Shown: one piece after another, positions 1 to 37,237 of the stretch | Position numbering within the stretch: position 1 is the stretch's first letter | How the letters are laid out: every line of letters begins with the position of its first letter | NCBI GenBank assembly: GCA_020060385.1 | Contig: JAGVAH010000048.1 | Location: forward strand, 64,645-101,881 | Reading direction: 5' to 3' | DNA length: 37,237 nt | DNA from: Syntrophobacterales bacterium | GTDB lineage: Bacteria > Desulfobacterota > Desulfobaccia > Desulfobaccales > 0-14-0-80-60-11 | The notes under the pieces: generated by a model | Seen by the model: the letters and a program-made list of their open reading frames with translations, nothing else | Database searches by the model: none | Told to the model about the DNA's origin: nothing | Made by a program: the position numbers and the translations under genes

Positions 1-221
1 CCGGCGCCGGCGAGGGCGCCGATCATTGCGCCTCTAGCTACATTGCCGGTGGCCAGTCCGATTAAGGCGCCTAAACCGGCCCCCAAAAGCGCCCCACCCA
101 CGGCTCCCCCCGCGGTGGATGCCGCAGTATTGGGGGTCCCATTAGGGTTGGTGGTGGCGCAGCCGATACTGGAAATTACCAGAGCCAGCGCCAAGAAAAT
201 GATAAAAGCTCCACGGATCAT
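1..221 (-). CDS. glycine-zipper lipoprotein, 3' end beyond the window edge
   Basis: Reading leftwards from an ATG at 221, an open frame runs off the window edge. It starts with a hydrophobic signal segment (residues 5-19) ending in Ser-Ile-Gly-Cys, a plausible though not perfect lipobox with Cys21 as the lipidated residue. A Thr/Asn/Pro-rich linker follows, then a glycine/alanine repeat (GGAVGGALLGAG type) typical of glycine-zipper domains in small envelope lipoproteins. A strong ribosome-binding site (AGGGAGGT) lies just upstream of the ATG. The C-terminal part is not visible, so an OmpA-like domain cannot be excluded. The gene is co-oriented with the kinase gene, 107 bases downstream of it, and may be co-transcribed with it. 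Confidence 0.7.
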   Translation of the reverse strand, partial: MIRGAFIIFLALALVISSIGCATTNPNGTPNTAASTAGGAVGGALLGAGLGALIGLATGNVARGAMIGALAGA

Positions 222-328
222 AAGAATTACCTCCCTTATGAAAAATCCTATTAGAAGCCGACACTTTCGACCCAGGGGAAAAATGTCGTCAAACGCCAGT
301 GGAGTTGTCCTTGACCATCAGCCGGTCA

Positions 329-2281
329 CTACCTTATCCGTCTTTCTCCTTCTTTTTTGATCCCCCAGCCGACCCCGTATTGTGGCTTTGCCTGGGCCGG
401 TTGCGCGGCGGGAGCAGGTCCCGCCGGGGCCTGGGCTACTGGCGGCCGCGGGGTCGGCGAAGCGGATGGGGCGCGCCTTTTTTGAGGCTTACGGATTGGT
501 TGCCCATCAGGTGTTATTTCTCCTCTCTGAATACGAATCCTGGTGGCCAGATCATCTATTTGCCGCCCCATAGACCTTCCCTTTCCCGATCTCCTATTAA
601 TGGAGGCCAGAAGCTTTTTCGCCAATTCCTGATCCAGGTCCTGCAATATCTTATGCTCCTCCCTGGCTTTCTTGATTTCGTCCGCTTTCACATAGGCCTC
701 GCCCGCATGGTAACGCAGCGCGGCGTCACCGGGATTTGCGTCCGCCGCCTCTTTAAAGGCTGCGGCGGCAAGCTCGTGGCGCTCTAAATTGGCCAGCTCC
801 GAACCGATCCCTCTCCAGGAATAGGTATCCGGCTTAAGGGTCACAGCCTGCCGGAATTCCTCCAGGGCCTCCCTGGGTTGGGGCTTTTTTAAGGAAGAGT
901 GCGTCAATCCCAAGAGATAATGGGCTTCAGCCTCCTGGGGGTGGCGCCGGACCGCTTCCGCCAAGGCTTTTTGGGCATTGGGATAATCCTTGTCTTCATA
1001 ATATTTGCGGCCCTTATCCAGCTCTGCTTTGGCGATATCGCCGGGCCCGGTGACGATGGGAGGTTTCTCACCTCCAGGAGCGGTGGGTTTGTCGAGTTTT
1101 GCAGATAGCCCAGACGTTTTGCCCGTTTTTAGAGTAACATTCTCAACCTTTCCCGGATCGCGGGTGCCCAGCCACCACACCAACCCCACTACCAGGACCA
1201 GACCGAGGACCCCGGCCCCAATGCCGGCGGCAATGGCGGCGGGATTAGCCGATCTCCGCGGTACCTCGGGATATGGAGGTGGCTGCTGCACAGGGGCAGA
1301 AGAAGGCTGGGCCGCAACCGGGGCGGATTCTGCCACTGGAGCCGAGACGGGGGTATAGGCCGGTCCCGGGGGCGGCTGCCAGGATACCGCTCCCGTCTGG
1401 AACCCCATGCTCATGGGTGTGCCGCCCAGGAGGGCCTGTTGAAACTCATCCATGGTCCGAAAACGCTGGCTGGCAGTAACCGCCAGGGCCTGGAGCAGAG
1501 CCTGTTCCGCCGGGGGGGGAATGTTCACGCCCAATTGTGAAGGCGGCTTCAAGGTGTCTTCTTCCTTGCGGTCCAGGGCGTCCGGCGGGGTCTTGCCGGT
1601 AAGGGCCTTGTAGATGGTGGCCCCCACCCCATAGACATCTGTCCAGGAGCCCTGCTTGCCGCTGCTGCGGTATTGCTCCTCCGGGGCGTAACCCGGCTTG
1701 AGGATCACCGACAGGCTCTTGCTGTGCTCCCCGGCAAAATACCGGGCTGCCCCGAAATCCAGGATTTTCACCTGGGCCGAGGAGGTGATGTAAATGTTGT
1801 CCGGGCTAATGTCCCGGTGCAACATGCCGGCCTGGTGGACCTCCCTGAGGGCATCCATCACCGGCATCATGATGCCCTTGGCTTCTTCAAAGGAAATACG
1901 CCCCCCCTTTTTCTCCACGTATTCCTTGAGAGTGACCCCCTCCACATATTCCATCACCATGTAGGCGGTGCCGTTGGCCTCAAAATAGTCCCGGGCGGAG
2001 ACGATATTGGGGTGATGGGAAAAACGGGCGACGGACTGAGCTTCCTCCATGAACTTGCGTAACCCGTAATTATAGTGCTGGCGCGCTTCTCCGGAATAGA
2101 CCGACACCTGGGTCCGGCCTTCGGCCCTGGTGGCCAACTGCCGGGGGAGGTATTCCTTCACTGCCACCTTGACATTCAAGACCTTGTCATAAGCCGAGTA
2201 GGTGATGCCGAAGCCGCCGTGTCCCAGCAGGCCGTCAATAACGTAACGCTGGTTTAATTCGGTTCCTTGGGGGAGATACAT
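329..2281 (-). CDS. membrane-anchored Ser/Thr protein kinase with C-terminal TPR repeats
   Basis: A 650-residue Hanks-type kinase, predicted to transfer phosphate from ATP to Ser/Thr of target proteins in the cytoplasm. Visible motifs: glycine loop GHGGFG (20-25), ATP-binding Lys42 in VAVKEYLP, catalytic HRD (155-157), DFG (175-177) and APE (199-201). The catalytic loop reads HRDISPDN, so the lysine usual two residues after the Asp is Ser159. A Pro/Ala-rich linker (about 300-345) leads to one membrane helix (about 349-371). The remainder, probably outside the cytoplasm, has TPR-like repeats (about 417-550) and a Pro/Ala-rich tail. The ATG at 2281 is preceded by GAGGT. It is co-oriented with the FHA/PP2C genes upstream but separated from them by 394 bases, so it probably has its own promoter. 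Its partners are most likely the FHA proteins and PP2C enzymes next door. Confidence 0.93.
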   Translation of the reverse strand: MYLPQGTELNQRYVIDGLLGHGGFGITYSAYDKVLNVKVAVKEYLPRQLATRAEGRTQVSVYSGEARQHYNYGLRKFMEEAQSVARFSHHPNIVSARDYFEANGTAYMVMEYVEGVTLKEYVEKKGGRISFEEAKGIMMPVMDALREVHQAGMLHRDISPDNIYITSSAQVKILDFGAARYFAGEHSKSLSVILKPGYAPEEQYRSSGKQGSWTDVYGVGATIYKALTGKTPPDALDRKEEDTLKPPSQLGVNIPPPAEQALLQALAVTASQRFRTMDEFQQALLGGTPMSMGFQTGAVSWQPPPGPAYTPVSAPVAESAPVAAQPSSAPVQQPPPYPEVPRRSANPAAIAAGIGAGVLGLVLVVGLVWWLGTRDPGKVENVTLKTGKTSGLSAKLDKPTAPGGEKPPIVTGPGDIAKAELDKGRKYYEDKDYPNAQKALAEAVRRHPQEAEAHYLLGLTHSSLKKPQPREALEEFRQAVTLKPDTYSWRGIGSELANLERHELAAAAFKEAADANPGDAALRYHAGEAYVKADEIKKAREEHKILQDLDQELAKKLLASINRRSGKGRSMGRQIDDLATRIRIQRGEITPDGQPIRKPQKRRAPSASPTPRPPVAQAPAGPAPAAQPAQAKPQYGVGWGIKKEGERRIR

Positions 2282-2675
2282 GGGTCATTACCTCGAGTTG
2301 ATTACATCTCGTAGTTTATTAAGACTTTATTATTCTCCAATAACGGATGAAGAGTGTAGCTTAATATCTCTTAAGTCAAAATTCTAAATTCTCCCCGTCT
2401 CTGGCATTAGGAGTACTTACCTCGGCAAATATCCTCTAATTGCCTGCTAAGATATTTTTTAGAAAATGTAACTTGGCAGTGTAATCATAAGATCCACTAT
2501 TTTGACTTAATGTCCCTATATAAGGAGCCTTTATTAATGCAGTGCTTTTTGGCAAATACATTGGTCTCTCAGCCCCTGGTCCCTAATATCCAAAGAGCCC
2601 CGGTAGTTTTCTTGTAATGGTCTTGCCTGGCCCCAGTTCGGTTGGCGCTGACAAGTTATTTCCCCGCAGGGCCAT
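2282..2675. other. AT-rich intergenic spacer upstream of the kinase gene
   Basis: About 394 bases without a convincing gene on either strand. It is clearly richer in A and T than its neighbours, as expected for a promoter region driving the kinase gene leftwards. Searching the minus strand by eye for paired -35/-10 hexamers gave only weak candidates near 2320-2345, so no promoter is called. Confidence 0.5.
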
Positions 2676-4244
2676 CTAAACCAGGGTCATCCGCAGTTCG
2701 GTTTTCCCCACCAGGATGATGTCGTCATGGTTTAGTTGATGGCTGCCGCTGATGGGGACCCCGTTGACCAGGGTGCCGTTTTTGGAACCCAGGTCGGTGA
2801 TGTGGATCATTTCCTCCTCCAGGGTCAATTCGCAGTGATTCCGGGAGACTTCCTTATCTTCGGTCAGGGCCACGTCACAGTCGGCGGCCCGGCCGATTAC
2901 CAGTCGGTCCGTGAGATTCACTTCGTAGGGCTGACGCACCGCCTCGCTGCGGACCGGCGTCAGGCGCAGCATCTTTCCGGCGCCGCGGGCCGCGGTGGGC
3001 TTGGGTTTCAGGGGCAGGGCCAGGCCAGGATGGGCCGCGGTGGTTTGGGCCGCGGGGGCCTGCACCGTTTGATAAAGATTGCTCCCTTCAGGTTCGGGAA
3101 CACTCGCAGCCAGGGAACCCGGGGGAGGCATTTGGGCTCCTTTCTGCATGGCCGAGATGATGATCACGGTGATGATAATAACCAGCAGGAGGCCGCCGCC
3201 GGCGTAACCCCAGGGATACATCCTGGCCCAGAATCCCTTAGGTCCATCATCTTTTCCTGCCACTTCCTGGGTGCGCAGTCGCATATCCAATCCGGCATTA
3301 AGGACCTTGGGGCCCTCCGTGTAAGTCATCTGCAGGCGTCGGACCGCCCCGTCCCAGTTGCCCGCGGGGCCCGAAAATTTCACCTGGTAGACGTCCATAA
3401 TCCGCTGCTGCATGCGGTTAAACATCTCCGGGATGGTATTGGCTTCGGCCCGGAAGTAGCTGCCGCCGGAGGTGCGGGCAAAAGCCCCCAGGGATTTGAG
3501 GGCCTCTTCCTTCTGGGGTTTGCGGGGTGGGCGGTAATAGCCGATGGCGTAGATGGGCACCGGATCCGTCTTCATCATCTCGTATACTTCTTTGGGGGTG
3601 GCGCCGCCGGCATAATCATCCTGGCCGTCGGAGAGGGTGATGATCACCCGCCTGGCAGGGAGGTCCGGGTCGGCCCGGCTGCCCAGTTCCATGGCCTTGA
3701 TCAAGCCCTTATGAAGCTGGGTGTTATTATCGGTAACACTTAGTTGACCGATGAGGTTATTAAGAAGAACCTTATCATTGCTGAAGTCTTGCAGCGTCTT
3801 GACCTCGGTGCCAAAGGTGATGATGGCCGCCCGGTCTTGGGGGCCCATGCCCTCAATCCATTTCTGCAAGACCTGGCGCATCCCGGTAAATTCCTTGGCC
3901 GAAAGCGATTTGGAAATATCCACCAGCAGGATATAGGCCACTCCCCCCTTCAGCTGGCTGAAATCCTGCAAGTCCTTGATCTGGAGAGTCTGGGTCGCCA
4001 GGACTGCAGACAACCGGTCTTTCTGGACGTTTTTCACCATGTGGCCGTCGGCATCGAGGATTTCCAGAAAGGCGCTGAAATCAGGGCGAATGGCACAAAC
4101 CTGGCTGATGCGGAAACTGTCCACCTCGCCTGCCTGGCCGGGAACCGCCTGAGTCAGGAGGACGACCCCGATGAGCACTCCCAGGAGCCAAGTCAGTGGC
4201 ACCCAAGAGCATGCTGCTAGGCTTCTTCTTCTTTGATTTCCCAT
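2676..4244 (-). CDS. VWA domain-TM-FHA domain signalling protein
   Basis: A 522-residue protein. Residues 15-38 look like a signal peptide or N-terminal anchor ending near QAG. A von Willebrand A domain follows (about 103-290) with an intact metal site: DxSxS at 109-113, Thr175 and the Asp206-Gly pair. A strongly hydrophobic helix spans about 347-365. After a Pro/Ala-rich linker, an FHA domain (about 440-522) carries GR (451-452), SRNH (467-470), LGSKNGT and NG, the residues that read phosphothreonine. The likely topology is an extracytoplasmic VWA domain and a cytoplasmic FHA domain, suggesting a transmembrane adaptor that binds a ligand outside and a phosphorylated partner inside. The start overlaps the end of the upstream FHA gene by 28 bases, which indicates translational coupling. 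Confidence 0.9.
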   Translation of the reverse strand: MGNQRRRSLAACSWVPLTWLLGVLIGVVLLTQAVPGQAGEVDSFRISQVCAIRPDFSAFLEILDADGHMVKNVQKDRLSAVLATQTLQIKDLQDFSQLKGGVAYILLVDISKSLSAKEFTGMRQVLQKWIEGMGPQDRAAIITFGTEVKTLQDFSNDKVLLNNLIGQLSVTDNNTQLHKGLIKAMELGSRADPDLPARRVIITLSDGQDDYAGGATPKEVYEMMKTDPVPIYAIGYYRPPRKPQKEEALKSLGAFARTSGGSYFRAEANTIPEMFNRMQQRIMDVYQVKFSGPAGNWDGAVRRLQMTYTEGPKVLNAGLDMRLRTQEVAGKDDGPKGFWARMYPWGYAGGGLLLVIIITVIIISAMQKGAQMPPPGSLAASVPEPEGSNLYQTVQAPAAQTTAAHPGLALPLKPKPTAARGAGKMLRLTPVRSEAVRQPYEVNLTDRLVIGRAADCDVALTEDKEVSRNHCELTLEEEMIHITDLGSKNGTLVNGVPISGSHQLNHDDIILVGKTELRMTLV

Positions 4245-4816
4245 TGGAATTTCTCTCCGCAGAAAGGCATGAACAGCAGTTTGGTCTGCCCCAGTTCAAT
4301 CAAATCATAGGGCTTCAAGGTCATGGGCACATCGAGGTCGTCGCCGTTGAGATAGACCAGTCCCCGGCCATCCCCTGGCTGTAGCTTGAAACTGCTGTTC
4401 CGGGGATTAAAGCTGATGACTGCATGATTTTCCCGGGAAATGGCATCATCCCCCCGGATGCAGATGTCCATTTTTTCGGAGCGTCCCGCGAAGTTTTTTT
4501 CACTGTGGAGGCGATAATCCCGGCCGCGGTCCGGGCCTTCGATGCAGACCAGCCAACCCACCACGGGGTCGATGCCGATGGCTTGGCGATAGTAGCCCAC
4601 GGTGATGCCCTCCTCCCGCTCCTTCCCCTCCTTTGCCCCGGGGGGCAGCCCTCCCGCCGGCAGGGTGACCTCTCCCTCCCCCTGGGGAAACCCGGGGCGC
4701 CCGGCAGGCTTGGTGGCGGTGATATCAATGGCCGCCACCCCGCAATAAGGGCAGGAACTGTGCTTGCCGGGATCATAGTGATGGCCCGCGGCACAACGTT
4801 TCATGTTGACTGTCAT
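4217..4816 (-). CDS. zinc-ribbon FHA domain protein
   Basis: A 199-residue soluble protein. The N-terminus contains Cys8, His12/His13 and a CPYC pair (22-25), a probable small zinc ribbon of the CxxGHxYD...CPYCG type often found at the start of bacterial FHA proteins. A Gly/Pro/Glu-rich linker follows. Residues about 88-185 form an FHA domain with GR (111-112), SREN-H (127-131) and the distal NG (157-158), so phosphothreonine binding is expected. The ATG at 4816 has a strong GGAGGG site seven bases upstream. A second ATG four codons in is possible but less well placed. It sits between a PP2C gene (36 bases upstream) and the VWA-FHA gene, which it overlaps, and probably acts as a cytoplasmic reader of the adjacent kinase. 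Confidence 0.88.
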   Translation of the reverse strand: MTVNMKRCAAGHHYDPGKHSSCPYCGVAAIDITATKPAGRPGFPQGEGEVTLPAGGLPPGAKEGKEREEGITVGYYRQAIGIDPVVGWLVCIEGPDRGRDYRLHSEKNFAGRSEKMDICIRGDDAISRENHAVISFNPRNSSFKLQPGDGRGLVYLNGDDLDVPMTLKPYDLIELGQTKLLFMPFCGEKFQWEIKEEEA

Positions 4817-4852
4817 CTTCTTTCCCTCCGTATATGGAAAAAAGTTTAAAGT

Positions 4853-5605
4853 CTAATTGGCAAAAATCGCCATGGCCGTATAATTATCGTGGTTCTTTTC
4901 TGCTTCTTGTAAGATCCGTGCCTTAATGCGACTTTGCATTTTCCCCAGCCAGGCTAGGGGAGTGGAGGCGCGGCTTAAATCCGTTTCCATTTCCCCTTCC
5001 AGGACCATTTCCCAAAAGCCGTCGGTGCATAGCAAAAAAGCATCTCCCGTCTCCAAGGATTGTTTGGCGGTCATCAGGGCGGGGCGGAAATCGTCATCCT
5101 GGCCCAAGGCCCGGAGCAGGCGGTGTCGGTCCTCGTGACTACGGACCTCCTCCGGCTTGATTTCCCCGGAATTGACCAAAGCTTGGGCGACGCTGTGGTC
5201 TTTGGTCCGGTTGATTATCCGGCTACCCCGGAAGTGATAAAGGCGACTGTCTCCCGCATGCCCCCAGATGGCGCCTTCTTTGTCCGCCAATAGCAGGACA
5301 ATGGTGGTGCGCATGCCGGTGAGCCGCGGTTCCTCTTTTTGGCGTTCAAGCAGGGCTTGTTGAGCCGCTTCCAGATAGCAGGCAAGGGACCCGGAAGAGA
5401 TTGCGGGTTGGCTGGCAAAAACGGCTAGGATACTTTCAACGGCCAGTTTGGCAGCCTCTTCTCCCCCCTGGTGCCCTCCCAGGCCATCAGCCATTACCCA
5501 GCAACCGACGCCGCCCCTCCAAAGATGATCACAAAAGTCTTCGTTGCGCCGCCGCTCGTTTCTTGCCGTTACTGCCGCCGTCATGAATGGCAATAATTCT
5601 TCCAT
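4853..5605 (-). CDS. PP2C-family Ser/Thr protein phosphatase (soluble)
   Basis: A 250-residue PPM/PP2C phosphatase, a metal-dependent enzyme expected to remove phosphate from Ser/Thr. Motifs seen: RRRNED (18-23), DGLGGHQGG (40-48), AGDSRLY (117-123), KDHS, CTDGFWE (193-199) and the terminal metal-ligand region DN (240-241). No membrane segment is visible. The ATG at 5605 leaves a 16-base gap to the upstream M48-FHA gene. A TTG at 5641 would extend the frame by 12 codons and overlap that gene, and an ATG at 5584 sits closer to the usual PP2C start, so the start is uncertain. It probably reverses phosphorylation by the kinase of this cluster. Confidence 0.92.
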   Translation of the reverse strand: MEELLPFMTAAVTARNERRRNEDFCDHLWRGGVGCWVMADGLGGHQGGEEAAKLAVESILAVFASQPAISSGSLACYLEAAQQALLERQKEEPRLTGMRTTIVLLLADKEGAIWGHAGDSRLYHFRGSRIINRTKDHSVAQALVNSGEIKPEEVRSHEDRHRLLRALGQDDDFRPALMTAKQSLETGDAFLLCTDGFWEMVLEGEMETDLSRASTPLAWLGKMQSRIKARILQEAEKNHDNYTAMAIFAN

Positions 5606-5621
5606 ATACTCTTGGCGCCTG

Positions 5622-6794
5622 TTACTTTCTTTGCAGTTCAAACAAGATGTCGGGCTGGGTCAGGTAAAAGCGCTCCCCACTTTGCAGGGGCTGTGGCATC
5701 CCGGGTTCCAGCCTGCGTCCATTGTTAAGAAAGGTGCCGTTTTTAGAGCCCAGGTCTTCCAACAAGATGTTGGTCCCGTCGCCGCCAAACCTGACCATGC
5801 AGTGGCGCCGGCTGATGTTGCCGCCAACCGCATTGATGATCAGATTGCATTCCTTGGGATCCCGGCCGATGACGATGGGGGTGGTGGTGAGTTCAATGGC
5901 GCTGCCGGCCAGGGGGCCGGAGACTGCGGATATACGCCAGCCGGCCACGGTTTCGGTATGGGAGTCATAGGCATAGATTTGGGCCGACTTGCCGTAATTT
6001 TCCAGACAAATGACCCTCTTGGTGATGCGGGGGTGGGTGGCGAAAATTTCCCTTAAGAAGCCGAAAAATAGTAGAAATTCAACCTCCTGATTCATAAAGG
6101 AAACAATGTTGGTCTTGGAAGACATGGATTCGGAGCCGCAGGCCAGGGAGATCAACGCCCTCTGGGTGGACTGCAAGTCTCCGGTAACAACCAGGGCCAG
6201 GCGGTCGGCGGTGAGTACGCAGGCCCGGCGGTAAGCCTTGCCTAAAAACGGGGTGCGCATCGCCGGCTCCAGAAAAATCCCGGACCAGACATTGACATGC
6301 CCGGCCGCGTGGTGGGCCAGCTCGTGGGCGATCACCGCCCTGAGTTCCTTGATGGCGTTGCGTTTGAGCATCAGGTCCACCAGGGACGCATACAGAACCA
6401 CGTAAGCATGGCCGATGTAGCGAATGGCCCAGGCATTCATTCTTCCTTCTTCATTGACGATGAAAATATAGGGAACCTTCTCCACCCCCATCTTCTTGGC
6501 CATTTCCAGGGCAATTTTATAAACTTCGCTGAATTGCATTTCATTTACCCGGATGGAGTTGCCAAAGATATGGGCCTTGAAAAACTCCCGGGTCATCCAA
6601 TGCATGAGGAGAAAGGCGATAATGACCGCCAAGGGGATAGTGGCCAGTGACTTGGGAAAGTAGGAGACGGCCAAGATCTTGTATACATAAACAGGTAAAA
6701 ATAAGGCGATCAGCCAGTAGGCGCCGCTGACAATACAGCATAAAGTCAGGTACACCTTCTCTTTGGTAGTTATATAAGCCTTGATGTTAATCAT
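5622..6794 (-). CDS. M48-family membrane peptidase fused to an FHA domain
   Basis: About 390 residues. Two hydrophobic segments (about 14-43 and 50-66) anchor the N-terminus. A zinc-peptidase core follows with the HELAH motif (157-161). In M48 enzymes (HtpX, Ste24) a third zinc ligand is a Glu in an ExxAD motif. The matching place here reads VLTAD (193-197), so the Glu seems to be Val193. A C-terminal FHA domain (about 305-388) has GR (310-311), SRRH (328-331), LGSKNGT (348-354) and N357-N358-G359 at the place of the usual NG. By analogy with HtpX both the peptidase and FHA parts should face the cytoplasm. The start is taken at the ATG at 6794, preceded by GGAGG; a GTG one codon earlier is possible. 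The domain pairing suggests phosphorylation-guided recruitment, possibly without catalysis. Confidence 0.88.
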   Translation of the reverse strand: MINIKAYITTKEKVYLTLCCIVSGAYWLIALFLPVYVYKILAVSYFPKSLATIPLAVIIAFLLMHWMTREFFKAHIFGNSIRVNEMQFSEVYKIALEMAKKMGVEKVPYIFIVNEEGRMNAWAIRYIGHAYVVLYASLVDLMLKRNAIKELRAVIAHELAHHAAGHVNVWSGIFLEPAMRTPFLGKAYRRACVLTADRLALVVTGDLQSTQRALISLACGSESMSSKTNIVSFMNQEVEFLLFFGFLREIFATHPRITKRVICLENYGKSAQIYAYDSHTETVAGWRISAVSGPLAGSAIELTTTPIVIGRDPKECNLIINAVGGNISRRHCMVRFGGDGTNILLEDLGSKNGTFLNNGRRLEPGMPQPLQSGERFYLTQPDILFELQRK

Positions 6795-6805
6795 CACCGC
6801 CTCCG

Positions 6806-7903
6806 CTATTTTTTAGGTTGGTTAAGGGGTTGTCTCTCTCGCCTGGCTTCGTTTTTCCTTCCTCGCGATCTTTTATTTGGCCCCTTTGGCTGCTCTTCAT
6901 CTTTGTTTTCTTGGACAATCGATGCTCCAAGTTCCATCATAGGCGGCCCCGTAAAGTCGAGGGAGCTTGAAGTATTACCTGTGGCTGCAACGTCTTTGGC
7001 ATGGATCTCAAGCGAAATAAAATAATGAGAGGTTAAATAGGCCACACCGCCGAAACCCAATAATAATACCAAAATAATGATTAAGACTTTGCCGTAATGG
7101 TTTATAATACCGCACCAGTATTTAAAGATACTTATCTCCAAATCCGTATCGTAGGATAAAATAGCCACAGTTACATTGTCTTGATTGGTTTTTCCCCGGG
7201 CCAGTGTTGCCTCTATCAGACTGTCAGCCGCTTGCTGGGGCTCCCGGTCAAGTGAATTGACGATCTCTGCGTCGGGAAGGGTCTTATAGAGTCCGTCGCT
7301 GCATAATAAGATACGGTCTCCGGCTTCCAAAATAACGGGGACTTCATTCCGATCTATCTCGTGCAAGAAGGGCAATCCCAGATAACTGGTCAGTGCCTGG
7401 CGCTGGGGATGGCTATCCGCCTTTTCCGGACCGATGCGGCCCAGGGCTACCTCTCGGGCCAATTCCCGGGCGTAATCATGGTCGGTGGTAAGTTGCATCA
7501 GTTTGCCTTGCCGATAGAGATAAACCCGGCTATCGCCAACGGAAACCCAGTAAAGTTCATCACCTTTGATGACTGCTGCTGTCAGGGTAGTGCCGATTTG
7601 CCCCTCCAGGCCGGCTTGCCTGGCCAGTTCCAAGACTTTGGTGTTGGTGGCGGACAGGGCCCTGATCAAAGCCTGGGGGATAGTTTTATTGACCGCTTTT
7701 TCTTCATATTCCCGGAGCATTGTCTTCTTGGCGATCAGGCTTGCCTCCCGCCCCTGGGCCAAACCTCCCATGCCGTCGGTAACGACCGCTAACACCCCGC
7801 CATGATTGACAAAAGCAACATTCTCGATATTAGAGAACCCGAAATCGTCCTGCTGTTCCTGACGGGAACCCAGATGCTGGGCGTTGCCTGGTATGATGCG
7901 CAT
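6806..7903 (-). CDS. PP2C-family Ser/Thr protein phosphatase with C-terminal membrane anchor
   Basis: A 365-residue second PP2C enzyme. Motifs: RQEQQDD (14-20), TDGMGG (42-47), GTT (104-106), VGDSRVY, CSDGLY and QDNVTVA, all metal-site elements of the family. After the catalytic domain (to about residue 255) there is one hydrophobic helix (about 272-292) and a short, strongly basic and polar tail, so the enzyme is tethered to the membrane with the phosphatase in the cytoplasm. The ATG at 7903 has an AGGAAGAG site. It is the first clear gene of the minus-strand run and ends 11 bases before the M48-FHA start, which fits an operon. It differs from the other PP2C of the cluster in having an anchor, which could mean a membrane-specific substrate such as the TM kinase or the VWA-FHA protein. 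Confidence 0.93.
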   Translation of the reverse strand: MRIIPGNAQHLGSRQEQQDDFGFSNIENVAFVNHGGVLAVVTDGMGGLAQGREASLIAKKTMLREYEEKAVNKTIPQALIRALSATNTKVLELARQAGLEGQIGTTLTAAVIKGDELYWVSVGDSRVYLYRQGKLMQLTTDHDYARELAREVALGRIGPEKADSHPQRQALTSYLGLPFLHEIDRNEVPVILEAGDRILLCSDGLYKTLPDAEIVNSLDREPQQAADSLIEATLARGKTNQDNVTVAILSYDTDLEISIFKYWCGIINHYGKVLIIILVLLLGFGGVAYLTSHYFISLEIHAKDVAATGNTSSSLDFTGPPMMELGASIVQENKDEEQPKGPNKRSRGRKNEARRERQPLNQPKK

Positions 7904-7924
7904 TGCTCTTCCTAGTGAAGAAGG

Positions 7925-8158
7925 CTATTCCGCCAAGGAGAATCTCGCCATCACCTCGGTTGCCGCCAGGACGCGAATCTCCGGCGCCATGATGGATTGG
8001 GCTTCGGGGGTAGAAACAAACCCTGCCCAGGCTCCGCCGTAGACCATGCCCAGACACTCCGCCAAGGCTCTGGGCTTGGCTTTCGTGGCAATTTGTGCAA
8101 ATTTTGAGAAATTTTCTCCATCAATAAACTTTTCTCCATAGGTGAATCCGGGACTCCT
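7925..8158 (-). pseudogene. possible remnant of a small gene upstream of the PP2C operon
   Basis: An open minus-strand frame of 77 codons ends with TAG at 7925-7927. Its translation looks protein-like (runs such as GMVYGGAWAGFVSTPEAQ and EIRVLAATEVMARFSLAE). It has no ATG near its 5' end, where it opens just after an in-frame TAG at 8159-8161. The preceding DNA in another frame also continues plausibly, which would fit a frameshift near 8140. The protein family is not recognised. It lies 21 bases upstream of the membrane PP2C gene, in the same direction, so it may once have been the first gene of that operon. Confidence 0.35.
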
Positions 8159-8572
8159 CTATCCCGGTAGGGAGACACATCAATTCTTGCTTTTGGGGTT
8201 TTAGGCCCTACATATTTTAGAATTTTATAATAATTATTTATATCTGTTATTTCAACTAAATTAGATTATATTTAGCTAATTTGTAAATATTTATTGGAAA
8301 GATATTTATATCACTAAACCATCCGATATCTGGTTGTTCCATGAAGCCAATAAGAATTTATTGATTATTTTTGATCTGTTACCCGTGGGGAACAAAAGCC
8401 TCTCTGTACCCTCGGTTGTCGATAAGGAGTGGAAGGTGTGGCTTAGGCAGGGACCTGGCGTTGAGTCCAGATAGCTGATAAGTAAGTTTTGTTACCTGCT
8501 CTCCGCAGTTCATATGATGCAAGCGCACTCGTGGCGCACTAAAGAGCAGTTAGCAGCTTAATTGGCAATTCT
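8159..8572. other. AT-rich intergenic region
   Basis: About 410 bases with no supported gene. The part from 8210 to 8370 is very rich in A and T and probably holds the promoter of the phosphatase/FHA operon reading leftwards. The part next to the phosphorylase stop contains short inverted matches (CTGCTCT/AGAGCAG around 8480-8550) but no clear T-tract, so no terminator is called. Confidence 0.45.
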
Positions 8573-10297
8573 CTATTTGAGATAATTCCTTTCTGAAAGA
8601 GAGTAGGCATTCGTCACATACTGATAAACCATGCGCTGGGTATTGAAAAATGAGCCATTCAAGGCAATGGTGGAACGTCTGAGCTTGGTGCAAGCTTCCT
8701 GTTTGCCATAGTAGAGGGGTAGAATCACCCTCTCCAGTTTGTCGTACAGAGAATCTGAGTCATGAGAGTAATCTCCCGGGCTGGCGGAATCATCACCTAT
8801 GGACCAGCCGGTGACGTGCTCCACGTGACCCTCGATCCACCAACCGTCTAAGATACTGAAGCTGGGCACGCCATTTAATGCGGCCTTCATGCCGCTGGTT
8901 CCCGAGGCTTCCTGGGGGCGCAAGGGGGTGTTGAGCCACAGGTCGACGCCGGCGCAGATGATTTTCCCCAAAGCCATGTCGTACTCCTCCAAGTAAACTA
9001 CCTTTACGCTTTCGCCCAGGGCTGCGGCGGCCTGAAAAACTCGCCGGATCATTTCCTTGCCGCCTTCATCCCGGGGGTGGGCCTTGCCGCCGTAGATCAC
9101 CTGGAGCGGCCCCACCCGCTGGGCCATGGCTTTGAGGCGCTCCAGGTCGGCAAACAGCAGGTCCGGGCGCTTGTAGGTGGTGGCCCGGCGGGCAAAGCCG
9201 ATGGTCAGGGGATGCTCGGGCAAACGCACGCCGGTCTGTCTCTCTACTTCGGCCAGCAGGGCCCGTTTGGCGAGGGCATGGGCCGCGGCGATTTCATGCA
9301 AGGGAATGCCGACGGCATAGCGCAGGTAAAAATTGTCCTGACGCCATTCAGGAATGCGTCGGTCAAAGAGGTCGGCAAATGGCGGAGAGGTCCAGGTAAC
9401 CGCATGCACCCCGTTGGTAATGGCATCGATGGGATAATCGGGAAACATGCCCACCGAAATCTCACCATGCCGCATAGCCACGCCGTTAATGTAGCGGGCA
9501 AAGCGCAGGGCCAGATAAGTCATGTTGAGACTTCTATCAACGCAACATTGCGTGGCTTCCAGGAGGGCGGTCCGGTCCCGGCCAAAAACCTGCTCCACCA
9601 GCTCCCAAGAAAACTGGTCATGGCCCGCAGGCACCGGGGTATGCGTGGTAAACACGCACTGGCGGCGAACCGCCTCCACTTCGGCCTCCGTGGGGATTGA
9701 GCCTTTCGCTCCCTGACACTGGGACTCCAAAAGGGACAGAGTCAGAAGAGCGGAATGTCCCTCATTCATATGGTAGATTAACTTTTCCTTAAACCCCAGG
9801 GCTGATAATATGGCTACTCCCCCCATCCCCAGGATTACCTCCTGGCAAAGGCGGTAATGGTTGTCACCGCCATAGAGATGGTCGGTGAGGGTACGATCCC
9901 ACGGCGTGTTTTCCGGTAATGCCGTGTCCAGGAAATAGACCGGCACCCGGTGCCCGGATAAACCCCGCACTTCATAGCGCCAGGCTCGCACCTGCACCTG
10001 CCTGCCTTCGATGGCGACAGTCGCTTTAGGTTCCATTGGCTCCAGGATGTCTTCCGGGTTCCATGAGTCTTGGGTTTCGCTCTGATGACCGCGGCTGTTC
10101 AGATGCTGGCGGAAATATCCCTTGCGGTGCAGGAGGGTAACTCCCACCATGGACACCCCTAGGTCGGCAGCTGACCGCATGGTGTCTCCGGCCAGGATGC
10201 CCAAGCCTCCGCTATAAGTGGGGATGGCAGGCTCTAAACCCACCTCCATGGAAAAATAGGCCACGGTCCCCAAGGGGTTGCCTGCCGTCAAGTTCAT
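8573..10297 (-). CDS. glgP: alpha-glucan (glycogen) phosphorylase, GT35 short form
   Basis: A 574-residue alpha-glucan phosphorylase, which releases glucose-1-phosphate from glycogen or maltodextrin using phosphate and pyridoxal phosphate. The N-terminus carries the family signature AYFSMEVGLE...TYSGGLGILAGD. HMNEGHSA (176-183), the FARRATTYKRP stretch and the PLP region RPQEASGTSGMKAAL with Lys471 as probable Schiff-base lysine are all present. The length fits the shorter bacterial and archaeal GT35 form, lacking the long N-terminal regulatory region of the classical 800-residue enzymes. The ATG at 10297 has AAGGAG upstream. It lies 45 bases downstream of the cation ATPase gene on the same strand. 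No other glycogen gene is in view, so its placement is probably not part of a glycogen operon. Confidence 0.95.
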   Translation of the reverse strand: MNLTAGNPLGTVAYFSMEVGLEPAIPTYSGGLGILAGDTMRSAADLGVSMVGVTLLHRKGYFRQHLNSRGHQSETQDSWNPEDILEPMEPKATVAIEGRQVQVRAWRYEVRGLSGHRVPVYFLDTALPENTPWDRTLTDHLYGGDNHYRLCQEVILGMGGVAILSALGFKEKLIYHMNEGHSALLTLSLLESQCQGAKGSIPTEAEVEAVRRQCVFTTHTPVPAGHDQFSWELVEQVFGRDRTALLEATQCCVDRSLNMTYLALRFARYINGVAMRHGEISVGMFPDYPIDAITNGVHAVTWTSPPFADLFDRRIPEWRQDNFYLRYAVGIPLHEIAAAHALAKRALLAEVERQTGVRLPEHPLTIGFARRATTYKRPDLLFADLERLKAMAQRVGPLQVIYGGKAHPRDEGGKEMIRRVFQAAAALGESVKVVYLEEYDMALGKIICAGVDLWLNTPLRPQEASGTSGMKAALNGVPSFSILDGWWIEGHVEHVTGWSIGDDSASPGDYSHDSDSLYDKLERVILPLYYGKQEACTKLRRSTIALNGSFFNTQRMVYQYVTNAYSLSERNYLK

Positions 10298-10342
10298 GGG
10301 AAATTTTCTCCTTGCTCGCAGTTTCTTTTCTCCGCAAAGGAC

Positions 10343-13237
10343 TTAGGCGAAGGCTAATATCTTTCTCCTTCTTAACCATTTATCGAATTCCACGGCCACG
10401 ACCACGGTCAAAGACAGGATCCCGATATGGAGCCAATCCATGGGAACAAGGGGCTCCATGCGAAAGACCCACTGCAGGGCCGGCGTATAGATAGCGGCCA
10501 GGTGGGCGAGGAATGCGGCTATGGTGCCGAAAAAGAGAAAGGGATTGCCCAGGGGGTTCATACGGAAGAGGGACTGTAACTCGGACCGGCTGTTAAAGGC
10601 CTGGAAGAACTGAAAAAAGACCATGGTGGTGACGGCGATGGTCCGGGCCTTCTCCAGGGAAGCTCCCATGTTCAGAGCGTGGACGAATGCATAGACCACT
10701 CCGGCTGAAATCAAGAGGGCCACGAGGATGGTGCGTTGGATGAGCAGACGGGACATGATGCCTTCCTGGGGATGCCGGGGAGGCCGGTCCAGGACATCCT
10801 TCTCCCCGGGCTCAAAGGCCAGGGCCACATCCTGGAGGCCGTTGGTCACCAGGTTGATCCACAGGAGCTGAGCCGGCAGGTAGGGTAAGGGCAGACCCAG
10901 CATCACGGTGGCCAGGATGGAGATGATGGCGGCGATGCCGGTGGGTATAAGAAAAAAGGTAACCTTGCGGATATTGTCAAAAACGATCCGCCCCAGCCCC
11001 ACCGCCTGGTAGATGCTGGCGAAATTATCGTCGGCAATGACCATGTCCGAGGCCTCCTTGGCTACATCGGTGCCGGTTTTGCCCATGGCCACCCCGATAT
11101 GGGCCGACTTCAGGGCTGGCGCGTCGTTCACGCCGTCCCCGGTCATGGCCACAATCTCTCCATGTTTGAGCAATTGCTGGGTGATGCGGAGTTTATGGTG
11201 CGGGGCGACCCGGGCGTAGACCGAGACTTTCTGCACCAGGTGAAACAAAGCGGCATCGCTCATGGTCTCCAGTTCCTTGCCGGCCAGGACCTTGCGCACC
11301 GCTCCCTCGGGACCGGCCCGTTTAACCAGGGCCGCGAGGACTTCTTTGGCGAAACCGAAGAACTCCATGTCGCTCATGGCCTGAATGTGTTTGCCGGTGA
11401 GGCTCGAGGACGTCTGGCCATCAAGGCCGGAGCGGAGGGCCAGGACATTGGCCATCTCCTTGGTGATGGTAAAAAGTTCTTCATCGGTCATGGCTTCCGT
11501 CGGTTTGGCCGCCAGGTCTTCAATGGCCTCTTCTTCTTCCTCAATGCCTAATTTTTTGGCAATGGCTTCGGCGGTGGCCGCATGATCCCCGGTGATCATC
11601 ACCACCCGAATACCCGCTTTCTTGCAGCCGGACACCGCGTCAACGGCTTCGGGCCGGGGTGGGTCAATCATCCCCTGGAGTCCGGCGAAGATCAGAGCGG
11701 TTTGCAGGTCGGCCATGGTGATTTCCGTCTGCTGGGCGGGGGTTTCCTTATAGGCCATGCCTAAAACCCGCAAGCCCTCCCGGGCAAAATGGTCGGCCAC
11801 CCGGGGAACCTCCTCCCAGGCATCCAGCCGACACTCTTCGCAGAGTTCCAACAGTTTTTCGGGTGCGCCTTTGACAAATATCAGGTTGCGGTCCCTATCC
11901 TGATGGAGGGTGGCCATGTACCCGCGGTCGGACTCAAAAGGAATGATGAATAGCCGCGGATACCGCCCCCGCTCCTCTTCAGGGCTCAACCCCGCCTTCA
12001 TGGCGGAGACGATGAGGGCGCCTTCCGTGGGGTCACCGTCCACCTTGTATTGTTCATCCTCCAGGTATACGTCGGATTCGTTGCACAGGAGCCCGATCCG
12101 GAACAGCATGAGCAGGTCGGCATCCGCGGTGGGTTTGATGGGCCGGCCCTCTTCCAGGATGTCGCCTTTGGGTTCATAACCGCTGCCGGTAAGCTCGTAG
12201 ATATGGCCGCCGTCATAGACCCGCTGCACGGTCATTTCGTTTTTGGTAAGGGTGCCGGTCTTGTCGGAGCAGATCACGGTGGTGCTGCCCAGGGTCTCCA
12301 CCGCCGGCAGTTTGCGGATAATGGCGTTTTGTTGGGCCATGCGGGCCACGCCGATGGCCAGCGTAACAGTCACGACGATGGGCAAACCCTCGGGGATGGT
12401 GGCCACTGCGGCCGCCACTGCGGTCATGAACATGTCTTTGGCGCTTTCACCCACCAGGATGCCGATGAGAAAGAGCAATGAGGAGGCAACCAGGACGATG
12501 ATGCCGATGGTATGGGCAAACCGGTCGATTTTCTCCTGCAGGGGGGCCTTCGTCACCACGAGTTCCTGGACGTCCCTGGCGATCCGGCCCAGGACCGTCC
12601 TGGAGCCCGTGGCCACCGCCACCCCTTTGGCCCTGCCGTTCACCACCACCGCGCCCATAAAGGCCATGTTTCTCTGATCTCCAGGGGTGAGATTGTCCTC
12701 CGGGATGACGGACGTAATCTTTTCTGCCGGAATAGATTCCCCGGTGAGCATAGACTCGTCGACCCTGAGTTCGATGGCCGTCATGAGCCGAAGGTCTGCG
12801 GGCACCCGGGAGCCGGAGGCCAGGAAGACGATATCCCCCGGCACCAGGTCCTCACTGTTAATTTCCTGCTCTTTACCGTTCCGCAGCACCCGGGCCCTGG
12901 CCACCACCATTTTTTTCAAGGCCCGGACGTTTTTCTCCGCTTTGTACTCCTGGACATAACCGACCACGGCATTCAGGAGTAAAATAAACACAATTACTCC
13001 GGTATCCTTGTATTCCTGAAGAAAGGCAGTCACCACCGCGGCGATGAGCAGGATATAAATCAGAGGGCTTTTAAACTGATGGAGCAGGATTTTGAGCCTG
13101 CTGATCTTTTCCTCTTCCGCCAGTTTGTTGGGTCCGAATTTTTGCAGGCGCTCTCTGACTTCGGCGTCGGCCAAACCGTGCTCCGAGGTGTTCAGATCCC
13201 CAAAAATCCGATCCATGTCAAGCTGATACCAGTGCAT
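10343..13237 (-). CDS. P2-type cation-transporting ATPase (Ca2+-ATPase-like) with triplicated insert
   Basis: About 964 residues; pumps a cation across the inner membrane using ATP. In order (numbered from the first ATG at 13240): cytosolic N-terminus, M1-M2, actuator domain with LTGES (165-169), M3-M4 with IPEGLP (282-287) as in SERCA-type pumps, phosphorylation site DKTGT (Asp326), nucleotide domain, TGDGVND (700-706), then several C-terminal helices. The M6-like segment reads NLVTNGLQDVALAFEP, with Asn where SERCA has a Ca-ligand Asp, so the ion is uncertain. Between the nucleotide and hinge regions (about 575-686) an element resembling LTGKxLxxMSDxEL occurs three times in tandem, where related pumps have one. 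The second of two adjacent ATGs (13237) is better spaced from GGAGG and is preferred. Confidence 0.93.
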   Translation of the reverse strand: MHWYQLDMDRIFGDLNTSEHGLADAEVRERLQKFGPNKLAEEEKISRLKILLHQFKSPLIYILLIAAVVTAFLQEYKDTGVIVFILLLNAVVGYVQEYKAEKNVRALKKMVVARARVLRNGKEQEINSEDLVPGDIVFLASGSRVPADLRLMTAIELRVDESMLTGESIPAEKITSVIPEDNLTPGDQRNMAFMGAVVVNGRAKGVAVATGSRTVLGRIARDVQELVVTKAPLQEKIDRFAHTIGIIVLVASSLLFLIGILVGESAKDMFMTAVAAAVATIPEGLPIVVTVTLAIGVARMAQQNAIIRKLPAVETLGSTTVICSDKTGTLTKNEMTVQRVYDGGHIYELTGSGYEPKGDILEEGRPIKPTADADLLMLFRIGLLCNESDVYLEDEQYKVDGDPTEGALIVSAMKAGLSPEEERGRYPRLFIIPFESDRGYMATLHQDRDRNLIFVKGAPEKLLELCEECRLDAWEEVPRVADHFAREGLRVLGMAYKETPAQQTEITMADLQTALIFAGLQGMIDPPRPEAVDAVSGCKKAGIRVVMITGDHAATAEAIAKKLGIEEEEEAIEDLAAKPTEAMTDEELFTITKEMANVLALRSGLDGQTSSSLTGKHIQAMSDMEFFGFAKEVLAALVKRAGPEGAVRKVLAGKELETMSDAALFHLVQKVSVYARVAPHHKLRITQQLLKHGEIVAMTGDGVNDAPALKSAHIGVAMGKTGTDVAKEASDMVIADDNFASIYQAVGLGRIVFDNIRKVTFFLIPTGIAAIISILATVMLGLPLPYLPAQLLWINLVTNGLQDVALAFEPGEKDVLDRPPRHPQEGIMSRLLIQRTILVALLISAGVVYAFVHALNMGASLEKARTIAVTTMVFFQFFQAFNSRSELQSLFRMNPLGNPFLFFGTIAAFLAHLAAIYTPALQWVFRMEPLVPMDWLHIGILSLTVVVAVEFDKWLRRRKILAFA

Positions 13238-13363
13238 CATTCCTCCAATATCAATAGTGGGGTTATTGAGACCCCATACGCCTGGTCCGAAAACCTGTCC
13301 AGGGGCAATTTTTCAGGGTGAAATTGGTCTCAAAGGAGTTGCAGAGGTCCAGGTTGACACCTC

Positions 13364-14317
13364 TCAAGGATAAACGATCCCGATAACCGGTCGCGAGAGA
13401 CGATACATGACATCGCCGGAGACGCTGCCAAGAATCAGTTGCTTCAAGGGAGATAACCCCCGGGCCCCCATCAGGATCAGGGAATATTGTCCTTCCTCCG
13501 CCTCTTGGGCGATCACCCGTGATGGATGTCCGGCCAGCAATTTTTCGGCAACCATATCCTGCAGGCCGCTCTCTTCCAGGAGGCGATGGCTGTTTGCCAG
13601 GATTCTCTCCCCTTCGTCGATAAAGGTGGCGGTCCCTTCACCATAAGCCGTTCCCAGTAAGAAAAGGTCGATAACATGGAGCAGAGTCAACCAGGGTTCG
13701 CAGTCTTTGAAGTTCAGGGCCAGGGCCGCGCCCTGGCGGACCGCCGCCAGGCTCGGCGCCGAACCGTCCACCGGCAGAAGCAGGGGAGAAATGAGACAAT
13801 CGGGATTGAAGACAGTTTCCGGGCCCAACACAAAAGTAGTAATCCTTTGGGCCAGTGACAAGACCTGGCGCGTCACACTTCCCAGGAATAATCCCTTAAC
13901 GCCGGACAATCCCCTCCGCCCCATAACGATGGCGTCATGGCGGCCTTCGGAGGCCAGACGGATGATCTCTTCCCCGATCTTGCCTTCGGCAACCCTGGTT
14001 TCCACCGGTGCGGCCACTCCCTGTCCCTGGAGGATCTTCCTGGCTTCCTCCAGGGAAGGCAGGATTTCATGATCCAGATGATGCTGGCGCACCCTGCGCC
14101 AGGCATCCACCTGGTCCATGCGCGTGACCCGAAGGTCCACGTTTTGAATGTGCCGGGCCAGATAGCCGCCGCCGATCACCCGGAGCAAGGTGACGCTCTC
14201 CACGGCCTCGCCCCCGGCCCGGGCCAGGTGCGCCGACCACTCCAGGGCCTTGTGCGCTGAGGGGCTGCCGTCAAAGGGGATGAGGATGCGGTGATAAGGA
14301 TAGGCATCGGTCGTCAT
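13364..14317 (-). CDS. tandem universal stress protein (UspA-type)
   Basis: A 317-residue cytoplasmic protein made of two Usp domains (about 8-165 and 175-317). Both keep the ATP-binding signature: GRRGLSGVKGLFLGSV in the first and GARGLSPLKQLILGSV in the second, following the G-2x-G-9x-G-S pattern. Each begins with the typical strand ending in DGS. The ATG at 14317 is preceded by AAGGAAA. The gene follows the Kef-type antiporter gene by 27 bases on the same strand and is probably co-transcribed with it. Fusion or pairing of Usp domains with ion transporters is common, so a role in nucleotide-dependent control of the antiporter is plausible but not shown. Confidence 0.92.
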   Translation of the reverse strand: MTTDAYPYHRILIPFDGSPSAHKALEWSAHLARAGGEAVESVTLLRVIGGGYLARHIQNVDLRVTRMDQVDAWRRVRQHHLDHEILPSLEEARKILQGQGVAAPVETRVAEGKIGEEIIRLASEGRHDAIVMGRRGLSGVKGLFLGSVTRQVLSLAQRITTFVLGPETVFNPDCLISPLLLPVDGSAPSLAAVRQGAALALNFKDCEPWLTLLHVIDLFLLGTAYGEGTATFIDEGERILANSHRLLEESGLQDMVAEKLLAGHPSRVIAQEAEEGQYSLILMGARGLSPLKQLILGSVSGDVMYRLSRPVIGIVYP

Positions 14318-14344
14318 GTCGCTTTCCTTTTGGTTAATCCTCTT

Positions 14345-16336
14345 TCAATTCTTTTCTGGATTTTTAAATAACCAGGTGGAGTCGCTGAGATTATCGGGGG
14401 TCCCCATGACTATTAAGAGATCATCCGGCAAAAGCTGCATATCCGGCTCCGGATTAGGCAGCATCTGGGAATTGCGGCGGACGGCCAGGACCGTCACCCC
14501 GTATTTCTTGCGCAACTCTACCTGGGCCAGGGATTTGCCCGCCAGGGGAGCCCGCTCGCTCAAGCGAAAGGTGCTGATCTCGAAATCATGCAGGTGTCGC
14601 AGACCGTCTCGGAAAGCATCCGATTCCCGGGAGATGCCTCGCAAAACCAGGTAGCCATCGGCCCGCACTTCAGTGACAAACCTTTCGATCTCTTCTTTGG
14701 CCACCAGGTATTTTCTCAAGACCAGGGTGAAGATCTCCACCGAAGTTTCAAACTCTTCGGGCACCACGTCATCGGCACCCAGATCAAACAGAGACTGCAA
14801 TTCCTGAAGATAGCGGGTGCGCACGATGATATAGGCCCGGGGATTGAGGCCGCGGGCCAGGCTGACAATGCGCCGGGTGGCCGCCGGGTCGTTGATGACC
14901 ACCACAATAACCCTGGCCTCTTTAATATTGGCGTGTTTCAGGATTTCTTCCCGGGTGGCATCGCCGTAAAAAATCGGTTCGCCGCTCTCTCTTTCCCGCC
15001 TCACCGTTTCCGGATTCATTTCAATGATGACATAAGGAATCCCTCCGCTTTTGGCGGCCCGGGCCAGATTCCGACCGTTCACCCCAAAGCCGACGATGAT
15101 CAGGTGGTCTCCGGGTATGGATTTGCTAATTGTCTCCTGCAGATGCGCCCCCAGCTTCAACCTTTGGGGGAGCGGCCAGAGCAAGATAAACTCTGCGGCC
15201 CGGGGCGCCAGGGCCATCATCAGGGGGGTAGCCACCATGGTAATGATGGTTGCATCCAGGAAGAGTTGATAACTGTCACCCGAAAATAAACCTTGACTCT
15301 GCCCCACCTTGGAGAGGATGAAGGAAAATTCCCCCACCTGGCACAGGGCCAGGCCCACCAGCACGGCGGTGCGCAGGGGAAGTTTCAGGAACAGGGCGGC
15401 GGAACCGGCCAAGAGGGCTTTGACCAGCAGAACCCCCAGGGTAAGCAGGGCGATGATCCCCGGATTCTTAAGGAGGAAATCCACATCCAACAACATACCG
15501 ATGGAGATGAAAAAGAAACTGGCAAAAACATCCCGAAAAGGCAGGATGTTACCCAGGGCCTGGTGGCTGTACTCGGTTTCGGAGACGATCAACCCCGCCA
15601 GAAAAGCCCCCAGAGCCAGGGAGAGACCGGCCTGGGCCGTCAACCAGGCCACCGCGGTGCAGATCAGCACAATGGACAACAAAAAGAGTTCGCGGTTGCC
15701 GGTGCGGGCGATCTGGTAGAGTAAGTGGGGCACTACCCACTTGGCGCTGGCGATGACCAGCGAAATGATTATTATCCCCTTGGCCAACAAAATCAGAAAA
15801 GAAAGCCCGATATTTTCCGACACCCCGGTCAGCAAGGGGACTAAGAGCATCATGGGCACAATGATGATATCCTGAAATATCAAGATGCCCAGGCTGGTGC
15901 GGCCGTGGGGGGTGTCAACTTCTGCCCGTTCCTGGAGGAGTTTAAGGACGATGGCGGTGCTGCTCAAAGACACCAGGAAGCCGATGAAGACGGCTTCGCC
16001 CATGGTCTTGCCGACTTGGAGGGCCAGAAACAGCCCGGCCAGACAGGTAGCCGCCACCTGGATGGGGCCAGCCAGCAGCACCGATTGCCTGATCTGCAGA
16101 AGATTGGCGAAGGAAAATTCCACGCCAATGGTGAAGAGGAGCAAAATGACCCCGATCTCCGCCAATATTTCCACTTCATGGACGGCTTTGACCAATCCTA
16201 ACAGATGGGGGCCGGCCAGAATCCCGGTGAGGATAAACCCCACCGTAACCGGCACCCGGAGCTGGTGGCAGATAAAGAGGACCACTATCGAGAGGCCGAA
16301 GATAATTACGAGATCGGTTAAGATGGGGACCGGCAT
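14345..16336 (-). CDS. CPA2-family monovalent cation:proton antiporter with TrkA-N and TrkA-C domains (Kef-type)
   Basis: A 663-residue inner-membrane protein. The first about 385 residues form the multi-helix Na+/H+ exchanger domain typical of KefB/KefC (about 12 hydrophobic segments, with GFILTGILAGPHLLG near the start). A Rossmann TrkA-N/RCK domain follows, with VGFGVNGRN as the dinucleotide loop and an acidic strand end in VIIEMNP. The last about 100 residues resemble a TrkA-C ligand-binding domain. It probably exchanges K+ or Na+ for protons, gated by a nucleotide or small ligand. The ATG at 16336 is preceded by AGGAAG and lies 8 bases after the histidine kinase stop. The cluster kinase - antiporter - Usp suggests an ion or pH stress response unit. 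Confidence 0.93.
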   Translation of the reverse strand: MPVPILTDLVIIFGLSIVVLFICHQLRVPVTVGFILTGILAGPHLLGLVKAVHEVEILAEIGVILLLFTIGVEFSFANLLQIRQSVLLAGPIQVAATCLAGLFLALQVGKTMGEAVFIGFLVSLSSTAIVLKLLQERAEVDTPHGRTSLGILIFQDIIIVPMMLLVPLLTGVSENIGLSFLILLAKGIIIISLVIASAKWVVPHLLYQIARTGNRELFLLSIVLICTAVAWLTAQAGLSLALGAFLAGLIVSETEYSHQALGNILPFRDVFASFFFISIGMLLDVDFLLKNPGIIALLTLGVLLVKALLAGSAALFLKLPLRTAVLVGLALCQVGEFSFILSKVGQSQGLFSGDSYQLFLDATIITMVATPLMMALAPRAAEFILLWPLPQRLKLGAHLQETISKSIPGDHLIIVGFGVNGRNLARAAKSGGIPYVIIEMNPETVRRERESGEPIFYGDATREEILKHANIKEARVIVVVINDPAATRRIVSLARGLNPRAYIIVRTRYLQELQSLFDLGADDVVPEEFETSVEIFTLVLRKYLVAKEEIERFVTEVRADGYLVLRGISRESDAFRDGLRHLHDFEISTFRLSERAPLAGKSLAQVELRKKYGVTVLAVRRNSQMLPNPEPDMQLLPDDLLIVMGTPDNLSDSTWLFKNPEKN

Positions 16337-16344
16337 AGTTCTTC

Positions 16345-17388
16345 CTACTTCTGATTCGCTATGTACCTGGCTTCGGGTTCCCTGGGCAAGATAACCCGAA
16401 AGGTGACGCCGGACTCCCGAGAAGGATTGTCAAAAAATTGCACCTCTCCGCCATGGGCGGAAACGATGTTTTTCACCATGACCAGACCTAAGCCGATCCC
16501 TTCTTTCTTGGTGGTAAAAAATGGGGTAAAAATATGTTCTTTCTGGTCCGCTGCAAGACCTCGGCCGTGATCGGTGACGTCTATGACTATATTTCCCCCT
16601 TTGACGGAGGAACTCACGAGCACCGGCTCCCCCCAGGAAGAGGCCTGAATAGCGTTGGTCAATAAATTGATCAACACCTGCTTCATCCTCACGGGGTCCA
16701 ATTCGACAGGAGGCATCCCGGGGAAAAGTTTTGTTTTAATAATTACTTGTTTTTTCTCGGCCAACTCTTTAACAACATCGATACTTTCCTGAATTAATTG
16801 ATTCACATTTTCTTTAACCCGACGCAGATTTAAGGGACGGGCATACTCCAGCATGTCCTTGACCATGCTTTCCAGCCGTTGCGCCTCCTGATGTATAAGG
16901 GTCAGCTTTTCCCGATGGGGATCATCCTCCCCCAACTTTTTCAGGATCCGCCCGGAAAAACCGGCAATGGCCACCAAGGGGATTTTCATATCGTGGGCAA
17001 TGCCGGAAACCGTTTTGCCGATAAGCGCCAAGTTCTCCATCTTTTGAGTGCGGCGGCGCTCCCGGTATTCCCGTTCCCTGAGGCTGCCCAGGATGATAGC
17101 CATAATATTCAAGAAGATGATTTCTATGAAGGTATTGATTTTTTCTGCCGATAGCCCCTGCCAAAAAAAACCGATAAAAGCCAGATAAAACAAGGTGATA
17201 CCGCCCGCAGTCCACAAGGCGCCCCTTAACCCGAACCAAAATGCCGCCAAGATCAAGGGAACAAAATAAAATTCCCGATAGACCGAGTGATAATGATATT
17301 GGGTATGTCTGGTGAAAAAGATAAAAATACTTAAAGCTGTAATTAAGCAAATTATGATCGACAGCTTTAAGGTATTTTTATTAAACAT
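16345..17388 (-). CDS. membrane sensor histidine kinase
   Basis: About 347 residues. Hydrophobic stretches at about 9-25, 41-75 and 86-102 form the N-terminal membrane sensor with very short loops and no recognisable periplasmic domain. A HisKA domain follows with the phospho-acceptor His132 in SGIAHDMKIPL, then a HATPase domain with N-box NLLTNA (Asn245), G1-like DHGRG and G2 GIGLGL (297-302). The DMK after the His differs from the usual E/D-LRNP pattern but is found in related kinases. The ATG at 17388 has AGGGA upstream and is preferred over a TTG at 17430. No response regulator gene is adjacent. It is the first gene of the antiporter/Usp run, so the partner regulator is encoded elsewhere. 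Confidence 0.9.
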   Translation of the reverse strand: MFNKNTLKLSIIICLITALSIFIFFTRHTQYHYHSVYREFYFVPLILAAFWFGLRGALWTAGGITLFYLAFIGFFWQGLSAEKINTFIEIIFLNIMAIILGSLREREYRERRRTQKMENLALIGKTVSGIAHDMKIPLVAIAGFSGRILKKLGEDDPHREKLTLIHQEAQRLESMVKDMLEYARPLNLRRVKENVNQLIQESIDVVKELAEKKQVIIKTKLFPGMPPVELDPVRMKQVLINLLTNAIQASSWGEPVLVSSSVKGGNIVIDVTDHGRGLAADQKEHIFTPFFTTKKEGIGLGLVMVKNIVSAHGGEVQFFDNPSRESGVTFRVILPREPEARYIANQK

Positions 17389-18134
17389 AATCAAGTCCCT
17401 TATGTTAAGTATAAATTGTATAAGCCGCAATAACTCTGTTTCATGCAGCTATCCTCCAGGGTTATTCTGCTGTTACGAGCAAATAAAATAAAAGACCTTT
17501 GACTTTTCTCAGCTTTGACTTTCAGGCTTTCTCGATCATGGCTTCCCATAATCTAGCTGAATGACGGAGATGATCATGAAGGACCGGAAAACGAACCTCT
17601 CCTTCAAGATAATTCCATGCAAATGATAGAATTACTCCAAGAAGTAGAATAAAAAAAACACACAAGGTAAAAATTATATAACAAGCTTTTTTTGACCATC
17701 CATTTATGGATAGAAAAAATAACAGCTTATTATATACCCTAATAATTAATTATTAGATAAATGTAAGAAAAAGAAAGGCAAGGCTTAGCGGATAATCCAA
17801 GGGTCACGCTTGAAAGGTTGTACTTCATTACTCCTAATTATTATCATCTTTGGTTCCCCAAAAAATTTTTCACCTCTGGCAGTGGTAAGCAATAACGCGG
17901 GGTGTTTAGAAAACAATAAAAATTCAAGTTAAGTAGTTTATATCATGCCAGAAATCGCAGAGTCAACAAAATTCGGCTCTGACCTTCCACAACCCTGGGA
18001 AACTGGAATCTTGATCATCGTCATCAGCCGGTTTTGTATGACCTATTCTGGTCCAAAACCGGGGTTAAGCCGGTGACGGTGGATCTTGCCGGGTGAAACC
18101 AAGAAGTTGTAACGGGCCGTGCATTACAGGGAAG
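17389..18134. other. long AT-rich intergenic region
   Basis: About 745 bases with no supported gene on either strand. The part from 17460 to 17940 is very AT-rich. A TATAAT-like hexamer on the minus strand (plus-strand ATTATA near 17729-17734) could be part of a promoter for the histidine kinase/antiporter operon, but no matching -35 was found. The right part (from about 17960) is more GC-rich and holds a strong hairpin at 18028-18062. A 43-codon plus-strand frame from 17945 has no ribosome-binding site and is not called. Confidence 0.5.
18028..18062. repeat. strong isolated hairpin
   Basis: CCGGTTTTG at 18028-18036 pairs perfectly with CAAAACCGG at 18054-18062. Inside it GACC (18040-18043) pairs with GGTC (18050-18053), leaving a three-base bulge and a six-base loop. 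There is no T-tract on either side, so it is not a standard terminator. It lies about 70 bases from the stop of the DUF3124 gene, which reads towards it from the right. Confidence 0.7.
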
Positions 18135-18623
18135 CTATTTATTCTTGATCGCTTTTCCCCTGGAGGTGAAGGAAATACCCTGTTGGCCCGCCGCGCCAAT
18201 CATTACCCCTTCCATAATCGGTTCATTAACCTCGGTTTTTGCCTGCCACTGCACCAGAAAGTTGGCCCCTGAACCGCCCCGGGTATCCGATTCCTTGACC
18301 ACAAAACGGGTGGAGGCCATGGGTTTGAGAGTTACCGGTTGAGGTAGGTAACTTTTGATGACCTTGCCGTCCGAATCATAATAATCCGCCTTGACAATGG
18401 TAATGGCATGAGCGGGATCGGTATTGCGAATGCTGATAATTCCGGTTAATAGAATTTTCCGTTCATAATCGCCATAATAGACATTGGAATAGACAGGCAC
18501 ATAAACCAGTTGCCCTCGAGAAAGCCCGACCTCCAGAGCTGCCTGGGCCATGGCAAAAACGGGAACCAAGGTCGCCATGAGGCAGGCTCCCAGGAAGATC
18601 AATGACCGCAAAGGGATCCGCAT
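18135..18623 (-). CDS. exported DUF3124 protein
   Basis: A 162-residue protein with a clear signal peptide (residues 1-27, hydrophobic core LIFLGACLMATLVPVFA, likely cut after AMA or AQA). The mature part matches my memory of the DUF3124 family: GQLVYVPVYSNVYYGD, SIRNTDP, VKADYYDSDGKVI, RGGSGANFLVQW and GVMIGAAGQQGISFTSRG. The function of the family is not known. A GAGGAGG site lies six bases before the ATG at 18623. It follows the CBS-domain gene by 26 bases on the same strand, so the two are likely co-transcribed, and they face away from the ArsB/NhaD-type transporter gene. Confidence 0.88.
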   Translation of the reverse strand: MRIPLRSLIFLGACLMATLVPVFAMAQAALEVGLSRGQLVYVPVYSNVYYGDYERKILLTGIISIRNTDPAHAITIVKADYYDSDGKVIKSYLPQPVTLKPMASTRFVVKESDTRGGSGANFLVQWQAKTEVNEPIMEGVMIGAAGQQGISFTSRGKAIKNK

Positions 18624-18649
18624 TCTTTCCTCCTCGCAACCATATATGT

Positions 18650-19147
18650 TTAGGGAGTTTCTTCAGCAAACAATGCCTGGGAAATTTCCTTGAACAGATC
18701 GGCCAGGCGGATCATCCCGGCCACCTTGTTGTCCGCCAGGACCGGTATTCTTTCCACGTTTTCCTGGACCATCAAAGAAACGGCTTTAACCAGTGAATCA
18801 CCGATATTCACCGTCACTTTAAAGGGGCTCATAACCTCGCTCACCTGTTTCTGGGCCTGTCTTCTTAATTCAGGCCCTACGAGGTCCTTCCAGGCCAGCG
18901 CCGCTCCTCCAGGCCCTCCCAGAATATCGCCTTCCAGACCCCGGACGATGTCTTTCAGAGTTAAGATGCCTAGAAGCCCGTATTTCTCATCAAACACCAG
19001 CACGGCCCGGGGTTCGAAAGACCCTTCGAATTTGATCGCTGCCTCCCGGATAATCATCGCTGCTTGGTTCAGGGTGAACCAGTAAGGAACATGGGGATAA
19101 TCTTCCAAGGGGATCATCAAATCTTTGACTATTTTCTCATAAGGCAT
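18650..19147 (-). CDS. CBS-domain pair protein
   Basis: A 165-residue cytoplasmic protein with two CBS motifs forming a Bateman module. The first (about 8-75) ends in LLGILTLKDIVRGL and the second (about 102-158) begins VSEVMSPFKVTVNIGDSLVKA and ends VAGMIRLADLFKEI. Such modules bind adenine nucleotides and regulate partner enzymes or transporters. There is no fused effector domain. The ATG at 19147 is preceded by AGGAGG. The gene is transcribed away from the ArsB/NhaD-type transporter gene, from which it is separated by about 120 bases; a shared control region or functional link is possible. Confidence 0.92.
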   Translation of the reverse strand: MPYEKIVKDLMIPLEDYPHVPYWFTLNQAAMIIREAAIKFEGSFEPRAVLVFDEKYGLLGILTLKDIVRGLEGDILGGPGGAALAWKDLVGPELRRQAQKQVSEVMSPFKVTVNIGDSLVKAVSLMVQENVERIPVLADNKVAGMIRLADLFKEISQALFAEETP

Positions 19148-19270
19148 GAAAACCTCCTACAAATTCCGTTTTTGCTCAAAATTTCGGAAAAAGTCTTTTA
19201 TCTTTTTTGGAGAAGATAAGAGGAAAAAATCAAAGTGGCAAGAAGGAATTTAGAAAAATCGAGGGTTGCA

Positions 19271-21010
19271 ATGGCCAGAATTGACTTGAAAATCTCAGTA
19301 TTCCTGTTCCTCGCTTTACTGACCCTTTGCCTTCCAATCCCGGAACTCTTTGCGGCTGCGCCTCCCCAGGGGGATCGTCTTACCCTATCCGGCTCCATTA
19401 AGAATTTGCAGGGTAAAGGCGTAAAAGAGGTGGACGTAGAAGTGCTCCTCGATGGCCAGCACCTCAAACCCGCGGGCAAAGAAGAAGTCATCACCACCGG
19501 CAGCCAGGGATATTTCCTGGCCGTGTTTTACCTCCCCCAGGGCGCCTTGACCGGGGCCAGGATGGAAATCAAAGCCGCCAAACCTTCCTGGGAGGAGATT
19601 GCCCCCACTGCCATTACCCCGGTCCGGGTAGGCGTCGACCAGCAGGGGAACCGACTTTTTCAAGCCCAGGCGGAACTAACCATGAAGCGCCGGATTACTC
19701 CGGCTTTCTGGCTGGCCGCCGCGGTTCTCCTTCTGGTTTATATCATCATCGCCGCCGAAGCGATGCACCGCACCCTTGCCGCCCTCTTGGGCGCCGCCTT
19801 TATCCTGTTTATCTCTTATACTCTGGGAACCTTTAACAAAAACTATTTTATCCTCTCTTTCGAGGATGCCATGCGGGCCATCGACATGAACGTCATTTTC
19901 CTGCTTATGGGCATGATGATCATCGTCGGGGTCCTCAAAAAGACCGGGCTCTTCCAGTGGCTGGCCTACAAGTCCTATGCCTTGGCGAGGGGGAATGTCT
20001 TTATTCTGTCCTGCATCCTAATGCTGGTGACCGCAGTAGCCTCGGCATTTTTAGACAACGTCACCACCATGCTCCTGATGATTCCGGTCACCATTGAAAT
20101 CGCCGTCACCCTCAAAATTAACCCCATTGCCCTGTTGATTCCCGAGGTCTTTGCCTCCAATGTGGGGGGCACCGCCACCCTGATCGGCGACCCTCCCAAC
20201 ATTATCATCGGTTCTTACGCCAAGCTCAGCTTTGCGGACTTTGTGGTCAATCTGACCGCGATTGTGGCCATCTGCATGGTGGTAACCCTGATTTATTATG
20301 TGTACTGGTACAAGAAAGCCTATTTACAGGCCGAGGTTAAAGATGTGAATCGCACCATTGCCTACATGAAGCAGGAATACCGGATCACCGATAAAAAACT
20401 ATTGATTCTATCCCTTTGCTTGCTGTCCTTTACCATCTTCCTTTTTATCATTCACGGGGTGCTCCACATGGAACCTTCCATCGCCGCCTTAATGGGCGCG
20501 ATGCTCCTCTTGACTCTGGCCCGGGGGGATATCGTGGAAATGCTGGAGCATGAAGTGGAATGGCCTACCCTGATCTTTTTCATGGCCCTGTTCATCGTGG
20601 TGGCCGGGGCGGAAGAAACCGGCCTGATCCAGGTGATTGCCGAATGGGTGGCCCAGATGTCCAGGGGCTCCCTGGTGGTGGCGGTGCTCATGGTCCTCTG
20701 GGTTTCGGCCCTGGCTTCGGCGGCCATAGACAACATCCCCTTTACCGCCACCATGTTGCCGATCATTGCTTTTCTGAACGAAACCATCCCGGGAGCGGAA
20801 AGCGGCATTCTCTGGTGGTCCCTGGCCTTAGGGGCCTGTCTGGGCGGCAACGGCACCATGATCGGGGCTTCGGCCAACGTGGTCACCGTAGGTCTGGCCG
20901 AAAAGGCGGGATATCATATCTCCTTTCTCTATTATATGAGAGCTTGTTTTGTTCCCATGTTGATCACCGTCATTTTGGCATCTGTCTATCTGGTCTTTTT
21001 TAAGATGTAA
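19271..21010 (+). CDS. ArsB/NhaD-family (ion transporter superfamily) permease with extracytoplasmic N-terminal domain
   Basis: About 579 residues. A signal-peptide-like segment (residues 8-29) is followed by a beta-rich domain of about 100 residues (GSIKNLQGKGVKEVDVEVLLDG..., a carboxypeptidase-regulatory or Ig-like fold by appearance). The membrane part starts at about residue 140. It contains the paired motifs of the NhaD/ArsB/P-protein branch: FLDNVTTMLLMIP, SNVGGTATLIGDPPN, AAIDNIPFTATMLP and GGNGTMIGASANVV. These suggest export or exchange of a cation (Na+/H+) or an anion; the substrate cannot be decided. The ATG at 19271 starts a normal signal peptide and has GAGG upstream; a GTG at 19235 would add 12 residues. 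Confidence 0.9.
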   Translation: MARIDLKISVFLFLALLTLCLPIPELFAAAPPQGDRLTLSGSIKNLQGKGVKEVDVEVLLDGQHLKPAGKEEVITTGSQGYFLAVFYLPQGALTGARMEIKAAKPSWEEIAPTAITPVRVGVDQQGNRLFQAQAELTMKRRITPAFWLAAAVLLLVYIIIAAEAMHRTLAALLGAAFILFISYTLGTFNKNYFILSFEDAMRAIDMNVIFLLMGMMIIVGVLKKTGLFQWLAYKSYALARGNVFILSCILMLVTAVASAFLDNVTTMLLMIPVTIEIAVTLKINPIALLIPEVFASNVGGTATLIGDPPNIIIGSYAKLSFADFVVNLTAIVAICMVVTLIYYVYWYKKAYLQAEVKDVNRTIAYMKQEYRITDKKLLILSLCLLSFTIFLFIIHGVLHMEPSIAALMGAMLLLTLARGDIVEMLEHEVEWPTLIFFMALFIVVAGAEETGLIQVIAEWVAQMSRGSLVVAVLMVLWVSALASAAIDNIPFTATMLPIIAFLNETIPGAESGILWWSLALGACLGGNGTMIGASANVVTVGLAEKAGYHISFLYYMRACFVPMLITVILASVYLVFFKM

Positions 21011-21057
21011 GGAGTTGCGGCGCAGGTTGCGAGCTTCCCGCGGATAGGACAGTCTCT

Positions 21058-21845
21058 GTGAAGAAAGTCGGCTCCCCCAAAACTTGGCGCGACCGTGTTC
21101 GAGCGCCTAAGGGGACCAGGCGACCCCCGGTTGAGCAAAAAGTCGTGGGTTCTAAAAAATCGACGGCTTTTCCCAGCGCCTACGCCAAAATCTTCTTTGC
21201 CGCTATTACTAATTTCACTCTTTATTTCGCCTATATAATAATAAAACCTTACTTAGTCCAGATATTCCCGGCATTTGTATTGTTTCTCGCCAGCAAGCCC
21301 CTTTACCACCGTCTTGTTCGGCTGTCTCGGGGGCTCCGGCCCTGGCCTCCTTCCTTACCTGTCTTTTGTTGGGTCTGCTCATAACCTTGCCTCTTTTCGC
21401 CCTGGTGAATATTATTGCCAAACAGGCCCTGTAGCTTTACAGTTCTGTGAGTAGCGGACTGCGAAGTGAACAGGTCTGGCAGCAAATCGGCGGTAAAGTG
21501 GGATCTTTTAAGAAGCTCTGTGGAACATCTCCGCTTGCCGTTGCCGGAGCAAGCCAATCTGGAACAAGTGCTGCAAACTGTTTTAACCCGGGTCAGCCAG
21601 TTCATCTATAACAATGCTATAGCCCTGGTTAAAAAGTTTATTCCTATTTTTTTAACCTGTTATTGATCCTGTTTCTCGCCTTTTTCATGGTTCTTTAGGG
21701 AGATGCCTTCATGGAAGAGATCAAAAAACTGTCTCCCGTGGAGGAGGCTCACAATCGTGAAATCCTTCAAGTAACGGAAAATACGATCAAAGCAATCCTC
21801 TGGGGGACTTTAATCGTGGCCCTGGTTCAAGGTGCTCTAGGTTGA
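21058..21845 (+). pseudogene. broken, truncated AI-2E (PerM)-family transporter
   Basis: Pieces of one AI-2E/PerM-family membrane protein can be read in different plus-strand frames. The first is the N-terminal helix region (FFAAITNFTLYFAYIIIKPYLVQ..., from 21058, possible GTG start). After a frameshift near 21335 comes LLLGLLITLPLFALVNIIAKQAL, interrupted by TAG at 21432-21434. Another frame change leads to the region LEQVLQTVLTRVSQFIYNNAI, a TGA/TAA-broken segment follows, and the last piece reads MEEIKKLSPVEEAHNREI...GTLIVALVQGALG. The order and spacing match the N-terminal half of the family. The C-terminal half, normally following ALVQG, is missing: the frame ends with TGA at 21843-21845, 48 bases before the tRNA gene. 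It lost function through several lesions. Confidence 0.75.
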
Positions 21846-21893
21846 CGTGGAAAAAGCTGGAAACCTGGATAAGAGCTAACTTACTGAAATCAT

Positions 21894-21980
21894 TGGTGCC
21901 TGGGGCCGGACTCGAACCGGCACGGGGCGAACCCCGAGGGATTTTAAGTCCCTTGCGTCTACCCGTTCCGCCACCCAGGC
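21894..21980 (-). tRNA. tRNA-Leu (anticodon UAA)
   Basis: An 87-base class II tRNA on the minus strand. The acceptor stem GCCTGGG pairs with CCCAGGC, followed by A and an encoded CCA. The anticodon arm is AGGGA-CTTAAAA-TCCCT with anticodon TAA, read as leucine. A long variable arm (about CTCGGGGTTCGCCCCG) and a T-arm with GGTTCGAGTCC are present. It is intact and lies in a scarred region between a truncated transporter pseudogene (on its 3' side) and an integrase relic (on its 5' side). Confidence 0.97.
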
Positions 21981-22053
21981 TTATTAATCATCTCAGGTAG
22001 TTATCCTTCATGTTGGTTTGCCGTAAAAGCCTTGGTAAAGCAATATGGAAACA

Positions 22054-22284
22054 TCATTGCTGGAATTCTTCCACCAGGGCTTTGAGTTCATCCTTGCCCA
22101 CAGTGTTGTCCCCCTTGCCCATATTCAGGGTCTGGTGCCCGGTAGCCGCCATTATACGGCAGTAATCATGCCCCTGCAACCGCCAGTTGTTTATAGCCCC
22201 AGGTGGGAAGTCCCAAAAAGCAAAATTCTTGATCCCGGCCTGCTTGCCAGGGGCAGCGAATCCTTCCCGGATGGAGATTATCGG
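22054..22284 (-). pseudogene. fossil C-terminus of a tyrosine recombinase (phage-type integrase)
   Basis: The last about 76 codons of a minus-strand frame resemble the C-terminal catalytic part of a phage integrase: IREGFAAPGKQAGIKNFAFWDF, AINNWRLQGHDYCRIMAATGHQT and DNTVGKDELKALVEEF. In active relatives the second block is HD(F/L)RHTA and the last is (K)RYNTV. Here the His-x-x-Arg motif reads W-DFPPG, losing the catalytic Arg and His, and the nucleophilic Tyr region reads GKGDNTV, losing the Tyr. Upstream homology is not visible. The protein is therefore a dead relic. It starts 74 bases from the 5' end of tRNA-Leu, a classical position for an element that used the tRNA as its attachment site. 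Confidence 0.65.
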
Positions 22285-22429
22285 CTGGCCGCCCCGGTTG
22301 CCTGCCTGCCACCCTGGCAGGCCCAGGGGGCCCGGGAACCCTCTCCTGAGATCGCCGTACACCACGCTCCCCAGGAATTCTCTTGGCCCCAAGACTTTTG
22401 CCTTACCATCAAGCCCACGGGGCCTCTGC

Positions 22430-22744
22430 TTAGCGCTCAATCTCAATGCGCAGAGTGGGACCCCCTTTCCGGGAATTTAAAAAACATTCCCCCAGGGGTC
22501 TAACTCTTCCTTGATAGAGTTCATCGTTTTTATCATCGTAAATCTCTATCCCACCCATCCGATTGACATAACCGGACATTATTGCTTTGCCATATTCGTT
22601 CAGGATTACTATATGGCCTCGATCATCAACCCAACCTTGATAGACTTTTCCTAATTGATAAGCAGTCACACTTCCTGAAATACCTGGCTGGACAGTAAAT
22701 AATCCAATAACAACCACCACCAAGAGAATAACTAAGGTTCTCAT
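22430..22744 (-). CDS. small exported protein of unknown function with internal repeats
   Basis: A 104-residue protein. Residues 1-24 form a signal peptide (MRTLVILLVVVVIGLFTV..., likely cut near ISG-SVT). The mature part contains a loose repeat of about 21-24 residues (YQGWVDDRGHIVILNEYG / SGYVNRMGGIEIYDDKND / YQGRVRPLG), each with a G-x-V pattern and a beta-rich core, which suggests a small beta-meander. I do not recognise the family. The ATG at 22744 is preceded by AAAGGAT at good spacing. It lies inside the stretch between the intact tRNA-Leu and its partial copy, so it could be the last cargo gene of the decayed element, or simply a resident gene. Confidence 0.65.
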   Translation of the reverse strand: MRTLVILLVVVVIGLFTVQPGISGSVTAYQLGKVYQGWVDDRGHIVILNEYGKAIMSGYVNRMGGIEIYDDKNDELYQGRVRPLGECFLNSRKGGPTLRIEIER

Positions 22745-23238
22745 TTTGACAGATCCTTTTTGGGTTACAGGGCCACCAGAGCCCTCCTCGACCCGTAATA
22801 GTAAGGAAAAGGGCCAGGCCCCCTCCCTGGTTGGGTTTATGCCATTACCCCCTTCATTCCCAGACGCAGTATGGGCTTTACTGAGACATCTCGATATTTA
22901 GAAAAACCGGTCCCTTTCCCATAAGCAGTTTTCAAGGTTAAGGCCACCGCTCTTTCTCCGCCCATATTTTAGTTGTTTAATACTACCAAGTCCTGCTAAT
23001 CCCCATTTTTTGGTTTTTAAGTCCTTTCCGTCTAGCCATTCCCCCACCCAGACAGATTATACAATTTTTGACCTTTTTTGTTTAGTCCGGTAGGTGATGT
23101 TAGGCGCCCGCAGGCGCGGCCCGGGCTTCACCAGTCAGGGAAAGGGTGGCCTAAGAGATCTCTCCCGGCGGGGCTCCCAAAATTTAAGGCGGACCCTCAG
23201 ATCCGCCCCTGGAAAGACGGGAGGCGCCGGGCAGGGCC
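22745..23238. other. intergenic region with tRNA relic
   Basis: About 490 bases without a protein gene. It contains the tRNA-Leu relic at 23012-23052 and, near 23190-23210, a short imperfect hairpin (GGCGGACC/GATCCGCC) of the same GGCGGACC type seen as a terminator at 34201-34222. This hairpin lies downstream of the hybrid kinase stop, which reads towards it, and may help end that transcript, but no T-tract follows. Confidence 0.5.
23012..23052 (-). pseudogene. decayed 5' half of a tRNA-Leu (UAA)
   Basis: Aligned by eye with the intact tRNA (21939-21980), about 34 of the first 40 positions match, in the same orientation. The match covers the anticodon arm (including the TAA anticodon), D-arm and 5' acceptor strand. 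The 3' half (variable arm, T-arm, acceptor 3' strand) is not recognisable. It is too damaged to fold as a tRNA. Together with the intact gene it forms a direct repeat about 1.07 kb apart that encloses the integrase relic and the small exported protein gene. Confidence 0.7.
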
Positions 23239-25566
23239 TCATTCCCCGCCGGAATCCAGGACCCGGCGGATGGCCTGGGCAAAATCCGCGATTTTTGCGG
23301 GTTTCATGAGGAACTCCCGAATGTTCAACTGCTGGGCGGTTTCCGGGGAAACGGATTCATTGAAGCCGGAGCAGAGGATGATGGGCAGATCGGGGCGGAG
23401 CTTGACAAAATCCGCGGCCAGCTCCACCCCCGTCATCTGGGGCATGGTCAGGTCGGTGATCACCAGATCGAAGTCCTGGGGGCGGCTGTAAAACACCTCC
23501 CGGGCCTCCAGGCTGTTGTTCAGGGCCGTAACCTGGTAGCCCAGATGGGTCAGCAGCCTGCGTCCCACCTCCGCCACCTGCACTTCGTCTTCTATATAAA
23601 GAATTCGCTCCTGGCCCAGGGCCAGGGGCACCGCCTTCTGAGTCCGCCGCTGTTTGGGAGGGTCCAGCCGGGGGAGATAGACCTGAAAGCTGGAACCTTG
23701 CCCCGGCTTGCTCTCCACCTCGATGGCCCCTTTCAGGCGGGAGACGATGCCATGGACCACCGCCAGCCCCAGGCCAGTGCCTTCCCCCTGGGCCTTGGTG
23801 GTGAAATAGGGTTCAAAGATGCGCTCCCGGACCTGGGGGTTCATGCCCCGGCCGGTGTCGCTCACCACCAGGCGCAGGTAAGATCCGGGGGGGAGTTGGG
23901 AGGTAACGGTGGACTCGAAGGCCCCCACCAGCATGTTGTCCAGGGACACTTCCAGGATGCCGCCTCGCTCCTGCATGGCCTGGCAGGCATTGGTGCAGAG
24001 GTTCATGATGACCTGGTGGATCTGGGTGGGATCGGCCAGGACCGCGCCACTCCGGTCATCGATGCGGGTGCGGATCTCAATGCTGGGAGGCAAGGTGGCC
24101 CGGAGGAGATTCAGCACCTCCTGCAGGATGAGATGGACCCGCACCCGCTCCTCCTGCTGATCAATGCTGCGGGTGAAGGTGAGGATTTGGCGCACTGCGT
24201 CCTGGGCCCTCTTCCCGGCCTGCAAGACCTCCTGCAAATTTACCTTGATCTGGTTCAGGTCCGGTTCCTTCTCCAAAAAGAGGAGGGTCAGCTCCACATT
24301 CCCCTGGATGGCCGCCAGGATATTGTTGAAATCATGGGCGATGCCTCCAGCCAGGGTGCCGATGGCCTCCAACTTCTGGGACTGGCGCAGTTGCTCTTCC
24401 AATTTGGCCTTTTCCAGATCCGCCACCTTTTTGTCGTGGATGTCCAAGGCATGCCCCAGGATGACGTCCCGCCCCTGGTAATTGATGGGCAGCGCCAGCA
24501 TTTCCTGCCACCTGGTCTCCCCGCTCTTGGTCAGCCAGCGTATCTCCTGGTGGGCCACCGGCAATTCCCCCCGCTCCAGGAAATCCAACAAGCCTCGAAA
24601 CTGGTCCCGGTCCTCCGGAGAGATGATTTCCCAAAGTTTGACTCCCAGCAAATCTTGGGGGGTGTAGCCGTAATTGCCAATGGCCTTCTTGTTGACATAG
24701 ATGATGTAGCCGTTCTCGATGATGAAAATGATGGCCAGGGAATATTCCGTGAGCAGCCGGTAGCGCTCCTCGGAATCCTTCAGGGCCGTCAGGGTGGAGT
24801 GCAGCCGGTGTTGGTCCTCTTCCAGACTGTCCACCATAGTGTCGAAGGCCTGGGCCACCTGGCCGATCTCGTCCTGGCGGTCCATCTGCAGTTTCTGGAA
24901 ATCACCCTTGGCCAGAACCTCGGTGGCGCTGATGATCTGCTTCAAGGGGAAGGTCACCCGCCAGTGAAAGACCAGGAAAACCGCCAGCACCAGGAAGCCA
25001 AAAACGCCCAAGGTGCCCAGATAGAGGATGGTCCTGGTCAGGGCGATGGGTTTGAGGTAGTCCCTCTCATAGATAAAGCTGACGATCTGCCACTTCCAAA
25101 AAGGGAAGTAGCGGTGATGCAATTTCACCCACTGTCCGGCCACCAGATCATCCGCCAGGACCTCCCGGGAGGATCTGGGCAGTTGGGGCAGCAGCAATTC
25201 CCCGGGGGGAAGTTCCAGGGAGGCTCCCAACACCTTGTTGTTTTCATCGAACACCAGTATGTGGAGATTATGCAATCTGGCGCTGATCTGCTTGATTTCG
25301 ACGAGGGCTTCTTGCCTCAAAGAGGCCACCGTTTCCTGATCGTCTTCCAGTTGTAATTCCCGGAGTTCCTGCAACTTTTTCTCGCAGATACCCATGCCCA
25401 GGTAGGTGGCCAGATGCAATTCGGCCTCCATCCTTTTTTCCAAAGGGGAAATCAGGGGGGGCGTCAAATAGTAGATGAGAATCGTGGAGAAGATAATGCC
25501 TGCCAGCAGTACCGGCCAGAGGATGGACCAGGCGATCCTTTTGGTTGGAGGTAAGAAGATTTTCAT
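23239..25566 (-). CDS. hybrid sensor histidine kinase / response regulator (HAMP-PAS-HisKA-HATPase-REC)
   Basis: About 775 residues. TM1 (12-34) and TM2 (about 181-200) enclose an extracytoplasmic sensor of about 145 residues without a recognised fold. HAMP (about 200-252) and PAS (about 265-378) follow. The HisKA domain has His411 in [13 protein letters not shown]. The HATPase domain has MNLCTNA, DTGRGM and GTGLGL (596-601). The C-terminal receiver has an acidic pocket (ED 659-660), phospho-acceptor Asp705 in [10 protein letters not shown] and Lys755. This is the HDFNN type of hybrid kinase, passing phosphate from His to its own Asp. The ATG at 25566 is preferred because it starts just before TM1; an ATG at 25614 gives 16 more residues but lacks a ribosome-binding site. 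No cognate regulator gene is adjacent. Confidence 0.92.
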
Positions 25567-26171
25567 CAAATGGCCTGCCGCCACTCCTGAAAACCGGAGA
25601 CTCGCGGTTGGCATGGAGCCGGGGTAAACAAATCTCCTGGGCCATCGCCCCTGAGCCCTGGGCTCACCAGCATATTATAAAAAGTCTTGAGGGTGGATGT
25701 CCTCGTCCGCGCTGCTGCTCCGTCCAGGCTGGCAAGCCGCTGCTCCCCATTTTTTCGGGGCAGTGCCGGGCCTGAACCCTAACGCCACCTTCCGGCCCCT
25801 TTCCAGCCAGGAAGATAGCTAAAGGCGGGAGGCTACGCCGCCCGCGGCCGAGGCGATGCGCCTTTTGTGTTCCTGATTAGCGGCCAAGATTAACCCATGA
25901 TAACTTCATCGGCGGATTACCATGATTTTTTAAATTATTTTCTTACCCCCCTTACTGCCAGCAACCAGGCGCATTTTTCTTATCAGACCGGGGATCTTGG
26001 CAAAGGCATTTTCCCGCGACGCGGGTATCGTCCCTTAATCCGAAGCAATTGGTGGGCCGTGCCCACCTTACATTTCCTGCCCTAACTTTGAACCTTGAGC
26101 CTTGAACTGTGAACTTTTCAGGACCGCAGGGGCAGGTTCCCCAGAACCCTGCTCCCCCTGCCCTACTCTGC
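25567..26171. other. intergenic region between divergent genes
   Basis: About 600 bases with no supported gene. It holds a palindrome at 26051-26067 and a low-complexity stretch (repeated TTGAACCTTGAGCC-like words, about 26088-26117). The promoter of the biotin carboxylase gene begins at its right edge. A 62-codon plus-strand frame at 25897 lacks a ribosome-binding site and family features. Confidence 0.5.
26051..26067. repeat. short perfect palindrome GGTGGGC-CGT-GCCCACC
   Basis: A 7-base perfect stem with a 3-base loop in the middle of an intergenic region. It resembles in design (GC-rich stem, three-base loop) the palindromes found at 33460 and 33541. No T-tract is present. Confidence 0.6.
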
Positions 26172-26200
26172 TTGACAAAGCCGGGCCCATAAGATTAAAT
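26172..26200 (+). promoter_or_regulatory. probable sigma70-type promoter of the biotin carboxylase gene
   Basis: TTGACA at 26172-26177 is a perfect -35 hexamer. After 17 bases TTAAAT at 26195-26200 matches four of six bases of the -10 consensus. The ATG of the biotin carboxylase gene is about 40 bases downstream. Spacing and distance are good; the -10 is imperfect. Confidence 0.55.
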
Positions 26201-26239
26201 ATGGACAAAATCTCGCATATTTAAAGGGTTTCCTTGAAA

Positions 26240-27673
26240 ATGGGCCTTTTTCAAAAAGTCATGGTGGCCAACCGGGGCGAAATCGCGGTGCGCATCATCC
26301 GGGCCTGCAAAGAGTTATCCCTTCCCACGGTCACCGTCTACACCGAGCAGGACGCCAACGCCATCCATATCTCCAAGGCCGACCAGGCGCTCCTGGTGAG
26401 TCCCGGGCCGGTGGCCGGTTATCTGGACTATGCCCAGATCATCGACCTGGCTAAATGGGCCGGGGCCGACGCCATCCACCCGGGTTACGGCTTCGGCGCG
26501 GAGAACTGGCAATTCGCCCAGGCCACCGCGGACGCGGGCCTCACCTTCATCGGCCCGCCCCCTGAGGCCATGCGGCAGATGGGGGACAAGGTCCTGGCCC
26601 GGAAGCTCGCGGACGCCGCGGGCTTGCCCACCGTGCCCGGCTCCCCGGTCATCGAGACCGAAGAGCAAGCCCAGGAATGGGCCGCCAAGATCGGCTTTCC
26701 CCTGCTCATTAAGGCCAAGGGCGGCGGCGGCAGCCGGGGCATGCGCCGGGTGGACAACCTGGAGGAACTCCTGAACAACCTCCAGGGAGCGTCCCGGGAG
26801 GCCCGGCGCAATTTCGGCGACCCCGCGATCTACCTGGAAAAACTGATTTTGGAGCCCAAGCACATCGAGATCCAGATCCTGGGGGACAAGCACGGTAACC
26901 TCATTCACCTGGGGGAGCGGGACTGTTCCATCCAGCGCCGCCATCAGAAGCTCATCGAGATCGCGCCGTCCTTAGTCCTCTCCCCGGAGAAGAGGAGCGC
27001 CATGGGGGAACTGGCCAAGGCCGCGGCCCGCCTCCTCAACTACCATTCCGTGGGCACCATGGAATTCCTGGTGGACAAAGACCTGAATTTCTACTTCCTG
27101 GAGATGAACACCCGCATCCAGGTGGAGCATCCCATCACCGAACTCATCACCGGCATCGATCTTTTGAAGGAGCAGATCAAGTCCGCGGCCGGAGAGCCCC
27201 TGACCCTCAAACAGGAAGACGTGCGCCTCCACGGCTATGCCATCGAGTGCCGCATCAACGCCGAAGACCCCCGCAACAACTTCTTCCCCTCCCCGGGGCG
27301 CATCACCCGCTACCAGTCCCCCGGGGGCATCGGCATCCGCCTGGACGGCTGCGTCTTCGGGGGCTACGAAGTGCCCCCCTATTTCGACCCCTTGCTGGCC
27401 AAGCTCTGCGCCTGGGGCAACACCTGGGAGGAGGTCCTGAACCGCATGGACCGGGCCCTGGAGGAATACATCATCCGGGGCATCAAGACCACCATCCCCT
27501 TTTACCGCCAGGTCCTGAAAGACGAAGACTTTAGATCGGGCCTCTTCACCACCAACTTCCTGGCGGAGAAGATGCCCTCCCTCACCTACCTGGATGTCCG
27601 GGAACCCTGGGACCTCTTCTACGTGGCCGGGGCCACTCTGTTTTGTGAATTGAATCAGATTGCCAAAAAGTAG
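26240..27673 (+). CDS. biotin carboxylase subunit (pyruvate/acyl-CoA carboxylase type)
   Basis: About 477 residues. An ATP-grasp enzyme that carboxylates biotin on a carrier protein with bicarbonate and ATP. Seen: N-terminal VMVANRGEIAVRIIRA, ATP-binding Lys158 with the glycine loop KGGGGSRGMR (one Gly of the usual five replaced by Ser), ERDCSIQRRHQK and the catalytic strand MNTRIQVEHP (289-298), plus GYEVPPYFDPLLAKL in the C-terminal domain. All main catalytic residues are retained. The tail (SLTYLDVREPWDLFY...) fits PycA-like single subunits. The ATG at 26240 or a TTG two codons earlier may be used; AAAGGG fits the TTG slightly better. A carboxyltransferase-like gene lies 3 kb downstream beyond the autotransporter. 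No biotin carrier is in the window. I cannot tell acetyl-CoA from pyruvate carboxylase by sequence alone, so no symbol is given. Confidence 0.93.
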   Translation: MGLFQKVMVANRGEIAVRIIRACKELSLPTVTVYTEQDANAIHISKADQALLVSPGPVAGYLDYAQIIDLAKWAGADAIHPGYGFGAENWQFAQATADAGLTFIGPPPEAMRQMGDKVLARKLADAAGLPTVPGSPVIETEEQAQEWAAKIGFPLLIKAKGGGGSRGMRRVDNLEELLNNLQGASREARRNFGDPAIYLEKLILEPKHIEIQILGDKHGNLIHLGERDCSIQRRHQKLIEIAPSLVLSPEKRSAMGELAKAAARLLNYHSVGTMEFLVDKDLNFYFLEMNTRIQVEHPITELITGIDLLKEQIKSAAGEPLTLKQEDVRLHGYAIECRINAEDPRNNFFPSPGRITRYQSPGGIGIRLDGCVFGGYEVPPYFDPLLAKLCAWGNTWEEVLNRMDRALEEYIIRGIKTTIPFYRQVLKDEDFRSGLFTTNFLAEKMPSLTYLDVREPWDLFYVAGATLFCELNQIAKK

Positions 27674-27716
27674 AAGATGTTGGCGCAACGTCAGGCATAG
27701 GCCAAAAAAATCCGCC

Positions 27717-30464
27717 ATGAGCCGGATGGAACCAAGAAATGATGGGCGGTGGCGGTCACTGGGGGCCGCTCTCATCTTGACGGTCGTCCTGGCGACAAGC
27801 TCCTCCCGGGCGGCTGATCTTAATGTTGATGGGGGCGCCACCTATACGGTCGCCAGCAATGTCACCTTCGATAATGCTTACATCGGCAACTCCTCCACCG
27901 GCACCTTAAACCAGGGGAATTTCACCAACACCCTTACGGGCAGCCTCTTCCTAGGCCATAACCCCGGCAGCACCGGCATCTACAACTTGAGCGGCGGCAG
28001 CCTGACGGTGGCCAGCGGGGAGATAGTGGGCAACTACGGAAGCGGTGTCTTCACCCAAAGCGGCGGCGCCAATGCCTGCGGCAATCTCACCCTGGGATAT
28101 GGAGACGGCAGCCATGGCGCCTATAATCAGAGCGACGGCACTAATACCCTAGGCGGCATCCTTTTCCTGGGTTACACCTCGGGGGGCAGCGGCGCTTATA
28201 CCCTCAGTGGCGGCAGCCTCTCTGCCGGGTTCGCTTATATCGGCTATCAGGGGGTAGGCGTTTTCACGCAAGACGGCGGCGCCCATACCTTGAGCAATAA
28301 CCTTTATCTGGGTGCAAATCCCGGCAGCCGCGGCACCTATAACCTGAACAGCGGCAGCCTGCAGGCCCCCAACCAATCGGTGGGCTTCCACGGCCTGGGC
28401 ATTTTTGATCAGAACGGCGGCAGCAATACCATCAACAAAGGTTATGGCCTTATCGGTCTGGTCTTGGGGTTTTGGCATGACGGCAACGGCACTTATAACC
28501 TCAACAATGGCAACCTCACCGCGTGGTCCGAAATCATCGGCAGGTTTGGCGTCGGCACCTTCAACCAGGGCAACGGCGCCAACCAGGTTGCAGAGGACCT
28601 GATTGTGGGCCTGGGGAACGGCCTGACTGGCAGCGGCACCTATAATCTGCGGGGCGGCACATTGTCCGCGGATAACGAAGCTTTGGGCTACATGGGCAGC
28701 GGCGCCTTCAACCAAAGCGGCGGCAGCCATGCGGTGGCCAATGACCTGGTTCTTGGCTACCGTTCCCAAGGAAACGGCGTCTATAACCTGAGCGGTGGCA
28801 CCCTCTCTGTCCTCAACGAGTTTATCGGTTACTCCGGCCAAGGTGCATTTGTGCAAACGGGCGGCGTCCATGCCATAGCCGGCAACCTGACCCTGGGGGC
28901 CAATGCCGGGGGCCGCGGCAGTCTGGCCTTATTGGGGGGCAGCCTGGCGGTGGGGGGCAACTACACCCAGAACGCCAACAGCAACCTGGCCTTGGGGATC
29001 ACCTCCCCCTCCAACTACCAAAGCCTCAATATCGGCGGCGCCGCCTCCGTTGGCGGCACCCTGACCCCGGTGCTCCTGGGTGATCGCCCCCAGGGAAACC
29101 AGGTCTACACCGTCCTCACGGCCGCAGGCGGCCTCTCCGGGACCTTCACCCTCACCAACGCCTGGATCAACCCCACCCTCTACTGGCAGCCGGTCTATAA
29201 CGCCGCCAGCCTCGACCTCCGGGTGAACCGGGACTACGACCACCCGGGCCTCGGCCTGAACTCCAACCAGGGGGCCGTGGGCTTCATGCTCAACGGCCTG
29301 GCCGGGACCGCGTCCGGTGATCTGAACACCGCCTTGAACGCCATTGATAATCTCCCCACCAATGGCGAGGTGCAGGATGCGTTTAAGCAAATTTCCCCGG
29401 AGAAGGCCGGGGCCCTGACCACCCTGGGCTTCGCGGGGGCCACCTTCCAGATGCGGAATCTCGCCACCCGCATCACCAACCTGCGCTTCGGCAGGGAGAA
29501 TTTTGGCCAGGCAGGTGGTCTGGGTAACCTTGACCTGAATGCCTCCCGCCAGAACGGGGTGATGCTGGCCTATAACGGCGCCGGGCTCCCGGGCTTGCTC
29601 CATATCAAGAAGAAATCCCCGGCCCCGGAGCACCGCTGGGGTCTTTTTGCGGACGGCGGCGCCGCGTTCGGAGCCCAGCAGAGCACGGTGAACCAGACGG
29701 GCTATGATTTCACACTGGCCGGTTGCACCGCGGGGGGCGATTACCGGCTCACCGACCAGCTCCTCCTGGGCCTGGCCACCGGCTACAGCCATACGGCCGC
29801 GGGTTTTCACGGCTCAGGGGGCACGGTCAACGCCCATACCTGGCCCCTGAACGCCTATGCCGCCTATCTCCCCGGCTTCCTTTACGCCTACGGCTCCCTG
29901 GGCTACGCCCTTAACCTCTTCCACCTGGAACGGAACCTCAACTTCGGGGGTCTGTCCCGCACCGCCAGCAGCGCCACCACCGGGCACCAGTTCAATGCCT
30001 ACGGCGAGGCTGGCTACGATCTCCGTATCTGGCGCTATATCCTCACCCCTGCGGCCACCCTGGCCTACTCCCGCATCTGGGTGGACCCCTTCACGGAAGA
30101 GGGCGCCGGGGCCTTCAACCTCCAGGTCGGCCCCCAGAACGTGGCTTCCCTGCAAACGGGAGTGGGGGGACGCCTGACCCTGCCCCTGCAGGTGGCCGGG
30201 GTCAAGGTCGTGCCCCAGGCCTCTGCCTTCTATCAACACGAGTTCGCCAACGGCAGCCGGGGCCTGGACGCCAGCCTCAGCCAGGCCGGCAGCACCTTTG
30301 CCTTCCGGACCGACTCCCCCCAAAGGGACTTTGCGGTGCTGGGGGCGGCGGTGGCCGCGGAACTGACGCCAAACCTCTGGGCCCGGGTCAATTACAGCGC
30401 GGAAGTGGGACGCGGCAACTATACCGCGCATTACCTCCAGGCCGGCCTGCGTTACGAATTTTGA
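27717..30464 (+). CDS. autotransporter protein with repeat passenger and C-terminal beta-barrel
   Basis: About 915 residues. A signal peptide (SLGAALILTVVLATSSSRAA, near residues 14-33) is followed by a passenger of glycine-, asparagine- and serine-rich repeats to about residue 430. Each repeat is about 47 residues with the pattern YNLSGGSL...IGxxGxGxFxQxGGxNxxxNLxLG, as expected for a beta-solenoid. A linker and an autotransporter beta-barrel of about 280 residues end in YLQAGLRYEF, with the terminal Phe typical of outer-membrane proteins. The protein should be secreted by the type V route and displayed on the cell surface; an adhesin role is plausible but unproven. ATG 27717 is chosen because it gives a normal signal peptide; ATG 27726 is also possible and neither has a good ribosome-binding site. 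It interrupts the carboxylase gene pair. Confidence 0.88.
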   Translation: MSRMEPRNDGRWRSLGAALILTVVLATSSSRAADLNVDGGATYTVASNVTFDNAYIGNSSTGTLNQGNFTNTLTGSLFLGHNPGSTGIYNLSGGSLTVASGEIVGNYGSGVFTQSGGANACGNLTLGYGDGSHGAYNQSDGTNTLGGILFLGYTSGGSGAYTLSGGSLSAGFAYIGYQGVGVFTQDGGAHTLSNNLYLGANPGSRGTYNLNSGSLQAPNQSVGFHGLGIFDQNGGSNTINKGYGLIGLVLGFWHDGNGTYNLNNGNLTAWSEIIGRFGVGTFNQGNGANQVAEDLIVGLGNGLTGSGTYNLRGGTLSADNEALGYMGSGAFNQSGGSHAVANDLVLGYRSQGNGVYNLSGGTLSVLNEFIGYSGQGAFVQTGGVHAIAGNLTLGANAGGRGSLALLGGSLAVGGNYTQNANSNLALGITSPSNYQSLNIGGAASVGGTLTPVLLGDRPQGNQVYTVLTAAGGLSGTFTLTNAWINPTLYWQPVYNAASLDLRVNRDYDHPGLGLNSNQGAVGFMLNGLAGTASGDLNTALNAIDNLPTNGEVQDAFKQISPEKAGALTTLGFAGATFQMRNLATRITNLRFGRENFGQAGGLGNLDLNASRQNGVMLAYNGAGLPGLLHIKKKSPAPEHRWGLFADGGAAFGAQQSTVNQTGYDFTLAGCTAGGDYRLTDQLLLGLATGYSHTAAGFHGSGGTVNAHTWPLNAYAAYLPGFLYAYGSLGYALNLFHLERNLNFGGLSRTASSATTGHQFNAYGEAGYDLRIWRYILTPAATLAYSRIWVDPFTEEGAGAFNLQVGPQNVASLQTGVGGRLTLPLQVAGVKVVPQASAFYQHEFANGSRGLDASLSQAGSTFAFRTDSPQRDFAVLGAAVAAELTPNLWARVNYSAEVGRGNYTAHYLQAGLRYEF
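27950..28935 (+). repeat. coding repeats of the autotransporter passenger
   Basis: Roughly seven imperfect repeats of about 141 bases, visible at the DNA level as recurring GGCACCTATAACCTGA and AGCGGCGGCA words. The unit boundaries drift and a unit near 28110-28190 is shortened. Tandem coding repeats of this kind may change in number by recombination. Confidence 0.75.
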
Positions 30465-30542
30465 GATAATGGGCAACTATCTGCCATTTACCAGCCATAT
30501 CTGCTATGATGCAATTTAGGAGGCTTAGCAGCATTCCCTCCC

Positions 30543-30663
30543 GCTCCCAACTTGTCCCTGGGAACGGCAATGACCTCTCGTTCCCAAGTTGCACTTGGGA
30601 ACGAAAATACTCGCCAGGCTGAGCTTGGCGTATAAATGCGTTCCCAAGCTCAGCTTGGGAACG
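30543..30663. repeat. cluster of GTTCCCAAG-type palindromes
   Basis: Two clean copies: 30579-30603 (CGTTCCCAAG/CTTGGGAACG, five-base centre) and 30639-30663 (CGTTCCCAAGCT-C-AGCTTGGGAACG, 12-base arms). Between them is a related shorter palindrome (CGCCAGGCT/AGCTTGGCG, 30612-30630), and upstream a degenerate copy (30543-30567). They occupy the space between the autotransporter and the carboxyltransferase-like gene. The word resembles mobile palindromic repeats found dispersed in several bacterial lineages. Confidence 0.8.
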
Positions 30664-30734
30664 AGAAAGAAGGCGAGATGCACGGCGCTTTCCCGCCCTA
30701 CTAAAAACTGAAAACTGGTAACTGGTAACTATAT

Positions 30735-32435
30735 ATGCCAATGTTCAATCCCGTAAAAGTCACTGATGTCAGCCTCCGGGACGGTTTGGAGGATTTTGTC
30801 CTCAGGCACCTGCGCCTGGATGATCTGGGCAAGCTGGTGGGCTTGCTCGACCGGGCCGGGTTCTATTCCCTGGACTGCTGGGGCGGCTCCACGTTCTACG
30901 CCGCGCTCATGGACCTCAAGGAAGACCCCTGGGAACGCCTGAAAAAGATGCGCCGGGCCATGAGCCGCACCCCCATCCAGATGATCCTCAGGGGCCGCAT
31001 GCTGGTGGGCTTCAAGCCCTACGAGGACGAAGTCATCCGCAAATTCATCACCCGGGCCGCGCACCTGGGGGTGGATATCTTCCGCATCTACGACAACCTC
31101 AATGACGCGGAAAATATGCAGACCGCCATCAATGCGGCCAAGGAGCTGCGGAAGCAGGTGGAAGCCACGGTGCTCTTTTCCCTCAACCCCCACGTCACCG
31201 TGGACGATTACCTGCAACTCTTCGGGAGCCTGGTCAACCTGGGCGCGGACGTGATTTGCCTCAACGACTCCTTCGGGGTCATGACCCCCCACCAGGTGGA
31301 GACGTTAATCACCGCCTACCGCCGCTATTTCCACCAGCCCCTGCGGCTGCACCTCCACAACAACCACCAGGCCGCGCTCACCTCCTACCAGGAAGGGGTG
31401 CGCCAGGGCGCGGCCCTGGTGGACACCACCCTGGCCGGGCTCTCCTGGTCCTACGGCCCGCCCCCGGTGGAGTCCCTGATGTTCTCCCTGGGGGGCTCCA
31501 GCTTTGATCCCCATCTCGACCTGGACGTCCTGGGGGAGGCCACCGAATACCTGGATCACCTGAAAGAAAAATATAATTACCGGGAACCCTCGCCCCGGAA
31601 GATGGACGACCGCCTGGGTCCGGACTACCTCCCCGGCCCCCTGAAGGAATTCATCAAAGAGGAACTGCAGCGCCAAAACGCCCGGGACCGGCAACAGGTG
31701 GCCTACAAAGAGGCCCAGCAGGTCTGGAGCGACCTGGGGTTCCCTATCCTCAAGGGGAGAATCCTGGAGATCGTGGGCCTCCAGGCGGTGGAAAATATTC
31801 TGTCAGCCCGGCGCTACGAAAAAATTATATCCAGTATGCAGAACCTCATCCGGGGTAAATTCGGCCGGCTCCATTCCCCCATCTTGCTAGAACTGCAGAG
31901 CCGGGCCCTGGCCCTGGAAGACGAGGCCCCGGCCACCCTGGAAAAGGAAGGGGCTTTGCAATCCCTCCCCGGCCTGGAGACGGAAGAGGACATCCTCACC
32001 TATAGCCTCTTCCCGGAGGAAGCCGAAGCCTTCTTCTACCTCCGGGCCGACACCTCCCGGGCCCCGGCCGCGGCCCCGGCCCCCCCGGCCCCCGGGCCTT
32101 ATCCTTTTTTGGCGGCCGTCACCGCCTCCCGCCTCACCCTCAGCCATAAGGGGGACGAGGTGCAGACCCGCCTGGAGGGGGTGAGCTCCGTGCGCAAGGG
32201 TAAACAGGTGCTGTTTATCAATATCCAGGGGCATATTGAAGAGATCGGGGTGCAGCTGGTCTCCGGCGAAGGCGAGGCCCGGGAATACCTGGTGACCTTC
32301 CACGGGGACACCTACCGCATCCGGGTTACAAAAACCTTCCCCAAGGAACAGGAATTCACCCCGGTCTTCCTGGAAATCAACGGCCAGATGGAAGAATTCC
32401 TCATCAAAGAACCGGCTGATAAGGGAAAAAATTGA
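30735..32435 (+). CDS. pyruvate carboxyltransferase-like protein with altered active site and no biotin domain
   Basis: A 566-residue protein. Residues 5-300 form the TIM barrel of pyruvate/oxaloacetate carboxyltransferases (DVSLRDG with Asp16, FYSLDCWGGSTF, DPWERLKKMR, DIFRIYDNLND). Differences from active relatives are marked: the strand usually CIKDMAG, whose Lys is carboxylated, reads CLNDSFG (Asn177), and SLRDGHQS reads SLRDGLED. The metal His pair (HLH, 206-208) is kept. The helical PYC-type region continues to about 420. After a Pro/Ala linker the C-terminal 120 residues are beta-rich, with no MKM biotinylation motif. It may need a separate carrier, catalyse another reaction, or be regulatory. 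The ATG at 30735 lacks a clear ribosome-binding site; ATG 30741 is an alternative. Confidence 0.85.
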   Translation: MPMFNPVKVTDVSLRDGLEDFVLRHLRLDDLGKLVGLLDRAGFYSLDCWGGSTFYAALMDLKEDPWERLKKMRRAMSRTPIQMILRGRMLVGFKPYEDEVIRKFITRAAHLGVDIFRIYDNLNDAENMQTAINAAKELRKQVEATVLFSLNPHVTVDDYLQLFGSLVNLGADVICLNDSFGVMTPHQVETLITAYRRYFHQPLRLHLHNNHQAALTSYQEGVRQGAALVDTTLAGLSWSYGPPPVESLMFSLGGSSFDPHLDLDVLGEATEYLDHLKEKYNYREPSPRKMDDRLGPDYLPGPLKEFIKEELQRQNARDRQQVAYKEAQQVWSDLGFPILKGRILEIVGLQAVENILSARRYEKIISSMQNLIRGKFGRLHSPILLELQSRALALEDEAPATLEKEGALQSLPGLETEEDILTYSLFPEEAEAFFYLRADTSRAPAAAPAPPAPGPYPFLAAVTASRLTLSHKGDEVQTRLEGVSSVRKGKQVLFINIQGHIEEIGVQLVSGEGEAREYLVTFHGDTYRIRVTKTFPKEQEFTPVFLEINGQMEEFLIKEPADKGKN

Positions 32436-32443
32436 GAAAGTAA

Positions 32444-32566
32444 AGATTTACCACCAAGGCACCAAGGTTCACCAAGAAAAAAATAAAGAGGGTGGGCCTT
32501 TGGCCCACCCTCTTTAAATTATTTACTTTGTGCTTCTTGGTGTCTTTGTTTCTTGGTGGTAAATCT
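32444..32566. repeat. 123-base nested inverted repeat
   Basis: Three collinear stems: AGATTTACCACCAAG (32444-32458) with its perfect complement at 32552-32566; CACCAAGAA (32470-32478) with TTCTTGGTG (32534-32542); and the central 14-base stem at 32485-32515. The complete stretch could fold into one long hairpin. The outer arms themselves contain repeated CACCAAG words. It fills the space between the carboxyltransferase-like and MEMO genes and ends 16 bases before the MEMO ribosome-binding site. Confidence 0.85.
32485..32515 (+). terminator. probable intrinsic terminator (central stem of the nested repeat)
   Basis: AAAGAGGGTGGGCC (32485-32498), loop TTT, then GGCCCACCCTCTTT (32502-32515): a perfect 14-base stem, followed by an AT-rich tract. 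It sits 50 bases after the stop of the carboxyltransferase-like gene. The T-run is short, so termination may be partial. It is symmetrical and could act in either direction. Confidence 0.6.
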
Positions 32567-32592
32567 CTTCTTCTTCCCCACAGGAGGTCGCC

Positions 32593-33435
32593 ATGCGCGT
32601 CAGGTCCCGGATGTTGCCCCCCGGCTGGTATCCCGCCAGTAACAGCGCTTGTATCGCGGAAATTGACAAAATGGTGGCCGGGGTGCAGCCGCTGCCCTCC
32701 GGCACCAAGGTCTTCGGGGGCATCGTCCCCCATGCGGGCTGGTATTTTTCCGGCAAACTCGCGGCCCGGATCTTTTATCTGGCCGCCAAGGTGACTCAAC
32801 CCCAGGTGGTGATGGTCTGCGGCGGGCATTTGGGGGGCGACTCCCCGCCCCTCCTGGTCACGGACGAGGCCTGGGAGACGCCCTTGGGGGACCTCCCCCT
32901 GGCCACGGAATTTTATGAGCCTCTCCGTAAGCGTATGCCCCTTCGGGAAGAATACCCCGGGGACAACACCATCGAGGTGCAGCTGCCCCTGGTCAAACAT
33001 TTCTTTCCCAACGCCAAGGTCCTGGCCCTGCGGGGCCCCCAATCCCAGGCGGCCATCGCCCTGGGGGAAGCGGTGGCGGCCATCGCCCAGGAACTGAAAG
33101 TGACACTGCTGGCCTTCGGCTCCACGGACCTGACCCACTACGGCCCCAACTACGGCTGGGCTCCCAAGGGCTACGGCCCCGGCGCAGTGAAATGGGTCAA
33201 GGAAGTGAATGACAAGAAATTCGTGGACCTGGCCCTGAAAATGGACGGGGAAGGCATGCTCAAGGCCGGGGTCCAGGACCAGAGCGCCTGCAGCGCCGGG
33301 GGGGCCGCGGCCGCAGTGGCCGCGGCCAAGAAACTGGGGGCCACCAAGACGCACCTGGTGGATTACTACACCTCCTACGACATCATGCCCGGCGACAGCT
33401 TCGTGGGATATATGGGGATGGTCATGGAAGGATGA
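32593..33435 (+). CDS. amrB: MEMO family protein (AmmeMemoRadiSam system protein B)
   Basis: A 280-residue cytoplasmic protein of the MEMO1 family. The family motifs are present: PHAGWYFSG (His47), CGGH (His79), NTIEVQLP (126-132), GSTDLTHYG (Asp179, His182) and CSAGGAAA (Cys233). These correspond to the metal-binding residues of MEMO1 and related extradiol-dioxygenase-fold proteins. In bacteria MEMO often occurs with AMMECR1 and a radical SAM protein (AmmeMemoRadiSam), but neither partner is visible here. Its biochemical role is not established. The ATG at 32593 has an excellent AGGAGG five bases away, and the nested repeat just upstream probably separates it from the preceding gene. Confidence 0.9.
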   Translation: MRVRSRMLPPGWYPASNSACIAEIDKMVAGVQPLPSGTKVFGGIVPHAGWYFSGKLAARIFYLAAKVTQPQVVMVCGGHLGGDSPPLLVTDEAWETPLGDLPLATEFYEPLRKRMPLREEYPGDNTIEVQLPLVKHFFPNAKVLALRGPQSQAAIALGEAVAAIAQELKVTLLAFGSTDLTHYGPNYGWAPKGYGPGAVKWVKEVNDKKFVDLALKMDGEGMLKAGVQDQSACSAGGAAAAVAAAKKLGATKTHLVDYYTSYDIMPGDSFVGYMGMVMEG

Positions 33436-33459
33436 TTTGCGGGGAGGGCCGGGGGAGCC

Positions 33460-33490
33460 GGTAGCCACGGGCGTCTCGCCCGTGGCTACC
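33460..33490. repeat. 14-base-arm palindrome downstream of the MEMO gene
   Basis: GGTAGCCACGGGCG (33460-33473), loop TCT, CGCCCGTGGCTACC (33477-33490), a perfect stem. It is set inside a larger G-rich/C-rich inverted region (GGGGAGGGCCGGGGG on the left, CCCGCCCTCCCCTC on the right). No T-tract follows. It could stabilise the 3' end of the MEMO transcript. Confidence 0.8.
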
Positions 33491-33540
33491 CCGCCCTCCC
33501 CTCAAACTCCCCTCCCAAACCCCTAAATAAATTTAGAAAA

Positions 33541-33567
33541 GTGGCACGGGCGTATCGCCTGTGCTAC
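33541..33567. repeat. second palindrome of the GTAGCACGGGCG family
   Basis: GTGGCACGGGCG, loop TAT, CGCCTGTGCTAC, with two G-T pairs in a 12-base stem. It is closely related to the palindrome at 33460-33490 and ends five bases before the possible start of the next gene. Confidence 0.75.
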
Positions 33568-33571
33568 ATGA

Positions 33572-33840
33572 ATGTCAAGTTATTGCGTTATGAATATACG
33601 ATTTCATCCTCACGGCAGAGAACGAATGGTCGAACGCGGCGCCAGCGAAGCAGACGTCATCGCCGCCATTCAGGATGGGGAAAGATTCATTGCCAAATTT
33701 AACGTATTGGGTTTCGCCGCAATTTTTCAGGGGGCTTTCTTTGGCGCGGCAAGAATTATCAAAACAAACAGGTTGAAGTTTATACCGTGGACGAGAGAGG
33801 AACCTTGCTTATCTTAACGGTTATTGTTAAATATTTTTAG
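33572..33840 (+). pseudogene. frameshifted DUF4258-family protein (possible toxin)
   Basis: The N-terminal half (from ATG 33572 or 33590: IRFHPHGRERMVERGASEADVIAAI) matches DUF4258. The rest of the family appears in the next frame: RNFSGGFLWRGKNYQNKQ, VEVYTVDERGTLL and ITVIVKYF-like VIVKYF to TAG at 33838-33840. One base is missing near 33715: GGTTTC-GCCGC would read GFRRNF if one C were restored (GGTTTCCGCCGC). The uninterrupted upstream frame instead ends at 33817 with an unrelated tail. DUF4258 genes are often paired with DUF2283 genes, as here, 13 bases upstream, and such pairs are proposed toxin-antitoxin modules. No ribosome-binding site is evident. The lesion is either genuine inactivation or a sequence error. 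Confidence 0.75.
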
Positions 33841-33853
33841 AGGGTTCAAGATC

Positions 33854-34090
33854 ATGAAAATCACCTTTGATCCCCGCTACAATATTGCTTATATCCGGCT
33901 GCAAGAAAAGGGCGCGGAGGTGGAAACCATCCGCATCAGCGATGAGCTTAACGTGGATGTGGCCCCCAATGGCACGGCTTACGGCATTGAACTGCTGAAT
34001 GCCAACCACCAGCTTTTTACCCAAGACCAAGGCAAACTCATCATCGAAAACGAAGCCCAAGGAGGCCGCCAGGAAATAGAATTGGCCTGA
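33854..34090 (+). CDS. DUF2283 family protein (possible antitoxin)
   Basis: A 78-residue protein with the DUF2283 pattern: MKITFDPRYNIAYIRLQEKG, SDELNVDVAPNGTAYGIELLNA. It is a small beta-rich fold often next to a DUF4258 gene and thought to be the antitoxin partner. The ATG at 33854 is preferred, with GAGGG nine bases upstream; a TTG at 33824 would add ten residues that do not look conserved. The gene is intact although the DUF4258 gene before it is frameshifted. A terminator lies about 110 bases downstream. Confidence 0.82.
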   Translation: MKITFDPRYNIAYIRLQEKGAEVETIRISDELNVDVAPNGTAYGIELLNANHQLFTQDQGKLIIENEAQGGRQEIELA

Positions 34091-34103
34091 ATCAAAGGAG
34101 ATT

Positions 34104-34168
34104 GGGGGGGCAGGGCCGGGGATTAAAGGCGGGCGAGGACGCCCGCCCTACGTCCCTGCCCTCCCCCC
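34104..34168. repeat. nested G-tract/C-tract palindrome
   Basis: Outer arms GGGGGGGCAGGG (34104-34115) and CCCTGCCCTCCCCCC (34154-34168) enclose an inner stem GGCGGGCG (34128-34135) with CGCCCGCC (34140-34147). It sits just after the DUF2283 gene. It belongs to the same design as the elements near 33441-33510, 34249-34278 and 35781-35812. Confidence 0.7.
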
Positions 34169-34197
34169 ACGCCCCTTTCCCAACCTGTATAAGTAAC

Positions 34198-34229
34198 AAA
34201 GGGCGGACCCCAGGGTCCGCCCCTTTTTT
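34198..34229 (+). terminator. bidirectional intrinsic terminator
   Basis: GGGCGGACCC (34201-34210) and GGGTCCGCCC (34213-34222) form a near-perfect stem, followed by C and six T (34224-34229). On the other strand the stem is followed by TTTGTT. It lies between the DUF2283 gene (plus strand) and the FMN reductase gene (minus strand), which converge, so it can end both transcripts. Confidence 0.85.
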
Positions 34230-34248
34230 ATGTCTGGGGTGGGGGGAT

Positions 34249-34278
34249 GGGGGCAGGGGTCTGTGACCCCTGGCCCCC
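34249..34278. repeat. G-tract/C-tract inverted repeat
   Basis: GGGGGCAGGGGTC (34249-34261), loop TGT, GACCCCTGGCCCCC (34265-34278), a stem with one bulged C. It lies 14 bases from the stop of the FMN reductase gene and is followed by CCCCAACTCTCTCACCCCTC. Almost the same C-rich word follows the element at 35781-35812. Confidence 0.7.
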
Positions 34279-34291
34279 TTCCCCAACTCTC

Positions 34292-34990
34292 TCACCCCTC
34301 CCCGCCGCTCGCCCAGAACTCCCGGGCCAGGCGGGCCATGAGGTCCGGGGGGGCCAGGGGTTGGGTGATGGCGCTCATGGTCTCGGGGTTGACCTGGCCA
34401 AAGCGCACCACTTCTTCCCCGGCCAGGGTGAGGGCGTCCAGGACCGGCTGGACGGTTACCTGAAATTCGGGCACGGAGAGAAATTCCGCGGAATGCCGGT
34501 AGATTTCGGCGATGAGATCACCGGCCAGGCACATGCGCCAGGTCAGCGACATGGCGTCGAACATGGATTGCTCCCAAAAGCCGCAGACGCTCAGAGCCAC
34601 CACTTTGGGCATCTTCTCGAAGCGGTGGGGGACGGCTCCCTCCGGGACTTCTTTTAGGGGGTCCATCATGGGCAGGGTGCGCTCCACGAAGAGTTTCATG
34701 CGGGCGTTCAAGGTGGCGTGGTAGATGGGGGAGGCCAGGACCACCACATCGGCCTGGAGGTAGCGGTCAAAGAGGGTTTCCGTCATGTCGTCCTTTTGGA
34801 CGCATTTACCCGGGGTCTTAAGCCAGCAACTGTAGCAGCCCAGGCAGTGGTTGATTTTGTATTGCCGCAGATAGAGGGTCTCGGCCACGGCCCCGGCCCT
34901 TCTGGCGCCGGTCAGAAAGGTCTGCAACACCAATTCGGTCTTACTGGTCTCGTTATCCCGGGGACTGCTGTTAAGAGCCAAAATGTTCAT
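34292..34990 (-). CDS. NADPH-dependent FMN reductase / flavodoxin-fold iron-sulfur-type protein
   Basis: A 232-residue protein. The N-terminus MNILALNSSPRDNETSKTELVLQ is the FMN phosphate-binding loop of the NAD(P)H-dependent FMN reductase group. A CLGCYSCWLKTPGKC cluster (about 49-63) followed by DDM matches the Cys-rich loop found in iron-sulfur flavoproteins and related reductases. VVLASPIYHATLNARMKLFVER is the second FMN-contact region. It probably carries electrons between NAD(P)H or ferredoxin and a quinone or other acceptor in the cytoplasm. The four Cys could bind a 4Fe-4S cluster. The ATG at 34990 has GGGAGGT upstream. It converges with the DUF2283 gene. Confidence 0.88.
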   Translation of the reverse strand: MNILALNSSPRDNETSKTELVLQTFLTGARRAGAVAETLYLRQYKINHCLGCYSCWLKTPGKCVQKDDMTETLFDRYLQADVVVLASPIYHATLNARMKLFVERTLPMMDPLKEVPEGAVPHRFEKMPKVVALSVCGFWEQSMFDAMSLTWRMCLAGDLIAEIYRHSAEFLSVPEFQVTVQPVLDALTLAGEEVVRFGQVNPETMSAITQPLAPPDLMARLAREFWASGGEG

Positions 34991-35135
34991 CAGGACCTCC
35001 CATGAAAAAGAGAATTTTGGGAAAAGCTAAGAAAGGCGGACCTTGCCCGCCCCATACCTCTCTTAGGGGTGGTTAGCGGATGAGGTGTAACGGAGGGGGC
35101 GAGGCCCATAGCCTCCATCCTCTTTCCCTGCGAAC

Positions 35136-35353
35136 TTACTCGAATTCGCTGCGGGAAATTCCCGATTGTCGGACGATTGATTTTAAAGTACCGGTTTTCA
35201 GCGTTGCATGGTCGGGGACCGGAACGGTTATGGTGCTGTTAGCCACCTTTTTTGCATGACGATATGGCTGCCGCGGCTGCGAACTTCGGCAAATCCGTGC
35301 CGGGACAGGATTTGACAGACCCCTTTGCCTGAGAGAACCCGCAGTTTATCCAA
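35136..35353 (-). pseudogene. hicA: frameshifted HicA-type mRNA interferase toxin
   Basis: From a TTG at 35353, overlapping the hicB stop, the frame reads LRVLSGKGVCQIL, HGFAEVRSRGSHIVMQK as expected for HicA, including the Gly-Ser-His active-site region. It then derails to RWLTAP and stops at 35228. The true continuation is in the next frame: VANSTITVPVPDH, LKTGTLKSIVRQSGI, SRSEFE to TAA at 35136-35138. One base is missing in the A-run of the coding strand (six T on the plus strand at 35248-35253): seven would restore MQKKVANST. Full-length HicA would cleave mRNA in the absence of HicB. The lesion makes an inactive product unless it is a sequence error. Confidence 0.75.
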
Positions 35354-35567
35354 CCGCGACCTCGACTTGGGTAACGTAAACCTCGCCCCGCAGGCGTTCC
35401 TGGATTTCTTGGGGGGAGGCAGACTCAAAAAACAGTTCCAAGGCTTCCCGGAGGTTTTCCCGGGCCTCCTGGATGGTGTCCCCCTGGCTGGCGATATCCA
35501 ATTCCGGACAGAGAGCGACATAGCCATCCGCTTCCCGTTCAATAATAGCGGTAAGCTGCCGTTTCAT
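35346..35567 (-). CDS. hicB: HicB-type antitoxin
   Basis: A 73-residue protein with the HicB partial RNase H-like fold: LTAIIEREADGYVALCPELDIASQGDTIQEARENLREALELFFE. It binds and neutralises HicA and probably represses its own promoter, although no extra DNA-binding domain is visible. The ATG at 35567 has GAGGAA eight bases upstream and is preferred over a TTG at 35588. Its stop overlaps the possible hicA start by a few bases. The antitoxin-first order is one of the two usual hicAB arrangements. Confidence 0.85.
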   Translation of the reverse strand: MKRQLTAIIEREADGYVALCPELDIASQGDTIQEARENLREALELFFESASPQEIQERLRGEVYVTQVEVAVG

Positions 35568-35780
35568 AAGGCGTTCCTCGTTTTTCAAGGATTTATTGCC
35601 TCTGTAATTTGTTTATATCTAAATTTTCCATTATTTTGTAACAAAAACGAAATGACAACCAAAAGGGCTCTCAATGTCTTGGGGAGCCAGGTCCCACCAT
35701 ATTTGGCGGCTAAGATGGCGGAAACACTGGTCTTTTCTAATATTAGTGTATGGGGTTGGGGGATGGAGCGTGGGGAAGGG

Positions 35781-35812
35781 GGCAGGGGGCCGCGCCCCCC
35801 TGGCCCCCTGCC
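35781..35812. repeat. G-tract/C-tract inverted repeat near the secreted-protein gene
   Basis: GGCAGGGGGCC (35781-35791) pairs perfectly with GGCCCCCTGCC (35802-35812) around a ten-base loop. The following CCCCACTCTCTTTCCCCTC resembles the C-rich word at 34279-34297. It is close to the 3' end of the gene on the right, like the other members. Confidence 0.7.
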
Positions 35813-35827
35813 CCACTCTCTTTCCCC

Positions 35828-36274
35828 TCAATTCATCCTGATGGTCAAGCCCTGGGGGCCGAGGTTCAGTTTGACCCCCTGTTGGGTGGCGGCAAGATCG
35901 ATAACCGCCCCCCGTTAGTTTTGCATGGCCAGGCCGGCCACGCCCCCGGCCAGGGCTATCCCTGCCCCCAGCGCGCCGTAGGTGCCGCTGAGGTCCCGGG
36001 GCTTTCGCAGGTTATAGACCTTGCCCCGGGCCCGGATCTTGGCGAAGCCCACGTCCCCCACGCTCAAGCCCTCCACGTGGAAGGGGTACTTCTTCCCTTT
36101 AAACCAGAGAACCCCGTGGCCCCAACTGACGCCCACAATCGCGCCCACCCCTTTCAGGTCGATGGTTACGTGGCCCACCGAGGGCAGGGGCTTTTTGGCC
36201 CCCAGGGGAGATGCGGAGAGGATCAGGGAAATTGCCACCAACAGCAGCAAACCGCTGCGCCCCAGACGTGCCAT
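35828..36274 (-). pseudogene. small exported DUF1134-like protein interrupted by an in-frame stop
   Basis: Begins at ATG 36274 with a signal peptide (LLLLVAISLILSASPLGA), then GVGAIVGVSWGHGVLWFKGKKY, HVEGLSVGDVGFAKIRARGKVYNL and a Gly-rich segment ending GLAMQN. A TAA follows at 35915-35917. In the same frame a further 28 codons read RGAVIDLAATQQGVKLNLG, PQGLTIRMN and end in TGA at 35828-35830. This tail looks like the natural C-terminus of the family, which as I recall resembles DUF1134 (EipA-like, envelope protein), so the TAA is likely a nonsense mutation or a base-call error. The truncated product would still be exported at 119 residues. GGGGAAG lies before the ATG. Confidence 0.65.
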
Positions 36275-36480
36275 TGATCTTCCCCCTTTGGCAGAAAACC
36301 GTCTTGGATTTGACCCTCAAATTAGGAAACCGGGGAAGAAAGTCAAGTCCCTTTCGGCTGAGAAATAGAGCCTCACCGGTTAAAAATAAGTTCCATAAAC
36401 AATAGAGAAAAGTGCGCCCCGGCGGGTCGTTATCTTTTTTTACATCTTTTAGCAATTTCTTGAATCGTTAACAATTGACT

Positions 36481-36510
36481 TTGAAATTGCAATTGGTTGA
36501 TGATGATAAT
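36481..36510 (+). promoter_or_regulatory. possible promoter of the beta-helix protein gene
   Basis: TTGAAA (36481-36486), 18 bases, GATAAT (36505-36510), five of six matches to the -10 hexamer. It lies about 64 bases before the ATG at 36574 in an AT-rich region. The repeated TGATGA/ATAATCA words next to the -10 could be a binding site, but no family of regulator is assigned. Confidence 0.4.
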
Positions 36511-36573
36511 CAATACCCCGGGGTCTTGGGTTGGCGGCCCTGTGAGAAGACTATCGCGTAAAAGGAGAAGCTT

Positions 36574-37226
36574 ATGAAAAGGCGAATATGGTTTCTTGTA
36601 CTGGTAATAGTCTTGTTCTTAAACGGCTCCGTTGCCTGGGGGATGATGGCTTTTACGTAGTGATGGCAGGCGGCGGGGTGGGTAAAAAGATTACCAGCCT
36701 GCCTTACGAAATCACGGCTCCCGGTTTCTATTACCTATCCGGGAATTTAAACGCCGCCAGAGTAGATGGCATTACTATCTCTGCCGACGATGTCACCCTC
36801 GATCTCATGGGCTTTCAAATCAACGGCACTAGCAGTTCCAACGGCATATCATGCACGGATAGGAAGAACATTGAGGTCCGCAACGGTACGTTGAGAGGGT
36901 GGAATTCTGGATTTTATGCGAATGGAGGAACTTCCCACCAACTCATCAATCTCAGATTGATTGGAAATTATAACGGCATAGCTACTCATGCGTTTTCCAT
37001 AATTAAGGGCTGTATCGCCTGTGATAATATTAATGAAGGCATTTTTGCGAGTGGTCAAAGCACGATTTCCGGTTGCCACGTTACAAACTGTCCTTCTGGC
37101 ATTGTTAACACCAACGGAAGGATTGAAGGCAATATTGTTAGGGATTGTAGTTTGGGTGGTATTGATGGAAGCGGCATCATAATTATACTGGTTGCCAAAA
37201 GTTTTTTCCGCCCCCCCTCACCCTAA
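36574..37226 (+). pseudogene. frameshifted exported right-handed beta-helix protein
   Basis: ATG 36574 has AGGAG seven bases upstream and begins a clear signal peptide (MKRRIWFLVLVIVLFLNG, then SVAWG). In that frame a TAG follows at 36658-36660. The mature protein continues in the next frame: DDGFYVVMAGGGVGKKITS, APGFYYLSGNL, DGITISADDVTLDLMGF, GTLRGWNSGFYANGG. The joint is a run of five G at 36638-36642; six would join the frames. Repeating GI/GN patterns show a parallel beta-helix (NosD/pectate-lyase-like) of unknown substrate. Near 37190 the C-terminus turns into SFFRPPSP, where the C-rich intergenic repeat starts, so the end is also truncated. The protein is not intact as given. Confidence 0.7.
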
Positions 37227-37237
37227 CCCTCTCCCCC
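37200..37237. repeat. C-rich dispersed repeat running off the window
   Basis: Starts TTTTTTCCGCCCCCCCTCA and continues CCCTAACCCTCTCCCCC to the window end. This wording is typical of an intergenic C-rich/G-rich inverted repeat found in many genomes; only the first arm is in view. It supplies the stop codon of the beta-helix frame. Confidence 0.55.

Follow-up and report, generated by a model that had tools for sequence, protein, structure and literature searches.

Introduction

Bacterial sets of Ser/Thr kinases, PP2C phosphatases and FHA proteins are usually accounted for either by type VI secretion (T6SS) or by actinobacterial metabolism. GarA is phosphorylated on a threonine of its flexible N-terminus, and docks on the kinase through its FHA domain (PMC8546545). 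TerY-P triads and GAP1-N2 systems bring together a kinase, a PP2C and a stand-alone vWA protein (PMC7159879). KKP, found in prophages, comprises two kinases (one CSD, one FHA) and a PP2C, and contains neither a VWA protein nor a protease (PMC11341870). In Sulfolobus, the zinc-finger-FHA protein ArnA forms a pair with the vWA protein ArnB, together with the kinases ArnC and ArnD and the phosphatase PP2A (PMC6509490).

Here, we analyze a six-gene locus of a Syntrophobacterales bacterium carried by a window of 37,237 nucleotides that reaches the right-hand end of a 101,881-bp contig in a 4.15-Mb genome. With a probability of roughly 55%, we propose that the locus encodes a self-contained envelope circuit based on Ser/Thr phosphorylation, which would recruit or gate an FHA-tethered membrane protease.

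Results

Organization of the locus

The minus strand carries six co-directional genes between positions 329 and 7903 (Table 1). Their ORF coordinates and Pfam domains agree with those listed in a first-pass annotation of the window. In the order of transcription, they encode a membrane-anchored PP2C (PP2C-TM), an M48-FHA fusion, a soluble PP2C, a zinc-ribbon protein with an FHA domain (ribbon-FHA), a VWA-TM-FHA protein (VWA-FHA) and a kinase-TM-TPR protein. The first five genes are tightly packed: 8 bp separate PP2C-TM from M48-FHA, the M48-FHA and soluble PP2C genes overlap by 20 bp (a 16-bp gap if the later PP2C ATG is used), 36 bp precede ribbon-FHA, and ribbon-FHA and VWA-FHA overlap by 28 bp. 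In contrast, 394 bp lie between VWA-FHA and the kinase gene, so that the kinase may have a separate transcription start.

Table 1. Genes and sequence features of the locus, in window coordinates.
Feature	Position	Strand	Evidence and remarks
Gly-zipper (YMGG) lipoprotein, gene start	1..221	-	236 aa, co-directional, extends left of the window (L003 19155-19865)
Ser/Thr kinase-TM-TPR	329..2281	-	Pkinase 7e-36, TPR_16 1e-10 (Pfam)
Signal peptide-VWA-TM-FHA	2676..4244	-	VWA 8e-16, FHA 3e-20 (Pfam); TM at residues 348-366 (hydropathy)
FHA domain of VWA-FHA	2706..2900	-	residues 449-513
VWA domain of VWA-FHA	3426..3932	-	residues 105-273; MIDAS motif DISKS
Zinc-ribbon-disordered linker-FHA	4217..4816	-	Pfam; CxxGHxYD...CPxC ribbon (here CAAGHHYD...CPYC)
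Thr72 codon, linker of ribbon-FHA; candidate kinase target	4601..4603	-	conservation and disorder
Soluble PP2C	4853..5641	-	Pfam 1e-13; probable start at ATG near 5605
Two N-terminal TM helices-M48 peptidase-like-FHA	5622..6797	-	M48 3e-18, FHA 2e-15 (Pfam); TM by hydropathy
FHA domain of M48-FHA	5664..5876	-	residues 308-378
Val194 codon GTA, at the third zinc ligand (Glu) position	6216..6218	-	alignment with 18 relatives
PP2C with TM	6806..7903	-	Pfam 2e-16; one C-terminal TM helix, ~273-291 (hydropathy)

Genome-wide, FHA matches amount to two plus the weaker one of ribbon-FHA, and all fall in this locus, as do both PP2C_2 matches; three kinases are encoded in total. Since every FHA and PP2C_2 match of the genome sits in one place, the gathering of these genes is far beyond chance. 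The GC content of the module (0.558, against 0.562-0.582 for the flanks) is uninformative on horizontal transfer.

Inspection of the sequences shows that the catalytic and MIDAS motifs of the kinase, both PP2Cs and the VWA domain are intact. The kinase displays GGFGITY, K42, HRDISPDN and DFG motifs and a single TM at about residues 350-368 (hydropathy), and its C-terminal TPR region is predicted to lie outside the inner membrane. Its kinase domain is nearest to those of Bacillaceae (59-60% identity to Bacillus/Fredinandcohnia) and is 42% identical to that of a genome of the same phylum, G212. PP2C-TM shares 45-51% identity with module PP2Cs of Bacillus, Paenibacillus, Acidobacteriota and Methylomonas. 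The soluble PP2C matches a Stp1/IreP-type profile, below its cut-off, and has its metal-ligand motifs intact.

The locus stands apart from T6SS and Ter systems

The first-pass annotation had viewed these genes as a self-contained envelope signalling system, unless a T6SS or Ter locus continued to the left. The left flank contains neither; it encodes a Gly-zipper lipoprotein, a thioredoxin-like protein and an NRPS cluster. VipB (PF05943) and TerD (PF02342) have no match in the genome, with positive controls in both cases (E. coli for VipB), which speaks against membership of either system and supports the original view.

The set of kinase, PP2C and FHA proteins could nonetheless be imagined as an orphan threonine-phosphorylation arm of a T6SS (PpkA/PppA/Fha with a TagQ-like lipoprotein), all the more as the downstream Gly-zipper lipoprotein weakly matches TagQ (1e-5, over the Gly-zipper). 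The absence of VipB largely refutes this idea. In addition, the FHA proteins score only about 36 on the VI_FHA (TagH/Fha1) profile for a cut-off of 120, no T6SS family recurs next to related clusters, and relatives are common in the Gram-positive Bacillus and Lachnospiraceae, which are not known to have a T6SS. Such an origin is therefore highly improbable. The lipoprotein itself is a possible outer-membrane partner of the module; its gene is not conserved in the related loci.

The side-by-side VWA, PP2C and kinase genes also recall the TerY-P triad of tellurite or stress systems. This assignment has just as little in its favor, given the lack of TerD and the fact that the module VWA is secreted and tethered through a TM to an FHA domain, whereas TerY is soluble and cytoplasmic. 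No MoxR AAA+ ATPase, as in vWA-MoxR/VMAP ternary systems, was found over about 16 kb to the left and 8 kb to the right of the module.

Related clusters recur in distant phyla

VWA-FHA was found in only three other genomes among 395 of the phylum. One of them, G212, encodes VWA-FHA, ribbon-FHA, two PP2Cs and two kinases, with a trypsin-TM-FHA protein between the PP2Cs. A plasmid of Azospirillum lipoferum carries a similar gene set, also with trypsin-FHA, and the module was found in Methylovulum as well. FHA matches on Leisingera/Ruegeria plasmids lie in kinase/FHA/PP2C clusters that are divergent and include substrate-binding proteins; these were not counted among the close relatives.

Alignment of the kinase domain alone fetched 80 related loci from species genomes, including Bacillus, Lachnospiraceae, Methylomonas, Acidobacteriota and others. 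With the window and two further loci (L019 and L022), gene maps of 83 loci were built using purpose-built HMMs, many of the loci being cut by contig ends. PP2C and FHA genes occur together in 47 of the 83 loci, ribbon-FHA in 32, VWA-FHA in 21 and trypsin-FHA in 21 (19 of these with a PP2C too), counts that are not independent, since similarity of the kinase guided the choice of loci and some of them (L027-L029) are closely related. Relatives of the VWA domain of VWA-FHA are likewise present in other module loci. This co-occurrence shows that the set is kept together in unrelated bacteria and dispels the initial concern that its members are scattered neighbours. Judging from the gene maps, the core kinase/PP2C/ribbon-FHA/VWA-FHA cluster is widespread across phyla, and the version with M48 is rare.

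The module is sporadically distributed, its Azospirillum plasmid copy lies near integrase and transposase genes, and the kinase matches the PD-T4-6 and MAD6 kinase profiles of PADLOC, features that would suit an anti-phage defence or programmed-death kinase module such as KKP or PD-T4-6. However, matches of this sort are generic among Hanks kinases, and apart from a weak PP2C match (PDC-M21C) the other genes fit no PADLOC model. A nuclease or other killer domain is lacking, as is the CSD kinase of KKP (PMC11341870). Hence, a defence function appears unlikely. When 67 proteins encoded next to related clusters were surveyed with Pfam, no partner from secretion, Ter or defence systems came up recurrently.

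An FHA-tethered protease slot between two PP2Cs

PP2C-X-PP2C triplets were identified 17 times. X is trypsin-FHA in 12 of them, kinase-FHA in 3, ribbon-FHA in 1 and, in the window, M48-FHA; it bears an FHA domain in all 16 non-window triplets and is a trypsin-FHA in 12/16. The slot protein usually has a signal peptide/trypsin/TM/FHA architecture. The H/D/S triad is retained in 22 of 23 FHA-fused trypsins, and proteolysis would therefore matter in the slot. PrsW-protease-FHA fusions occur in two loci (L067, L075) and RDD-FHA in one. The window has the gene set and the PP2C-[protease-FHA]-PP2C order of the recurrent cluster, with M48 instead of trypsin as the protease. The first-pass annotation knew of no named system combining such genes with an M48-FHA protein, and we found no named system that includes M48-FHA; M48 does not define the cluster, however, the usual member being trypsin-TM-FHA.

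The seven best matches of the M48-FHA tail are all trypsin-FHA tails (35-46%), while the FHA tails of VWA-FHA and ribbon-FHA best match their own kinds. In a tree of 141 FHA domains, the M48-FHA tail is grouped with trypsin, kinase and multi-TM tails (SH-aLRT 93), and trypsin-FHA tails are its nearest rows by path, in a 101-column alignment whose forks are weak. Because tail matches and tree both point to trypsin-FHA, these comparisons support the view that one kind of FHA tail has had its protease part exchanged.

The M48 domain lacks a zinc ligand

Because M48-FHA has two N-terminal TM helices and no later one, its M48 and FHA parts would share one side of the membrane, presumably the cytoplasmic one. 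The trypsins of related loci, unlike this M48, lie between signal peptide and TM. The HExxH motif of M48 peptidases is intact (HELAH, residues 158-162). In M48/HtpX enzymes, a Glu serves as third zinc ligand; this Glu is found in 18/18 aligned M48 relatives (RACE.., RS.E..), and is replaced by Val194 in M48-FHA. Hence, the first-pass annotation was right about the presence of an M48 domain but missed the loss of this ligand, which makes peptidase activity doubtful. The domain is probably not a normal zinc peptidase, and M48-FHA may be a substrate-binding or scaffold pseudo-peptidase instead of a cutter. In the AF2 model, the FHA domain is confident and the M48 part is unusable for zinc geometry (mean pLDDT 58.7). 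Searching the PDB with the complete M48 alignment yielded mainly matches to the ankyrin repeats carried by the relatives.

The M48 relatives (23-45% identity, closest in Bacillota) have no FHA domain, and none lies beside a kinase cluster. At the cut-offs used, no other M48-FHA fusion was found in about 1,500 genomes, among them 395 of the same phylum, 398 Pseudomonadota, 297 Acidobacteriota, 398 Bacillota and 25 module-bearing genomes; matches consisted of FHA alone or M48 alone, some of the latter ending in zinc ribbons or ankyrin repeats. M48-FHA was not found in 21 other genomes of the family either, and an initial contig scan with the protein as query gave no match. With a single case, an assembly or base error behind the fusion or Val194 is possible. 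The GTA codon is one base away from a Glu codon. If Val194 were such an error, M48-FHA could be fully active, and the output would be a phospho-controlled, HtpX-like cutting of inner-membrane proteins. The intact HELAH, the HtpX-like topology and the slot trypsins, which are active as judged by their motifs, are in line with this scenario. On the other hand, the Glu is constant among relatives and no second genome offers the fusion for comparison, so that we hold full activity to be rather unlikely.

Thr72 of ribbon-FHA is a candidate relay

In ribbon-FHA, residues C8, G11, H12, D15, C22, C25, R112, S127 and N157 are invariant or nearly so among 27 relatives. The linker is otherwise poorly conserved (median identity 0.30), apart from the Thr72 column, occupied by Thr in 25/27 and Ser in 1/27. 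In the AF2 model, the FHA domain reaches a pLDDT of about 96, and residues 70-79 fall below 50, as for a disordered segment. GarA is the best PDB match of ribbon-FHA, both by sequence and by fold. The ETTS motif of GarA/OdhI is not found in ribbon-FHA, the corresponding motif being EGITVG. By sequence, the features of a GarA/OdhI-type switch are nevertheless present, namely Thr72 in the disordered linker and an intact FHA pocket (conserved R112, S127 and N157). By analogy with GarA/OdhI, Thr72 is likely a target of the kinase, which sharpens the earlier guess that the kinase tags threonines of the FHA proteins.

Discussion

Overall, the first-pass interpretation is partly supported. In the circuit that we propose, the TPR part of the kinase would sense the state of the envelope, and the active kinase would phosphorylate itself and Thr72 of ribbon-FHA. 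FHA domains would then read phospho-threonines and gather or release the VWA protein and the FHA-tethered protease at the inner membrane face, the VWA domain gripping an extracytoplasmic partner. The PP2Cs, as expected from their domain, would reset the circuit. The source genome appears to have swapped the outside trypsin for a cytoplasm-facing M48 while keeping the type of FHA tail. Relatives with a trypsin would probably use the circuit to regulate proteolysis. In the source genome, the outcome would probably be either a modified proteolysis or a scaffold; should the circuit normally act by cutting, this function may have disappeared, since the locus has no trypsin. Signal, substrate and output are proposals drawn from sequence.

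More tentatively, the cluster may represent a widespread, unnamed class of phospho-controlled proteolysis systems, whose FHA-tethered slot would accept unrelated proteases, the window providing the first M48 version. Besides the kinase and two PP2Cs, each member would have a ribbon-FHA protein relaying through a single target Thr, a VWA-FHA protein as receptor and a protease-FHA, with trypsin placed outside, PrsW inside the membrane and M48 at the cytoplasmic face. Our literature search, which covered few of the subscription papers, found no description of the cluster. The cluster occurs on both sides of the Gram divide, in the present genome with no T6SS, and time and again links a membrane protease to the reading of phosphothreonine. 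If the proposal is true, whether Ser/Thr phosphorylation switches bacterial envelope proteolysis becomes testable, with Thr72 as candidate relay. An M48 annotation at such a locus does not alone mean an active peptidase.

With respect to known systems, the module resembles T6SS threonine phosphorylation (PpkA-PppA-Fha, TagQRST) by its kinase, PP2C, FHA and nearby envelope lipoprotein, but its genome has no T6SS and it also exists in Gram-positives. Like TerY-P and GAP1-N2 systems, it has adjacent kinase, PP2C and VWA genes; unlike them, it is found without a GTPase component at the locus, in a genome devoid of Ter components. Kinase and PP2C with FHA are shared with KKP, which has two kinases, one CSD and one FHA, where the module has one kinase and no CSD. 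As in ArnA-ArnB, a zinc-finger-FHA protein is partnered with a vWA under kinase and phosphatase control. The ArnB vWA controls archaellum genes and is not known to have a signal peptide, TM or FHA tether, whereas the module VWA lies outside the cytoplasm and is joined by a TM to an FHA domain of its own, and the phosphatase is a PP2C, not PP2A. The GarA/OdhI-PknG/PknB-PstP systems of Actinobacteria likewise have a flexible segment ahead of the FHA domain with a conserved Thr that can be phosphorylated, a Hanks kinase and a PP2C reset, to which the module adds a zinc ribbon before the linker and the VWA-FHA and protease-FHA partners. Finally, the trypsin-TM-FHA clusters of Bacillus dakarensis (L027), Desulfosporosinus (L034) and Methylovulum (L162), for which no name was found, use an outside HtrA-like trypsin rather than M48, but otherwise match the module in their types of genes and, in many cases, share its PP2C/protease-FHA/PP2C order.

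Genes flanking the module and related clusters

About 108 bp separate the kinase gene from a downstream gene for a Gly-zipper lipoprotein, which was matched by the YiaD and TagQ profiles in a profile search, both weakly, and had no relatives in the module loci compared. Further left on the contig, the thioredoxin-like secreted protein carries a C-terminal repeat, GYIFQDRNS.K.FLED..GN.YKF, in two copies. The NRPS cluster contains two C-A-PCP modules, together with genes for an acyl-CoA dehydrogenase, an asparagine synthase, an AMP-ligase and a phosphopantetheinyl transferase.

Neighbouring genes and FHA fusions (L003, same contig reaching left of the window, own coordinates; L019, module locus of same-phylum genome G212; others, related loci)
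Feature	Position	Strand	Context
NRPS cluster	L003 3455-17346		
Thioredoxin-like secreted protein	L003 18070-18963		
Gly-zipper lipoprotein gene	L003 19155-19865 (window about 1-221)	minus	same direction as kinase
Small FHA protein, MotA/TolQ/ExbB-like protein, one-TM protein	L019 11521-13512		adjoin G212 module
PrsW intramembrane protease-FHA fusion	L067 2658-4055		inside kinase/PP2C/FHA cluster
PrsW intramembrane protease-FHA fusion	L075 10693-12051		inside kinase/PP2C/FHA cluster
ABC-2 transporter fusion with double FHA	L095 14071-16362		inside kinase/PP2C/trypsin-FHA cluster

The start of a Bryobacterales locus (L033) resembles the three-gene group adjoining the G212 module. On Roseobacter plasmids (L023, L024), kinase, FHA and PP2C genes occur with two periplasmic substrate-binding proteins and are adjoined by dynamin-like genes; the FHA protein of these sets is akin to the window's ribbon-FHA protein.
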